Positions 1-64,000 of a stretch of 64,000 nt of DNA are shown here, one piece after another (position 1 is the stretch's first letter; each line of letters opens with the position of its first letter). The stretch is from Sulfurimonas sp. SAG-AH-194-C20 (GTDB lineage: Bacteria; Campylobacterota; Campylobacteria; Campylobacterales; Sulfurimonadaceae). The notes beneath the pieces were generated by a model, which worked only from the letters and a program-made list of their open reading frames with translations, did not search any database and was not told the origin of the DNA. A program made the translations under genes and the position numbers. The stretch spans positions 124,001-188,000 of the forward strand of contig NZ_JAEMVD010000001.1 in assembly GCF_029215975.1 (NCBI RefSeq), given 5' to 3'.

Positions 1-231
1 GTGCCTAACATTGCATCTAAAAACTTCTATAAAGAGATGCAAAAAATCAATGAAGACAGAAGTATAAATGTAAAGCTTCATGGTGCAAAAGTGTATGTAC
101 GTTTGATTGGAAAGATGGATGCAACAAGAGAAAATAATCTTAAAATATTTTATAAAAGATTTTTCAAAGAAGCAGGAGGAGAGTTGAAGTTTTTTGCTAA
201 CTCTTCACTCTCTAAGTCAAAGATAAAATAG
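1..231 (+). CDS. hypothetical protein, possibly truncated at window edge
   Basis: Open frame with GTG at position 1, stop TAG at 229-231 immediately followed by the ATG of the next gene; no family recognised. Confidence 0.4.
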   Translation: MPNIASKNFYKEMQKINEDRSINVKLHGAKVYVRLIGKMDATRENNLKIFYKRFFKEAGGELKFFANSSLSKSKIK

Positions 232-831
232 ATGTCTCAGTTCTCACAAAAGTACTATAAGCATTACTTTGTCGGCAAAAAAAAAGAAGTAGAGAGTATA
301 GAGTTTGACTTTTGGGTATGGAGTAACAGGTATAAGTTTTTTGAAATAATAGTTATACTTTTACTACTGCTCATACTCTTTTGTGTATGTACAAGATGTG
401 TAGAGCCAAGTCACAGAAGTATATCTTTTGGCATGGATACACCTGATGTAAGTCTAGCATCACAACAGCACGATATGAAGAGAAACGAACCTCCCGTACC
501 TAAAAAAAAAGCCCCACTACTAACTCTTGAAGAAAAGATACCAAAACTTGTACTTCCAGAACTCTCAAAACTCATCCCCAAAAAAGAGGTCACACTCCAA
601 GAATACATGTACTATGTAAACGACACAAACAAAGGTTTTCCAAGTTATATAGATGCTCAAACAAACAGAATGATAAAAGAAAAAAGACCAAGTTGTAAGG
701 GTGTAGAGTGTCCAGTACGTGGCATAAGTCAAGAGGATAAACAAGCATATGCAGAGTGGTTAAGTGAGCAGGGCAGTGCAAAATACAAGGTAGTTGAAAC
801 CTCTAAAGGCTTTTTTATCTCACAAATGTAA
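232..831 (+). CDS. membrane-anchored protein with a short FGE-sulfatase/SUMF1-like C-terminal segment
   Basis: Strong TM segment (FFEIIVILLLLLILFCVC), Pro/Lys-rich linker, then KEVTLQEYMYYVNDT...CPVRGISQEDKQAYAEWLSEQ, resembling the EVTxxxYxxF...P(V)xxVSWEDAxAYAxWL pattern of FGE-sulfatase domains. Confidence 0.5.
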   Translation: MSQFSQKYYKHYFVGKKKEVESIEFDFWVWSNRYKFFEIIVILLLLLILFCVCTRCVEPSHRSISFGMDTPDVSLASQQHDMKRNEPPVPKKKAPLLTLEEKIPKLVLPELSKLIPKKEVTLQEYMYYVNDTNKGFPSYIDAQTNRMIKEKRPSCKGVECPVRGISQEDKQAYAEWLSEQGSAKYKVVETSKGFFISQM

Positions 832-1071
832 GCTCAAGGAAGAGAAGAGACTGCTTTCCCCCCTTTACTGTACAGACAGGGCTTAAGTGTATGTTACTTC
901 CTGATATTCTCACTGTTTTAGGGTTTATATTATCACGATGTATACTCCATAGCCTATCATCAAAAAAGTGTTTATCAAATTAGCAAGAAGAAGGGGCATA
1001 TGTTGTAAACATAGTGTCTATTTTATTACGGATTTTAGGTTTATATATAAGCAGAGTCGAAATCACCCAGT

Positions 1072-2073
1072 TTAAAAATAGTAGTGTATTGATTGTAAGT
1101 TAATAACCGTTTTATAGTCGCCTTGATCAAACTGTGTAATGTTAATATTCCAGTAATTCTCCAATGCCATGCCCACGATTATAGCAACTGCTTCTGGCAT
1201 AGAGTGTGCAATGGTTATATCTGAATACTCCAAATGCAGATTATTAATAGTGTTATAAATCTCCTGAGCATATAAGACCCAGTCCTCATTCATACCGATA
1301 GTACCATTGCCTAAACTCTTCAAGATGACCTTGTTCTCAAAGTCTTTAAAGGTGTCATGATCATAAGAGACATTATGACTAGAGAGTTGTATCACTAAAA
1401 GAAGGCTTTTGCTTTGTGGGTTAGATATGTTTTTAACAAGAGAGAACTTCTTATACTCTGTAATCTGTTCTTTATATTGTCTTGAAGATATCGTTGCAAC
1501 CCTGTCAAAGCGATCTTGAAAGTCATTATTCTGATACACAACAATCCCATCACTACGAAACATACTACCAATAGCAAAGCCGATGGCAGGTCTTTTAAGA
1601 TAAGCGATATGGAACTGTACCTTGTTGTCAAAACACCGTTCAATAGCATTGAGAGAGTAGCGAATAATTTGCAAAAAGCTAATCAGCCTTTTATTATCAT
1701 ACATACTACCGTTATACTGAAAGAGCAGATCATTTCGTGAGATATTAAAGTAGCGATTTAACTTTTTTTCGATATCCTTAAAACGCTTGTCTTTTTCGAT
1801 CTCTTTGGTAATGGAGAGATAGATAGCATTGAGTGGTTTTGGATCATCTACACTAATAACAATGGGAATAGGCAACACTTCATTGGTGTAAAACTTTCTC
1901 ATACGATACTCGTCAATAACAGACCAAGACAATAGCGCAAGTGCAATAAATAGTGTTATCCAAAAACCATACATACCAAGATAGGCATCGGAGAGAAGTC
2001 CACCAAAACCAGCTAATGCCATAGAGGCTTGAAAGAGGTGATTCTCAAAAATATTACCCAGATACTTAAACAT
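1072..2073 (-). CDS. TM-SAVED domain protein (Cap14-like architecture)
   Basis: N-terminal hydrophobic helices, then SAVED-like segments: VQFHIAYLKRPAIGFAIGS...IVVYQNN and ITIAHSMPEAVAIIVGMALENYWNINITQFDQGDYKTVINL; TAATG overlap with the upstream gene. Confidence 0.7.
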   Translation of the reverse strand: MFKYLGNIFENHLFQASMALAGFGGLLSDAYLGMYGFWITLFIALALLSWSVIDEYRMRKFYTNEVLPIPIVISVDDPKPLNAIYLSITKEIEKDKRFKDIEKKLNRYFNISRNDLLFQYNGSMYDNKRLISFLQIIRYSLNAIERCFDNKVQFHIAYLKRPAIGFAIGSMFRSDGIVVYQNNDFQDRFDRVATISSRQYKEQITEYKKFSLVKNISNPQSKSLLLVIQLSSHNVSYDHDTFKDFENKVILKSLGNGTIGMNEDWVLYAQEIYNTINNLHLEYSDITIAHSMPEAVAIIVGMALENYWNINITQFDQGDYKTVINLQSIHYYF

Positions 2074-3305
2074 TATCGACTACTTTTCTTTGTGTATTTT
2101 TCATAAATCCAACCTTTTTTATCAACATAGAGCCAGTTACCAAACTTCTTTGTTACACAGACACTATCACCTTTATGGAGTGTTGCAACACTATGTGCTT
2201 TAGACTGATGATCACTACGTATGTTTAAACCATTGCTCGTGATTTTGTAATAATTGCATGTACTTTTATCGGCAGTTTTTACTGCTTCATACTTGTGCAC
2301 CTGTGATGATTCTTTTGTTTTTATATTGGAAAAGTATTGACTTGCAAAATATATTATAATTACGACAACTAGAATTTCCACAATATGCGCAAGAATATAG
2401 AGTATCACATTTACAACAAACATAAGCACCTGACTAATTAAAAATATTACAATAAAAAGAGGTGTTAGTAACCATAATATTAATCTTGTTAAGCTCTTAA
2501 GCAGTAATATTATAGCTCGAAATAGTTTTTGAAACAGACCAAAATAGGATAAAGTAAGAAATATATTCAAAAGAATAACAAAACTGTAACTATGAGATAA
2601 CACAATTTCTGTAGTGTGACCATCCAGCTTCATCCAAAATACTGCACCTAAATTAGCGATAAGTAGCATTATTATTAAACTAATATACTCTTCTATAATG
2701 ACTAGCAAACATTTATCTTTTAGTTTTAAATGTAGTGGTAGTCTATGTTGGTCTATAAGAATCTCTTGTTTTGCTTTTAGGTTTACCACTGGTTTAGAGA
2801 GCCATTTTGTACCCTCAAGATAGGATATTACATCACGACAAGCCCGTTTAAACTTTCGAAATTCAGGTATTTTGTAGTTGTGTATGTGTAATAATTGGTT
2901 ACGTTCATGTGCAATGCGTATTAGATTATTATAGTGTCCACCTATTAACTGTGCTCTATCTCGATAATATTTATCTTTTTGAGTATTAAAGTTGTCAAAC
3001 TCATCATTAAGGTTTTCTTGGGCATCTTTATAAGCAATATAAGCATTAAGTTCATTATCAATATTTGATTCATATTCATACTGCTCTTTATAATAATAAT
3101 CTCCATCATCACGATCACGATAGAACTTATGCCCTAAAGAAGCAATAGCAGGCTTTTGAATTGGTGTCGGTCTAACAGGTTCTCTTAGCTTGTTAAATGA
3201 CTTTACTTTGTCGCTGTAACTTTCACCTACCGCACCTTTTGTATCTAAAAGTTTTTCAATGCTCTGCACGAAGTAAAGGACTTCACTAATCTGTGCTGTT
3301 GTCAT
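2073..3305 (-). CDS. membrane protein with HEPN-like RNxxxH motif, multiple TM helices and C-terminal SH3b domain
   Basis: ORF track starts at 3410, but the Met at 3305 (MTTAQISEVLYF) makes an ATGA overlap with the upstream stop; motif RNQLLH; several TM helices; C-terminal SNGLNIRSDHQSKAHSVATLHKGDSVCVTKKFGNWLYVDKKGWIYEKY is SH3b-like. Confidence 0.6.
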   Translation of the reverse strand: MTTAQISEVLYFVQSIEKLLDTKGAVGESYSDKVKSFNKLREPVRPTPIQKPAIASLGHKFYRDRDDGDYYYKEQYEYESNIDNELNAYIAYKDAQENLNDEFDNFNTQKDKYYRDRAQLIGGHYNNLIRIAHERNQLLHIHNYKIPEFRKFKRACRDVISYLEGTKWLSKPVVNLKAKQEILIDQHRLPLHLKLKDKCLLVIIEEYISLIIMLLIANLGAVFWMKLDGHTTEIVLSHSYSFVILLNIFLTLSYFGLFQKLFRAIILLLKSLTRLILWLLTPLFIVIFLISQVLMFVVNVILYILAHIVEILVVVIIIYFASQYFSNIKTKESSQVHKYEAVKTADKSTCNYYKITSNGLNIRSDHQSKAHSVATLHKGDSVCVTKKFGNWLYVDKKGWIYEKYTKKSSR

Positions 3306-3949
3306 TTGATCATGCCCATGTAGACAGAAATACTCACAATAGCTGCTACCATAATAAGTGCTGCTGTGAAACGTAGAAAACGGTACCATCGTGCTGCATA
3401 ATAGTGACATGAATGCTTATTTAAAGCACGAAGTATCTCTACATAGTTTTCATGGTAGATGCTAAACTTTGACGTACCACACTCTACACAACAGTTAGTA
3501 AAAGATCGTATCAAAGAGCCTATTTTAGGATCATAACTTTTAGTATTGTGTAAGTCTATATGAGATTCTTCTACTTTTAACATGATTACTGAATGTAAAT
3601 GTAAACGTACTTTGTAATCATCTATTATTTGTAAAACAACCCTACATTTTTCTAATGCTACTTCAAGGTCGTTAACACTTCCATTACCATGAACCGCTTT
3701 ATTTCTAATCTCTCCAACCTCTATAATCTTAGCCTCAAAACTTGGATCGAATTGTTTAAACAGAACACTCGCCTTGTCATAGATTCCTTTTCCCTCTCCA
3801 CCAAGTGACTCTAAAGATGACTCTATCTTAGTGCTCATTTGAATAAGCTGTGCTAAATCATAAAAGTGCTGACATTCTGTTTTGATATCAGGGGAAAAGA
3901 AAACGGATAAAAGTGCTCTAAAAAGTGAGGGTTTGGAAATAGTAGCCAT
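3302..3949 (-). CDS. HEPN-like domain protein with C-terminal TM helix
   Basis: IIEVGEIRNKAVHGNGSVNDLEVALEKCRVVLQII resembles HEPN/DUF4145-type helices with an R-N-x3-H motif; C-terminal TM FTAALIMVAAIVSISVYMG. Confidence 0.6.
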   Translation of the reverse strand: MATISKPSLFRALLSVFFSPDIKTECQHFYDLAQLIQMSTKIESSLESLGGEGKGIYDKASVLFKQFDPSFEAKIIEVGEIRNKAVHGNGSVNDLEVALEKCRVVLQIIDDYKVRLHLHSVIMLKVEESHIDLHNTKSYDPKIGSLIRSFTNCCVECGTSKFSIYHENYVEILRALNKHSCHYYAARWYRFLRFTAALIMVAAIVSISVYMGMIK

Positions 3950-4268
3950 GAATTTATGTTAATCCTATTTTGAGAGCCACTTATAGATTCAAAAAAATAA
4001 CCTATAATTTAAGCTTAAACGAATTTAAAAAAAAAGCCTCCAATATAGCTGTAAAATGTTATAATTCTTTGGTACAAAACAATAACTTTATATCTATCAG
4101 AAGGCTTAATATAAAAAACATTGTACCAAAAACATCATCAACTCTGTCTAAAATATGAATTAAATTTTCAATCTAGAAAACTCATTCTTTCCTTAACTTG
4201 ATTTATACATCTAAACACTGAATATCATTTTTTTCATAGTTTGATTTTACCCTTATAAAACGAATACA

Positions 4269-5195
4269 TCATTTCGCTTTTATTTTTTTAAGATAATCTT
4301 CAAGCTCATTTATAAGCTTCTCTTTAAATCTTAACGGTTCGAGTATCTCTACATGCGGAAGCCATGCTTTGATAATGTTATCTATATCTTCATCATGGCT
4401 TATCTTAAAACTCACCCTGAGAGAAGCATCGCTATACTCCTCTAAAATATTTTGTGATTCTAAAAAATCTTTATTTTTAAAGTAGGGTGCTACTTCTTTG
4501 TAAACTTTTATGATTACCTCAAAAGAGTTTCCATCACTGTAAAATGCTGAGTGAGCATTGTCTAGAATTTTTTCTATTTCTTGAACTGTTGTCTTGTAAT
4601 ATCTTTGAGTAGAACTGATTTTCTTAATTTCTGAGAGTTTGAATGTTTTAGTTTTGTTGTCGTGCAGGTCTTTAGCAAAAAAATACCAAAAACCATCAAA
4701 GTTAACTATCTTATATGCTTCTACTTCTACTATTTTAGAATTAAGACTAAGAGATAGTATTTCTTGATTGTTAATGTACTTCTCAAGCCTCTCAATAAAA
4801 ATAGAATCTATATCTATATCTTCGATATCATCTTGTTTCACATAGTATGGGTTAAAAAAGTTTTTTGTAGAGAGTTTTTTAAAAATTCTATTTTTGATAA
4901 GGTCAATATTTTTGACATCAGTAAATTGAGAGAGTGCAATTTTTAAAAACATCATCTCATCATTATCTAAAACCGTTCTGTTAAGAGAAAAGCCCTCTTG
5001 AAACATAAACTTTCCATTTGAGTCTTTAATGATTGGAAATTCACAGAGATTATCTTTTATATCTTTTTGGATAGTCCGTACACTTACATTAAACTCTTCT
5101 GCAAATTCTTTAGTATTTAGTCTTTCATTGTAAGAGAGTTTACTTAGGATTTGAGTTAATCTTCGTAAGGTCTTGTCGTAATCTTTTTTTCCCAT
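4269..5195 (-). CDS. HTH + WYL domain transcriptional regulator
   Basis: N-terminal HTH (NTKEFAEEFNVSVRTIQKDI); WYL-type segment AYKIVNFDGFWYFFAKDLHDNKTKTFKLSEIKKI; C-terminal WCX-like region. Confidence 0.85.
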   Translation of the reverse strand: MGKKDYDKTLRRLTQILSKLSYNERLNTKEFAEEFNVSVRTIQKDIKDNLCEFPIIKDSNGKFMFQEGFSLNRTVLDNDEMMFLKIALSQFTDVKNIDLIKNRIFKKLSTKNFFNPYYVKQDDIEDIDIDSIFIERLEKYINNQEILSLSLNSKIVEVEAYKIVNFDGFWYFFAKDLHDNKTKTFKLSEIKKISSTQRYYKTTVQEIEKILDNAHSAFYSDGNSFEVIIKVYKEVAPYFKNKDFLESQNILEEYSDASLRVSFKISHDEDIDNIIKAWLPHVEILEPLRFKEKLINELEDYLKKIKAK

Positions 5196-5206
5196 AAATC
5201 AGCCTT

Positions 5207-6592
5207 TTACTTTAGATGTTGTTTGTAGTACTCATATACATCATAGATAGATATGTACTCTTTTTTAGAAGTAAGCATCTTATTCATAAGAAGGATAAAG
5301 TTTTTAAATACTTCATCTTGCATCAGCACTTTAGTCTGCACCGTTGTACGTTTATCTGTTTTATACTGCATTATTAAAAGTAGAGTGTTTTTATCGAAAA
5401 AGTCCATATTAAGAGTAAGCTTTTGAGAGAGATGTGATTGTATCTCTTCTCGAAATGCTTCCCTCTCTTTTTGTTTTATAGATTTAAAATTTTCTTTTTC
5501 ATTTAGAATGGTATTAATATTTGTGCTTTGCAATCCAAACTGTGCATCTATCTCTCTTATAAAAGTTTCTATATTGTTTTTTGGTGAACCTCGTACAAAT
5601 ATTTTCTTTGCAAAAGCACGTTTATAGCTAGGGTTAATTTTTGAGTTTGGTAAATCTGCGATATCATTGTACTTATCAAAGTCTGTAAGTATGCAGATAT
5701 TTGCATCCTCATCTAAACTTTCTCTTACTGAATCTAGTTTGTAAAGTAGGGCAGTTGTGTCTAAAATTTTCAAGTATTTACACTCTATCATATGCAGATG
5801 ATTATTTTTCATTATCAAAATATCATATTCATTTTCTATAAAGATATCATCAAGCCGTTTATCTTTTATCTTTACACCAAGGAGTATGTCATCGTAGTTG
5901 AGTTCTTTAATAAGATTAAAGACATATTGCTCATACAAAAAACCAGTTTTTATTTTCTTAAATGAAGTGTTTGGCATTTCACTATTAAAATAGAGTAATT
6001 TATCTGCTTCATACTTTTCAAAAAAAACATTTAAATCTTTTTTATATTTATCAGCTATAGTTGAACCTTCAATGCAAACAACCTCAATATCTTTGAGTAA
6101 GAAGTGATCTTTTATGGGGATAGAGGTATTCATCTTATATGTTTTCATACTCTCTTTTGTTAAAATATTATACTCATTATCATATCTATCATAAGTAAGT
6201 ATTTTAGTATTCTGGGCTAGAAATTCATTTGAAAATAAGATGCCAATATTTGCTAGCCCATCACTAACATTTATATGTAAATCCCCATAGTCATCGGTAT
6301 ATGTTTTTAGAATATCAATCACTTGATGTATGGCTTTTAGGCTATCTTCATCTAGTTTAATGGAAAATGTTTTAATCTCTAAGTCATACTTTTTTATAAA
6401 TGCTGTTGTGCCATTAATGATTTTTTTTGCACTGATGAGGTCGTTTTTAAAGTCATCATAAATAATGATATGTTTTGTGATTTTATCTTTGTATTCATAA
6501 AAAATGGGAAGGATTGATGAGTAGAAATCACCAACTATTGAAACTAAAATCATTTTATTAACCTTGACTTGAAGTATTTTTTGTACGTCCAA
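5207..6592 (-). CDS. CARF + PD-(D/E)xK nuclease, Card1/Can2-like (DUF1887 family)
   Basis: N-terminal CARF-like Rossmann (MILVSIVGDFYSSILPIFYEY...LHINVSDGLANIGILFSNEF); nuclease core NEYDILIMKNNHLHMIECKYLK; probable true start is M14 at 6553, with AAGG 8 nt upstream. Confidence 0.75.
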   Translation of the reverse strand: MDVQKILQVKVNKMILVSIVGDFYSSILPIFYEYKDKITKHIIIYDDFKNDLISAKKIINGTTAFIKKYDLEIKTFSIKLDEDSLKAIHQVIDILKTYTDDYGDLHINVSDGLANIGILFSNEFLAQNTKILTYDRYDNEYNILTKESMKTYKMNTSIPIKDHFLLKDIEVVCIEGSTIADKYKKDLNVFFEKYEADKLLYFNSEMPNTSFKKIKTGFLYEQYVFNLIKELNYDDILLGVKIKDKRLDDIFIENEYDILIMKNNHLHMIECKYLKILDTTALLYKLDSVRESLDEDANICILTDFDKYNDIADLPNSKINPSYKRAFAKKIFVRGSPKNNIETFIREIDAQFGLQSTNINTILNEKENFKSIKQKEREAFREEIQSHLSQKLTLNMDFFDKNTLLLIMQYKTDKRTTVQTKVLMQDEVFKNFILLMNKMLTSKKEYISIYDVYEYYKQHLK

Positions 6593-6632
6593 TTATGACA
6601 TAAAATATAGCTATTTGTAGTAATCTCAATAG

Positions 6633-6935
6633 TTAAAGTTTTTTGACATTCTTGTCGTGGAACTTCACCCACTTACATCTTTTTTTATTTTTTATAGCAT
6701 AGATATTATAAGTAAACTTTCGCCCACACTCTTGACATAAAAATGTAGCTCTGTTTTTAGCCTTGTTGTAGTTAACAAATAAAAAGTTTCCAAGTTGGTC
6801 ACCCTCTTTATAAATGACTTTTTCATTTTTTAAGTAAGATTTTTCAGTGAGAAGGGCATCTTCTTTTTGTTTTGTGAGCCAAGTAGGTTCTATATCTTCT
6901 TCAAACTCATCTTCGTTCATCATAACGCTAAACAT
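6633..6935 (-). CDS. small CxxC zinc-ribbon-like hypothetical protein
   Basis: FLCQECGRKFTY; overlaps the preceding gene by 8 nt. Confidence 0.5.
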   Translation of the reverse strand: MFSVMMNEDEFEEDIEPTWLTKQKEDALLTEKSYLKNEKVIYKEGDQLGNFLFVNYNKAKNRATFLCQECGRKFTYNIYAIKNKKRCKWVKFHDKNVKKL

Positions 6936-7317
6936 TTACCTTATAGTTGAGTTTTATATCTTCACTGTTCATTCCAGAAAAACCCCAGTTACATGCGGGA
7001 GACTCTATAATGCAAATCTCGATGTCAGTTTTGAGTATCTTTAGTTCTGTGTGTATATTTTCAAAAAGTGCAGTTATAAGTCTCTTTTTTGTTTCTTTGG
7101 CTCGACCTTCCATCATCATGATTTCAATGATGGTGTAGTTAGAACTTTTTACATCAGAAAATAGCATATCCTCATCACTAAACGCGATAAATCTATGGTA
7201 CTTTTTCTCTGTTGGAAATGAAAGCTCTTTTACAATAGTTTCATGAATAATTTGAGAGAGTTGTGTTTGTATGACTTTAAGGTTTTTTTTAAGGCCATAT
7301 ATTTTAACTTGTGCCAT
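6928..7317 (-). CDS. tautomerase-family protein
   Basis: GRAKETKKRLITALFENIHTELKILKTDIEICIIESPACNWGFSGMNSEDIKLNYKVNV resembles small tautomerase-superfamily proteins. Confidence 0.55.
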   Translation of the reverse strand: MAQVKIYGLKKNLKVIQTQLSQIIHETIVKELSFPTEKKYHRFIAFSDEDMLFSDVKSSNYTIIEIMMMEGRAKETKKRLITALFENIHTELKILKTDIEICIIESPACNWGFSGMNSEDIKLNYKVNV

Positions 7318-7320
7318 AAT

Positions 7321-8145
7321 TTAGCCAGCTCTCATTTTAAGTAGGGCATTTATATCTATGGCTTCATCATACTTCACAAACGCAGCACTCTTTTTATCTA
7401 TGGCAAACATTGTCATTCTGTCGGCCAACTCATTTCCCTCATACCCTGCATGTGCTTTTATGTGGGAGAGTTGTACATCTTGCTTGATTTCATTGTAAAG
7501 ATAGTAGGCCTTTTTTATGATGTCAAGGTTTTTAATCTCACCACCTTTTTTAGTCCAGCCTTTTTTCTCCCAGCCAATAGCCCACTTGCTGATGCAATCG
7601 ATGGAGTACATGGAGTCACACTTTATGCTAACGTTATTCCCTGCGTTAGTCTCTCGTTGTGCAATAATTAAAGACTCATACAGAGCTCCGAGTTCTGCTG
7701 TGTTGTTAGTTCCCATCGGCTCATAGAGTCCGTACCAAAGTTCAGAGAGTTTATCATCTCTGTAGATTGCCACACCTGAACCAGCTTTTCCAGGGTTTGG
7801 AGTACATCCACCATCGCAGTAGATAGTTACAGCTCCATCAGTTGGGGGAACTTGAATTGCTTGCGTTTGGGGTGCTTCTTGGAGTTCACTTTCTCTATCA
7901 TTTTGTCTAAATTTTTGAAGTGCTTTATAGTTTGTGATGATAGTTTTTCGAGATGTTTTTGCTTTTATATCTCGCAGTAGAACAAAAAGTTCAGCTCTTG
8001 CGTCTGAGAGTTCTTTTGTAAGACTAAGTGCTATAAAGTCATCTTTATTTTCTAAAGTAAGTCCAAGTAAAATGAGCTGTTCTTCATTTAGCTCGCCTTT
8101 TTTATCAACCCCTAGTTCAAGTAGGGCTTCTGTTACAACTTGCAT
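7321..8145 (-). CDS. rnhA: ribonuclease HI with N-terminal extension
   Basis: YCDGGCTPNPGKAGSGVAIYRDD...TNNTAELGALYESL...CDSMYSIDCI...KAHAGYEGNELAD. Confidence 0.85.
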   Translation of the reverse strand: MQVVTEALLELGVDKKGELNEEQLILLGLTLENKDDFIALSLTKELSDARAELFVLLRDIKAKTSRKTIITNYKALQKFRQNDRESELQEAPQTQAIQVPPTDGAVTIYCDGGCTPNPGKAGSGVAIYRDDKLSELWYGLYEPMGTNNTAELGALYESLIIAQRETNAGNNVSIKCDSMYSIDCISKWAIGWEKKGWTKKGGEIKNLDIIKKAYYLYNEIKQDVQLSHIKAHAGYEGNELADRMTMFAIDKKSAAFVKYDEAIDINALLKMRAG

Positions 8146-8681
8146 TAGCCAGTCACTTTAGAGAGGTCAACAGGTGTAAATGTTTTAGCATTGTACTCAT
8201 TGAGTTTGTCTTTTTTATCTAACTTTATAGCCCACTCACGGTACTCAACTCTATCTTCTTTGTACTCCATGATAGGAACAGCTTCTCCACAACTCGTCTC
8301 CACTGCATGGATGTTAAAACGAAAGAAGTTACGAACGATGTTTTTTATCTCCCCAAACTCTTTGGCATAGCCATCAAACTTAGCATCTTCTCTCTCAACT
8401 ATTTCAGCCTTACAAAAAAGTCTGAGTATCTGTGGTTTACCAACAAAAGCATTAAAAACAAGGGTGACTTCTCCACCTGCGTTTGCATCTCTATATGTTC
8501 TGTTTCCACTTCCTGGGTACTGCATAAAAAGAAGAGTGCTCTCATCTAAAACACGGATACTATCGTAACCTTTAGGAGAGAGGTTTACCTCTCCACCTGA
8601 ACAAGATGCAAGATAAAAAAGCTTCTGCTCTTGTATGAAGTCTATGTCCTTTTGTTTTAACACTTTGTACTGCTTACCCAT
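8145..8681 (-). CDS. pyridoxamine 5'-phosphate oxidase-family protein
   Basis: FYLASCSGGEVNLSPKGYDSIRVLDESTLLFMQYPGSGNRTYRD; PPOX/FMN-binding pattern. Confidence 0.75.
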   Translation of the reverse strand: MGKQYKVLKQKDIDFIQEQKLFYLASCSGGEVNLSPKGYDSIRVLDESTLLFMQYPGSGNRTYRDANAGGEVTLVFNAFVGKPQILRLFCKAEIVEREDAKFDGYAKEFGEIKNIVRNFFRFNIHAVETSCGEAVPIMEYKEDRVEYREWAIKLDKKDKLNEYNAKTFTPVDLSKVTG

Positions 8682-8739
8682 TTATAGCCCTTTTAATACT
8701 TCTAGTTTCATATTCTACTTTATTTTAGTAACAAAGCTA

Positions 8740-8768
8740 TTGACAACAAATAAGTTGTCAGATATAAT
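8740..8768 (+). promoter_or_regulatory. consensus sigma70-type promoter TTGACA-N17-TATAAT
   Basis: TTGACA 8740-8745, 17 bp spacer, TATAAT 8763-8768, directly upstream of the 8801 CDS. Confidence 0.8.
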
Positions 8769-8787
8769 GACACCAATAAAGTTGTCA
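8741..8787. promoter_or_regulatory. tandem palindromic operator candidates
   Basis: TGACAAC-AAATAA-GTTGTCA (8741-8760, perfect) and TGACACC-AATAAA-GTTGTCA (8768-8787, imperfect), 27 bp apart, overlapping the promoter. Confidence 0.7.
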
Positions 8788-8800
8788 AAAGGAAATATAG

Positions 8801-9967
8801 ATGAAAAATTGTGTTGGACAAGTTGTACGTGGAAGTGATTTTTGGAATAGAACAACTGAACTTGAAACTATTTGGGATGCTATAGATTCTGGAAGTCATA
8901 TTCTCTTAGTCGCTCCAAGAAGAGTTGGGAAAACTTCTATTATGCATAAGATTAAAGATGAGCCTAAAGATGGTCACATCGTTATCTATATTGATACAGA
9001 ATCAGCAGATACTGAGAATGAGTTTTGGCATAAACTTTTTAATACAATGATGGAAGAAGAGTTCGTAAATAAGCTAATGTCTAAGTCAAAAGTTCTATAT
9101 GAAAAATTGACAAACATTAAAATAATAAAGGTTTCTGTATCCGGTGTAGAGTTTGGGGATGGTGAGACTCTTGATTATTCTATTGCATTTGAGAGCTTAG
9201 TAAGAGATTTAGAAATAGATAAAAAACTTATTATTATGATAGATGAATTTGCCCAGACTATTGAAAATATTATAAAATATGAAGATGTGAAAAATGCAAA
9301 CTCACTTTTAAAAGCTCATCGTGCATTGAGACAAAATCCAAAAGTATCAGAGAAAGTGACTTTTATCTATGCGGGTTCTATAGGTTTAGAGAGTGTTGTA
9401 TCTAAAATAAGTGCTATTAAAATCATCAATGATTTAAATAGTATAAAAGTACTTCCATTATCTAAATCCGAAGCTTTTAAGTTTGTTAGTGCATTATGTT
9501 CTAGTGTAAAAATAATTTTAGAAGAAAATGTAATTCACTATCTTTTAGAAAAAATAGAATGGTTAATACCTTTTTATATTCAATTACTAATTCAAGAGTT
9601 AAAAACACTCTCACGAATAGATATAAGTTGCCCACTTGACAGTACAATGGTAGATGAAGCTATGGATAAGGCTTTAGAACACAGAAATTATTTCGAGTCT
9701 TGGCAAACTAAACTAAGAGAATCATTTTCAAAAGAGGAGTATCTTTTTGCTAAAGATGTTTTAAATATTATGTCCCAAGAGAGCACAATGCAATCATCTC
9801 AAATAATTAATATTGGGGCTAAACACTCTCTTGATGAAGATGAAGCAAAAGATATGATTCGTACTCTTGTTTACGATGGTTATATTAATAACAATGAGGA
9901 CAATAAAGTCTATAGATACAACTCTCCAATACTAAGACAATGGTGGAATAAAAATGTTGCAAACTAG
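8801..9967 (+). CDS. AAA/STAND-like ATPase with C-terminal winged helix
   Basis: Walker A APRRVGKTS; Walker B LIIMIDEF; C-terminal wHTH-like region ending YRYNSPILRQWWNKN. Confidence 0.8.
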   Translation: MKNCVGQVVRGSDFWNRTTELETIWDAIDSGSHILLVAPRRVGKTSIMHKIKDEPKDGHIVIYIDTESADTENEFWHKLFNTMMEEEFVNKLMSKSKVLYEKLTNIKIIKVSVSGVEFGDGETLDYSIAFESLVRDLEIDKKLIIMIDEFAQTIENIIKYEDVKNANSLLKAHRALRQNPKVSEKVTFIYAGSIGLESVVSKISAIKIINDLNSIKVLPLSKSEAFKFVSALCSSVKIILEENVIHYLLEKIEWLIPFYIQLLIQELKTLSRIDISCPLDSTMVDEAMDKALEHRNYFESWQTKLRESFSKEEYLFAKDVLNIMSQESTMQSSQIINIGAKHSLDEDEAKDMIRTLVYDGYINNNEDNKVYRYNSPILRQWWNKNVAN

Positions 9968-11972
9968 TTATAGTAGGTATAAATATACTCCTGATGAAAT
10001 GAGTGAGGATGAATTTTTAAACAGGTTTGTAGTTCGTGCAGATATATTTCAAGATATATTTCAAGATATAAAATCATCTGATGATACTAATACAAATCAG
10101 CACTATATACTCATAGGTCAACGCGGTCAAGGTAAAACAACTCTTCTGAGAAAACTGCATATAGAAGTGAAAAATGATAAAAAGTTATCAAAGTTTTTAC
10201 TTCCTATAAAGTTTGCAGAAGAGCAGTATCAGATCCGTTCTTTATGTAGACTTTGGGAAGAAGTGGCTGAGTACCTACAAACATTTTATGAGGATGAGTT
10301 TGCTACTGTACTTGATGATATGGAGAAGCATTTTGAAGATGAAGACTATTATTTAAAATGTTTTTCTTATTTAGAGTCTGTTGTAAAAACTAAAGGGAAA
10401 AAGCTTCTTTTACTCATAGATAATATTGATGAACTTATAGGCAAACTGAGTGAAAAAGAGCAGAGACAACTTAGAGAGATACTCATAAGTTCTAATATAT
10501 TTCGTATAGTTGGTGGCTCAACTAAGATGCTTGAACATCAGCATGACTACTCAAAAGCATTTTACGAGTACTTTAAAATCATAAAGCTGAAAAGTCTCAA
10601 TGCTAAGGAGAGTAGAGAGTTTCTTCTGAGTATCGCAAAAGAGGAACAAAAAGAGCAAATACAAAGTGTCATAAAAAATTCTCCAGCTAGAATAGAAACA
10701 CTCAGACGCATAACGGGAGGAGTCCCTAGAACATTAGTGATGCTTTTTGATATATTTCTCGATGAAGAGGGTAGTGCTTTTGATGATTTACTAAAAATTC
10801 TTGATGAGGCTACACCTCTTTATAAGCACCGAATGGATGACTTGCCCCCAGCACTTCAAGAGATAGTACATACCATCGCTATAAACTGGGATGGTATGCT
10901 AACAGGTGAGATAGCAAAAAAACTGAGAATGGAGAGTAAGTTAGTTTCCGCACAACTGAAAAAACTTGAAAAGTATGAGATAGTTGAGTCTGAGTCTATC
11001 GGTAAAAATAAAATATATAAGATAAAAGAGAGATTTTTTAACATCTGGTATCTTATGCGTTTTGGAAGAAAAAAAGATAGACAGAGAGTTGAGTGGCTTG
11101 TTAAGTTCTTGGAGTCTTGGTGTACTAAAGAAGAATTAGAAGAAAGGGATGCTAAATTTATTGATAGAGTTAAAAAAGGTGAGCTTAGTTCTTCTTTTGC
11201 TTATACTATGGCTGAAACTTATTGCTATCTAGATATTGATACAGCAATTGGGGCAAATGTTAAATCAGAAGTAGCAAAATTATTGAATACTAATTCTTCT
11301 AATTTAGGTAACCACCTCTCCTTGTCAAACGAAGAATTAATAAATAAAGCAATTCTATTGCAAAAGTCTGGGGCAATAGATATCGCACTAACTACATTAC
11401 TTAAATCTAATAAAAGGACGAAAGAAATTCTCTTGTTTATTGGATTACTTTTTGCACAAAAAGGGGAGTTTTTAAAGGCTGAAAAACCTTTATTGCAAGC
11501 TATAAAGAAAAAGTCTCATAGAGCAGTATATTATTTAGCGAAGATATATTTTATACAGAATATAAATTTGAGTATGTCTTTGATAATGATAGATGAAGCA
11601 TACAAAAAATCAAGAAACGCTAATAATACACTATTATTTTCTCTATTACTATTGTGGAATGAAGATTTTACACAAAGTTATGATGAGTATGCTGAATATC
11701 TTATTTATCCTGGTGCTGCAGGAACAAAAGATAATAATACCATTTATTTCACTCTCTTAATCTCAAAAGGACAACACTACCAAGCTAAAAAGTTCCTAGA
11801 GATGAAAGAGTATCAATTAAAAGAAAGATACAAACCAATTTGGTATGCTCTTATGACTCTTATGCAAGATGAGTTTCCTCATGAGATTAAAAAGATGGGA
11901 AGTGAACTTCAAGAGAGTGTCGATGAAGTTCTCAAAGAGATAGAGGTTTATAAAGAAAAGTATGCAATTTAA
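9954..11972 (+). CDS. AAA/STAND-like ATPase with winged helix and TPR-like C-terminal region
   Basis: Walker A GQRGQGKTT; Walker B LLLLIDNIDEL; wHTH GEIAKKLRMESKLVSAQLKKLEKYEIVE; helical repeats after ~residue 460; 14 nt overlap with the preceding gene. Confidence 0.8.
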   Translation: MLQTSYSRYKYTPDEMSEDEFLNRFVVRADIFQDIFQDIKSSDDTNTNQHYILIGQRGQGKTTLLRKLHIEVKNDKKLSKFLLPIKFAEEQYQIRSLCRLWEEVAEYLQTFYEDEFATVLDDMEKHFEDEDYYLKCFSYLESVVKTKGKKLLLLIDNIDELIGKLSEKEQRQLREILISSNIFRIVGGSTKMLEHQHDYSKAFYEYFKIIKLKSLNAKESREFLLSIAKEEQKEQIQSVIKNSPARIETLRRITGGVPRTLVMLFDIFLDEEGSAFDDLLKILDEATPLYKHRMDDLPPALQEIVHTIAINWDGMLTGEIAKKLRMESKLVSAQLKKLEKYEIVESESIGKNKIYKIKERFFNIWYLMRFGRKKDRQRVEWLVKFLESWCTKEELEERDAKFIDRVKKGELSSSFAYTMAETYCYLDIDTAIGANVKSEVAKLLNTNSSNLGNHLSLSNEELINKAILLQKSGAIDIALTTLLKSNKRTKEILLFIGLLFAQKGEFLKAEKPLLQAIKKKSHRAVYYLAKIYFIQNINLSMSLIMIDEAYKKSRNANNTLLFSLLLLWNEDFTQSYDEYAEYLIYPGAAGTKDNNTIYFTLLISKGQHYQAKKFLEMKEYQLKERYKPIWYALMTLMQDEFPHEIKKMGSELQESVDEVLKEIEVYKEKYAI

Positions 11973-12766
11973 TTTATACGAAGCCCTTTGTTAAATACGA
12001 TTTGTGCTTCTTCATTATTAAGCATAATAGAAAATACATCTTGAAATAATTTTTGTAATTTGGATGAAGAACTTATCTCTTTTATCTCGTTAGAATTTTT
12101 CTTTATTATATGATATTTATTGTTTTTAAAGGAGAGTGTCTCATCTTGATGTTGTAGTGAAATGACAGCATTGTTAACAAACGCAGCATCTTTATAGTTT
12201 GAAGAGTAGAAGTTTCCCATGATACAATCAGCTTCAGAGTAGGTCTGCAAATCAAACATATAAAGTGTAAGTAATCCATCTGGAGTTTGTATTCTAAGAG
12301 AAAGTGTTTTATCATTATTTTTTTCTATAATGTAAGAGTTGTTTAGTGTACTAGAGGAGATACTTAAAGGCTTGTTTGGACAGATAAATCCAAAACCAAC
12401 ATCAACAAGGTAGAGTTCATCTTCAAAACTCAAGAGTGTTACTCGATGGGTTTTAGCTACATCAATCTTTTCATTTGTAAGTAAAACTTTTCCTACTACA
12501 AACAAAACATCAAACCCAAGTTCATTAAGTACTTCATAAAAAAGTTTGTTATGCTCAAAGCAATATCCACCTCTGTTTTCTTGTACTATTTTTTTGAAAA
12601 TGTCATTTAACTCTAAGGAAATTTCCTCACCTAGTAAAACAGCGATATTGTTAAAACTAAAGTGTGATAAATGTTTTTTTTGCAGTAACTCAATAAATTC
12701 AAGAGTATGCCCTGTCTTTTGTATATCGAGTGCATCGAGGTAGAATTTTAAGTCATTTTTATTCAT
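11969..12766 (-). CDS. arylamine N-acetyltransferase family protein
   Basis: HLSHFSFNNIAVLLG...NRGGYCFEHNKLFYEVLNELGFDVLFVVGKV; catalytic Cys context RGGYCFE. Confidence 0.85.
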   Translation of the reverse strand: MNKNDLKFYLDALDIQKTGHTLEFIELLQKKHLSHFSFNNIAVLLGEEISLELNDIFKKIVQENRGGYCFEHNKLFYEVLNELGFDVLFVVGKVLLTNEKIDVAKTHRVTLLSFEDELYLVDVGFGFICPNKPLSISSSTLNNSYIIEKNNDKTLSLRIQTPDGLLTLYMFDLQTYSEADCIMGNFYSSNYKDAAFVNNAVISLQHQDETLSFKNNKYHIIKKNSNEIKEISSSSKLQKLFQDVFSIMLNNEEAQIVFNKGLRIN

Positions 12767-12775
12767 TTTTTGCCT

Positions 12776-14542
12776 TTAAATCAACTGTTTTCGGACAAAC
12801 TCTTTGTAATGTCCCTCTTCATTTTCTAGTTCTGCATGAGTTCCACTTTGTACAAGTTTTCCCTCTTCTAAAACATAAATCTGATTTGCATTTTTTACAG
12901 TTGAGAGACGATGTGCGATAGTGATAACTGTTTTCTCTGCAAGTATCTGCTCTAGTGCCATTTGAAGTTTCATCTCTGTGTGAACATCTAGGGCAGAGGT
13001 GGACTCATCGAAGATAACCACACTAGGATTAGCGATAATCATTCGTGCTATGCTTAGTCGTTGTCTCTGTCCACCTGAGAGCCTAACCCCATGGTGTCCG
13101 ACTATCGTGTCAAGTCCATCATCCATTTTCTCTATCATCTCTAAGAGTTGAGCGATGTGAAGTGCTTTGTGAATCTGCTCATCACTTATGCTCTCATCCC
13201 CCATAGTGATGTTAAAACGCAGACTAGAGTTAAAGAGTATGGGCATCTGTAAAACGAGGTATATTTTCTCTCTTAGTGAGCTTTTATTTAGCTTCTCTGT
13301 TTGGATATTGTTGTAGTAAATTTCACCAGCACACTTCTCATAAAAGCCAGATATAACTTGTGCAAGGGTTGTTTTTCCACTTCCACTCGCTCCGATAAGG
13401 GCTATTTTACATCCTTGAGGGATACTTAGCGAGATATTTTGAAGTGTGTTTTTCCCATTTCCATAAGAAAAGTCTACATCTTTTAGAGAGATATTGACTG
13501 CATTTGTATCTAAGGTCTGTGTTCCACTCTTTTCAGTTTTTAGACTAAGTATCTTATTTATTCGCTCTAACGCAGACATAGCAGAGGAGTAAGAGTACTG
13601 AAATCCTAGTAAGTCTTGAACTGGTGTCATGATAAACCAGATGTAACCAAACATGGCAAACATCATCCCAATACTCAAATCACTATAAACTACTAGAAGT
13701 AGTCCACTCGCACGAAGTATCTCAAACATGATGAGAAAGATAGTGTATGAAAGTCGCTCATAAGCTACATTTTTATAACCGTATTCGTTTGAAGTTATTT
13801 GGATTTTATCGGCTAGTTTTATGGCTCGTGAGAAGAAAAAGTGTTCTTGATTACTCGCTTTTATCTGCCCAAAAAGTTCTAGCGACTCGCCCACATCTTC
13901 TTGAAAATCAGAAATAGCACTATTTTCTGCTTTTTTGAGCCCACCCACTCTTTTAGACATCTTTTTACTCAGAAGCATTATGAGAGGTTGAATGACAAGT
14001 ATCATAAGCCCTAAAATAGGGTCGATGCTTAGCATAACAAGAGCAATCGCTAAAAGAGTTAAAACAGAAGAGACCACTTTACTCACTGCGGTGATGATAA
14101 AACCATCTAAGGTGTTTACATCGGTGACAAGGTTTGAAGTGATGGCACCACTTCCTATGGTTTCATACTCATTCATAGAGGTGATTTGAAGGTGGTTTAT
14201 AAGTCGCTCTCTAATCATAAATGTAACATACTTTGAGATATGAGTGAATATTTTAGTCAAGATAACAGTGAAAATGTAGTAGATAAATCGCAGGGCAATA
14301 ACCACTAAAGCCACTATAAGTATGTAGTTAAACGCAGAGGTAGAACCAAGTAGAGAGTTTATAGTCTCAACAAAAATTCCAGGTTTATTTAGTAGAACTT
14401 CATCTACCATAACTGGAAGCATAAGGGGAATAGGAACACTTACTAAAATAGCAAAAAGTGTTACTATTTGCCCATAAATGAGGATTCTTTTTTTCTTTAA
14501 AATAAGGGCGAAAATTGTTTTTATAGTTATCTTATTATTCAT
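12776..14542 (-). CDS. ABC transporter, fused permease/ATP-binding protein
   Basis: Walker A GASGSGKTT; signature LSGGQRQRLSIAR; Walker B VVIFDESTSALD; N-terminal TM domain. Confidence 0.93.
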   Translation of the reverse strand: MNNKITIKTIFALILKKKRILIYGQIVTLFAILVSVPIPLMLPVMVDEVLLNKPGIFVETINSLLGSTSAFNYILIVALVVIALRFIYYIFTVILTKIFTHISKYVTFMIRERLINHLQITSMNEYETIGSGAITSNLVTDVNTLDGFIITAVSKVVSSVLTLLAIALVMLSIDPILGLMILVIQPLIMLLSKKMSKRVGGLKKAENSAISDFQEDVGESLELFGQIKASNQEHFFFSRAIKLADKIQITSNEYGYKNVAYERLSYTIFLIMFEILRASGLLLVVYSDLSIGMMFAMFGYIWFIMTPVQDLLGFQYSYSSAMSALERINKILSLKTEKSGTQTLDTNAVNISLKDVDFSYGNGKNTLQNISLSIPQGCKIALIGASGSGKTTLAQVISGFYEKCAGEIYYNNIQTEKLNKSSLREKIYLVLQMPILFNSSLRFNITMGDESISDEQIHKALHIAQLLEMIEKMDDGLDTIVGHHGVRLSGGQRQRLSIARMIIANPSVVIFDESTSALDVHTEMKLQMALEQILAEKTVITIAHRLSTVKNANQIYVLEEGKLVQSGTHAELENEEGHYKEFVRKQLI

Positions 14543-14558
14543 AAGAGAATTATATCTC

Positions 14559-15122
14559 TTATTTTGTTTTTACAAACCTAATTTTTGCACCTATTTCTAT
14601 GCTCTCTTTCGCTTTTTTGATAAAACCTCCAAGAGTGGGTGGCGCAATTTCAAAGTCTATGTATTTGACTTTTAATTTCCCTTCGTATGTAATAGAGTCA
14701 TTTATATATGTTTTTATAACTGCTACTGTTATGGTTTTTATAACTGAATTTACTTCAAGGGTTCCTACTAAAAAGAGCTGTCCTTTTATAACTTCTGTAT
14801 TATGAATGCGAAAAGTGATGTTAGGATTTATCTCATAGCCTACAATACTCATAACATCATCATCTCGCATACCATTTTGACTATCAAAATCTTTGATATT
14901 TATGATAATTTCCCCATTTATAAGTCTATTATCCTCTACCTGTATCTTACCTTGAACACTCTGGTTTATGCTGAGAATAGAGTTGTCTATAAAGAAAAAA
15001 ACATCAGCGAGAGCTTTGTAGTAAACAGTAGAGTTTTTTGTATCTACTGTATATGTTTGTTGTGCTTGAAGTGAACTTGTGAAAAATAGTAATGTGCTGA
15101 GTGCAGTAAAAAAATATTTCAT
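14559..15122 (-). CDS. YceI-family periplasmic protein
   Basis: Signal peptide; TYTVDTKNSTVYYKA...; typical YceI length and C-terminus. Confidence 0.8.
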   Translation of the reverse strand: MKYFFTALSTLLFFTSSLQAQQTYTVDTKNSTVYYKALADVFFFIDNSILSINQSVQGKIQVEDNRLINGEIIINIKDFDSQNGMRDDDVMSIVGYEINPNITFRIHNTEVIKGQLFLVGTLEVNSVIKTITVAVIKTYINDSITYEGKLKVKYIDFEIAPPTLGGFIKKAKESIEIGAKIRFVKTK

Positions 15123-15164
15123 ATAGTTTTTCCTAATATTTGTTTAGAGTAATCATAACAAAAA

Positions 15165-16559
15165 TTAGGCTAATGAGTTAGCCCTGATTGAATTTTTTAT
15201 ACGAAGTAATGTTTCTTCTTTACCAATTACAGCCATAATTACATCTATATTTGGTCCACCCATCTTTCCTAGAAGTGCAACACGAAGAGGCATCCCTATC
15301 TTACCAAAGCCTATCTCCATCTCACTTACAACTTCTTCCATAAGTGAGTGATAATCACTTGGAAGGTGCAACTCATCTGCATTTGAGAGTTTTGTACTGT
15401 AAGCCTCAAGCACATCAAAAGCATCACCTTTAAAAGCTTTTTTTATAGCTTTTTCATCAAAAGAGCTAGGTGTTGTAACGATTTCTTCTACAAGTGTTGC
15501 TAACTCTTTTAAAGTTTTTGCACGCTCTTTAAGTGCATCTAAAAGAATCTCTTTTTTATCATGAGAAGTGAGTACTATGTCGTAAGCTGTGAGCAGTTCT
15601 GCTAGCTCTGCGTTTGGTGTGTTCTTAATGTAGTGAGAGTTTAACCAGTCTAATTTTTCAGTATTGTAAATACTCGCTGATTTGTTGATGTCTTTAGGAT
15701 TAAACAGCTCTATCATTTCTTGCATTGAAAAGATTTCTTGGTCACCATGAGACCAACCTAAACGCACAAGAAAGTTAAGTAAAGCAGCTGGTGTATAACC
15801 CATCTCTTTATAATCCATAACATCAGTAGCACCATCGCGTTTAGAGAGTTTTTTGCCGCTTGAGTTGTGAATCATAGGAACATGATAAAACGCAGGGATT
15901 TTAAAGCCTAAGGCCTCATATACAACTATCTGTTTTGGAGTGTTTGAGAGGTGGTCATCTCCACGGATAACTTCGTTAATGCCCATAAGGTAATCATCTA
16001 TCGCGACTACAAAGTTATAAGTTGGTGCACCATCCCCACGAGCTATAACAAAGTCATCTAAAATGTCTTCGGCTTGAAAACTAATAGTCCCTTTAACGCC
16101 ATCTTGAACTAAAATCTCACCAGTTAAAGGAGCTTTTATGCGGATAACAGGTGCTACACCCTCAGGAGGAGTTCCACTAAAGTCACGGTAACGACCATCA
16201 TACATAGTACGTTGTTTATTTGCCATCTGTGTTTCACGAAGCTCTGTAAGCTCTTCTTTTGACATATAACACTTGTATGCTTTGCCCTCATCAAGAAGTT
16301 GTTTGATATACTTTGCATAAATCTCATCGCGTTGGCTCTGGTAAGTTATTTCACCATCAGCCTCAAGACCTAGCCACTCAAATGCTTTTAAAATTGCCTG
16401 AGTTGCTTCCTCAGAGTTTCTTGCTTTATCTGTGTCTTCTATGCGAAGAACAAACTTACCACCACGGTTTTTAGCCCAAAGGTAAGAAAAAAGTGCGGTT
16501 CTGAGACCACCGATGTGTAAGTATCCAGTAGGGGAAGGGGCAAAACGAGTGACAGTCAT
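15165..16559 (-). CDS. gltX: glutamyl-tRNA synthetase
   Basis: TRFAPSPTGYLHIGGLRTALFSYL; KLSKRDGATDVMDY. Confidence 0.97.
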   Translation of the reverse strand: MTVTRFAPSPTGYLHIGGLRTALFSYLWAKNRGGKFVLRIEDTDKARNSEEATQAILKAFEWLGLEADGEITYQSQRDEIYAKYIKQLLDEGKAYKCYMSKEELTELRETQMANKQRTMYDGRYRDFSGTPPEGVAPVIRIKAPLTGEILVQDGVKGTISFQAEDILDDFVIARGDGAPTYNFVVAIDDYLMGINEVIRGDDHLSNTPKQIVVYEALGFKIPAFYHVPMIHNSSGKKLSKRDGATDVMDYKEMGYTPAALLNFLVRLGWSHGDQEIFSMQEMIELFNPKDINKSASIYNTEKLDWLNSHYIKNTPNAELAELLTAYDIVLTSHDKKEILLDALKERAKTLKELATLVEEIVTTPSSFDEKAIKKAFKGDAFDVLEAYSTKLSNADELHLPSDYHSLMEEVVSEMEIGFGKIGMPLRVALLGKMGGPNIDVIMAVIGKEETLLRIKNSIRANSLA

Positions 16560-16684
16560 AAAAAAGCCTTTAGTTTAAGTAATGCAATTTTAGCTAAAAT
16601 AGGTTAAAACTGCTTTATATGTATCGAATGCATTATAATGTTACAATAAATATTTGGCATAGATTAAAAGAAGATAAAAAGTAT

Positions 16685-18634
16685 TTAAAAATAGTAGCGA
16701 AGATTTAAGTAGGCACTAGCTCCTGCACCACCTGGAATCTCTTTTATATTTTGTCGTACACTTTCAGGAAATGTGTACTGCTCATCAAAAATATTTTTTA
16801 GATAAAGATTTACTTCGTATGGTCTATTTTTGTAAGTCAGTGTAATGTTACTTAAATTGTACCCATTTATGTTTCCTGTTTCACCTGATGTAAGTAGATA
16901 TGACTTTCCTGAAATATATTGTGTTGAAAAAGCACTACTGAGATGTGTTGTAAAGTTATAGTTGAGCATAATGTTACTTGTATAATGAGCTATATAGTCA
17001 ATGTCGTTATCGCCTTGTATATGTTTAAGGTGCTTACCATTAACATAAGAAGCATTAAAGATAAGTTCTGATTTTTTTGTGAGTTTACTAGTTAGTTCAG
17101 TTTCTATTCCATATGTTTCAATACCATCAGAGTTATAGTACTCTGTCTCAGTCGCATTTCCTGTAGCACGCCGTGTAATTTCGTTGTGTAGTAAAATATG
17201 GTAAAGTGTTATCTGTAGTGCATTCGTTTTGTTAAGTTTAGTATCTACACCAAGCTCTTGTGTTTTAACATGTTCTCTTTTTAAGTTTACATTTCCAAGT
17301 AATACACCCGAGACATTTGCATATTTTTCTAAAAAAGTAGGGCTTCTATACGCCTCGGAGTAGAGTAGCTTAATGTTTGTATCTTCACTGTATCGGTAGT
17401 TAAAACCAAGTCGAGGATTAAAGTTAGATTTTGTGTCACTATTATCTTCATAACGAAGACCAAGTATTGTTTTTAAGTTAGTAGAGAGATTATACTGGAG
17501 TTGTGTATATAGAGATATATTGGTTGTATTGTATTTTTCTTGAAATGGACTTGCCGGATGGATGCTGCCATCGGTTTGATCTATAAAGAGTAAAGGGTCT
17601 GTTTTATCATCCTCGTAGGCTGCTCCTATAATATAAGAAAAACCTTCATTAATATCCTTTTTATACTGAATTTCAGTACTATAACGCTCAACAACATTTG
17701 TAACAGTAGTTGGATTAACAGGAAAGTTAAGTGTACTTAGCTTTTTATTCATATAGTCATAACGTAACCAGATGTTTAACTTGCCTGAGTCAAGAGCAAA
17801 CACCTTATTCGCATCAATATAAAAAGACTCGTAGTCATTAAGACCTCCACTTTTGTTTGTTGCAGTAAGACCTAACTTCTCTTTTTGAGAACTAAAATAA
17901 GCAGCTTGGACTCTCCACTCTTTACCATAAGCATCGAGAAAAATATTCTTTAAATCGTTTTGATAAGGCTTGTTAACCTCTAGCCCATCTTCATCTGTTG
18001 TTCCTGCAAAATTATAACCGGCATCATTTTGATAGGAAGCACCCATGCTAATATTCGCTGAGTGTAGTGATAAACTACCATATGCATGGTTATTACTCCC
18101 ACCTCTAACGGCTATCTCATTTGAATTTTTAATTCCCTGTTTGGTAATTACATTAACTACACCAGATATAGAATTTGTACCATATAAAACAGAGGCAGGG
18201 CTTCGTACAACCTCGATGCGTTCAACCATTTCAAGAGGAAGAAATTCTAAATGTGAAGATCCAAAAAGTTTTTCATGGAGGGGATGCCCATTTATCATAA
18301 ATAAGGCTTTGTTATTGTATAAACCTGGATTTAGTCCTCGAAAAGTCAAAACAGTATAGCCCATGTATGTTTCATTAAGTTGGATACCAGGTAAAAAACT
18401 CAGTGCCTCATAAAGTGTTAGTGCCCCTAGCTGTTTTAGCTGTTTAGCACTCATAACAGAGACAATAGCCAAAGAGTCAGAAGCTTTTTCTTTTTTTTGA
18501 GACACAGTTATAATTTCAATGTTCATTAATTCTTCTAATGAAAGGTCAAAAAGTTCATCATATTGTGTCTCTTGAGCATTTACAAAAGAGTATAGACAAA
18601 GAAAAATAATAATACTCTTTTTAAACATAAACAT
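16685..18634 (-). CDS. TonB-dependent receptor
   Basis: Plug domain (VVRSPASVLYGTNSISGVVNVITKQG), C-terminal NLRYYF, beta-barrel length. Confidence 0.92.
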   Translation of the reverse strand: MFMFKKSIIIFLCLYSFVNAQETQYDELFDLSLEELMNIEIITVSQKKEKASDSLAIVSVMSAKQLKQLGALTLYEALSFLPGIQLNETYMGYTVLTFRGLNPGLYNNKALFMINGHPLHEKLFGSSHLEFLPLEMVERIEVVRSPASVLYGTNSISGVVNVITKQGIKNSNEIAVRGGSNNHAYGSLSLHSANISMGASYQNDAGYNFAGTTDEDGLEVNKPYQNDLKNIFLDAYGKEWRVQAAYFSSQKEKLGLTATNKSGGLNDYESFYIDANKVFALDSGKLNIWLRYDYMNKKLSTLNFPVNPTTVTNVVERYSTEIQYKKDINEGFSYIIGAAYEDDKTDPLLFIDQTDGSIHPASPFQEKYNTTNISLYTQLQYNLSTNLKTILGLRYEDNSDTKSNFNPRLGFNYRYSEDTNIKLLYSEAYRSPTFLEKYANVSGVLLGNVNLKREHVKTQELGVDTKLNKTNALQITLYHILLHNEITRRATGNATETEYYNSDGIETYGIETELTSKLTKKSELIFNASYVNGKHLKHIQGDNDIDYIAHYTSNIMLNYNFTTHLSSAFSTQYISGKSYLLTSGETGNINGYNLSNITLTYKNRPYEVNLYLKNIFDEQYTFPESVRQNIKEIPGGAGASAYLNLRYYF

Positions 18635-18787
18635 CCCAAATTATAATCTTTAATTATCTAAGCATAACAATAAAGTCTTAAAGAAAAGATAAAAAAGATA
18701 AAAATCTATTTTAATGTTCTTAATATTTATTTATCTGTTGGTAAAATATAGATAAGATACTACTAAAATTTTTAAAATGGAATATAT

Positions 18788-19624
18788 ATGTATAAAATAA
18801 TTTTCCCCTTGTTTATTGTTACACTACTTAATGCAGAAGTTTACAATGGAGTTGCTGTTGTTGTAAAAGACAAAGCAATTACACTTTTTGAGATACAACA
18901 TGAAATGGAAATATCTAAACTAAGTGCGAACAGAGCAAGGGATATCTTAATTCGTCAAAAACTCGAAGAGGCAGAAATAGATGATAGGAAAATTAAGGTA
19001 AGCTCTGCTGAAGTATATGACGACATTAAAAAACTCGCAGCTAGAAATAACATGAGTATTAGTGATTTTTATGATGCAGTAAGAGAATCAAATGGAATGA
19101 ATTCGATGGAGCTAAAAGCCAAAACCAAACAAAAGCTATTATCTCAAAAATTGTATCAGGCTATTGCTTATTCATCTTTGAGTGAACCGAGTGATTTTGA
19201 ATGTGAAGAGTATTATGACATACACAAAGATACATATAAACATCCAGCTTCATTTACGGTTATTATATATGATGCAGACAATGAAAATGAACTTCAAACG
19301 AAAGTCGATAATCCGATGTTTTATTCACCTAAAATTAGAACAAATGAGCAGTTACTTCCTTATGATAAAATTTCTCCTGAGCTAGCTTCGCTTTTGGAAA
19401 GAACAGCACTTAATAGTTTTACAAATGTCATACCAAATGGTAAAGGCGGTTTTATGAGTTTTTATATTAAAGAGATAGAGTCTGCTAAAGAAGGAGGACT
19501 TTCTAGTGTTAGAACTCAGATAGTAAATTCTATTATGTCAGAGAAACGTGAACAAGTCCTGAGTGATTATTTCGCACGACTCAAGCATAATGCAGATATA
19601 AATATAATACGAGAAGTAAATTAA
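18788..19624 (+). CDS. SurA/PpiC-like periplasmic chaperone/peptidyl-prolyl isomerase
   Basis: VYNGVAVVVKDKAITLFEIQHEM; SurA-N-like helices; signal peptide. Confidence 0.75.
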   Translation: MYKIIFPLFIVTLLNAEVYNGVAVVVKDKAITLFEIQHEMEISKLSANRARDILIRQKLEEAEIDDRKIKVSSAEVYDDIKKLAARNNMSISDFYDAVRESNGMNSMELKAKTKQKLLSQKLYQAIAYSSLSEPSDFECEEYYDIHKDTYKHPASFTVIIYDADNENELQTKVDNPMFYSPKIRTNEQLLPYDKISPELASLLERTALNSFTNVIPNGKGGFMSFYIKEIESAKEGGLSSVRTQIVNSIMSEKREQVLSDYFARLKHNADINIIREVN

Positions 19625-20056
19625 ATGCTCAGTGATGCAAACTTTATAAACATAGCGACAGAAATAGCAAGTGCTTCAAAGTGTGTCTCTAAGCAAGTAG
19701 GTGCGGTTATCGTTAAAGATGGACGAATACTTAGTACAGGTTATAACGGTACACCAGCAGGTTTTACAAACTGTCGTGAGCATTGGGACAACAAGTACAC
19801 TCCTGAGCATCATGAGTGGAGTAAAACTTATGAGATTCATGCAGAGATGAACGCAATCATCTGGGCAGCTCGTGAGGGGATAAGTATAGAGGGTGCAACT
19901 ATTTATGTAACACTTGAACCTTGTAGTGAATGCTCTAAAAATGTCATAGCTAGTGGGATAAAACGTATAGTCTATGCAAAAGAGTATGAGCATACTCACT
20001 CCGAAGTAATTTCCAAATTTATCGAAGATAATGGTGTGGTTATAGAAAAACTTTAA
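19625..20056 (+). CDS. deoxycytidylate deaminase (ComEB-like)
   Basis: HAEMNAIIWAAREG...TLEPCSECSKNVIASGI zinc-deaminase motifs. Confidence 0.9.
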   Translation: MLSDANFINIATEIASASKCVSKQVGAVIVKDGRILSTGYNGTPAGFTNCREHWDNKYTPEHHEWSKTYEIHAEMNAIIWAAREGISIEGATIYVTLEPCSECSKNVIASGIKRIVYAKEYEHTHSEVISKFIEDNGVVIEKL

Positions 20057-20412
20057 ACACCATCTTTTAAAAAGTCAGTTATTGCAGACTCGGGACGACC
20101 AATAATCGCATTATCTCCTCTGATAAGTACAGGACGTTGTATAAGTTTAGGATTTTGAATCATCGCTTCGATGAGAGCATCTTCATCTGTAACATTTTTA
20201 AGGTCAAGTTCTTTATATATAGCTTCTGTTGTCCTCATCCATTCTCTGGCACTCTTAAAACCTAACATTTTGAGCATATTTTTCATAGTATGAGTGGTGA
20301 GAGTTTTATCCAAATACTTAACTACCTCATTTACTTGTCCACTTTCTTCTACAAGATTTACTGCCTCTCGTGATTTTGAACATCGTGGATTATGCCAGAT
20401 TGTTGTTTTCAT
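20053..20412 (-). CDS. arsenate reductase (ArsC)-family protein
   Basis: IWHNPRCSKSREAVNLVEE...QRPVLIRGDNAIIGRPESAI. Confidence 0.88.
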   Translation of the reverse strand: MKTTIWHNPRCSKSREAVNLVEESGQVNEVVKYLDKTLTTHTMKNMLKMLGFKSAREWMRTTEAIYKELDLKNVTDEDALIEAMIQNPKLIQRPVLIRGDNAIIGRPESAITDFLKDGV

Positions 20413-20496
20413 AAATATTCCTTTATTTTATTGCTATTTTACACTATAATAGTTCTAAATAAATTTAAACAATGAATGTAGAAGGAAAATTTCACA

Positions 20497-21015
20497 ATGA
20501 AATATGCTAACACTTATCACGCACTTGCAAATTTCGGAAGAGAACTGCTTGAGAAAAAAACACTTTCAGAAGGTCTACCTCTCATCTCAGTCTATGCAAA
20601 AAATGTCATTGGAGCACAACGTTGCTCTATTTTTATAAATGATGCAAAAAATCAAGAGCTCTGGACAACTATTGCTGATGGTGTTGAGAAGATTATTGTT
20701 CCCTCGGACAAAGGGCTTGTTGGAGTGACATTAAAAGAAAAAAAACCGCTGATGACTAATGATCCTTATTCTCATCCAAATTTTTTATCTGATGTTGATA
20801 AAGAGACGGGTTTTGAGACAAAAAATGTAATTACTGCTCCTATATTTAGCTCAAAACGTCATATACTTGGGGTGCTTCAGCTTATAAATAAAAGCACAGA
20901 TTTTGATGAAGAAGATAAGCGGTTTATGATATTTTTTGCACATTATATTAGCGGATTTTTAGAACTTACTAATGTATATCTTAACGAAGCAGAACAACTT
21001 AAACGGGATGCTTAG
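20497..21015 (+). CDS. standalone GAF-domain protein
   Basis: GAF fold pattern RCSIFINDAKNQELWT...GLVGVTLKEKKPLMTNDPY...VITAPIFSSKRHILGVLQLINKS. Confidence 0.85.
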   Translation: MKYANTYHALANFGRELLEKKTLSEGLPLISVYAKNVIGAQRCSIFINDAKNQELWTTIADGVEKIIVPSDKGLVGVTLKEKKPLMTNDPYSHPNFLSDVDKETGFETKNVITAPIFSSKRHILGVLQLINKSTDFDEEDKRFMIFFAHYISGFLELTNVYLNEAEQLKRDA

Positions 21016-21501
21016 GTGAAATCTTTTAATGAAATAGCAGAATTTGGTAAAAAGTTGGCATCATTATCTAATATGGATAATGCACTAGAACTCATCGGTG
21101 AAGAGGCAAAACGTCTCTCTAACTCTGAACGCTGCTCTATTTTCATAGTAGATGATGAAGATAATATGCTATGGACAAAGTTAAACAATGGTATAGGAAG
21201 AATAGTAATCGGATTAGACTCTGGAATAGTGGGTGATACCTATACAAAAAAAGAGGGTCAAATTGTCAATAATCCTTACGAAGATTCACGATTTTTACCC
21301 AGTATAGATAAAAAAAGTGGATTTATCACAAAGAATATGCTTAGTGTACCCATTTTTAACTCAAAACGTGAAGTGATGGGTGTAATGCAATTACTTAATA
21401 AGTCAAGGTTTGATTTTGATGATAAAGATTTAGAGATACTTACATTTTTAGCAAACTACATAAGTGGAAGTTTAGAACTCGTGCTTATGCAAGACAACTA
21501 G
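21016..21501 (+). CDS. standalone GAF-domain protein, paralogue of the preceding gene
   Basis: GTG start directly after the previous stop; RCSIFIVDDEDNMLWT...GIVGDTYTKKEGQIVNNPY...MLSVPIFNSKREVMGVMQLLNKS. Confidence 0.85.
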   Translation: MKSFNEIAEFGKKLASLSNMDNALELIGEEAKRLSNSERCSIFIVDDEDNMLWTKLNNGIGRIVIGLDSGIVGDTYTKKEGQIVNNPYEDSRFLPSIDKKSGFITKNMLSVPIFNSKREVMGVMQLLNKSRFDFDDKDLEILTFLANYISGSLELVLMQDN

Positions 21502-22475
21502 TAGAGGTAGTAGTGAGACTCATATGCGAGTCTCATAACTCCTAGAGCATAGTTTGATGAGTTGTTATAACGCATAACCTTCTTTGCGTACTCTTTCATC
21601 TTCTTTAATTCAGACCTACCTTTTGTGAAACAATTATATACTTTTCCATTCTTGCTTGTCTCATACACAAATGAAGCATTTTTTGTAGCATAATCATACT
21701 CGTACCATTGTGCTTCAACTGCAGGAATATCTGGCATTGTATCCCAGTTTATGAGTGTGTCAAATCCAGCTTTTTGATGAAGAAAATTTGCAGCTGAGAC
21801 TATGGCATCTTCCATTTTACTTAAATCAGCAATTTTATTTTTATAAGACTTAGCGTAAATAAAACTATTTGGCATGAACTGAGGTATGCCAACTGCACCG
21901 GCATACGAACTTGCAAGGTTACACTGTGAAGGTGGCAGACTTAGTTTAAAACAATGACTTATGATAGAAGCCATATTTGTTTTGCCCATCTTTAGTAACC
22001 ACTTTTCTCTAGTTGAATTTGGATTGGTTCGTACTACCATAGTGTTAAAAACTATAAAAGCATCATGACTTGGTTTGATTTTACCAAGTTTTGTTTCTTT
22101 TAAAAGGATGGCTGCGATTATCTCACGATTTACACCGTACTTTTTTTCTGCATAGTCATACACCTCTTTGTATTTTTTGAGGTTTTGTAACATTTGAGGA
22201 ATATATGCAACAAGGGCATTATTTGCTTTTTTCTCTTGCACTTGATGATGTTTGATTTTATTTGGTTGTAGATATTTCCAACTCACTTCATCATACTTTT
22301 TTGTTTTAAAGTAAGAAGTTAAAAATTGGTTTGCATACTTATATGAAACACCTGATTTAACAGCTTGAATACAAACATCAGAGTAATTTTTATTTTTAAA
22401 AGTACAGTTTGTATATTTTGCTTGGAGTAAAGTACCGAGTGTGAGTAGTATGAGTAGTAATAGTTTAGTTTTCAT
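21498..22475 (-). CDS. lytic murein transglycosylase (MltB-like)
   Basis: VNREIIAAILLKETKLGK...SSYAGAVGIPQFMPNSFIYAKSY. Confidence 0.88.
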   Translation of the reverse strand: MKTKLLLLILLTLGTLLQAKYTNCTFKNKNYSDVCIQAVKSGVSYKYANQFLTSYFKTKKYDEVSWKYLQPNKIKHHQVQEKKANNALVAYIPQMLQNLKKYKEVYDYAEKKYGVNREIIAAILLKETKLGKIKPSHDAFIVFNTMVVRTNPNSTREKWLLKMGKTNMASIISHCFKLSLPPSQCNLASSYAGAVGIPQFMPNSFIYAKSYKNKIADLSKMEDAIVSAANFLHQKAGFDTLINWDTMPDIPAVEAQWYEYDYATKNASFVYETSKNGKVYNCFTKGRSELKKMKEYAKKVMRYNNSSNYALGVMRLAYESHYYLY

Positions 22476-23124
22476 TGTTTATCTTTTTTAATCTTGAAGG
22501 TGTACCAATATCATGCCACATTTTTGTAAACACTTCACCACTTATCTCTTCTTTTTGTATAGCTTCTCTCAAAAGTGGTGCGAGAGATTTTTTCTCTATG
22601 TTAATAGTATCAAAAAATTCATGTGTGTAGTATCCTATGCCTGAGAATGTATACATTTTCTCAGCTTGGTTTAAAACTACACTGTTTTTTAAGGCAAAGT
22701 CACCATTAGAGTTATGTTCAGGATTAGGTACTAAAATAAGATGTGCCTTTTTATCTTTTAGGTCAAAGTTTATATCAAACTCATAGGAGCAAAAGACATC
22801 ACCATTAACAACTAAAAAAGGCTCATTCCCTAAAAGTGGAAGAGCTTTTTTTATACCACCAGCAGATTCTAGTGCACCTGAATTTTGCTCATCTGAGTAG
22901 AGTATGCTTATACCATATTTCGAACCATTGCCTAGGTATTCAGGGATTTTATAGCCTAAATAAGCAGTGTTAATAATTATCTCTTTAAAGCCATTTTTGA
23001 CAAGCTTTTCAATATGCCAAAGTATAAGTGTTTTACCTTGTACCTCTAGGAGTGGTTTTGGAAGAGTATCGGTAAGTGGTCGCATTCTCTCCCCTCGACC
23101 AGCTGCAAGTATCATGGCTTTCAT
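22465..23124 (-). CDS. murU: nucleotidyltransferase, MurU-like
   Basis: MKAMILAAGRGERMRPLTDTLPKPLLEVQGKTLI; adjacent to amgK/anmK-like genes. Confidence 0.8.
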   Translation of the reverse strand: MKAMILAAGRGERMRPLTDTLPKPLLEVQGKTLILWHIEKLVKNGFKEIIINTAYLGYKIPEYLGNGSKYGISILYSDEQNSGALESAGGIKKALPLLGNEPFLVVNGDVFCSYEFDINFDLKDKKAHLILVPNPEHNSNGDFALKNSVVLNQAEKMYTFSGIGYYTHEFFDTINIEKKSLAPLLREAIQKEEISGEVFTKMWHDIGTPSRLKKINNEN

Positions 23125-23844
23125 TTAAAGCACACACACTTTATTCTTTCCTGTGGACTTAGCTTGATACATTGCCTTATCTGCTCGAAGAACTGCTGTA
23201 CTGAGTGAATCATGTTCCTTTATGAGTGTAAGACCTAAGCTAATTGTTACAGGAGAATAAACAATATTTTGTATTTCTATGGAATTTGTTACACAGAGAC
23301 GTATCTTTTCTGCTAATGCTTTAGCGATTTGGAGTGTACTACCTGAAAAAGCGATTATAAACTCTTCTCCCCCATACCTTGCGATTAAGTCACTTTTACG
23401 TACGTTGTTTTTTAAAATTTTTGCAAACTCTATAAGAACTTTATCCCCACATTGATGACCTAAACTATCATTAATAATTTTAAAATTATCTATATCCATA
23501 TAGACTAAATAAGAATCAATTTTAGAACGTGTATTGAGTGCAGCTAAGTACTCAAATTTAGTATTAAAATTTCTACGGTTTGGGATATTTGTGAGTGTGT
23601 CAACTTGGGAGATGTATTCAAATTTTTTACTCTTATTAAAAATAATACTTAGAAGCATAAGAGTTCCAGTTAAGGATATAAATAGAAGTATGATGATAGT
23701 CCTTTCACTGATCACCTCAAGTAAAAGTTCATTGTTGAGTGTAAAAGCCCCAGCACTGAAAAGTAAAAATAAGATGAGGACACTATTACTGGTTATATAT
23801 TTTGGGTACATTATAGTTCTTTTGTATTGATATAGGTACATCAT
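23125..23844 (-). CDS. membrane diguanylate cyclase (GGDEF domain)
   Basis: Two TM helices; RYGGEEFIIAFSG active site; RKSD five residues upstream fits an I-site RxxD. Confidence 0.9.
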   Translation of the reverse strand: MMYLYQYKRTIMYPKYITSNSVLILFLLFSAGAFTLNNELLLEVISERTIIILLFISLTGTLMLLSIIFNKSKKFEYISQVDTLTNIPNRRNFNTKFEYLAALNTRSKIDSYLVYMDIDNFKIINDSLGHQCGDKVLIEFAKILKNNVRKSDLIARYGGEEFIIAFSGSTLQIAKALAEKIRLCVTNSIEIQNIVYSPVTISLGLTLIKEHDSLSTAVLRADKAMYQAKSTGKNKVCVL

Positions 23845-24824
23845 AATACATTTTTGTAAAATTTTTGTAAAATCAGAGCAAAATTTTTAGTCTCATCATA
23901 TCTAAGGGCTGTTTCAACAGTGTATTTTAAAACAAGAGGAATATCTTTAAGATAGCAATCTTTCTTGTCTCGTAAATGCAAACGCGAGAAGATACCAAGC
24001 ACTTTTATGTGGCGTTGTAGTCCCATAAAGTCAAACCACTTTAGAAAAGTCTCATCGCTAACACTAGGCACTTTTTTATCTCTAAAGTAAAGGGCTAACA
24101 CTTCGATGTCCTCTCTCTTAAACTCGATGTAACAGTCTTTTAAAAGTGAAACTAAGTCATAAGTTATAGCCCCATTCATGGCATCTTGGTAGTCTATGAC
24201 GCCAATTTCATTTTGTGGTGTGAGCATAATGTTTCGAGAGTGAAAGTCACGATGCACAAAAACATCTTGGGGCTGTTCTAAGACTACTTCAGAGATGGCG
24301 TTTAGAGTGTTTATGATAAGTTCTTTTTCTTGTGTTTTTAAGCAAAGCCCAAGGTTTTTTTCTAAGTACCACTCCTGCATTAAACCCATCTCAAAGTGTA
24401 AAAACTCTTTATCGTACAGAGGAAGAGAAGCTGTCTCTGCATTTTGCATCTTGAGTATCTCATCTATGGCTTTTTTGTAGTGTGTTTTAAAGTTTGAAGC
24501 CTCTAAAACATCAAGTAGTTGTGTGTCCCCAAAATCTTCTAAAATCAAGTAGCCATTCTCTTCATCTTTTTCTAAAATTTGAGGGGCTTTTACTCCCGCG
24601 TTTAGGAGTCGCGAAGTGACATCTAAAAAAGGAGAAAGGGAGTTTAACTCTAAAGAACTATCCATTACTACAAAAGTTTTAGTATCTTTTGTTAAACGGT
24701 AGTACTTACGAAAACTAGCATCAGCACTTACTATACTAAGGGTGAAGTCGGCATAAGGAGTTGTCTGTATCCAAGTTTTCATCTTATCCATATATGGCTC
24801 CGAGTTGTGAAGTTTTTTTAGCAC
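23841..24824 (-). CDS. amgK: aminoglycoside phosphotransferase-fold kinase, AmgK-like
   Basis: YLILEDFGDTQLLD...VFVHRDFHSRNIMLTPQNEIGVIDYQDAMNGAITYDLVSLLKD; next to murU and anmK; true start likely at 24791 or 24782. Confidence 0.8.
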   Translation of the reverse strand: MLKKLHNSEPYMDKMKTWIQTTPYADFTLSIVSADASFRKYYRLTKDTKTFVVMDSSLELNSLSPFLDVTSRLLNAGVKAPQILEKDEENGYLILEDFGDTQLLDVLEASNFKTHYKKAIDEILKMQNAETASLPLYDKEFLHFEMGLMQEWYLEKNLGLCLKTQEKELIINTLNAISEVVLEQPQDVFVHRDFHSRNIMLTPQNEIGVIDYQDAMNGAITYDLVSLLKDCYIEFKREDIEVLALYFRDKKVPSVSDETFLKWFDFMGLQRHIKVLGIFSRLHLRDKKDCYLKDIPLVLKYTVETALRYDETKNFALILQKFYKNVL

Positions 24825-25887
24825 CGGTTATAGAGCAGAGCTCAACACTCTCTGCGTTTACACGTTTGTATGCAAACCAAGCAAACGCCATAGCTTCGAG
24901 GGCATCACTATCTACTCCAAGTGCATCACTGCGTTTAATCTCACAACAGTGAAACTCTTTGAGTCTTTGCATAAGAAAAGTGTTTTTAGCCCCACCACCA
25001 CAGACTATAAGAGTAGAAATATCTCTGTCTTTTAAGTCATTTGAGATACTTTTTGCTGTGAGTTCTAAAAGTGTTCTTTGTACATCTTTTTCACTTAAAT
25101 GTGCGAAGTTATTTAGTTTTTCTTCTAACCAAAGAGCATTAAAGTACTCTCTTCCTGTACTTTTTGGAGCTTTTTTTATGAAGTATGCATCTTCTAGCAT
25201 GAGTTTTAGGAGTGTTTCGTCCACTGTACCACTAGAAGCAAACTCGCCATCTTTATCGTAAGGTTTAAGCTGCGTTTGACTCATCCAGTAGTCAAGTAAA
25301 ACATTACCACAACCAGAATCCCAGCCCAAAACCTCTTCATCTAAAATGGTGATATTCGCCATTCCACCGATGTTTAAAACAGCTACATTTTTCCCTAAGT
25401 TTGCAAAAAGAAACTTATGAAACGCAGGAGCAAAAGGAGCACCTTGTCCACCGTTGGCTATGTCCATACGTCTAAAGTCTGCTACTGTTTGTATCTGCGT
25501 TTGGGCACAGACAATGTTAGCATCCCCTAACTGCATAGAAAAAGGGTAGTCACCCTCAGGAGAGTGCCAAAGAGTCTGTCCGTGAAGCCCGATAGCTCGT
25601 ATGCTTGAAGCTTCTATATTTTCTTTTTTTAAAAAGGTATTGATAGCATCTGCGAATAAACTACCTAGTTTATAGTCAAGCTCACCAAGACTTTTTAGAG
25701 TAGTTTTTCCCGCTATCATCTCAAGAATTTCTTTTTTTAAGTCTGCATCAAAAGGGTGCTCATAAGAGCTAAGGAGTTTACACTTCTCATTTGTAATCTC
25801 ACACAGAGCAACATCAACCCCATCAAGACTTGTCCCAGACATAACACCGATAAAAGTATTTGAATTTTTCATACGATATAGTAGCAC
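24784..25887 (-). CDS. anmK: anhydro-N-acetylmuramic acid kinase
   Basis: FIGVMSGTSLDGVDVALCEI...GQGAPFAPAFHKFLF...VLNIGGMANIT. Confidence 0.93.
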   Translation of the reverse strand: MLLYRMKNSNTFIGVMSGTSLDGVDVALCEITNEKCKLLSSYEHPFDADLKKEILEMIAGKTTLKSLGELDYKLGSLFADAINTFLKKENIEASSIRAIGLHGQTLWHSPEGDYPFSMQLGDANIVCAQTQIQTVADFRRMDIANGGQGAPFAPAFHKFLFANLGKNVAVLNIGGMANITILDEEVLGWDSGCGNVLLDYWMSQTQLKPYDKDGEFASSGTVDETLLKLMLEDAYFIKKAPKSTGREYFNALWLEEKLNNFAHLSEKDVQRTLLELTAKSISNDLKDRDISTLIVCGGGAKNTFLMQRLKEFHCCEIKRSDALGVDSDALEAMAFAWFAYKRVNAESVELCSITGAKKTSQLGAIYG

Positions 25888-25951
25888 ATTTCCTTAACGA
25901 TACTCTAATGTTAAAGCTGTAAGATGTGTAAATAACTAGAAGGATTTTATC

Positions 25952-28354
25952 ATGGTAACAAACTGGCGAATGAAAGTAGAAAAAAAGTTTGAAGATTTTA
26001 CGCACCTCACTATCAAGTATAGATTTATCGCTCTGTTTTTGACTCTAGCACTTGTTATTGGACTAGCTTCAAACCTTCCAAAAATCACCTTTGATACTTC
26101 TACTGAGGGATTTTTGTACAAAGATGATCCACAGATACTAATGTACAATGACTTTAGAAATCAGTTTGGTCGAGATGAGAAAATCATAGTTGCCATTAAA
26201 ACAAAAGATGTCTTTGACAAAGCCTTTTTAGAAAAACTTTTCAAACTTCACGAAGAGATACAAGAAAAAGTGCCTTACATAAAAGAGGTTGACTCCCTTA
26301 AAAATGCTAGAAAAACCATAGGAAACAAGTCTGAACTTATAGTCGAAGATCTCTTTTTAGATGGCATACCTGATGATACCAAAAAGCTCAAAGCCATTGC
26401 AGACTTTGCAAAAACAAACAGTATATACAAAGACCTCTACTTAAACGCAGACTCTACTTTTACAACCATCATGATAACCACTAACACTTATACATCTGTA
26501 GGTGCTGATGAGTTTGATGCACTCTCAGACGGCTTTGGAGATGATACTCATGGTGATGAAGAGTTAGAATTTATCACAGGAGCTGAGACAAATGAGTTAA
26601 TAGTAACACTTGAAGAGATACTCAAAAAGTACAAGGCTGATGATTTTAAAATCTATGATGCGGGCTCACCCATCGTTACAAAAAATCTACAAACAACACT
26701 TATGGCAGATATGTCAACATTTATACTTTATGTTATTCTGACTATCTCTATTTTACTTTTTTTAACATTTAGAAGAGTGAGTGGAGTTGTTATTCCTCTT
26801 ATGGTAGTTATTTTGACTTTACTTGCTACCATAGGCTCTATGGCTCTTCTTGGCTACCCCATAACTTCTATGACACAGATACTTCCCTCGCTTCTCTTAG
26901 CTGTGGCTATTGGAGATAGTATTCACATACTTTCCATCTTTTATCATAAGTATGATGAGACAGGAGATAAAAACTTAGCTATTACCTATGCGATAGGACA
27001 CTCTGGTCTGGCTGTAGTTATGACCTCTTTTACAACGGCAGCTTCACTGCTCTCTTTTGCTATCTCAGACATAGCACCCGTTGCTGCACTTGGGATATTT
27101 TCCGCTATTGGTGTGAGTTTAGCACTTGTGTTAACACTTGTTCTTATCCCTGTTTTACTCTCTTTAACTCCCATGAAACATAAGATAAAAGATGAAGATA
27201 GTTTCTTAGATAAGTTTATGATAAATATCGCAAACTTTTCCATCAACTACTCAAAAAGCATAGTAACTACTGCGTTTATCGTCATTGTAGTCTCTCTAGT
27301 ACTAGGCTCACAGATGCAGTTTTCTCACAATCCTCTTCATTGGTTTAAAAAGGACAATGTTGTGCGAACAAATACAGAGACTATAGATAAAGAGCTTCGT
27401 GGATCTATAAGCATAGAAGTGGTTTTAGATACGGGAGAGGAAAATGGAGTTTATAATCCTCACTTTTTAAACACTTTAGAAAAAGTAACACAAGAGATAT
27501 ATACTTACAAAGGTGAGAACTACTTTATAGGAAAAATAGTAAGTATAAATGATGTCTTAAAAGAGATACATATGGCGTTAAATGAGAACCGAGGAGAGTA
27601 CTATGTCATCCCTCAAAACAAAGACCTCATTGCCCAAGAGTTTTTACTTTTTGAGAATAGTGGGAGTGATGACTTAGAAGAGATAGTCGACTCTCAGTTT
27701 TCTAAAACTCGCATGAGTATCAAAGCTCCATGGGTGGATAGTGTGGAGTATGTTGAGATGATAGATGAGCTACAACTCCTACTTAATGAAGAGTTTAAAG
27801 GTATGGCAAGTGTGAGTGTGACAGGAACACTACCTATCCTCTCGACTACGATTACGAAGTCTATTGAGAGTTCTATCGAGTCTTATATCATTGCGTTTAT
27901 TGTCATAGCTATTTTAATGGTGATTCTCATTGGGAACTTCAAGTTAGGCTTACTGAGTATGATTCCTAACCTTACACCTATCATGTTTGCCATAGCGTTT
28001 ATGGTTGTGTTTGACCTGCCTTTAGACATGTTTACTATTCTCATCGGGGCGATAGCCATAGGGATGGTAGTAGATGATACCATCCACTACATGCACAACT
28101 TCAAACGCTACTATATACTGCATAATGATGTGGACGAGGCTATAAGGCTGACACTTCACTCAAGCGGTCGTGCGATACTTATAACATCAGTAGTGTTGAG
28201 TTCTGGCTTTTTAGTTTTTATGTTCGCGAGTATGACAAATCTTTTTAACTTTGGACTCATCACAGGTATAACAGTTATAGTCGCGATGATTACTAATTTA
28301 ACACTAACGGGTGCATTGATGAAACTAGTTATAAAAAGTCATGCTGATATTTAA
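25952..28354 (+). CDS. RND-superfamily (MMPL-type) exporter
   Basis: 800 aa, two sets of TM helices; LLAVAIGDSIHIL and IGMVVDDTIHYMHNF. Confidence 0.9.
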   Translation: MVTNWRMKVEKKFEDFTHLTIKYRFIALFLTLALVIGLASNLPKITFDTSTEGFLYKDDPQILMYNDFRNQFGRDEKIIVAIKTKDVFDKAFLEKLFKLHEEIQEKVPYIKEVDSLKNARKTIGNKSELIVEDLFLDGIPDDTKKLKAIADFAKTNSIYKDLYLNADSTFTTIMITTNTYTSVGADEFDALSDGFGDDTHGDEELEFITGAETNELIVTLEEILKKYKADDFKIYDAGSPIVTKNLQTTLMADMSTFILYVILTISILLFLTFRRVSGVVIPLMVVILTLLATIGSMALLGYPITSMTQILPSLLLAVAIGDSIHILSIFYHKYDETGDKNLAITYAIGHSGLAVVMTSFTTAASLLSFAISDIAPVAALGIFSAIGVSLALVLTLVLIPVLLSLTPMKHKIKDEDSFLDKFMINIANFSINYSKSIVTTAFIVIVVSLVLGSQMQFSHNPLHWFKKDNVVRTNTETIDKELRGSISIEVVLDTGEENGVYNPHFLNTLEKVTQEIYTYKGENYFIGKIVSINDVLKEIHMALNENRGEYYVIPQNKDLIAQEFLLFENSGSDDLEEIVDSQFSKTRMSIKAPWVDSVEYVEMIDELQLLLNEEFKGMASVSVTGTLPILSTTITKSIESSIESYIIAFIVIAILMVILIGNFKLGLLSMIPNLTPIMFAIAFMVVFDLPLDMFTILIGAIAIGMVVDDTIHYMHNFKRYYILHNDVDEAIRLTLHSSGRAILITSVVLSSGFLVFMFASMTNLFNFGLITGITVIVAMITNLTLTGALMKLVIKSHADI

Positions 28355-28543
28355 CTTTTTATCTGTAAGCTTGTTTGCATAAGTCTAAACAAGCCATTTC
28401 GTATATAAATATAATATATTAGGTATATATTTTAGTAAGATTTTTACTATAAAAAACAAGATATTTTATTTTATTAAGATGTCTTTACCACTATTGTGCT
28501 ATAGTATAGATACTTTATAAATACTATTACAAAGGAGTACATT

Positions 28544-28846
28544 ATGTCAGTAGTTATTAATATAAAAAATGAGACTGGTGGTTTTGACTTTGTTGGTTCT
28601 AGAGGTGCAGGTGAAATCGTTAGAAAAAGAATGAAAAAAGAATTAGATAAAGGAAGTACAATAACATTAGATTTTAATGGAATAGAACAAGTGACTCAGT
28701 CTTTTATAGATGAGTTTTTTGGTATTTTCATACGAGCATTTGGTATTGAATATGTTAGAGGAAAAGTTAGACTTGTAAATGAAACACAAGGAATAAAAGA
28801 TACTATCAACTTTGTTATTAAATATTCAAAAGAGCGTTCTGCTTAG
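28544..28846 (+). CDS. STAS-like (DUF4325) protein
   Basis: GSRGAGEIVRKRMKKELDKGSTITLDFNGIEQVTQSFIDEFFG. Confidence 0.8.
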   Translation: MSVVINIKNETGGFDFVGSRGAGEIVRKRMKKELDKGSTITLDFNGIEQVTQSFIDEFFGIFIRAFGIEYVRGKVRLVNETQGIKDTINFVIKYSKERSA

Positions 28847-29673
28847 TAAAAATCTTCATCTTTATCATCAATTATCTCTTTCCAAAGATAGTTTCTCTTA
28901 AAATAATCCATATCAAACTCAATTTTGGCTTCATCAAATTCAAAAGCTACAACGACTCCTTTCCAGGGGTCTGATAATTTCTTTGTTGTATAGAGTCCAT
29001 TAGTATATCTAATCAAGGTGTCATTAGAAATAATAATAAACCTACCATCTGTTTGTTTGAGAATTTCCACCATTGCATAAAGTCCAAAACCTGCATTTTT
29101 TTCTTGACCATACATTTTTTGAGGTGTTGCAGTAATTCCTTTTTTTAGTGCTTTATGTATAGCTTCTTCTTCTGTCGTAATGTCATTAAATTTTAGTTTT
29201 AAATTTGAAAGAAATCCTACACCTCTATCTGAGATTGCAAATTGAATTTTCTTATTTGTTGGATAGTATTGTGCCATTACATGTCCATCAGATTGTGCAT
29301 GGTCAGCTACATTATTCATTAATTCTAAAAATAGGTAGTGCAGGTAATGTTTTAAATCCTTATTATCTGTATCTGTTAAATCTTTGAAATTTTTAAGCAT
29401 TACATCGGTTAATTGTGTTGAGATTGTTTCTAGTCCTGCACGTGTTTTAACTATAGATATTGGACTAAATGTTTTGCAAAACTTATAATCGGAAGTTAGC
29501 ATATTATAAATGTAGTCATTATCTGTTGTAAGTTGAAAATTAACATCACTGTTATAGGCACTTGTCATAGAAATGAAAATTGGTTCAACCCACTTGATAT
29601 CTTCAAATAAATTATTATTGTTATTAAATAAATTACTATATTTTTCGATGTTTGATATCTTAATTTTTTTCAT
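28843..29673 (-). CDS. GHKL-type ATP-binding protein (anti-sigma/HATPase-like)
   Basis: LFLELMNNVADHAQSDGH (N-box); FAISDRGVGF (G1); AGFGLYAMVEILKQ. Confidence 0.8.
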   Translation of the reverse strand: MKKIKISNIEKYSNLFNNNNNLFEDIKWVEPIFISMTSAYNSDVNFQLTTDNDYIYNMLTSDYKFCKTFSPISIVKTRAGLETISTQLTDVMLKNFKDLTDTDNKDLKHYLHYLFLELMNNVADHAQSDGHVMAQYYPTNKKIQFAISDRGVGFLSNLKLKFNDITTEEEAIHKALKKGITATPQKMYGQEKNAGFGLYAMVEILKQTDGRFIIISNDTLIRYTNGLYTTKKLSDPWKGVVVAFEFDEAKIEFDMDYFKRNYLWKEIIDDKDEDFY

Positions 29674-29676
29674 AAA

Positions 29677-31152
29677 TTACTCCTTCTGTTTTATACTTTG
29701 CATTATAGCAAATGATATTACAGTCCCAAGTGCTATCTGCCATGCAAAACCAATGCTAAACCCAAATGTATAGGGTTGTAGAGCAAGAACAGTTAAAAAT
29801 CCTCCACCAAGAGCAAAAGGGACAGTTTTTACACTTCCTCTCTTGGTGAAAATTGCTGAGAAAAACACACCGAGTAGACCAGTGTAAGCAAACGCCATAA
29901 CTCCAAGCGCAAAACCTATGAGTGAAAGTTCTGCATATCTTTGCCAGAAGTAAGAGAGGATTGCCATGAGGGTGAGTGTAAGAGCAAAAAAGAGGACTGC
30001 GTTTCTTGAGGCTTTTATGAAGTGTCTCTCATCTGTATTTGGATTTTTTGCTAGTTTATAAGGCTTGTAGAGATCTTCTATGGCGACAGACGCCATGGCT
30101 CCTAAAACAGAGTTTGTGCTTGAGAGTGCGGCAGCTATGGCTCCGACAGTTACAAAACCACGAAGACCTTCAGGCATTTCGTTTAAGATATAGTACATAA
30201 AGATAGTGATTTTTTCACCCTTAAAAGTTTGTAAAACTTCCGTGCTTTGGTAGTGAACAAAAAGTAAAGCCCCAATGCTTAAAAAAAGTAAAACGATAGG
30301 AATAGTAAAAAGGATAGAGAGCAGAAGTGAACGAGAGGCTTCATCTTTGTTTTTACAGCTTAGAACCCGTTGTGTCATGTCTTGGTCGAGTCCAAACGCA
30401 GCAATGTTGAGGAGTAACCATCCACTTAAAAGCCCGATAATACTAAACTTCCCATCTAAAGAAGTATCTATAAACACTAACTTGTCACTTGCATTTAAAG
30501 TAGCTAGAATATCTACACCCTCTAAAGAAGTGTAAAGATAAAACACAACAAGTACTCCAGCACTAACATAGGTAATAGCCTGAATGATGTCACTCAAAAT
30601 AACAGACTTTACCCCACCAAAGTAAGTATAAGCTAAAGCCCCAAGAACTAAGATAAGAATGGAGATAAGCATATGAACAAACGCGATGTCAAGAAAAAGT
30701 ATCATGCTTATAGCGAGTGCCGCGATGTAGAGTCTAGCCCCACTAGCCATAACACGACCGACAAGAAACATAACACCAGCTTGTTTTTTCGCACTCTCAC
30801 CATAACGATTTTCTAAAAGTTCATAAACTGTGATGGCATTTATCTCATAAAACTTTGGCACAAAGTATTTCGCTACAAATATAACTCCAAGAAGAGAAGA
30901 GAAGTAAAATCCGATGAGTGTAAAGTTGTGAGAGTAAGAAAACTCAGGCACACCGAGAAAAGTAGCGGCTGACTGAGTAGTTGCGAGTATGCTGATGGCA
31001 ACTGCGAGAAGTGGCATGGCGTTTGAAGCGGTGAAGTACTCTTTTGTTGAGTTTATTTTAGAGCGAGAAAACCAGTAAGAGCTAAAGGCTAAAACACCAA
31101 AGTAAGCTAAAAATATAAGCCAGTCAAGAGAGGAAAAAGTACTATTTATCAA
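29677..31152 (-). CDS. sodium:solute symporter family protein
   Basis: ~13 TM helices; SSS-family pattern (STKEYFTASNAMPLLAVAISILATTQSAATFLGVPEF...). Confidence 0.9.
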   Translation of the reverse strand: MINSTFSSLDWLIFLAYFGVLAFSSYWFSRSKINSTKEYFTASNAMPLLAVAISILATTQSAATFLGVPEFSYSHNFTLIGFYFSSLLGVIFVAKYFVPKFYEINAITVYELLENRYGESAKKQAGVMFLVGRVMASGARLYIAALAISMILFLDIAFVHMLISILILVLGALAYTYFGGVKSVILSDIIQAITYVSAGVLVVFYLYTSLEGVDILATLNASDKLVFIDTSLDGKFSIIGLLSGWLLLNIAAFGLDQDMTQRVLSCKNKDEASRSLLLSILFTIPIVLLFLSIGALLFVHYQSTEVLQTFKGEKITIFMYYILNEMPEGLRGFVTVGAIAAALSSTNSVLGAMASVAIEDLYKPYKLAKNPNTDERHFIKASRNAVLFFALTLTLMAILSYFWQRYAELSLIGFALGVMAFAYTGLLGVFFSAIFTKRGSVKTVPFALGGGFLTVLALQPYTFGFSIGFAWQIALGTVISFAIMQSIKQKE

Positions 31153-32806
31153 GAGCTTCTCTTAGCTGAGACATAAAAACTTTTCCAGGGTCATTTTTCT
31201 CTGTTCTGTATGACTTATCATTTTCTAACCAAAGTTTTGAGTCTTCATACTCTCTATACTCGTAATGCCCAAAGACATTTTTTATACTTGGGTATTTACT
31301 CTTGAGGTACTCTATGAGTCTGATGTTTGCGCGAAGTTGTGCTGGCGTCAGGTCTTCTTTTGTGTTACTCTCTCCTCCAACATTTTCTATACCTATACTT
31401 GAGTAGTTTAAGCCTATGACATGTCTTGCCATAATGTTCTCAGGCATGAGTTGGTAGATAACACCTTTACGGTTGATGAGAAAATGAGCTGAGACATTTA
31501 GAGCCGATGCTTTAGCGATGTCAGCTCTATCGCTAAAAAGAAGTTCAGGATTTAAACGCTCAAATGACTGCTCAAAACTCATCACAGCAGTCCAGTGCAC
31601 GACTACACTTTTAGGCACAATTTTAATGTTTATTACTTCAAGTGAGTAGTGCGTTTTGATGTACTCCTTAGTTAGCTCTATGCGTTTGTCTGTAAAGATG
31701 ATGGGCTTTTGTATGATAGAATTTTTCGTATGCATATTTTGAATGCGTCTGTTTGCAGCTTTTATTTGTCCTAAGGGTATAGCACCACTTTTGACCTGTT
31801 TATATATAGTGTCGATTATCTCAGTGATGCTATTGTGTGCGAGTTGATTTCCAAAGAGCAGTATATCTACCCCTGCGTTTATGGCTAAAGTTGTACTCTC
31901 TTTAAGTGTATAGTGTGCAGATATAGCTTTCATCTGCATATCATCACTGATGATAAGACCTTTAAAGTGAAGTTCATTTCTAAGTAGGTCTGTGTTTATT
32001 TTACAAGAAAGTGTCGCTGGATACTGAGCATCAAGATGTTTGTTAAAAACATGTGCTGTCATAATGGTGTCAGCTCTATTTTCTTTGATGAGAGTTTTGT
32101 AAGGCTCTAGTTCTTTTTGACTCCAAGTCTCACTCACATCCACAAAACCCTTATGCGAATCTCCAAGAGAAGAACCATGACCGGGAAAGTGTTTTAATAC
32201 GGAGATGATGTTTTTCTCTCTTTGTGCATCTATCACTAAAGAAGCATACTTTACTACATCTTCACTTTTTTCACCAAAAGAGCGCTCAAGTCCAACTATA
32301 ACTCTGTTTTTTGGATTGACACTTAGGTCTACTACTGGAGCAAAGTTGAGGTTAATGCCGACATTTTTTAGCATCTGTGCTTGGGTAGCATATATCTCTT
32401 TTGCCTTAGCTGCGTTTAGCTTGGATACCTCAAACGCAGAGGGAATTTTGACAAAACCATACTGCGGTTTAAGTCGAGCAACTTTTCCTCCCTCTTGGTC
32501 TATGGCGATAAAAAGAGGTTTTTTAGAGTAGTTTTGTAAGTCTTGGGTGAGTTGTTTTACTTGATAGGGATTGAGTATGTTTTTTACCCGTTTTTTATCC
32601 TTATAAAACCTATCAAAAAGTATAACACCACCTAAGTTGTAAGTCTGGATGTCTTTAATAACTTGTGAATTGTAGAAAACAGCTTGATCTTCAAAACCTA
32701 CGACAAGCATTCTCCCTATCATTTTTTTAAGTTCTATATCTTCAACGGAGGTTGCATTTAGTAGTAAAACTGTTTGTAAAAGTAGAAAAAATATTCTCAT
32801 TGACAT
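31142..32806 (-). CDS. GH3 beta-N-acetylhexosaminidase (NagZ-like) fused to C-terminal N-acetylmuramoyl-L-alanine amidase (Amidase_2)
   Basis: GH3: FIAIDQEGGKVARL...SVLKHFPGHGSSLGDSHKG...LIISDDMQM; C-term: VVHWTAVMSFEQSF...VSAHFLINRKGVIYQL...NVFGHYEYREY. Confidence 0.88.
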   Translation of the reverse strand: MSMRIFFLLLQTVLLLNATSVEDIELKKMIGRMLVVGFEDQAVFYNSQVIKDIQTYNLGGVILFDRFYKDKKRVKNILNPYQVKQLTQDLQNYSKKPLFIAIDQEGGKVARLKPQYGFVKIPSAFEVSKLNAAKAKEIYATQAQMLKNVGINLNFAPVVDLSVNPKNRVIVGLERSFGEKSEDVVKYASLVIDAQREKNIISVLKHFPGHGSSLGDSHKGFVDVSETWSQKELEPYKTLIKENRADTIMTAHVFNKHLDAQYPATLSCKINTDLLRNELHFKGLIISDDMQMKAISAHYTLKESTTLAINAGVDILLFGNQLAHNSITEIIDTIYKQVKSGAIPLGQIKAANRRIQNMHTKNSIIQKPIIFTDKRIELTKEYIKTHYSLEVINIKIVPKSVVVHWTAVMSFEQSFERLNPELLFSDRADIAKASALNVSAHFLINRKGVIYQLMPENIMARHVIGLNYSSIGIENVGGESNTKEDLTPAQLRANIRLIEYLKSKYPSIKNVFGHYEYREYEDSKLWLENDKSYRTEKNDPGKVFMSQLREALDK

Positions 32807-33351
32807 CCCTCTGTACTAAGTAATAGTTTATTTATATCATTAATCGCTTTAAAGATAAGTGATTTCGTTTTTTCTTTTGTAACACTCTGTGGCTCAAAGT
32901 GATCGCTTACTACTTTTAAGATATGAAAGTTTTTTATAGCGGGGGAATGGAGAACTGCATCTAAAAATCCATAAGACTCCATATCTACTAAATCATATTT
33001 TGCTTCACTTAAGGCTTCATCTACACAGACAATATCCTTTTTATTTTTAGCAAAACCTTGAGAGACTCCATTATAGACAACTACACCTATATCCATCAAA
33101 GTGCCTATCTTAGAGCTACTTTTCGCAGCACAAATCCCGATGTTGAGAAAGATGTCAGTATCACAAATATCATATTGATTGATAAGTGTCTGTGTTGCTT
33201 CTCTCGCACTTTTAATACCAACCCCACTTAATATAATTTTTCTAGTATCATCATAATAGAGTGAAAAACTACCTAAATGAGATTTTTGAAGTTTATACTT
33301 ATCTACAAATGCTTGAACTTCGCTCTTAAGTGCCATAACTATATAAGTCAA
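32797..33351 (-). CDS. nucleoside phosphorylase/nucleosidase-family protein
   Basis: LSGVGIKSAREATQTLI...DIFLNIGICAAKSS...DLVDMESYGFLDAV. Confidence 0.75.
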   Translation of the reverse strand: MTYIVMALKSEVQAFVDKYKLQKSHLGSFSLYYDDTRKIILSGVGIKSAREATQTLINQYDICDTDIFLNIGICAAKSSSKIGTLMDIGVVVYNGVSQGFAKNKKDIVCVDEALSEAKYDLVDMESYGFLDAVLHSPAIKNFHILKVVSDHFEPQSVTKEKTKSLIFKAINDINKLLLSTEGCQ

Positions 33352-33408
33352 TAAGTTTTCCTTTAAAGTTTATTTCGATATTATAGTGAAAATATTATAA
33401 GGAAATTT

Positions 33409-33750
33409 TTGATGGCACTTACAAATCCTGATTATTCAAATTTAGATTATGATGATATGGCAAAGAATATTGGGCTTAAACCAAAGCATATACCATTGCT
33501 TTTAAGCAGTTATCTTGAAGAAGCTCAACCACTTTTTGCAAGTTTAGAAACGGCAATCGCAAAAAATGATTATGAGACCATTAAAAAGAATGCTCATTCA
33601 TTAAAGGGTAGCTCTGGGAACATGCGTTTTACTGAGCTCTATGATATGGCAAAAGAAATGGAGCTTTCAGCAGCAGAGAGTAACTCTTCTTTTGAATATG
33701 CAAAGTATTTAGAGGCAATAAGTATAGCAGTCGCAACAATTAAGATATAA
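33409..33750 (+). CDS. Hpt-domain protein
   Basis: NAHSLKGSSGNMRFTELYDMAKEME phosphoacceptor-His motif. Confidence 0.85.
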   Translation: MMALTNPDYSNLDYDDMAKNIGLKPKHIPLLLSSYLEEAQPLFASLETAIAKNDYETIKKNAHSLKGSSGNMRFTELYDMAKEMELSAAESNSSFEYAKYLEAISIAVATIKI

Positions 33751-33775
33751 ATAAATAATTTTAGCTATACTTTCA

Positions 33776-33885
33776 GTTCTCTTCTTTAGACCTGTGCAAT
33801 GGTTGCTACGGATAATGGGTCAGGGTAGGAATACAGCAGCCCACCTTTAGCAATTATGTGCCGCAGGTATCTGGAGAAGAGTCTT
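33776..33885 (+). ncRNA. ffs: signal recognition particle RNA (4.5S-like)
   Basis: GGGTCAGGGTAGGAATACAGCAGCCC core (GGAA tetraloop flanked by GTA/TAC; AGCAGCC); long-range pairing TTCTCTTCTTTAGACCTG with CAGGTATCTGGAGAAGAG. Confidence 0.85.
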
Positions 33886-33997
33886 CTACTATAAAACATT
33901 TCACATATAAATTTTCCCGATACATACTTTTTAATAATGATAAAATAATAATTTTTTACTATAATAGAGTATTTAATAATAAGAAAAGGTTCACCTT

Positions 33998-34399
33998 ATG
34001 AAATATACAACAAATAAAAAAGCTTTCTCACTCATAGAGCTGATGATAGTTATTGTTATTTTAGGACTACTTGCAGCTATGGTAATGCCGAGTCTTACAG
34101 GTAAAGGTGAAGAGGCGAAACGCGACTTGGTTTGTGTACAGATGAAGTCTATTTATGATGGTGCTTTAGATATGTACAAGATAAAAAATAGTGTTTATCC
34201 CGCAACCGAGGAAGGTATTAAAGCATTAACTGAAGATGACTCTTACTTTAAAGATGGAAAAATGCCAAAAGACTCATGGGGTCAAGAGTTTATCTATTTA
34301 AATGATGATGGTAGCATCGAACTTATATCTTTAGGTGCTGATAAAAAAGAGGGTGGAAAGAAAGAGGGCAAAGATATAAGACTGAGTGAGTGTAAGTAA
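33998..34399 (+). CDS. gspG: type II secretion major pseudopilin GspG
   Basis: FSLIELMIVIVILGLLAAMVMPSLTGKGEEAKRDL...YKIKNSVYPATEEGIKAL...DSWGQEFIYL. Confidence 0.92.
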   Translation: MKYTTNKKAFSLIELMIVIVILGLLAAMVMPSLTGKGEEAKRDLVCVQMKSIYDGALDMYKIKNSVYPATEEGIKALTEDDSYFKDGKMPKDSWGQEFIYLNDDGSIELISLGADKKEGGKKEGKDIRLSECK

Positions 34400-34928
34400 A
34401 GGCGTGAAAAAAGCTTTTTCTCTTATAGAATTGATGATAGTTATAGTAATTATCGGGGTGATTTACACCCTTGCTGTGAGTAAGCTACAAAATGTAGGTG
34501 CACAAAAACCAGTTCCAAGTTTGAAAAATCTTAAAGAGTACCTCTTTACTTATGTAAAAGAAGAGACTAAAGAGGTGAAACTTTTGTGTTTAGGTGCATG
34601 TGAGAGTTGTGATGTTTATGTTGATGATGTGAAACAAGAGAAGAAAATAGAGCCTTTTTTTGATGACAGCATAGAAGTATATAAATATGATTTTTCACAA
34701 GGGACACGAAAAGTTCAAGATGCAGTTTTTTTTAACGAAGAGGGGAGACAAGAAGATGTCTGTTTTTCATTTACTATGAGTAGAAATTCAATAAGCGAGC
34801 AAGTTCTCATTGTTTTTAAAGAAAAAGCTTATGACTACACAAGCTACTTTACTCCTACAAAAGTGTATGACCACCTAGAAGAATTACTTGAGTCTAAAGA
34901 GATTGTAGTACAAGAAGTAGCACGATGA
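34386..34928 (+). CDS. type IV pilin-like pseudopilin (GspH position)
   Basis: KKAFSLIELMIVIVIIGVIYTLAV prepilin motif; inside T2SS cluster. Confidence 0.7.
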   Translation: MSVSKGVKKAFSLIELMIVIVIIGVIYTLAVSKLQNVGAQKPVPSLKNLKEYLFTYVKEETKEVKLLCLGACESCDVYVDDVKQEKKIEPFFDDSIEVYKYDFSQGTRKVQDAVFFNEEGRQEDVCFSFTMSRNSISEQVLIVFKEKAYDYTSYFTPTKVYDHLEELLESKEIVVQEVAR

Positions 34929-36139
34929 TTTTTAAGTATAAGGGCATAAATGCAGAAGGTAAAAAGCTAAAAGACAGAGTTGAGGCACTCTCTATCACTG
35001 AGGCTAGAAGTAAGCTCAAAGCTATTGGTGTTATCTATGAGTCTTTAGAAGAAGAGAGTCCTAGCCTTTTTGAAAAGTTTGAATTTTTAACAAAATATAA
35101 AATTCCACCAAAAGAGTTGTCTGCACTCTCTCGTGAACTCTCTATGTATATCCGTTCAGGCATAAGCATTGTTGCCGCTTTAAAAGTTGTGCAATCACAC
35201 TATGAGAGTAACAAGAAGATGAAACTTTTTCTCTCTACTATAAGCACACATCTTGATGAGGGACAAAACTTCTACACCGCGTTAGAATCACAAACCATAG
35301 TAGAACTCCCACCATTTTTTAAAGAGTCTATACGGGTGAGCGAGAGTGGTGGTATTTTAGATGAAGTGCTTTTAGAGCTTTCACGTTTTTTAAAAGAACA
35401 AGATAGAATCCATAAAGAGATAAAAGGGGCTTTTGCTTATCCGAGTTTTATGATTATCATCTCTCTAGTTATGATTGCATTTATGCTTACTTTTGTTGTG
35501 CCTCAAATTACAGGTATTTTTGAGAGTATGGATCAAGAATTACCTCTTCCTACTCAGTTTGTTATAGCAGCAGGAGATTTTTTTTCTAGTAACTTTCAGC
35601 TTATGTTAGGGATTATCTTCTTAGTTGTTGTTGTGTTTGTTACATTGAAGAAAAAAGTATATGCTTTTGCCTATGGTGTTGATAAGTTTATGCTCTCCCT
35701 ACCGCTTTTTGGGAGTATCGCTATGAAAAGTGAGTTGGCTCGTTTTGCCTACATTGCTTCACTACTTACCCGCTCAGGTGTTCCTTTTGTTCAGACCATA
35801 AACCTCTCTGCAAACATCTTAAATAACCGTGTTATAAAAGAAATCTTTATCCGTGCGAGTAAAAAAGTTGTTGAGGGAAAACTTCTGTCTGCTGCACTAA
35901 ATGAATCACAAAAGGTCATAGATATTGTATTTATTCAGTCTATCGCTTTAGGAGAGGAAACCTCAGAGCTAGAGAATATTTTAACACATACTTCTGAACT
36001 TTATTTTGAAGAAAACCGAGATAAAATCGCTCTTTTACTGACACTCCTAGAACCAGTACTTATGCTTTTTGTTGGTGGAAGTATAGGTTTTATCGTTGCA
36101 GCAATGCTATTACCTATCTTTTCTATGAGTATCTCTTAG
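34925..36139 (+). CDS. gspF: type II secretion inner-membrane protein GspF
   Basis: IFKYKGINAEGKKLKDRVEA...LSRELSMYIRSGISIVAALKVV; three TM helices. Confidence 0.92.
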   Translation: MIFKYKGINAEGKKLKDRVEALSITEARSKLKAIGVIYESLEEESPSLFEKFEFLTKYKIPPKELSALSRELSMYIRSGISIVAALKVVQSHYESNKKMKLFLSTISTHLDEGQNFYTALESQTIVELPPFFKESIRVSESGGILDEVLLELSRFLKEQDRIHKEIKGAFAYPSFMIIISLVMIAFMLTFVVPQITGIFESMDQELPLPTQFVIAAGDFFSSNFQLMLGIIFLVVVVFVTLKKKVYAFAYGVDKFMLSLPLFGSIAMKSELARFAYIASLLTRSGVPFVQTINLSANILNNRVIKEIFIRASKKVVEGKLLSAALNESQKVIDIVFIQSIALGEETSELENILTHTSELYFEENRDKIALLLTLLEPVLMLFVGGSIGFIVAAMLLPIFSMSIS

Positions 36140-37039
36140 ATGAAACACAACCGTAGTGCCATAGCCCTTCTTATAACCTTGATGTTTGTCATAGTTATAA
36201 CAGTGGCGATAGCTTACGGTTTAAAGCAGGTAAATGATGCAACAAAGATCGTAAAAGAGGAAAACTTTCTCTATCAAAAGAGTATTATCGTTGAAGATAT
36301 ACTTAACATTTTAAAAAACTCTCCGGAGCTTCAAGCCTCAGTTGAAAATAACTCTAGTGCTAATTTTTTTCGGCTTTTGTCACAGGCCTCTTTTATCCCT
36401 TTTGAGTATGAGGGTATAGAGATTTTTCTAAGTATGAAGAGTGCAAGAGCAAAGTTTAATCCAGCGATGTTAGATGAGCCAAAAGTAACCCTTTTGAGAC
36501 AGTACTTATCTAACCATAATGTTAACTCGCAGTATGTAGATATTTTGCTAGATAACATTAGAGGGATTAAAGAAGATAATAGTTATAATAGCAACATATT
36601 TGATGAAAATCCCTATCTTTTTAGAGACTATATCGCCTCTACTAAACATTTAGAGATAATAAACGATTATTACACCAAAGAGTATAACGATAATTCGCTC
36701 GAAGACATAGACTTTAATGCTTTGTTTTATTACGGAAGTAATACAAACATAAGTATTGATATAAACTATGCAACTCCTGAAGTATGGGAGTTTATGCTTA
36801 ACTGTTCGAGAAATAGAGCAGAGTTTTTAAGTGCAGGAGGTGGCTACTATACTTCTTTTGAAGACTTAAATCTAAATGATGATGAGAAAGAGATTTTAAC
36901 TAAAAATTTTAAAAGTAGTTTTTTTGAACCGATAATAGAAATAAATTTAGAGATAACACTAAATGGACAACACTCAAAAATGAGTTTTGAGTATGATATA
37001 AAAAAGAAAAAGGGGTCTAACTTTGCTTACGAAATTTAA
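36140..37039 (+). CDS. GspK-like minor pseudopilin
   Basis: N-terminal hydrophobic helix; size and position between GspF and GspL-like genes. Confidence 0.6.
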   Translation: MKHNRSAIALLITLMFVIVITVAIAYGLKQVNDATKIVKEENFLYQKSIIVEDILNILKNSPELQASVENNSSANFFRLLSQASFIPFEYEGIEIFLSMKSARAKFNPAMLDEPKVTLLRQYLSNHNVNSQYVDILLDNIRGIKEDNSYNSNIFDENPYLFRDYIASTKHLEIINDYYTKEYNDNSLEDIDFNALFYYGSNTNISIDINYATPEVWEFMLNCSRNRAEFLSAGGGYYTSFEDLNLNDDEKEILTKNFKSSFFEPIIEINLEITLNGQHSKMSFEYDIKKKKGSNFAYEI

Positions 37040-37961
37040 ACGCAGTACTAATGCTGTCTTTTTAGACCCTAAATCAAGTGAGACTATTAGCTGTGAGAAA
37101 GGGAAAAAGCTTGATATAATTCTCTCTCCTAGACTCTATTGGGTTAAAAAGATGAAGCTACCTGTTTCAAGTGTACGCGAAGTTACAAAACTTCTTCCCT
37201 CTATCTTTGAGGATTCACTCCCTTTAGGACGCTACTCATACTATGCTTATAAAAGTGAAGATGAGTTCATACTTTTTGCTTTCGAAGATAAAAAAATCCT
37301 TGACTTGATAAGCCAAAGAGGTATCAGCAGTTCTGAAATAGGCAGCATTCGTTTTGCACAGTCTGAGTTTAACTCTTTAGAACATGGTGTGAGTATAAAC
37401 GATAAAGAGTGTATATATCTTCAAGATGGACTACTCGTTTTAGCCCCTTTGTCTTGGGTTCATGAGTCGAAAGACATAGACTTGAGTGAGTTAGAACTCT
37501 CCAAGTATACTATAAAGCTTCAACAGTTTGGGCATATTGTTGATAATAAAAGTCTTTACAAGGTTGGTGGTGTTTTAGTTGCGTTTGTAGTTATTTTATT
37601 AGTTGAGATTTTTATCACAAGTACTAAGATAGGGTCGATAGAAGAAAAGAGAGAAGCACTTTTCACAAAGTATAAACTTCAAGCAACAATGATTCAAAAT
37701 AGATCAACATATGCTAAGTACTCTAAAATATACAAAACACAGACAAAACTTAGAGAAGCAATAGCCGTGTTTTTGACATTACCTCTTAAAGCTACTCAGA
37801 AGATAACACTCCTAGAGTATAAAAACAAAAAACTCTTTGTGAGTATAAGTGGTATTAAAAAAGGAAGTGAGACAGTATTTCTTTCAAAACTTAATGCCAA
37901 AAAGCTCAAGTACAAAACATTTTTTAGTGCTAAAAGTATGAAAGTGGAACTTAGTTTATGA
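37023..37961 (+). CDS. GspL/PilM-like T2SS assembly protein
   Basis: Single mid-protein TM (VGGVLVAFVVILLVEIFI), position in cluster. Confidence 0.5.
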   Translation: MLTKFKRSTNAVFLDPKSSETISCEKGKKLDIILSPRLYWVKKMKLPVSSVREVTKLLPSIFEDSLPLGRYSYYAYKSEDEFILFAFEDKKILDLISQRGISSSEIGSIRFAQSEFNSLEHGVSINDKECIYLQDGLLVLAPLSWVHESKDIDLSELELSKYTIKLQQFGHIVDNKSLYKVGGVLVAFVVILLVEIFITSTKIGSIEEKREALFTKYKLQATMIQNRSTYAKYSKIYKTQTKLREAIAVFLTLPLKATQKITLLEYKNKKLFVSISGIKKGSETVFLSKLNAKKLKYKTFFSAKSMKVELSL

Positions 37962-38365
37962 ATCAGGTGAATCCTCTACATATAGGTGGACTACTCCTTG
38001 TAATCATCATGTTTTTATTTTTTAAACTAGGTGAAGTTAAGAGTGAGTTGGGTGAAGTTAAGAGTGAGTTTCTTGTGAGTGAGGCACTAGCAGTTGACTT
38101 AAAAGCTTTAAAGTCTATTTATGTAGATAAGAAGAAGGTGAAAAATAGGATTGAGAAAATTCTTAGAACTACATCTATAAAAACAGCAGCTTTAAGCCTT
38201 AACCACAAGAAAAAGTTTATAAAAATCAGTTCAAAAAGTATGGATAGTAGAGTTTTAAATACTTTAATGGGTAAAGTTTTAAATGACTCCTTCAATATCA
38301 CTACTTTAAAGATAAAAAGACTCAACGATACCAAGGCTAGTTTAGAAATGGAAATACAATGGTAA
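37958..38365 (+). CDS. GspM-like T2SS protein
   Basis: Short protein with N-terminal TM after the GspL-like gene; ATGA overlap. Confidence 0.45.
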   Translation: MNQVNPLHIGGLLLVIIMFLFFKLGEVKSELGEVKSEFLVSEALAVDLKALKSIYVDKKKVKNRIEKILRTTSIKTAALSLNHKKKFIKISSKSMDSRVLNTLMGKVLNDSFNITTLKIKRLNDTKASLEMEIQW

Positions 38366-38892
38366 AAAAACTCTTAAAGCTTTTTGCCTATATTCTTTTT
38401 TTTATTTTTGCACTTATAGTGTTTGTTCCAAAGTCTAGTGTGTACTATCTTTTAGAAAAAAATCTAAAAAAGTTTGATGTAGTTGTCTCTAAAGAGAGCC
38501 TTAGTGAGAGTCTCTTTTCACTAGAAGCAGATAATTTAGAGGTAAGTGTAAAGGGAATTGAGGGGGGTGTTGTAGAAACAGCAAATATAACTTTTCTACT
38601 CTTTTACAATAATGTAAGCTTTAGAAATATTAAACTTTCATCTTTAGTTGAGGCTCATTTACCATCGGAGATAGATAGAATTGATGTAACTTATACTCTT
38701 TTTCATCCTTTAGTTTTAGTGCTTCATGCAAAGGGGCAGTTTGGTGAGATAAATGGAGAGTTTAATATACTAAAAAGAGATTTAAATGTTACATTAAGAC
38801 CAACAAATACAATGCTCAAAAAGTATAAACTAAGTATGAAAATATTTCAAAAATATAAAGATGGGGCTTATATATATGCAAAATCTTTCTAA
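38359..38892 (+). CDS. GspN-like T2SS protein
   Basis: N-terminal TM, LEADNLEVSVKGIEGGVVETANITF, position in cluster. Confidence 0.45.
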   Translation: MVKKLLKLFAYILFFIFALIVFVPKSSVYYLLEKNLKKFDVVVSKESLSESLFSLEADNLEVSVKGIEGGVVETANITFLLFYNNVSFRNIKLSSLVEAHLPSEIDRIDVTYTLFHPLVLVLHAKGQFGEINGEFNILKRDLNVTLRPTNTMLKKYKLSMKIFQKYKDGAYIYAKSF

Positions 38893-39685
38893 CACAAAAT
38901 TTCTTAGAATGACAACAAAGCTTTTAATACTCCTTCTTATTGCGAAGGCAATAGCTGTTTTTATTTATTTGTATTTACCAACTGAAGGAATTCAACTTAG
39001 TTGTGCTAAGTCTTACCGATCAGTGTATCAAAGAGTAGACTTTAAAAATATGCTTAAAAGAGTAGACTTTAAAAATATGCCACAAGAGCGAAGGAGTAAC
39101 ACAATAGCATATAGTATAAATTCACTTCTTTTAAAAGGATTATACGGAAGTCGGTTTAATGGCTTTGTTATAGTAGCTAAAAAAGTATCGCCAAAAAATA
39201 CTACGATAGTAAGCATAGGGGAATATTATGCTGGATATAAATTAAAAGAGATAGCATTAAGAGAAGTAGTGTTTAGTAAATTAGAAAAAGATTTTGTGTT
39301 AAGATTAACAGATATAGAGACTTACAATAACCCAGCCCCAAGGAGTAAAGATCTTCAGCTTACAAGAACACAAAGAAGTGTGACAAAAAAAGACATTGAA
39401 AAGTATTCAAATAATCCATCAGACATTTGGAAAGACATTGCTATTTCTCCACTTAAAAAGGGTAGTAAAATAATAGGATTTCATGTGATTCGCATTAGAG
39501 AGGGCTCTAAAATGGCAGAATTAGGTCTTAAAAAAGGAGATCTTATAATTAGTGTAAATAATATAAAATTGACATCTTTTAAAGATGCACTAAGTTTTTA
39601 TAAAAAAATAGATACAATTAAAACGATATCTTTAATAGTTTTACGCAATAATCAAGAGAGGGAAATAATTTATGAGATTCATTAA
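38861..39685 (+). CDS. GspC-like T2SS protein with C-terminal PDZ
   Basis: N-terminal TM; C-terminal PDZ-like IIGFHVIRIREGSKMAELGLKKGDLIISVNNIKLTSFKDAL. Confidence 0.75.
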   Translation: MGLIYMQNLSNTKFLRMTTKLLILLLIAKAIAVFIYLYLPTEGIQLSCAKSYRSVYQRVDFKNMLKRVDFKNMPQERRSNTIAYSINSLLLKGLYGSRFNGFVIVAKKVSPKNTTIVSIGEYYAGYKLKEIALREVVFSKLEKDFVLRLTDIETYNNPAPRSKDLQLTRTQRSVTKKDIEKYSNNPSDIWKDIAISPLKKGSKIIGFHVIRIREGSKMAELGLKKGDLIISVNNIKLTSFKDALSFYKKIDTIKTISLIVLRNNQEREIIYEIH

Positions 39686-41528
39686 AATAGTACTACTAAC
39701 AACACTTTTAGTTGTGATACTTCAAGCAAGAGAGCAGGTAAACATCAACTTTTCTGATTTACAGATAAATGACTTCATCAAACTTGTCTCAAAAGTTAGC
39801 CATAAAAATATACTGATAAACAATAAAATTAATGGAACGGTAAACTTCATAAGTACAACAGCTATTTATGATGATGAGCTTATTGGTATTTTAGTCTCCG
39901 TGTTAAAGTCTAAAGGTTTTACTCTTGTAAAAAATGCTTCTATCTATGAAGTAGTACGTTCCACAGAGGCTGCAAAACATAATGTGATAGTTGTAGATAA
40001 AAATAAAAAGGCATACGGTTCACTAATGGTTACTCAAGTTATACATATAAAGGGTGATAATGTGGATGTTGTAGCAGCAAAAATTCGTTATTTGATTTCT
40101 AAAACAGCAAAACTTATGACAATAAAAGAGAGTAATATTCTTTTATTAACAGATTACCCTCAAAACATTGCAACTGTTAAAAAAGTTATAAAAGATATTG
40201 GCTCAAACAATAGAACTATTGTTAAAATAATTCCTATTCACAATGCAAATGCAAAAAAACTTCAAACCAGACTTCTTGAAGTTGCAAAATCTATTTTTAA
40301 TGCAAAAATTGCTTCAAATACAGTAAAGATTATTTACGATGATAATATTAATGCATTAATAGTGGTTGGATTAGACTTAAATGTAGAAAAAATTGAGTCT
40401 TTGATAAAAGAGATGGATATAGAGTCTAATGGCAGTAATAGTGTGGAGATTTATGAACTGAAAAACTCTGATGCAACAACAGTTGCCGCATCACTTAATG
40501 AAATTATTGCAAAACAGATTTTTTCAGATCCTTCGTTAAAACCAAGTGTATCTGCGAGTGTAGAGATTAATGCTATCATTACCATCGGTAATCCACTTAT
40601 ACTTAAAGGAATAAAACTTATTATAAATGAACTTGATAAAGAAAAATATCAGGTCTATGTTCAGGCAAGAATTATAGAAATAAACAAAAGTAATGCACAA
40701 GCGATAGGGGTAAAGTATGGATTTGACGCGGGAGTGTTGACATCAGAAGGCCTATACTCATTAGCAACAAATTTTGGAGGACAAGCAATAGCTGGTCAAA
40801 TTGGTGCGGCACTGTCGACAACTGTTATCGGTTCAGGAGCTACAAATGGCTTTGCACTTGGTGCCACTCTCGACTTTCTTGAGACAAATGGAGCTGCAAA
40901 ATCTATAAGTAATCCTTCTATTCTTTGTGTAAATAATAAGGAATCATCTATTTATGTTGGAAGAACAATCTCCATCTCAACAGGAAGTGTCACAACAACA
41001 TCGGGATTAAATGGTGTTACGAGTAGTTTTAAACGTGAAGATGTTGGCCTTACTTTAAAAATAAAACCTCGAGTGTCTTCAAAAGACAAGGTAACACTTG
41101 ATGCAGAAGCAATTTTGGAAAATTTAGTTGATGATGGAAGCAATAATGCAACAGGACAGCCAGTTACTTCAAAACAAGAGGTTAAAACACAGGCTATTCT
41201 TCGTCATGGCGAGAGTATTATCATTGGAGGTCTAGTAAAAGTATATGATAGAACTTCCGTGAGTAAAGTTCCAATTTTAGGAGATATCCCTTGGCTAGGA
41301 GAGTATCTTTTTTCTTCAACAACCACAACAGTAGAACAGGATAATTTAATAGTGATGCTAACCCCATACATCATAGATAAAAGTGAAAAACTTTCTCAAC
41401 TCCAAGAGGACTTAGGATTACTCTCAAAAATTCAACAAGAATATAATATAAAAGTATTTGAGAAGCTTGAAAAGAAAGCAAAGATGAAAAACATTGCTGA
41501 AATAAAATCTAGTGAAGCAAAAAAGTAA
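39672..41528 (+). CDS. gspD: type II secretion secretin GspD
   Basis: VNINFSDLQINDFIKLVSKVSHKNILINNKINGTVNF; secretin domain VPILGDIPWLGEYLFSS. Confidence 0.95.
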   Translation: MRFIKIVLLTTLLVVILQAREQVNINFSDLQINDFIKLVSKVSHKNILINNKINGTVNFISTTAIYDDELIGILVSVLKSKGFTLVKNASIYEVVRSTEAAKHNVIVVDKNKKAYGSLMVTQVIHIKGDNVDVVAAKIRYLISKTAKLMTIKESNILLLTDYPQNIATVKKVIKDIGSNNRTIVKIIPIHNANAKKLQTRLLEVAKSIFNAKIASNTVKIIYDDNINALIVVGLDLNVEKIESLIKEMDIESNGSNSVEIYELKNSDATTVAASLNEIIAKQIFSDPSLKPSVSASVEINAIITIGNPLILKGIKLIINELDKEKYQVYVQARIIEINKSNAQAIGVKYGFDAGVLTSEGLYSLATNFGGQAIAGQIGAALSTTVIGSGATNGFALGATLDFLETNGAAKSISNPSILCVNNKESSIYVGRTISISTGSVTTTSGLNGVTSSFKREDVGLTLKIKPRVSSKDKVTLDAEAILENLVDDGSNNATGQPVTSKQEVKTQAILRHGESIIIGGLVKVYDRTSVSKVPILGDIPWLGEYLFSSTTTTVEQDNLIVMLTPYIIDKSEKLSQLQEDLGLLSKIQQEYNIKVFEKLEKKAKMKNIAEIKSSEAKK

Positions 41529-43043
41529 ATGCTACACCAAGAGCCTCTACATAACTTAACACTTGAGATATATGAACCTCTAGAGTTAGATACTAACATC
41601 AGTGTGAAAAATGCATTACTTTTTAGTGAACTGGATGGAGTTGTTACTGCATTTACATCAGAGGAGTCTTATGCAAGTGCGAGTAACTACTATACTAAAT
41701 TAGACAAAGAGTATCCTCTTTGTCTATTAACCCAAGAATCTTACGAAAGACTTTTTAACCGTTTTTTAGAACTTAGAACTGATAAAGCCATAGAAACTAT
41801 GCAAGAAGAAGAGGGTGAAGAGAGTGAAGAAGATATCTCACTTACTGACTTTCTTCGTACTTCTAGTGACATCTTAACAAGTGAAGAGTCTGCTCCAATT
41901 ATCAAGTTTGTAAATGCTCTTTTTTATCAGGCTGTTAAAAAACGGGCTTCGGATATTCACATAGAAGTTCAAGAAAAAAAAGGTGTAGTTCGTTTTCGTG
42001 TTGATGGCATGCTTAGTAAAAATGCAGACTTAGATAAAAAAGTAGTGAGCCTTATAGTAAGTCGTATAAAAGTTATCTCAAACCTTGATATCTCTGAGAA
42101 ACGTATCCCCCAAGATGGTCGTACACAGATAAAAATAGCGGGTGAAGTACTTGATATTCGTATCTCTATTCTTCCGACTTTTTACGGTGAACGAGTTGTT
42201 ATGCGTTTACTGATGCAAAGTTCACAAATACCGCAGATAAATGAACTCGGATTTGATAATGCACTTATAGAGACGATGCAAAAATTACTCCGTTCATCTC
42301 ATGGAATTATTTTAGTAACTGGACCAACTGGTTCTGGTAAAACGACCTCTCTGCACTCTTTTTTACGCGAAATCCAAGAGCCTCATAAGAATCTCATAAC
42401 AGTTGAAGACCCTGTTGAGTATAAGAGTGATAATATCGCACAGATTCAAGTGAATGAAAAAGTAGGGCTTACTTTTGCTTCAGCACTCCGTTCTATTCTT
42501 AGACAAGATCCAGATGTCATTATGATAGGAGAGATTCGAGATGAAGAGACTGCAGCTATCTCAGTCCGTGCAGCTCTTACAGGTCACTTGGTATTCTCAA
42601 CTCTTCATACGAACTCAGCAGCTGCAACTATCTCGCGTTTAGCAGATATGAAAGTGGAACCATTTTTGATAAGTTCTTCACTTTTAGGGATTTTAGCACA
42701 GCGTTTAGTGCGAGTTATTTGCCATGAATGTAAAGAAGAAGATGGGTTGGCTGAGAACTTTGCAGAGGATTACAATATTTCTAAAGATGCAGTGATTTAT
42801 AAGTCTGTTGGTTGTAAATCTTGTAACTACTCAGGTTATTCTGGTCGTCGCTCTATTGGTGAACTGCTTGTGATGAATGATTCTATAAAAGAGTTGTTAA
42901 AGACCACTACTGATGAGCATACTATCAAAAAACACTTAGAGGCTAGTGGTCTTAAAACTATCTCTATGCAACTCTCACAAATGCTACTCAATGGAGACAC
43001 TTCGCTTGATGAAGCTATACGTATCGGTTTAGGTCATGCCTAA
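41529..43043 (+). CDS. gspE: type II secretion ATPase GspE
   Basis: GPTGSGKTTSLHSFL; ASDIHIEVQEKKGVVRFRVDG; CHECKEEDG...CKSCNYSGYSGR zinc motif. Confidence 0.95.
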   Translation: MLHQEPLHNLTLEIYEPLELDTNISVKNALLFSELDGVVTAFTSEESYASASNYYTKLDKEYPLCLLTQESYERLFNRFLELRTDKAIETMQEEEGEESEEDISLTDFLRTSSDILTSEESAPIIKFVNALFYQAVKKRASDIHIEVQEKKGVVRFRVDGMLSKNADLDKKVVSLIVSRIKVISNLDISEKRIPQDGRTQIKIAGEVLDIRISILPTFYGERVVMRLLMQSSQIPQINELGFDNALIETMQKLLRSSHGIILVTGPTGSGKTTSLHSFLREIQEPHKNLITVEDPVEYKSDNIAQIQVNEKVGLTFASALRSILRQDPDVIMIGEIRDEETAAISVRAALTGHLVFSTLHTNSAAATISRLADMKVEPFLISSSLLGILAQRLVRVICHECKEEDGLAENFAEDYNISKDAVIYKSVGCKSCNYSGYSGRRSIGELLVMNDSIKELLKTTTDEHTIKKHLEASGLKTISMQLSQMLLNGDTSLDEAIRIGLGHA

Positions 43044-43470
43044 ACGCAGTGCTTTTACACTCATGGAAGTAATGGTAGCAGTTGTTATTGTCTCTGTGGT
43101 AATTGCAGCACTGTTGCAGATGCAAGGAAATACAAACCAGAAGTTTTTTGGTATAAAAAAGATGATGAAAACAACTCAGTACAACTCTTTTTTACTTTCC
43201 CTTTCAAATAAGTATGGTTTTGAATCATCAAAGATAGATATGAAAAGACTTGTAGATGAGTTTGAGCTAGAGAGCGATTTACGTCGGCGTTTAAAAACTA
43301 TGAAAGTAGAGATAAACTATGAAGAACTTACAACGATAGATACAAGTGAGTTTGAAGACCCTTCTGAGTCTGAGCAGAGTTCCAATTCAGGTTTAGTCTT
43401 TGAAATAGGAAAAACTACTCTTCATGCAAAAGATTTCAGCACACAACTCATACGAGTAAAAATTCAATGA
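43036..43470 (+). CDS. GspI-like minor pseudopilin
   Basis: KRSAFTLMEVMVAVVIVSVVIAALLQM prepilin motif. Confidence 0.65.
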   Translation: MPKRSAFTLMEVMVAVVIVSVVIAALLQMQGNTNQKFFGIKKMMKTTQYNSFLLSLSNKYGFESSKIDMKRLVDEFELESDLRRRLKTMKVEINYEELTTIDTSEFEDPSESEQSSNSGLVFEIGKTTLHAKDFSTQLIRVKIQ

Positions 43471-43982
43471 AAAAATCAGCTTTTACACTCATAGAACTTT
43501 TAATCTCTATCATTATTTTAACTATACTAATGCTTTTTTTATATAAAAGTTATGCAAACCTCAATCGTTCTAACTCTTTACTAAACGAAGAGGTAGAAAA
43601 AATATCCAAGATAGAGAAAATCAAAAAAACTCTGCTTATGGATTTTACTAGAGCTTTAAATGTGAAAGTTTTAAATCAAGATACAAAAATAGATATAACA
43701 TTTCTGCAAACTACCCACTCTTTATATAAACGGATAAATCCTTATGTTGGTTACATTGTAAAAGATAAAAAACTTTATAGAATAGAATCACTTAGACCCT
43801 TAACTGAGTTTCCTTTAGTAGCTGATAGTGAGTTTGTAGCGGAAGAGTTGGGTGAAGTGAAAATATTTCGTATTTATAAGTCGACAGATACTAAGAGCAG
43901 TTTGTATCTAGTTCATCTTCTTTTCAAAGATACAACAGAGATACTTCTAAAATTGAATCCTCTCGAGGGATTCGGCATTTAG
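43467..43982 (+). CDS. GspJ-like minor pseudopilin
   Basis: KKSAFTLIELLISIIILTILMLFLY prepilin motif. Confidence 0.65.
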   Translation: MKKSAFTLIELLISIIILTILMLFLYKSYANLNRSNSLLNEEVEKISKIEKIKKTLLMDFTRALNVKVLNQDTKIDITFLQTTHSLYKRINPYVGYIVKDKKLYRIESLRPLTEFPLVADSEFVAEELGEVKIFRIYKSTDTKSSLYLVHLLFKDTTEILLKLNPLEGFGI

Positions 43983-44002
43983 TGTCTCACTTACATGGGA
44001 TA

Positions 44003-44227
44003 TTAGTCCCTATGCTTAGAGATACCACAAGGCTGATTTGGACTTGGTGGATTATCTTTTAGGTATGTTAAATCTTCTAGTGTTTGATCGAGTACTCTTT
44101 TTTGTTGTAAAATTGGAAGCATTAGATTATCTTTTTCATTAAGGGGAATATCCCAGTTTAAAAGTATTGTTTGGACTTCATCATCAAGCTCTTTGAGGGC
44201 ATTTTTTATGTGTTGTATTGAGTTCAT
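44003..44227 (-). CDS. small hypothetical protein
   Basis: 74 aa ORF occupying its interval without a better alternative. Confidence 0.4.
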   Translation of the reverse strand: MNSIQHIKNALKELDDEVQTILLNWDIPLNEKDNLMLPILQQKRVLDQTLEDLTYLKDNPPSPNQPCGISKHRD

Positions 44228-44401
44228 AAGTAGATTATAGCAATAATTTATAAATATTTGGGTATAATCCCACTCTCAAAGTGTGTTTGGCTTTTATCTA
44301 TCTCGTAAGAGGTTAGCTTTAGTGCCTGAGCGGTTAGCGCTTTTTTATGGACTCTGTTCATGAAAAACATACTCATGATATTTTTACCTAAAGGATTATC
44401 G

Positions 44402-44593
44402 ATGCCAAAAATGAAATCGGTAAAAGGCGCTGTTAAGCGTTTTAAAGTTAAGAAAAATGGTCAAATTAAACGTGGTAAAGCGTTTAGAAGCCATATTTTA
44501 ACTAAACAAGATGCAGGAACTCGTCGTGATCAAAATCAACCAGCAGTGGTTGCTAAGTCAGACGCAGCAAACATCAAGGCTATGATAAACTAA
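44402..44593 (+). CDS. rpmI: 50S ribosomal protein L35
   Basis: MPKMKSVKGAVKRFKVKKNGQIKRGKAFRSHILTK; ORF-track start at 44360 is too early. Confidence 0.95.
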   Translation: MPKMKSVKGAVKRFKVKKNGQIKRGKAFRSHILTKQDAGTRRDQNQPAVVAKSDAANIKAMIN

Positions 44594-44772
44594 TTTTAGT
44601 TTTCATTACATCTCCAATTTTTAAATAAATTGGGCAAGACCACCAAAGTAGTGGCACCTTGATTGTTTAAGTAAAGCCTTTAGGGGGTTGTAGGGACTTT
44701 GTGTCCCTGCCTGAGAAGTGGACTTGTTCATTTCTTAGTGAAATAACGACTAGGTAAAGAAAAAGGAAAGAA

Positions 44773-45132
44773 ATGCCAAGAGTAAAAACAGGTGTAGTTC
44801 GTAGAAGAAGACACAAAAAGATATTAAAATTAGCGAAAGGTTTTTATAGTGGTCGTCGTAAGCACTTCCGTAAAGCCAAAGAGCAAATTGAACGTTCACT
44901 TTATTATGCATTCCGTGACCGTAAGCAGAAAAAACGTGAGTTCCGTAAACTATGGATCATCCGTATCAATGCAGCGGCTCGTTTAAATGGAATGAACTAT
45001 TCATCTTTCATGAATGGTGTACATAAAGCAGGTGTTGAGCTTGACCGTAAAATTCTTGCTGATATGGCAATGAACGATGCAGCAGCATTTACTGCAGTTG
45101 CAGACGCTTCTAAAGCAGCATTAGCAAAATAG
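44773..45132 (+). CDS. rplT: 50S ribosomal protein L20
   Basis: [38 protein letters not shown]. Confidence 0.97.
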
Positions 45133-45157
45133 TCTTTATCCCTTTTGGGATGAAGTA

Positions 45158-45739
45158 CTACTTAAGAAACATGACAGTGATGTCATTCTCCAAATACCCC
45201 TCTCTATAAATTATATTTTTCACTTTAAGATTTTTAGCAATATTCTCTATCTCATATTTTTGCATATAATTATATGTATCACTCTCTTTATCCCCATATA
45301 AAGCATTAAAAATAAAAGCTTTTCTTGAAGAGTTATAGCAGTTATGTATAAATAGATGTATCTCAAAATCTGTGAGAACATTAAGTGCACCACTACAGAT
45401 ATAATAGTCCTGTATAGGAAGTTCTTCTTTACAAATATCTAAATGGAGTATCTCAGTTGGTGTTTGAGTTGAGGCAATGCTTACCATATCCGATAAAGAA
45501 TCCACTCCTAAATAACTAGCAGGTTTTCGGTCTTTCTTCCCTAAGTAGCGATAGAAATCACCAAAGCCACAACCGGCATCTCCTATACAAAAGGTGTCAA
45601 GTTGTTCAGGAAGAAGTTGTAGTATCTCATGAAAACGAAGCTCTTGATTTTTTTTTGATGACCAGTTTAGACCTTTGGCATTGAGTCCATACTTTTGTAT
45701 AGCACTTGTGTAAAATTTTGAACTATTTATTTTAGGCAT
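45158..45739 (-). CDS. SAM-dependent methyltransferase
   Basis: FCIGDAGCGFGDFYRYLG SAM motif; LGVDSLSDMV. Confidence 0.75.
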   Translation of the reverse strand: MPKINSSKFYTSAIQKYGLNAKGLNWSSKKNQELRFHEILQLLPEQLDTFCIGDAGCGFGDFYRYLGKKDRKPASYLGVDSLSDMVSIASTQTPTEILHLDICKEELPIQDYYICSGALNVLTDFEIHLFIHNCYNSSRKAFIFNALYGDKESDTYNYMQKYEIENIAKNLKVKNIIYREGYLENDITVMFLK

Positions 45740-45810
45740 TAGTCATTATATGTAAAGAAAATTAACAAGTACATTATGTATAATTGGCTTAATATATGTA
45801 AGGAAAATTT

Positions 45811-46338
45811 ATGAGCGAAAAAAGAGTTGTTCTTGGCGGTGGGTGTTTTTGGTGTACTGAAGCTATTTACCTAAATGTTAAAGGTGTCATCGGTGTTGTG
45901 AGTGGTTATGCAGGAGGAAATCGTCCAAATCCAAATTACCAAATGATATGCACTGGAGTGAGTGGTTATGCTGAGATTATAGACATAAAATATGATGAAG
46001 AAATCATCACTTTAAGTGAGCTACTTGACATCTTTTTTGCTGTACATAACCCAACTACCCTTAATGCCCAAGGTGGAGATAGAGGAACACAGTACCGTTC
46101 AGTCATCTACTATGCTAGTGATTTAGAACATGAAGTTATAAATGATGCGATACAGAGAAATCAGAAAAACTTTGATGAGCCAATCGTTACAGAAGTGAGT
46201 GCTCTTCCTGAGGTGGTTTATCCTGCTGAGGATTATCATCAAAATTACTATGCACTTAATTCTGAGCAGGGTTACTGTCAAGCAGTTATAGCTCCAAAAC
46301 TTCAAAAATTTATGATGAGTTTTCCTCAAAAGTTATGA
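45811..46338 (+). CDS. msrA: peptide-methionine (S)-S-oxide reductase
   Basis: VVLGGGCFWCTEAIYLNVKGV...GDRGTQYRSVIYY. Confidence 0.95.
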   Translation: MSEKRVVLGGGCFWCTEAIYLNVKGVIGVVSGYAGGNRPNPNYQMICTGVSGYAEIIDIKYDEEIITLSELLDIFFAVHNPTTLNAQGGDRGTQYRSVIYYASDLEHEVINDAIQRNQKNFDEPIVTEVSALPEVVYPAEDYHQNYYALNSEQGYCQAVIAPKLQKFMMSFPQKL

Positions 46339-46757
46339 TTAGAGAAGCAAAATATGAGGACTTAGAAGCTATATCCCTCCTAATGCACGAAGTATTTGAG
46401 TTAAAAATGCGAGCATTTTATAGTATTGAAGCACAAAATGCTTTCTTAAACCAGATAAGTTTGAGTAGTCTTCAAGAGAGTTATAAAGCAAAAAATATTT
46501 TTTATATAAATGAAAATATAAGTGCAGTTTTAGAGTTTGAGACATACTCGCATATCGCTTTTTTGTTCTCTAGAGAGGAAAATAGAGGAAATGCAAAAGC
46601 TCTATGTGAGTATGCATTTACACATAAAAAAAGTGAGGCTTTAACTGTCTGTGCTTTTGAAAATGCTATCAACTATTATGAAAAAATTGGCTTTAAAAAA
46701 GTTTCTAATGAGATAGTTCTTGAGGGAATAAATTTTACTATTATGGAGCGAAAATAA
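46335..46757 (+). CDS. GNAT-family acetyltransferase
   Basis: MIREAKYEDLEAISLLMHEVFE...NAINYYEKIGFKKVSNE. Confidence 0.75.
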   Translation: MIREAKYEDLEAISLLMHEVFELKMRAFYSIEAQNAFLNQISLSSLQESYKAKNIFYINENISAVLEFETYSHIAFLFSREENRGNAKALCEYAFTHKKSEALTVCAFENAINYYEKIGFKKVSNEIVLEGINFTIMERK

Positions 46758-47114
46758 TTATCTAAGTTGTAATATGGCAGGATCTATTTCACTGAGTTGT
46801 CCATCAGGAGTATCTAGTAAAAGTTCTATGTCACAGTGAGGATACTCAGAAGTTTTGAGTGTCTGTGTTGGTTTACTCTCAAACGCAGCCTTCTTTGCAC
46901 AAAGAATAATATTACTAAGAAGGGAATTTTGTACATTATTTGATGTAAAACTCCCTTTGAGTTCTTTGTTTATAAAAAGATTTATAGTTGTTGATATCTT
47001 CTCATTTAAAAGTGGATGTTCTTGGAGCAGTGCATTTTTATCTATACTTCTTTGGGCATGAAACACCTCTTCAATGGAGTCACGAGCAAGTTGCAGTAAA
47101 ACAGAACGACTCAT
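46758..47114 (-). CDS. AMMECR1-like hypothetical protein
   Basis: LLQLARDSIEEVF...KGSFTSNNVQNSLLSNIILCAKKAAFES resembles AMMECR1 but lacks the RGCIG motif. Confidence 0.45.
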   Translation of the reverse strand: MSRSVLLQLARDSIEEVFHAQRSIDKNALLQEHPLLNEKISTTINLFINKELKGSFTSNNVQNSLLSNIILCAKKAAFESKPTQTLKTSEYPHCDIELLLDTPDGQLSEIDPAILQLR

Positions 47115-48277
47115 AAGGTCTCCTCTAACTCTTTTTGTAGTTTATATCTATGGATAATTTTAATAACTATCATAACACTAATAACCTGAAAGAGTGCCGC
47201 TAAAATAAAAGCATAGTAGTGAAGCTTGTCTATGGAGTTGGCATTAAAAGCAAGTGTTGCCATAGCTATGAGTAGTGTTAACGGCATAGAGTGTGAAAGT
47301 CCCATCAAAACAGCATCTCGTACTCCAAGCTCTTTTATAAAGACTAAAGAGGCGATAAGACGCATTATAATCATAACAAGAGTAATTACAAGTGCTTTTT
47401 CAATAAGCCCCTGGATTAAAAGTGCATCTAAGTTAAACGAACTTCCAATATGAATAAAGAAAATGGGGATAAGAAAACCAAAACCGTAAGAGGCTAGTTT
47501 TTCTGGAAGTTCATGTTTATGCTCAAAAAATGTTGGTATAAAGATACCTGCTAAAAAAGCACCAAAAGCGAGTTCGAGATGAAGATAAAGCATTGCACCA
47601 ACGAGAAGAAAGAAGATACCCATACTCAGACGGATATCTTGTTCTTTGTTATCTTCATGTGGCATAAGAGCAAGTGAGACCTTTGGAAACCACCAAAATA
47701 TAAGCTGCATACTACGAAAAAGTAAGAACATAAAGAGTAAAAAAGCCAAAAGTGCCATAATAGTTTGAAAAAGTCCTAACCCAACTCCTGAGGTTAGAGT
47801 AGCAGAGGTAATGGTTAGGATAACGATACTTACAACTTCTCCAATTCCTCCAACTGTCATAGACATAGCAAGCCAGTCTGTTTTACCATACTCTTTTGAA
47901 AGAGTCGCGACAAGACCAACAGAGATAAGTGGGAGAAGAACCATAAAAATCTTACCAAGTGAGAACTGTATAGCAAAAAGAATAGAAAAAGCATATAAAA
48001 AGATAAGATATACAATGACTTTTTTCATGATGACAGGTGAAGTGTTGAGTACTTTTTTGAGGTTAATCTCGGTTCCGGCTATAAACATAAGATATAAGAA
48101 ACCAAACTCTGCAACTATTTCAAAGAGATGAGCATCATGTAAAAAGCCAACATAACCAAGAAGAGAACCTAAAATCATCTCAATAGGAGTAGTAGGGAGT
48201 TTTAAAAATTTTGCGAAAAAAGGAGAGAACATGATGATGAGTGATAGTGTCAAAATAAGTGTGATATTATCATTCAT
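47111..48277 (-). CDS. CPA2-type cation:proton antiporter
   Basis: ~12 TM helices; Kef/Nha-like pattern (FGFLYLMFIAGTEINLKKV). Confidence 0.85.
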   Translation of the reverse strand: MNDNITLILTLSLIIMFSPFFAKFLKLPTTPIEMILGSLLGYVGFLHDAHLFEIVAEFGFLYLMFIAGTEINLKKVLNTSPVIMKKVIVYLIFLYAFSILFAIQFSLGKIFMVLLPLISVGLVATLSKEYGKTDWLAMSMTVGGIGEVVSIVILTITSATLTSGVGLGLFQTIMALLAFLLFMFLLFRSMQLIFWWFPKVSLALMPHEDNKEQDIRLSMGIFFLLVGAMLYLHLELAFGAFLAGIFIPTFFEHKHELPEKLASYGFGFLIPIFFIHIGSSFNLDALLIQGLIEKALVITLVMIIMRLIASLVFIKELGVRDAVLMGLSHSMPLTLLIAMATLAFNANSIDKLHYYAFILAALFQVISVMIVIKIIHRYKLQKELEETL

Positions 48278-48292
48278 CAGCAGTGATTTCCT

Positions 48293-49135
48293 TTAGACTT
48301 TTTTGGCGACTTCTAGTTTGAGGGATTGTAGCATATCTAAGTCTTTATTCATAGCTCGACCATTTGTTGTAAGGTAGTTTCCTATAACAATAGAGTTTGC
48401 ACCATGCTCAAAGATTTCAGATTGTCTCTCGCCAAACATAAGTTCACGGCCACCTGCAACCATAATTCTGTCTGCATTTGGAATGAGTTTTCGTGTTAAA
48501 GCGATGAGATTAAAAGCATCTTCTATCTCTATGGAGTTAGGTTCTAGCTCAAGAGCTTCATTGTGATGGTAGAAGTTTATAGGCACAGAAGTTGGGTTAA
48601 GTGAAGCGAGAGACTCTAACATGCTTACTCTATCTGCCTGCGTTTCGCCCAGACCAAAGATACCACCGGTTATCAGTGTAAGTCCTGCTGTGTTCACATT
48701 TTGGCAAGTCTCATAGCGCTCACTCCAAGGATGTGTTGTACATATCTCCTGATAAAAACTTTCACTTGTCTCTAAGTTGTGGTTGTATGCTTTAATTCCT
48801 GCCTCTTTAAGGATAAGTAATTGTTCAACTGAAGCTGTTCCATTACAAGCTATCAAACGCAGCTCAGGGGCTACTTCTCCAACAGCTTTAGCAACAGCAC
48901 AAACAAACTCTAGTGTTTTAGGTTTAAGCCCTTTGTCTGCTGTAACAAGACAAAACCCAAGTGCTCCATTGTCTCTAGCAGTGATAGCTTCTTCTTGGAT
49001 TCGTTTTATATCTTTTTGTTTGTATCTATCTATATCTGCTTTATAGCGAACACTTTGAGAGCAAAACTTACAATCTTCTAGGCATGTTCCACTGTTGATG
49101 TTACAGATAGAGCATAAAAATATCTCTTTGTTCAT
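48293..49135 (-). CDS. bioB: biotin synthase
   Basis: CNINSGTCLEDCKFCSQSVRYKADIDRY radical SAM motif. Confidence 0.93.
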   Translation of the reverse strand: MNKEIFLCSICNINSGTCLEDCKFCSQSVRYKADIDRYKQKDIKRIQEEAITARDNGALGFCLVTADKGLKPKTLEFVCAVAKAVGEVAPELRLIACNGTASVEQLLILKEAGIKAYNHNLETSESFYQEICTTHPWSERYETCQNVNTAGLTLITGGIFGLGETQADRVSMLESLASLNPTSVPINFYHHNEALELEPNSIEIEDAFNLIALTRKLIPNADRIMVAGGRELMFGERQSEIFEHGANSIVIGNYLTTNGRAMNKDLDMLQSLKLEVAKKV

Positions 49136-49653
49136 TATAATTTCCTCTCGTATGAGAATTGCTGAGACTTAAACTTTTTGTCGTTTTTTTCTTTGCTAAA
49201 GTAAGTGACTTTAAACTTTTTCTTTTTTATCTCAAGCAGTACACACTCAGATACAGGTTTATTTCTTGCACAGGATTCACCAGGATTTAAAAAAAGTGTG
49301 CCTTCTACAAACTCTGATTTAAACTCATGTGTATGACCAAAGATAACTACTTCAGCATCAGGAGCCATATAAAAAGGGAGATGCATAAGTTTGAACTTTG
49401 TGTTGTCTAACTTAAAGTAGTAGGGTTCTTGAACAAGATTATAGTCGTTGTGAAACTCAACTAAATGTGCATCATTGTTCCCATAAACGCAGACATGTCT
49501 TTTACCACAGTTTTTTAAGAGTTCTAGTGTTTCTCTCTCGTAAACATCACCAGCATGAACAATAAACTCAGCCCCATTCTCAATGAGTAAATCAAGCGAT
49601 GCTTTAGCTTTTTTTACTTTAGTATGGGTGTCTGAGAGTATACCAATTTTCAT
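49135..49653 (-). CDS. YfcE/MJ0936-type metallophosphoesterase
   Basis: MKIGILSDTHTKVKKA...VHAGDVYE...VYGNNDAH...VIFGHTHEF. Confidence 0.9.
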   Translation of the reverse strand: MKIGILSDTHTKVKKAKASLDLLIENGAEFIVHAGDVYERETLELLKNCGKRHVCVYGNNDAHLVEFHNDYNLVQEPYYFKLDNTKFKLMHLPFYMAPDAEVVIFGHTHEFKSEFVEGTLFLNPGESCARNKPVSECVLLEIKKKKFKVTYFSKEKNDKKFKSQQFSYERKL

Positions 49654-49656
49654 AGT

Positions 49657-51903
49657 CTATTTTGTCTCTTCTTTCTCAGTTGTCTCTTCTTCACGAGGAG
49701 TACGAGCTTTACACTTCACACACTCATAAACTTCTTTATTTCTGTAAGTTCTCGGTGCAACAACACCCTTACAGCCTTTTTCTTCACACTTAATAGTAGT
49801 CGGTTCAAACTTTGAGATGAACTTACACTCAGGGTAGTCATTACATCCCCAAAATGGACCACGGCGAGAGTTTTTAAGACTAATAGTCCCACCACAATCA
49901 GGACATGGCGTATCGCTATTTTTCTCTTCTACATTGATACTTTTAGTGTTTTTACAATCAGGATAATCACTACACGCTAAAAACTGACCATTACGACCAT
50001 TTTTTATAACCATATCATTGCCACATTTGTCACATTTTTCTTCTGCTGTAGTCTCTTTTTTCTCTACTGCGTTTCCTTCTTCATCACACTGTTCAGTATA
50101 CTTACACTTTGGAAAACCAGAGCAAGCGATGAAGTTTCCAAAACGACCACTGCGTAAAAGAAGTTCACTCTCTCCACACTTAGGACAAGTTCTCCCTAGT
50201 GGCTTAGCAAGTTTTAAACTCACAATGTTTTCTTTTCCATCAGCAACTTGTTGCATAAATGGACCGTAAAACTCAGCTAAAAGTTCTTGCCAGTCAGTTT
50301 TTCCTTCACTAACTTCATCGAGTTTTTCTTCCATGTTAGCAGTAAAAGAGATGTCTACTATGTTTGCAAAATGCTCTTCTAGTATCTTAGTAACTGTAAA
50401 CGCCATCTCAGTAGGTACTATCTGCTTTTTCTCGATGTTTACATAAGTACGCTGGCTTAGTGTTGCAACGGTTGGTGCATAAGTAGATGGACGACCAACT
50501 CCTTCAGACTCTAGTTTTTTGATAAGTGATGCTTCGCTATAACGTGCAGGAGGCTCAGTAAAGTGTTGCTCAGGTTTAATAGTCTGAATTTCTGCAGTGT
50601 CACCCTCTTTAAGAGTAGGAAGAAGTTTATCTTTGTCTTCTGCCCCAGTTAGTGCATAAAAACCATCAAAAAGGAGTTTTCTACCACTTGCACGGTACTG
50701 GTTCTCATTCCCTTTAAATATAATACTTTGTTGTTCAAACTGTGCATCTTCCATCTGACAAGCCATAAAACGCTCATAGATTAAACGGTAAAGTTTAATC
50801 TCATCAGCCTTTAAAAAGCTCTGTGCTACCTCAGGAGTAAACGCAAGCATAGTAGGGCGAATAGCCTCGTGAGCCTCTTGTGCACCTTTAGACTTTTTAG
50901 TGTAAACCTTTGGCTCTTTTGGAAGATACTTTTTACCAAAACGGCTTTCAATGATACCACGGACGCCACCAACTGCCTCACCTGCAAGGTTAAGTGAATC
51001 TGTTCTCATGTATGTAATAACACCTGAAGTTCCATCAGGAGTTTTAACACCTTCATAAAGTGATTGCGCAATCATCATCGTGCGTTTAGGAGTAAAGCCT
51101 AACTTACTAGATGCAGTTTGTTGCAAAGTTGAAGTCATAAAAGGTGGAGGAGTTGCAGACTTTCTCTGTTTAGTCTCTAACTTTGAGATAACAAAACTGT
51201 CAGCTTTAACACTTTTCTCAATTGCTAGTGCTTGTTCTTTATTCTCTATCGTCATCTTTGTAATCTTATCACCCTTATGGATGATTAAGTTAGCATCAAT
51301 ATTTTTCTTAAACACAGTGTCAATAGACCAGTACTCAACAGGAACAAAAGCTTGAATTTCGCGTTCACGGTCTACAACAAGTTTAAGAGTAGAACTTTGA
51401 ACTCGACCACCTGAGAGTCCTTTTTGAATCTTAGACGCCAGTAGTGGAGAGAGTTTATACCCAACAACTCTGTCAAGCATACGACGAGCTTGTTGTGCGT
51501 TTATCATGTCCATATCTAAAGTACGAGCAGACTCTAACGCATGCTTGATAGCAGTCTTAGTAATCTCATGAAACACGATACGAGGTAACTCAGCAGGATC
51601 TTTTTTCATAGCATGAGCGATGTGCCACCCAATAGCTTCACCCTCGCGATCCTCATCGGTCGCGATATAGATAGTGTCCGCTTTTTTGGCAAGAGCTTTT
51701 ATCTCTTTAACGATGGCTGCATTTTCTTTTGCAACTGAGTAAGTAGGTACAAGGTGCCCACTCTCTTCATCAAGTGTGATTCCAAAACGAGATTTAGGTA
51801 GGTCACGGATATGCCCTTTAGAGGCTATAACCTCATAACCCTTCCCTAAAAAGTTTTTTATAGTCTTGGCTTTAGCCGGTGACTCTACGATAATTAATTT
51901 CAA
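49657..51903 (-). CDS. topA: DNA topoisomerase I
   Basis: IVESPAKAKTIKNFLG; ITYMRTDSLNLAGEAV; C-terminal zinc ribbons. Confidence 0.97.
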   Translation of the reverse strand: MKLIIVESPAKAKTIKNFLGKGYEVIASKGHIRDLPKSRFGITLDEESGHLVPTYSVAKENAAIVKEIKALAKKADTIYIATDEDREGEAIGWHIAHAMKKDPAELPRIVFHEITKTAIKHALESARTLDMDMINAQQARRMLDRVVGYKLSPLLASKIQKGLSGGRVQSSTLKLVVDREREIQAFVPVEYWSIDTVFKKNIDANLIIHKGDKITKMTIENKEQALAIEKSVKADSFVISKLETKQRKSATPPPFMTSTLQQTASSKLGFTPKRTMMIAQSLYEGVKTPDGTSGVITYMRTDSLNLAGEAVGGVRGIIESRFGKKYLPKEPKVYTKKSKGAQEAHEAIRPTMLAFTPEVAQSFLKADEIKLYRLIYERFMACQMEDAQFEQQSIIFKGNENQYRASGRKLLFDGFYALTGAEDKDKLLPTLKEGDTAEIQTIKPEQHFTEPPARYSEASLIKKLESEGVGRPSTYAPTVATLSQRTYVNIEKKQIVPTEMAFTVTKILEEHFANIVDISFTANMEEKLDEVSEGKTDWQELLAEFYGPFMQQVADGKENIVSLKLAKPLGRTCPKCGESELLLRSGRFGNFIACSGFPKCKYTEQCDEEGNAVEKKETTAEEKCDKCGNDMVIKNGRNGQFLACSDYPDCKNTKSINVEEKNSDTPCPDCGGTISLKNSRRGPFWGCNDYPECKFISKFEPTTIKCEEKGCKGVVAPRTYRNKEVYECVKCKARTPREEETTEKEETK

Positions 51904-52002
51904 ATAGTATTCCTATATATAGTATAGTAAAAATTGTTTTAGTTTTGGAAGTGTAGCGAAAAAAGATAAAAAGTCTAAATTTGTATAAATTTACAAAAAA
52001 GC

Positions 52003-52029
52003 TAAAGTTATTTTTGTGGCTACCGATAT
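52003..52029 (+). promoter_or_regulatory. sigma28 (FliA)-type promoter
   Basis: TAAA (52003-52006)-N15-ACCGATAT (52022-52029), near TAAA-N15-GCCGATAA, upstream of flagellin. Confidence 0.75.
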
Positions 52030-52105
52030 TACTTCTATATCGAGGCAAGGAAGCCAAGATACAAATTAACTTAGAGCGAAAGGCTCTACCCTAAAAGGAT
52101 TTATT

Positions 52106-52942
52106 ATGGGTTTTAGAATTAACACAAACATAGGTGCATTAAATGCATTTAGAAATGCTTCAATGAATGGTCTTGAACTTAACAAAAGTTTAACTTCACT
52201 ATCTTCAGGTCTTAGAATTAACAAAGCTGCTGATGATTCAGCTGGTCTTGCAATTGCTAACAAACTTTCAGCTCAGTCTCAAGGTCTTGGTCAAGCTATC
52301 AAAAATGCAAATGATGGTATTGGTATGATTCAAACTGCTGATGGTGCTATGGAAGAGTATGGTAACATTATGAAAAGAGTTAGAGTTCTTGCTGTTCAAG
52401 CGAGCAATGATACTCAAGATTCTACATCTCGTGGATTTATTCAGCAAGAGGTTACAGCACTTTTAGAGCAAGCTAGTGATATCGCTACTGATACTAAGTT
52501 TAATGGTGTAAGTCTTCTTGATGCAACTGGTGGAACAACTGGTACATTTACTTTCCAGATTGGCGCATACAGTGGAGATACACAAACTGTTGATTTTGGT
52601 AATAATACTGTTGCTTCAATTACAGGTAAAACAACTGCTTCTATTTTAGTTGGTACACGTACAGAAGCACAAACTACAATTACTGATATGGATACTGCTA
52701 TTACAGCTGTTGATGGTCAACGTGCAACGCTTGGTGCATCTCAAAATAAACTTGAGTCTACAGTTAGAAATATATCTGTAACACAGGTAAATATCGCAGC
52801 TGCTGAATCAAATATTCGTGATGTTGATTTTGCTTCTGAATCTGCAAACTTTGCAAAAAGAAATATTTTAGCACAGTCTGGTTCATATGCTATGAGTCAA
52901 GCAAATTCTGTTCAACAGAATGTTCTTAGATTACTTCAGTAG
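52106..52942 (+). CDS. flagellin
   Basis: MGFRINTNIGALNAFRNASMN...LSSGLRINKAADDSAGLAIANKL...ANSVQQNVLRLLQ. Confidence 0.96.
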   Translation: MGFRINTNIGALNAFRNASMNGLELNKSLTSLSSGLRINKAADDSAGLAIANKLSAQSQGLGQAIKNANDGIGMIQTADGAMEEYGNIMKRVRVLAVQASNDTQDSTSRGFIQQEVTALLEQASDIATDTKFNGVSLLDATGGTTGTFTFQIGAYSGDTQTVDFGNNTVASITGKTTASILVGTRTEAQTTITDMDTAITAVDGQRATLGASQNKLESTVRNISVTQVNIAAAESNIRDVDFASESANFAKRNILAQSGSYAMSQANSVQQNVLRLLQ

Positions 52943-52963
52943 TAAGTAATTTCGCTCTCTTAA

Positions 52964-52995
52964 CTAATCAAGATTTTTTCTTGATTAGTTTTTTA
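52964..52995 (+). terminator. rho-independent terminator of flagellin
   Basis: CTAATCAAG-attttttt-CTTGATTAG followed by TTTTTT. Confidence 0.85.
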
Positions 52996-54999
52996 ACATT
53001 TATTTGTTAAAAAATCTTCATAAGCATCTTTGTAAGTCTCACAAAGATACAACATTTCATCAACAAATAGTTTGTCCATGCTTTTCATATGATACTTTTC
53101 ATTTTTTAAGCCTACTGTATTTAAAAAATCATATATAATAGGTACGGTATATTTAAAATAGAGTAGATAAGTTCCTATCGTATTGTTTGTTTCTCTTTCA
53201 CCATTTAAATGTAAAATATCTGATATTACTCCAAAAAGCTCATATAAGTATTTATCAACACTCTTATAAGAGGCATTTTTTTTGTATTTAAAAACATATT
53301 TATTTATTGTTTTTATGTGTTCTAATCGCTTTTTTAGAGAGGCTATATCACCACAAGAAAGTTTTTGAGAGCTGATGTTAAGAAACATACATTGGATTTC
53401 ATTGCGAATCACTTTTTTATCTAAGATAGAATGATCTGGAATTTCCAGAGTACTCATTGGCTCAGTACATATAATGTGAGCACCAAAATTTAAATTGTAA
53501 ATTTTTTGTGAAGCATCCTTAAGATAAGGAAGTAATAAATAAAGACTTTGAAGAGATGTTTGGTAAAGCGGATTCGTATATACTATTTTATCAAAATTTC
53601 CCTTTATGGGAAACAAGTTACTTTGTGAATCCATAGAACTTAATAGTTCGTCTTTTTTCTTGAGATCTTGCTGATTTTTTGTTGTATGTGAATTAGAGTG
53701 AGACTTTCCTGTTTTACTGTCAAGGGCAAAATCTAGTCCTAAAAGGTATATCTCTTTTGCATCAAACATTATTGTATGGATTAGAGAAGTAGAACCTACA
53801 CAAGAAGCATGTCTTGAAGAAAAACCATCGAAATAGAATGTATTTTCTTCAAGAAAAAAACATTGTTCTTTTTTAAAAAGTTTTCTAACATTAGTTGGAG
53901 CAAAGGAGCCAAAAAGGAGGGTAGAATCTTTTAAAAACTCTTTTACATCAAAACCTGAATAAAGAATGATAGAGTTATAAAAGCCATCAAGGTGTACTAC
54001 TAAGTCGGGCACGATATTATGCTTATGGAGGTGTCTTAAACTTGAACCTACGGCTACGATGATAAACTTTTTATGGTTTTTTTGTAGCCATTGCGTGTGT
54101 TTATCGAGGGATGGCCCTGCACCTATAACCAGTACAGGTTTCTTTGAAAAGATAGTATTCTTTTGATGTTGGTTCAAGTTTATAATTGAGTAGTCATTAT
54201 TGATAAACTCTAAGGGTCGTAAGTGTTTGTCCTGAGTAATTCTATAGGGAAAAGTCATAAAATCTTGAGATGCTAGAGTATGTTGTACTAACTTAATTTT
54301 ATGTTCAGAATGTGCTGGAAAGTATGAGTACTTAAGGTACTTATTTGTAAACCACTCTTCATTTAAGAAAAGTTGAAAGTTATTTATAAAACTATTGTCA
54401 TCTTGTGCAATACAAAAGACTAAAGAACTTTGGTTTGCTATTTTATAATAAGGCGTACAAAAAAGTGAGAGATAAAAAAGTTCTAAATCATCTTCTATGA
54501 TTAAGTAATGTTTCGCTTTAACTTTTTCATGAATCAATGGTATGTGAAGCCCAAGACCTGCACCAATAAATAAGAACTTATCTATTTTTTTGAGTGAATC
54601 ATCACTGTTTGTATTGTCAAGATAGTAAGTCATTAGAGGGTAAAGACCGAGTATGCCTTTTTGTGTATCCATGAGTTTATCACTAGCTTTTTCAAGGTTA
54701 TGGAACATGGTGAAACCATCAAAACAGTATGTAGACTTAGAAAAATCAACTCTTTTTGCAAGTTGAGTTGAAGTTACATTACTATCGGAGGCATATAAGT
54801 ACTTTTTATTATGTAAGAGCTTAACATCAAAGTAGCTACCCATGTACTCAAGGTCATATTTTGCCTTGTACTCTCCAGATTCTAAAGCTGATGTAAATAC
54901 TTTTATTTTTGTGAGTGTATCTTGGTGCTTTTGTTCGAAGTAGCTTAGATTTTTTTCATATGTTTTAATTGCTAGTGTTTGTAGCTCTTGTTCATTCAT
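52993..54999 (-). CDS. Maf-like flagellin glycosyltransferase (DUF115)
   Basis: PVLVIGAGPSLDKHTQWLQKNHKKFIIVAVGSSLRHLHKHNIVPDLVVHLDG. Confidence 0.88.
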   Translation of the reverse strand: MNEQELQTLAIKTYEKNLSYFEQKHQDTLTKIKVFTSALESGEYKAKYDLEYMGSYFDVKLLHNKKYLYASDSNVTSTQLAKRVDFSKSTYCFDGFTMFHNLEKASDKLMDTQKGILGLYPLMTYYLDNTNSDDSLKKIDKFLFIGAGLGLHIPLIHEKVKAKHYLIIEDDLELFYLSLFCTPYYKIANQSSLVFCIAQDDNSFINNFQLFLNEEWFTNKYLKYSYFPAHSEHKIKLVQHTLASQDFMTFPYRITQDKHLRPLEFINNDYSIINLNQHQKNTIFSKKPVLVIGAGPSLDKHTQWLQKNHKKFIIVAVGSSLRHLHKHNIVPDLVVHLDGFYNSIILYSGFDVKEFLKDSTLLFGSFAPTNVRKLFKKEQCFFLEENTFYFDGFSSRHASCVGSTSLIHTIMFDAKEIYLLGLDFALDSKTGKSHSNSHTTKNQQDLKKKDELLSSMDSQSNLFPIKGNFDKIVYTNPLYQTSLQSLYLLLPYLKDASQKIYNLNFGAHIICTEPMSTLEIPDHSILDKKVIRNEIQCMFLNISSQKLSCGDIASLKKRLEHIKTINKYVFKYKKNASYKSVDKYLYELFGVISDILHLNGERETNNTIGTYLLYFKYTVPIIYDFLNTVGLKNEKYHMKSMDKLFVDEMLYLCETYKDAYEDFLTNKC

Positions 55000-56951
55000 G
55001 AATTCTTCTTTAATGTAGATTGATAGTACGTAATTAGTTTCTCGATTTGTGTTAAAAGGAGAGTTTGTAAATCATAGAGAGCTGTTTTTTTCTCAATTAG
55101 ATTAGTACTATTAAAGTAGTCATAGATATAGCTACCAATATAGTGTAAGTAGTCATTTAAAATTCTACTCAGTTCATAGTTTTGGATGTCTTTTTGTGAA
55201 GCAAAAATTTCTGTTATCTCTTCAAGTAAAGTAGCTATATCATTATATGTTTCTTCTTTTGTATGTAGAATCAGAGTTTGTAAGTTTAGGGTATGTGTAA
55301 ATTTAGCATTTATTAGTACTTCATCTTCGTTGGAAAGGTTTGCTGTACTGTGGTTTGTAAACAAATTTTTAAGAAGCTTGTCTTGTGTTATGATTTTTAA
55401 AATTACTTCTTCTGGATGTAAAGGAATAGTGTGAGAAAATTTTGCACCATTACTGAGGTTATAAATAGTTTGACTTTTATTTATTAGCTGTGTTGTAAAA
55501 TACTCTATAGTATAAATAGAAGAGTAAAAACCTGGTGTAGTCTCAACAGTCTCTTTGAAATTTCCTGCAATATTAAAGAGACTCTTTTTATAAGATAGGA
55601 TTTCTGTATCTTCTTTGATAAGAGACTGTTGTGCCTGATGCTCTCCTGCATGTGTTTTCCCCGTTTTTGTATCAACTGCAAGATCTAAACCAAGTAAATA
55701 TATCTCTTGAGCTTTAAGTACTATGAGCAGCTGTAAAGCCATTGAACCAACACAAGGTGAAGATAGTTTTAAAGAATCTATTTTATAGCTTGTACCTGTT
55801 TCAAAAAAGAAGAGTTTTTCTTTATCTATCAATGAGATAATATTACTAGGTGTAGATGTTCCAAAAAGACAAAGGGACTCTTTTATAAAGTCTAAGGATT
55901 CTAATTTCTCAAAAGAGGTGATTCCCCACTCAAATGGATCAATATGAAGAATGATATCGGGTTGTACATTTATACTTTCAAGATAAGCAAGTGAAGAAGA
56001 AACAGCAATCGTTATGAAGTTATGATGATTTTTTTGTAACCAAGCAGAGTTGTTTTGCAGGGATGGCCCTGATGCTAAAACTAAAAATGGAAGTTCATCA
56101 AACTCTTTAGAGAAGTTTATTGACTTATTGAGAATGTTATAGTTATCGAGTATATAGGGTAAAGGTTGAGTGTACTGTAACATTAAGTTGTTAAAGAGAA
56201 ATCGAATATGGGGCTGAGAAGTTATAGAAAGTTGAAAATCTTCCACTTTTTTTTCAGAGTGACTGAGTAGATAAAAAAACTTTATGTATTGGTTGAGATA
56301 ATTTTTTGTATCTAAAAAGAGAGAGCTTGAGTACATAAACTCCTCTTTATCCTCAAATACACTAAATATAAGTGTTGCTTCTTGTGAAAGTTTTTTATAG
56401 TTGAGTGTAAAGAGAGAAAGTCTAAAAAGCTCCAAGTCATCTTCAACTATAAAGTAGACTTGTGAGTGAATTTTTTGATGAATTTTTTGTATGTGTAGTC
56501 CAAGACCAACACCAAAAAAGATAAACTTATCCAGAGTAAGTAACTCTTTAGGAACATTGAAATCACGTTTAATATATTGAGTAATATCGAGTGTGTAAGT
56601 ACGAAACTCAGAGATACCCTTTTTATCTCGAATTGATTGGAGCTCATTCTCGCTGTAAGAGTGTCTCGCAAAACCTTCAAAAACATGATCAGCTGTTGTA
56701 TTGTTTACAGAGTACTCGCTCGCTAGAGTATGTCCAACACTCTCTTTGTTATAGAGAAAAGAAGCACTCTCTTGCTCGTAAACATCAAAGCCATCATTTT
56801 CATAGACAAGTTCATACTTGTCTTTATAGTGACCATTTGCTATAGCACTGTCAAGTGAACTCAGCTTTTCAAATACTTTTGGGTGTTGGCTCTCAAAGTA
56901 TTTTATATTCTCATTAAAATTATTTGTGATAAGTTCATTTATATCTTGCAT
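54996..56951 (-). CDS. Maf-like flagellin glycosyltransferase (DUF115)
   Basis: FLVLASGPSLQNNSAWLQKNHHNFITIAVSSSLAYLESINVQPDIILHIDP; 4 nt overlap with the next gene. Confidence 0.88.
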   Translation of the reverse strand: MQDINELITNNFNENIKYFESQHPKVFEKLSSLDSAIANGHYKDKYELVYENDGFDVYEQESASFLYNKESVGHTLASEYSVNNTTADHVFEGFARHSYSENELQSIRDKKGISEFRTYTLDITQYIKRDFNVPKELLTLDKFIFFGVGLGLHIQKIHQKIHSQVYFIVEDDLELFRLSLFTLNYKKLSQEATLIFSVFEDKEEFMYSSSLFLDTKNYLNQYIKFFYLLSHSEKKVEDFQLSITSQPHIRFLFNNLMLQYTQPLPYILDNYNILNKSINFSKEFDELPFLVLASGPSLQNNSAWLQKNHHNFITIAVSSSLAYLESINVQPDIILHIDPFEWGITSFEKLESLDFIKESLCLFGTSTPSNIISLIDKEKLFFFETGTSYKIDSLKLSSPCVGSMALQLLIVLKAQEIYLLGLDLAVDTKTGKTHAGEHQAQQSLIKEDTEILSYKKSLFNIAGNFKETVETTPGFYSSIYTIEYFTTQLINKSQTIYNLSNGAKFSHTIPLHPEEVILKIITQDKLLKNLFTNHSTANLSNEDEVLINAKFTHTLNLQTLILHTKEETYNDIATLLEEITEIFASQKDIQNYELSRILNDYLHYIGSYIYDYFNSTNLIEKKTALYDLQTLLLTQIEKLITYYQSTLKKNS

Positions 56952-56996
56952 ATAGTTAGCCCCTTGTAATGGCTCTAAAAAGCAATATTTATACCA

Positions 56997-58901
56997 TTAA
57001 ATCTTAGTGTTAAAAGTAGTGATAATATCTTTAATATTTACTATAATTTTTTTGAATAATTGCTCTTGATAAGTCTCAATCATAATCTCTTGAGTATTAA
57101 AAAAATCAAATATAAAAGTGTAAGAAAACCTTATGTAGTTTTGGAGTATAAGTGTGATAATTTGAGCCTCTTTTGAAGTGGCAGAAGTTAACTCTTTTTC
57201 GAGTTTGATAAGAATGTTTAGAATCTCTTTATGTACATTATTTTGTTCATATTGCTCAAGGACTACGAGTAGCTTTTTATTGTACTGCTTCATCTTTAGT
57301 AAAAAAGCGAGTTCTTGTTTGGATAAATAATTTTGAGAATTATTAGTAAAAATATTTAAAAGTTCCAATCCAGTACCTGTAGAAGGTTTTTGTATGAGAA
57401 TAATATCTTCTGTTTTGAAAGGTTTTGTGCCTTTAAGAAGAGCACCTTCACTTAAGTTGTAAACATTTTGAGTCTCTTTTTTTAGCCCTTGTGAGATTTC
57501 ATTGATAGCATTTATAGATATGGAGAAATTGGGTGTTGTTTGTACTGTTTGTGTAAAATTTCCCTGCGTTTGAATAAGAGAATTCCTAAAATCAAGTGTA
57601 TCAGAACTCTCTTGTGAGAGCTCTTGCTTGTAGGTATAGTTATCGGTATGTGTTTGAAGTGTTTGAGCATCTACAGCTAAGTCTAAGCCTAAGAGGTAAA
57701 GCTCTTGCACTTCAAATGCAATGAGAAGAAGATAGGTGCTACTTCCTGCACAAAAAGCACTCATTTCACCAAAACCCTCTTTAAAGTTTGTACCACTCTC
57801 AAAGAAAAATACTCTCGCTTTATCGAAAAACGCAACTACTTTTTTTGGTGTTTTAGCTGATGTTAGAAGAATTGATTCATCAAAATAAGTTTTATCTGGA
57901 ATCTTTTGTAAATGCACGATACTTCTCTCAAAACCATCAAAATGAGTAATGATATCTGGTCTAATACCTGCTTCATAAAGTGTTAAGAGTGTTGCAGAGA
58001 GTGCAACTATGATAAACTTATCTTGATGCTCTTTTACCCATGCTATATTTTTACCAAGTGATGGACCAGGAGCGAGTAAAAGAGTAGGTTTCTTTTTAAA
58101 CTGCTCATGGAGAGTTTGACTTGTAAGATTAAGAAAGTTGTAATTTTCTTTGAGATACTCAAGCGGTTTAGTGTACTGCTCTGAGATACTTGTATAGAAG
58201 AAGTTAAGGTGTGACTGCGTAGTTGTTAGAGTATGAAAAAGATTAAGTTTTTCTTCACTATGGTGTATAAATTCAAAAAATTTAATATATTGATTATAGT
58301 AGTGTTTATCTTCTAAAAACTTAGTAGCTGTTATTTTAAACTCAGGAGATTTAGAAGCTATACAGAAGTAAAGTTGTGAGTTTTGTGCTATTTCATAATA
58401 ACGAGTTGTAAAAAGAGAGAGACGAAAAAGTTCCATATCATCTTCAACGATAAGGTACATTTTTGCATTTATTTTTTTACTAATACTACTTAAGTGAAGC
58501 CCTAATCCAACACCAAAAAATATAAATTTTTGTAACTCTTTAAGATGATAAGAGTCTTGATGGTGCTGTGTATAAAAATCAAATAAAAATTTATATCCCT
58601 GAGGAGCTACATCTAAAGGAAGTATTTTATAGGTTTTAAAAGTACTTTCATCTTTTTTATCATTAACACTTTGAGTCATTATATTTGTAAAGTGGGTACT
58701 GTTTTTTGCATAAAGATAGTTGTCATCTTCTTTTACATACACATCAAAACCATTTTCTTCATAAGTGAGTTCATATCTCTCAAGTAGTTCCCCATCAGCT
58801 ATTTTCTTTTCATAAGATAGAAGTCTATTGTAGAGATTCAAATGGTTTTGATGGAGGTATTTTACATTATTTGTAAAATTGTTTTGGATTAATTTATTCA
58901 T
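56997..58901 (-). CDS. Maf-like flagellin glycosyltransferase (DUF115)
   Basis: TLLLAPGPSLGKNIAWVKEHQDKFIIVALSATLLTLYEAGIRPDIITHFDG. Confidence 0.88.
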   Translation of the reverse strand: MNKLIQNNFTNNVKYLHQNHLNLYNRLLSYEKKIADGELLERYELTYEENGFDVYVKEDDNYLYAKNSTHFTNIMTQSVNDKKDESTFKTYKILPLDVAPQGYKFLFDFYTQHHQDSYHLKELQKFIFFGVGLGLHLSSISKKINAKMYLIVEDDMELFRLSLFTTRYYEIAQNSQLYFCIASKSPEFKITATKFLEDKHYYNQYIKFFEFIHHSEEKLNLFHTLTTTQSHLNFFYTSISEQYTKPLEYLKENYNFLNLTSQTLHEQFKKKPTLLLAPGPSLGKNIAWVKEHQDKFIIVALSATLLTLYEAGIRPDIITHFDGFERSIVHLQKIPDKTYFDESILLTSAKTPKKVVAFFDKARVFFFESGTNFKEGFGEMSAFCAGSSTYLLLIAFEVQELYLLGLDLAVDAQTLQTHTDNYTYKQELSQESSDTLDFRNSLIQTQGNFTQTVQTTPNFSISINAINEISQGLKKETQNVYNLSEGALLKGTKPFKTEDIILIQKPSTGTGLELLNIFTNNSQNYLSKQELAFLLKMKQYNKKLLVVLEQYEQNNVHKEILNILIKLEKELTSATSKEAQIITLILQNYIRFSYTFIFDFFNTQEIMIETYQEQLFKKIIVNIKDIITTFNTKI

Positions 58902-59961
58902 ATTTTCTTATATATAATCGTAATTGAGAATGAAAATTATCTTCCATTTTTAAACCAAATATGGAGTCATCGGTTTGAATCAACTTATAATTAGGTAAAA
59001 ATGTATCGTAGTCATTACCAAAAATAGGCTCTTCTACACCATAAATGTGAGTTGCAGATTTCTTCTTTTTACCTTCTTGAATATTACGTAATAAAATATA
59101 TTTTGGTTCTAGTTTATCAATATAATGACAATAATTTTTAACAATAATTGGTTCCATTTCTTGAAAAGAGATAAAGTTTACAAATAGGTCAATCTTTCCC
59201 CGAAGATTTGGCACTTGCCATGAACAAAGGTTGAGTGCTTTATAGTTTTGACTAAGGGTATCAATATCTAATATATCTAAATTTTTAAGTTCACTATAAC
59301 TTGCTACATTTTCTTCCCCTAGAAGAGTTTTTAGATAATATGATGAGAAGTGAGAGACAGGAGGTATATCAGCATTGATATAAAAACAGTCATTTCTTTC
59401 ATCGCCTAAGAGAATTTCACCAAGGGTACCAAAGCCCCCACCAATTTCCATCACTTTTTTGATATTAGTGGTATCAATGTGCTGTTTTAAAAAGTTTAAT
59501 CCTAAAAGATAATTTAAAAAAGAACGAGAAAAATGTCTGTTGTCAAAAGTAAATTGTTCAAGAGGATTTCCTATATTACTTTCAGAAATTTTATCTGTAT
59601 AGGGCGCAAGGTTTTTATTACTCGCGCAGAGAACTCTATAATCAGAATATGCCTGTGTCTCACCATTAATTAAATAATTGAGTTTAATATTTGTTTTTGG
59701 ATCTGAAATTATATTTGATAAGGTGTGTTTAAGAGTATCAAAAAGAGAGGGGTCACTAAGATAGTTTGGTAAAGCATATGCAGGTACAAACATACTTCTA
59801 GAAGACTTGAAAGCCCTAAAGTTTTTTAGATCCTTTGTAATGGCTTCGTCAATTATAACACGAGAAGCTTCTTCCCAAAAGGCTGTTGGTTTATAATAAA
59901 ATGATTGATTTTGCATATCTTCGAGCATCTCTTGTAACTCTTGGTTTTGTTTTATAGTCAT
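58894..59961 (-). CDS. putative sugar O-methyltransferase
   Basis: VMEIGGGFGTLGEILLGD SAM-binding motif; in glycan locus. Confidence 0.65.
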   Translation of the reverse strand: MTIKQNQELQEMLEDMQNQSFYYKPTAFWEEASRVIIDEAITKDLKNFRAFKSSRSMFVPAYALPNYLSDPSLFDTLKHTLSNIISDPKTNIKLNYLINGETQAYSDYRVLCASNKNLAPYTDKISESNIGNPLEQFTFDNRHFSRSFLNYLLGLNFLKQHIDTTNIKKVMEIGGGFGTLGEILLGDERNDCFYINADIPPVSHFSSYYLKTLLGEENVASYSELKNLDILDIDTLSQNYKALNLCSWQVPNLRGKIDLFVNFISFQEMEPIIVKNYCHYIDKLEPKYILLRNIQEGKKKKSATHIYGVEEPIFGNDYDTFLPNYKLIQTDDSIFGLKMEDNFHSQLRLYIRKYE

Positions 59962-59970
59962 AGTTTCCCT

Positions 59971-61860
59971 TTATATGTCAAATGTATATTTAAGTTTAAA
60001 ATCTCTATTTGGAGATTCTTTTAGTGTGTCATCAAGCTCTTGGAGACTGAAGAAGACTCTGGTTAGATAATATTCACTATCATAACTGTTTTGTAACATT
60101 ACAAAAGGAGAAGAAACTTTTGTGTCAATTGTAAGTTGAACTAAGGTTTTGTGAGTATTTCCAAAACGTAAAATACCATTTGTAACACCTAGTCCTGCAT
60201 TACTACTCTGTATTAAAGATTTTGCATGACTATGATTTATCTCTTGTTTATCATTAAAATAGAATCGCTCATAAGTGTCTCCTCCGTTTTTACACTCATA
60301 CCATAGACCTTGATCTTTTTTCTGTTTGAGAAGTGTGAATGTACCTGCCCTAATAGTACCGTTTACAAAATCTGATAATTGTAATGAAATATCTAAACTT
60401 AATGTTGAATTTTGTATGTCTATAGTCCATGTTTTTGTTTCAAGTGCAATATTTTTCATTCTAATACTTGTGGAGAGTGTGTAAATATTGGGTGCTATCT
60501 TATTAAAACTGTAAGTCTTGATGGCTACTAAATCGGATACTCTTTTTAATTCTGCGGACTCGATAATAGTTGTTGATGTATGGAAATCAGCAGTATTGAT
60601 AATATAATCTAATTCACCATGGTGAACAGTTCCAAAAGGCAGCAAGATATTATCTTTGACAATTGAATCTAGTGCTAAACCTTTGTTTAGATTAAAATTT
60701 ATCTTGTATCCCCCTTTTTCAAATATAAGGGACCCTGCTTGTTTTTTAAGACTTATATCGTTCTCTAAGATTTGTATCTCATTAAAGGTACTTTGTTTGG
60801 GCACATCTAAAAACTTTAAGGCATTATTCCACTTTGTGTGTGTAATATGTGTTCTGTAATCACTACCCCAGTACTGCAGTAATGTTTTTAGACTTTTGTC
60901 ATCTTTCATATTTTGGTAATAATTAAGACAGAGAGTATTTATTTGGTTAGCACCTCTACCACAAGCTGACCATCGAGAAAGAGAATATTTTGTTTGTTTT
61001 TTAACGATGATTGGAAAGGCTGCACTAGTAAGTAGCAGTGCCACATTTTTATTAAGAGATGATGCTAAAATTTCACTTGGCAGATAAAAAGTTGCTTTTT
61101 TTTGTAGTCTTTGAAGTATAAAAGAGATTCTCTCCCATTCATCAGTTGATATTAGTGCTTCAGTTTCAAAACGACCAGGTCTATAGTTGAAAATTTCTAA
61201 ATCTGAGGAGTAAAGAGGAAGTGCTATATATCCTAATTTATGGTATTTATCTATCAGTAATTCATACTGTTGGATTTCTATTTCTTGATGAACAACTCTT
61301 TGAAATTGTTGAAAAAGCAAACTATCTGTCCATAATAAAGAGATAGTACTATTGTAGCCTTTGACTAGCACAGGAGTAAAAGCATAAGATTTTTTCCATT
61401 GAGAAGCATGGATTGAATATGGATTATTCCACTCAGTAGCTAGAGCGCTATAGCCAACTTCTGCATATATATCAACAAGAGATCTTGAAAAAACTTGCTC
61501 ATTTACATAAGCAATAGATGGCTGGAGGTTTAAGATTTCTTTATATACTTCGAGCCCTAACTTTTGATTTTTTATGTTTACCTCATAGGGAACCATAGGG
61601 GCTATCATCTGGATATAACCACTTCCTATTAGCTCAACAAGCCCTTTTTTATGAAGCTCTGAAAATTGTTGAATCCATATGGGCTTTAATTCCTGTATCC
61701 TTTCCAATGTATAGCCACTCATCTCAATCGCAATTTTAACTTTATTTTCATGTATTAAATTGAGTAAAGGTAGATAGGTCTTTTCTATAACCTCCATGTG
61801 TGCACTTTCTTCAATGGCAGAAAAGGATAAATTTGCATGGTAAATCTTATAAAATTTCAT
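59971..61860 (-). CDS. glycoside hydrolase family 57-like protein
   Basis: FYKIYHANLSFSAIEE...VKIAIEMSGYTLERIQEL...VELIGSGYIQMIAPMVPYEVN...YVNEQVFSRSLVDIYAEVGYSALATEW. Confidence 0.7.
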   Translation of the reverse strand: MKFYKIYHANLSFSAIEESAHMEVIEKTYLPLLNLIHENKVKIAIEMSGYTLERIQELKPIWIQQFSELHKKGLVELIGSGYIQMIAPMVPYEVNIKNQKLGLEVYKEILNLQPSIAYVNEQVFSRSLVDIYAEVGYSALATEWNNPYSIHASQWKKSYAFTPVLVKGYNSTISLLWTDSLLFQQFQRVVHQEIEIQQYELLIDKYHKLGYIALPLYSSDLEIFNYRPGRFETEALISTDEWERISFILQRLQKKATFYLPSEILASSLNKNVALLLTSAAFPIIVKKQTKYSLSRWSACGRGANQINTLCLNYYQNMKDDKSLKTLLQYWGSDYRTHITHTKWNNALKFLDVPKQSTFNEIQILENDISLKKQAGSLIFEKGGYKINFNLNKGLALDSIVKDNILLPFGTVHHGELDYIINTADFHTSTTIIESAELKRVSDLVAIKTYSFNKIAPNIYTLSTSIRMKNIALETKTWTIDIQNSTLSLDISLQLSDFVNGTIRAGTFTLLKQKKDQGLWYECKNGGDTYERFYFNDKQEINHSHAKSLIQSSNAGLGVTNGILRFGNTHKTLVQLTIDTKVSSPFVMLQNSYDSEYYLTRVFFSLQELDDTLKESPNRDFKLKYTFDI

Positions 61861-61865
61861 ACTGT

Positions 61866-63134
61866 TTATACTTTATAGAAGTGTGGATTACCACTATGAG
61901 TCTTTTTATCAACAATAAAGGTGACTCTTTCGTATACTAAATTTATTATATCTTGAACTTTCTCTCTGGACTCAGCTTTTACAATAAAAACACCAATTCG
62001 TTGACCATGATTTTGTATTTTTGGAATAATGTCACCTATGGAGTAGTTAAATTCTAGTTTTTCAATATTTGGATGATTGTGAATAAATGCTAATCCTACA
62101 ATTTCTTCAAGTTTCCCTTGAGGAATAAAAAAATATCTGTTAGCTACAATGTAGTTGGTTTTCTTGGTTAATTTTTTAAAGTTTGGAGTCTTATTTATCG
62201 CAATTTCTATGGCTGTTTGGACATAGTTGATATCATGTGCTAAGGGTACAAGACTAGCAGAAAAATCTCCACCACTTAATCGCGATGCGACTTCAATAAC
62301 CATGGCTTTTTTGTACTTTGTTGAGTAAACAATATCTCCTTTGATTACCCCTTTCTTTAGTTTTATTGCCTGTGCTATTTTTTCAAGCAGTGCACAAACT
62401 TCTTTTTGTACACTTGCATCTAGTCCACTCGGTTGCCAACCGCCATTTTCCATTATATAAGGATGAAAATTGAGTGTGTCTTCGTATACACGATCTGCAA
62501 AACCTGGATGAGCATATCTTCCATTGTAAACAATGGTCTCTGTACTAATTTGACTACCCTCAATGAACTCTTCAATAATCACTTGTTTAGTTTTAGAGTT
62601 CTCTTTTGCATGAGTATATAAAGTGAAAATTTGTGTAGGATCTTGACAAATACTTACACCACGTGAGCCCGCAGCATCAACAGGCTTTATAATGATTGAT
62701 TTTGTATTCCATTCTTCCCAGTAACTTAAAATCGTATCTGGATTTTCTATGAGTGCATAGTTTGGGATAGGGATGTCATTTTCCCTAAAGCACTCTTTCA
62801 TTAGAAATTTATTTGTTGTTATGTTAGCAGTTTCAAAGCTTGGTGAAATCCATCCGAATTCTTGAGCAATTATTGCAAGAAGGTGGGGTATATCACTTCC
62901 CATTGTTAAAACACCAGATAGCATAACACCCTGAGAAATTAGTTGCTTAACATAAGCTATCACCTCTTGTGTTTTACTAAAGTCAATGGCTTGTGAATAA
63001 TCAGCTTCATCTAGTCCAACAGCATTAGGATTCGCATCAACAACAACAGTTTGTAAACCCATATTTTTTGCTGTTTGGAGTAAAAAAAGTTGATCATTAC
63101 TAGCACCAAGAATTAGAAGAGCTTTTTTTTTCAT
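61866..63134 (-). CDS. ATP-grasp domain ligase
   Basis: ALLILGASNDQLFLLQTAKNMGLQTVVVD; IIKPVDAAGSRGVSICQD; VIEVASRLSGGDFS. Confidence 0.88.
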   Translation of the reverse strand: MKKKALLILGASNDQLFLLQTAKNMGLQTVVVDANPNAVGLDEADYSQAIDFSKTQEVIAYVKQLISQGVMLSGVLTMGSDIPHLLAIIAQEFGWISPSFETANITTNKFLMKECFRENDIPIPNYALIENPDTILSYWEEWNTKSIIIKPVDAAGSRGVSICQDPTQIFTLYTHAKENSKTKQVIIEEFIEGSQISTETIVYNGRYAHPGFADRVYEDTLNFHPYIMENGGWQPSGLDASVQKEVCALLEKIAQAIKLKKGVIKGDIVYSTKYKKAMVIEVASRLSGGDFSASLVPLAHDINYVQTAIEIAINKTPNFKKLTKKTNYIVANRYFFIPQGKLEEIVGLAFIHNHPNIEKLEFNYSIGDIIPKIQNHGQRIGVFIVKAESREKVQDIINLVYERVTFIVDKKTHSGNPHFYKV

Positions 63135-64000
63135 GAAATAATATTTCTTTTTCTTAATGTATTAAGAATAGCTTCATTATCGATTTTTTCAATACTCGAG
63201 AGGTACTCTTTATCGCCAGTACTAGTGTATTCATTTTCAATGGCGATTCGTATAAGTTTAGTATCTATATCATGATCGGTAATTAATTCACTGATTATTG
63301 AACCAAAGCCAGCGGATTTGACATTTTCTTCCAGCGTAATTATAAAGTTTGTGTCACTAATGAGTGGAAGAAGCTTAGTTGTTTTAAATGGCTTAATCCA
63401 TCGTACATTTACAATCCCTACATCTTTAGACCTAGTTTGTAGTTCCTTTTTGAGTTTGATAGCAGTATCTAATCTATTAGCAACAGTAAATATATAACCA
63501 TCTTTACCTTTGCAAATGAACTCATTATCATCTAAAGAATCATTTGTAATATGCACTTCCTCATCAGTCCTTATCGCTTCATATGGATGGAGTATAATCA
63601 TAGGCGAAGAGGCGGAAGTATGTCTTTTTTGAATTATTGCTTCTAAATCTTTACTCGTACCTGCATAAAAAATATCTAAATTTGGAAGTCCTCTAAGGTA
63701 GGAAATATCATAAATAGCATGATGGGTAGGACTGTCAAAACCAGCAAATCCAGACCGCGAAGCGATGATTGTTACTGGAAGATTCATAAAACAAATATCA
63801 TGAAAAATTTGATCCATAGCTCGTTGCATAAAAGTAGCCTGATAGCATAAGAAGACTTTTTTTTGATTCATTGCAAGGCCTGCAGCCATTCCTGCTGCTT
63901 GTTGCTCAGCCATTCCAACATCGATTACATTGTGAGGAAACTCTTGGATGAGAGTATCTAAGCCTGAAGCATAAGGTGTTGATGGCGTAATCGCATATAC
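63131..64000 (-). CDS. transketolase C-terminal subunit, truncated by the window edge
   Basis: Frame stays open to 64000 (…YAITPSTPYASGLDTLIQEFPHNVIDVGMAEQQAAGMAAGLA), so the ORF-track start at 63913 is internal. Confidence 0.85.
   Translation of the reverse strand, partial: VYAITPSTPYASGLDTLIQEFPHNVIDVGMAEQQAAGMAAGLAMNQKKVFLCYQATFMQRAMDQIFHDICFMNLPVTIIASRSGFAGFDSPTHHAIYDISYLRGLPNLDIFYAGTSKDLEAIIQKRHTSASSPMIILHPYEAIRTDEEVHITNDSLDDNEFICKGKDGYIFTVANRLDTAIKLKKELQTRSKDVGIVNVRWIKPFKTTKLLPLISDTNFIITLEENVKSAGFGSIISELITDHDIDTKLIRIAIENEYTSTGDKEYLSSIEKIDNEAILNTLRKRNIIS

Follow-up and report, generated by a model that had tools for sequence, protein, structure and literature searches.

The window analysed here comprises 64 kb (positions 124001–188000) of a 189-kb contig, C1, from a 1.63-Mb assembly of 90 contigs that is 66% complete. 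It contains a gene for a nuclease of the CARF–PD-(D/E)xK type, and a gene for a transcriptional regulator with HTH, WYL and WCX domains follows the nuclease stop codon at a distance of 11 bp, as had been claimed in the earlier sequence-only reading of this DNA. A second group of genes on the same strand, separated from the nuclease–WYL pair by a gap of 320 bp and possibly a separate module, encodes a predicted SAVED-TM sensor and two HEPN-like membrane proteins. The features, in window coordinates, are as follows.

1072..2073, minus strand: predicted SAVED-TM nucleotide sensor (PADLOC 'CARF, 4 TMs' / SAVED4_TM)
2073..3410, minus strand: membrane protein with a HEPN-like RNQLLH motif and a C-terminal SH3_3 domain (profile match; homologue in locus L071)
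3302..3949, minus strand: HEPN-like protein with an RNKAVH motif, 215 aa, with a C-terminal membrane helix (RiboL-PSP HEPN match below threshold, E 0.013; homologue beside SAVED-TM in L071)
4269..5195, minus strand: HTH-WYL-WCX transcriptional regulator, 308 aa (HTH_11, WYL and WCX all above Pfam cut-offs)
5207..6592, minus strand: CARF–PD-(D/E)xK nuclease gene, intact open reading frame, 461 aa from TTG
5210..5536, minus strand: all-helical C-terminal extension of the nuclease, residues 353–461 (~105 aa; alignment and secondary structure of the model)
5537..5980, minus strand: PD-(D/E)xK nuclease domain, approximately residues 205–352 (profile match and alignment)
5777–5833, minus strand: predicted catalytic residues N254-E255-x-D257 ... 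E270-C-K272 (alignment)
6053..6553, minus strand: CARF (Rossmann-like) ligand-sensing domain, residues 14–180 (model, fold search, PADLOC CARF4)
6251..6271, minus strand: CARF strand-4 loop N108-V-S-D111-G-L-A114 (alignment; Can2 residues from PMC7969007)

Homologues of the nuclease all start at the internal M14 of the window protein, and therefore the true start is probably the ATG at 6553, which has the letters AAGGT just upstream and would yield a protein of 448 aa. Both the CARF-like N-terminus and the NEYDILI...IECKY nuclease core that had been noticed from the letters alone are real. The protein matches the PADLOC profile CARF4--CARF_PDDEXK with E 1.4e-70 and the Pfam family Card1_endonuc with 49.7 bits, compared to a cut-off of 26.4. 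An AlphaFold model built from 31 family members has a pLDDT of 89.8 and a pTM of 0.85, and a fold search with this model returned VC1899 (1xmx) at the top (E 1.2e-16), together with Card1 (6.9e-15) and Can2 (1.8e-14), so that the CARF fold, which structure prediction might have rejected, was upheld. E221, D257, E270 and K272 are invariant across the 85 sequences of the alignment, 84 of which also have E255. The window protein shares its domain order (CARF, then PD-(D/E)xK), catalytic motif and fold (matches at E 1e-13 to 1e-15) with Can2 and Card1 (DUF1887 / PF09002), and differs from them in a short interdomain linker, in an extra helical C-terminal domain and in the ligand site discussed below. 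The C-terminal extension, which like the SAVED-TM gene and the two HEPN-like membrane genes had been missed at first reading, matched no Pfam family; it is confined to the subclade of the window protein (L087, L088, L090, L092) and absent from most family members.

A scan of genome contigs produced 79 nuclease loci, about half of them from Campylobacterota, and several of the nearest relatives are annotated as Sulfurimonas. The window protein is a member of a Campylobacterota-specific clade of the Card1/Can2 family. Within it, the protein falls in a seven-row clade with SH-aLRT 99, whose members share the shortened interdomain linker and, wherever the C-terminus is covered and with the exception of L091, the helical C-terminal domain. 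With respect to a possible phage origin, no relative of the nuclease was found in IMG/VR (by pattern scan) or in phage records.

The pairing with a WYL gene is recurrent. Of 51 family loci, 10 have a WYL gene within 3 kb of the nuclease, compared with none in 350 kb of farther flanks. An HTH-WYL architecture beside a defence effector likewise characterizes the regulators BrxR and CapW (PMC9122601, PMC9122588). In the window, the regulator probably acts on the nuclease–WYL pair by repressing it or gating its expression. Promoter matches upstream of the pair are at chance level.

The sequence-only reading had stated that the 64 kb contain neither a repeat array nor a cas gene, and this extends to the whole 189-kb contig: there is no CRISPR array in the window or in the rest of the contig, and a search for a type III locus just outside the window found none on the contig. 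In the 1.365 Mb scanned (~84% of the 66%-complete assembly) no CRISPR arrays or cas homologues were detected, and neither cas1 nor RAMP proteins had a match in the window genome (66%-complete assembly). The Cas10 palm profile cross-matches GGDEF cyclases, and Cas10 was counted only at about E 1e-16 or better; the matches in the window genome are all of GGDEF grade, and Cas10-grade matches number zero in this genome (G000) as well as in G008, G057, G114, G282 and G055. A repeat at L258 was considered as a CRISPR array and rejected, its pattern being that of an uninterrupted purine-rich tandem repeat. Since a third of the genome may be absent from the assembly, the evidence against type III CRISPR in the window genome is strong without being conclusive. 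Other known signalling systems were equally without a candidate synthase. The SMODS/CD-NTase synthase of CBASS (PF18144) has no match in the window genome as assembled, the mCpol polymerase of Panoptes-like systems (PF18182) has only a match below cut-off, and searches with both profiles over 21 genomes gave nothing above cut-off.

A lysine or arginine after strand 4 is a hallmark of the CARF ligand site, and distinct ligands have been suggested where it is missing (Makarova et al. 2014, PMC4012209). In Can2, the residues Ser19, Thr42, Lys99 and Tyr118 contact cA4, and VC1899, which is without those residues, is not regulated by cA4 (Zhu et al. 2021, PMC7969007). In our alignment Lys99 of Can2 corresponds to A114 and Tyr118 to T133 of the window protein, and the NxTGGTK loop of Can2 and Card1 reads NVSDGLA, with alanine replacing the lysine that contacts the cA4 phosphate and aspartate replacing glycine. 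The replacement is general in Campylobacterota, where K or R occupies the Lys99 position in none of 48 sequences, compared with 34 of 37 from other phyla, and tyrosine occupies the Tyr118 position in 1 of 48 compared with 29 of 37. D111, by contrast, is present in 42 of the 48 and in none of the 37, and Y134 (47/48) and N139 (48/48) are newly conserved along with it in Campylobacterota; the catalytic residues are kept in both sets. Outside Campylobacterota (L124–L165) type III linkage accompanies a loop lysine in 14 of 17 cases and a loop arginine in 0 of 10 (p 3e-5). The VC1899-type proteins keep such an arginine (NASCGLR) without cas linkage, whereas the cas-unlinked window protein has none. 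Campylobacterota members inside type III loci are also without the strand-4 K/R. On these alignments the pocket change is a property of the Campylobacterota clade and not a scar of CRISPR loss, because type III-linked members share the loop; for the same reason we rejected the notion that the window nuclease is an orphan because its pocket was lost.

The original interpretation of the locus therefore stands in its Card1/Can2 fold, its orphan status and its WYL pairing, but not in the implied cA4 ligand, given the replaced Lys99 and Tyr118 equivalents, the lack of K/R throughout the clade, and fusions and neighbours that point to SAM-AMP. Type III signals are cyclic oligoadenylates or, in one branch, SAM-AMP, for which CorA is the sole effector demonstrated in the literature searched. 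According to Chi et al. 2023 (PMC10600005), NrN degrades SAM-AMP in vitro and none of cA2, cA3, cA4, cA6 and pApA; Aliarcobacter butzleri has an nrn–corA gene fusion; and CorA cannot function without a pair of aspartates at the putative SAM-AMP site. Of 51 Campylobacterota loci, 13 have NrN or CorA within 6 kb of the nuclease, compared with 0 of 38 others (p 4e-4). When only loci that have type III genes within reach are counted, the figures are 6 of 8 and 0 of 16. The p-values of such associations are inflated by genome relatedness, and the searched flanks differ in length among loci. Four members of the family (L065, L067, L117 and L119, 592–615 aa) are fusions of the CARF nuclease with NrN, of which we found no description in the literature searched. 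All four retain an intact DHH motif; residues 357–593 of L117 match the solved NrN with E 1.4e-50, and its fused NrN domain matches PADLOC DHH_CorA with 5e-78. The nuclease gene of the Arcobacter plasmid CP134857 has in its vicinity a gene fusion of NrN and CorA, a WYL gene and type III-B genes. Closer to the window protein, L087 (genome G411, 59% identical) combines WYL, NrN, CorA and nuclease genes; its NrN matches the solved NrN with E 3e-47, and its CorA is without the channel/membrane part (profile positions 38–317 of 446). In G322, the source of L089 (66% identical), an extension-bearing nuclease fragment is followed, 15 bp further on, by a 719-aa frame that begins with NrN. In both G411 and G322, NrN-CorA adjoins the CARF nuclease without type III.

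On the principle that an enzyme destroying a signal is joined to the effector which senses it, SAM-AMP or an analogue is the most likely ligand, and the branch probably responds to an alarm molecule other than that of textbook Card1/Can2. For the window protein itself the ligand is argued from relatives, because no NrN was found in the whole assembly (66% complete) and no CorA relative in the ~84% of it that was scanned. As a speculation, the loop Asp could suit the positive charges of SAM. The known effector of the CorA/NrN branch of type III-B is a membrane protein, whereas the window protein is a predicted nuclease, and the literature searched, whose coverage is incomplete, yielded no SAM-AMP effector that is a nuclease. 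Several observations speak against the SAM-AMP reading: the window genome yielded no NrN, no CorA and no detectable Cas10 (the SAM-AMP synthase), L093 is type III-linked but without CorA, the NrN fusions mostly carry the CARF loop NATG[SA]D, unlike NVSDG in the window protein, and L062 shares the NxTDGL loop with the window but resides in a type III-A locus without NrN or CorA. The latter locus (9450–13279 of L062) also holds a CARF-RelE-like protein, which suggests use of cA4 there because this second CARF protein has the canonical loop NLTGGFK.

Our best explanation, to which we give somewhat less than an even chance, is that the window encodes a CARF nuclease under WYL control that lives as an orphan and belongs to a Campylobacterota lineage of the Card1/Can2 family, a lineage which has switched from cyclic oligoadenylate to the SAM-AMP branch of type III signalling. 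It belongs to a known fold family but lacks the cA4 site that defines Can2 and Card1, and judged by sequence it is probably a WYL-paired CARF nuclease outside CRISPR in the SAM-AMP branch. The nuclease would act as a homodimer, with an adenylated signal, SAM-AMP or a close analogue, binding between the two CARF domains; binding would close the PD-(D/E)xK domains on DNA or RNA, the resulting nicks or RNA cuts could arrest the infected cell, and the WYL protein would repress or gate the pair. A bolder version, which we consider rather unlikely, holds that the CARF nucleases of Campylobacterota represent the first soluble SAM-AMP nuclease effectors, some of them self-limited by a fused NrN, and that in type III-free genomes (that of the window, G055, G411) they serve a CRISPR-independent alarm based on SAM-AMP or an analogue made by a synthase other than Cas10. 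NrN-CorA genes occur in the RAMP-free genomes G055 (L065; 99% complete), G314 (L112), G411 (L087) and G322 (contig C115), which apparently possess SAM-AMP effector modules without type III CRISPR. The existence of fusions between an altered-pocket CARF nuclease and the enzyme that degrades SAM-AMP suggests a retuning of CARF domains to this molecule, and an ability of SAM-AMP to provoke cleavage of nucleic acids besides membrane damage. A clade that is conserved, mobile and regulated without CRISPR also challenges the view of orphan CARF nucleases as discarded leftovers, and raises the question of other makers of SAM-AMP-type signals.

Alternatively, the window protein could be an ordinary cA4-activated Card1/Can2 effector that serves, in trans, a type III system in the unassembled third of the genome. 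This is an unlikely scenario, although the most credible of the competing ones. The incompleteness and fragmentation of the assembly leave room for it, the nuclease–WYL pair also stands beside cas genes in L093, L062 and L049, and CARF nucleases are associated with RAMPs both in the order (13 of 28 genomes with the nuclease compared with 62 of 271, p 0.011) and in the genus (6 of 17 compared with 13 of 118, p 0.016). In the latter survey of 135 Sulfurimonas-genus genomes, 17 carried the nuclease, 19 carried RAMPs and 6 carried both. Against it, the cA4-binding Lys and Tyr are lost, and genomes 99–100% complete contain the nuclease without RAMP in the genus (G114, G282, G437) and the order (G008, G057); of these, G008, G057, G114 and G282 are also without a Cas10-grade match. 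All members of the seven-row clade come from RAMP-free genomes, and with an eighth subclade member, a fragment from the RAMP-positive genome G407 that was assigned to the subclade by its extension, 7 of 8 subclade genomes are without RAMP (p 0.027). An earlier formulation, that the extension subclade is wholly type III-free (p 0.005), was dropped after the genus search added G407. The orphan status claimed for the window nuclease is a recurrent one. A second type III-free set on the tree (L104/L044 and L106/L045/L046) suggests more than one origin of this status; type III status on the nuclease tree needs eight changes of state.

The nuclease could also be an effector of a CRISPR-free nucleotide signalling system shared with the SAVED-TM and HEPN-like proteins, where one signal drives a membrane arm and a nuclease arm. 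In the window the SAVED-TM gene ends 2.2 kb from the WYL stop, with the two HEPN-like genes between, and it directly adjoins the nuclease in G057 (L046), Arcobacter vandammei (L106) and a Sulfurovum MAG (L103); these three genomes and that of the window are all RAMP-free. Proteins with a HEPN motif are found together with SAVED-TM in the window and in L071, L046 and L106. We nevertheless regard this possibility as quite improbable: no candidate synthase was found (no SMODS and no mCpol above cut-off), none lies near the window trio, the nearest relatives L087–L092 are without SAVED-TM, and the 320-bp gap divides the two gene groups in the window.

A still less probable scenario is that the enzyme has lost its tie to CRISPR, as has been suggested for VC1899 of Vibrio cholerae, and is now degenerate, with no defence role left. 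The window protein is, like VC1899, its top structural match, an orphan DUF1887 CARF nuclease outside CRISPR with an altered cA4 site, VC1899 is not regulated by cA4 (PMC7969007), and the CorA of L087 has lost its channel part. Unlike VC1899, however, the window protein is part of a clade linked with WYL, NrN and CorA. Degeneration is difficult to reconcile with the many genomes in which the frame is intact, the preserved catalytic residues, the strong conservation of the new pocket at D111, Y134 and N139, and the recurrent WYL pairing. For the L087/L088 nuclease pair dN is 0.15 compared to dS of 1.69, and therefore the nuclease is under purifying selection; dS is saturated in most comparisons with the window nuclease itself. 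Repeated relocation is likewise evident. In L088 a lone nuclease gene (2294–3655) sits between deoxycytidylate-deaminase-like and ArsC-like genes, which directly abut in the window (19625–20056 and 20053–20412) as an empty site, while L089 has its nuclease at another site, where the neighbours are MutY-like and ABC-transporter genes. Related genomes therefore carry the nuclease at different sites, and it has moved independently. A cassette of WYL, beta-barrel, small-gene and nuclease occurs both on the chromosome of G008, a genome without RAMP, and on plasmid CP134857, where a type III-B system adjoins it.

Least likely of all is an autonomous single-gene defence whose CARF domain senses an ordinary cell or phage nucleotide or a damaged nucleic-acid end, which would fit the single-gene insertions between housekeeping genes in L088 and, within the reach of its contig, L089, and the distinct ligands proposed for CARF families without K/R (PMC4012209), but leaves the NrN fusions and CorA linkage of the clade unexplained.

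Several further gene groups were observed at these loci. In Sulfurimonas STE_9, a RAMP-free genome, the nuclease forms a tight operon with PP2C/NERD-like and Ser/Thr-kinase-like proteins (L042 88–4770 / L104), and in G057 the stop of a second CARF nuclease gene overlaps the gene of a CHASE2-like membrane protein (L044 8166–10512), both as read from the sequence. The trio of SAVED-TM and two HEPN-motif membrane proteins also occurs in L071 (G195), with VWA-like and multi-TM proteins upstream. A conserved operon at L106 (5114–11086), L046 (9555–15525) and L072 (400–5183) contains genes for a HEPN-motif protein, a protein of ~200–250 aa, MotA-like and MotB/ZorB-like proteins and SAVED-TM, and includes the CARF nuclease in two of the three. 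From its gene content it looks like an undescribed defence system with a Zorya-like motor and a SAVED sensor. To the left of the window, at 114949–120049 of contig C1 (L004 10949–16049), lies a CHAT operon (a 1070-aa CHAT protein, a 241-aa protein and a CHASE2-like protein) followed by genes of 443 and 502 aa, and this operon and the nuclease locus probably belong to one defence island. Within the window, two consecutive ATPase genes at 8801–11972, one AAA and one NACHT/STAND-like with an HTH, are possibly another defence pair, and a perfect sigma-70 promoter (12/12) is present at 8740–8768.
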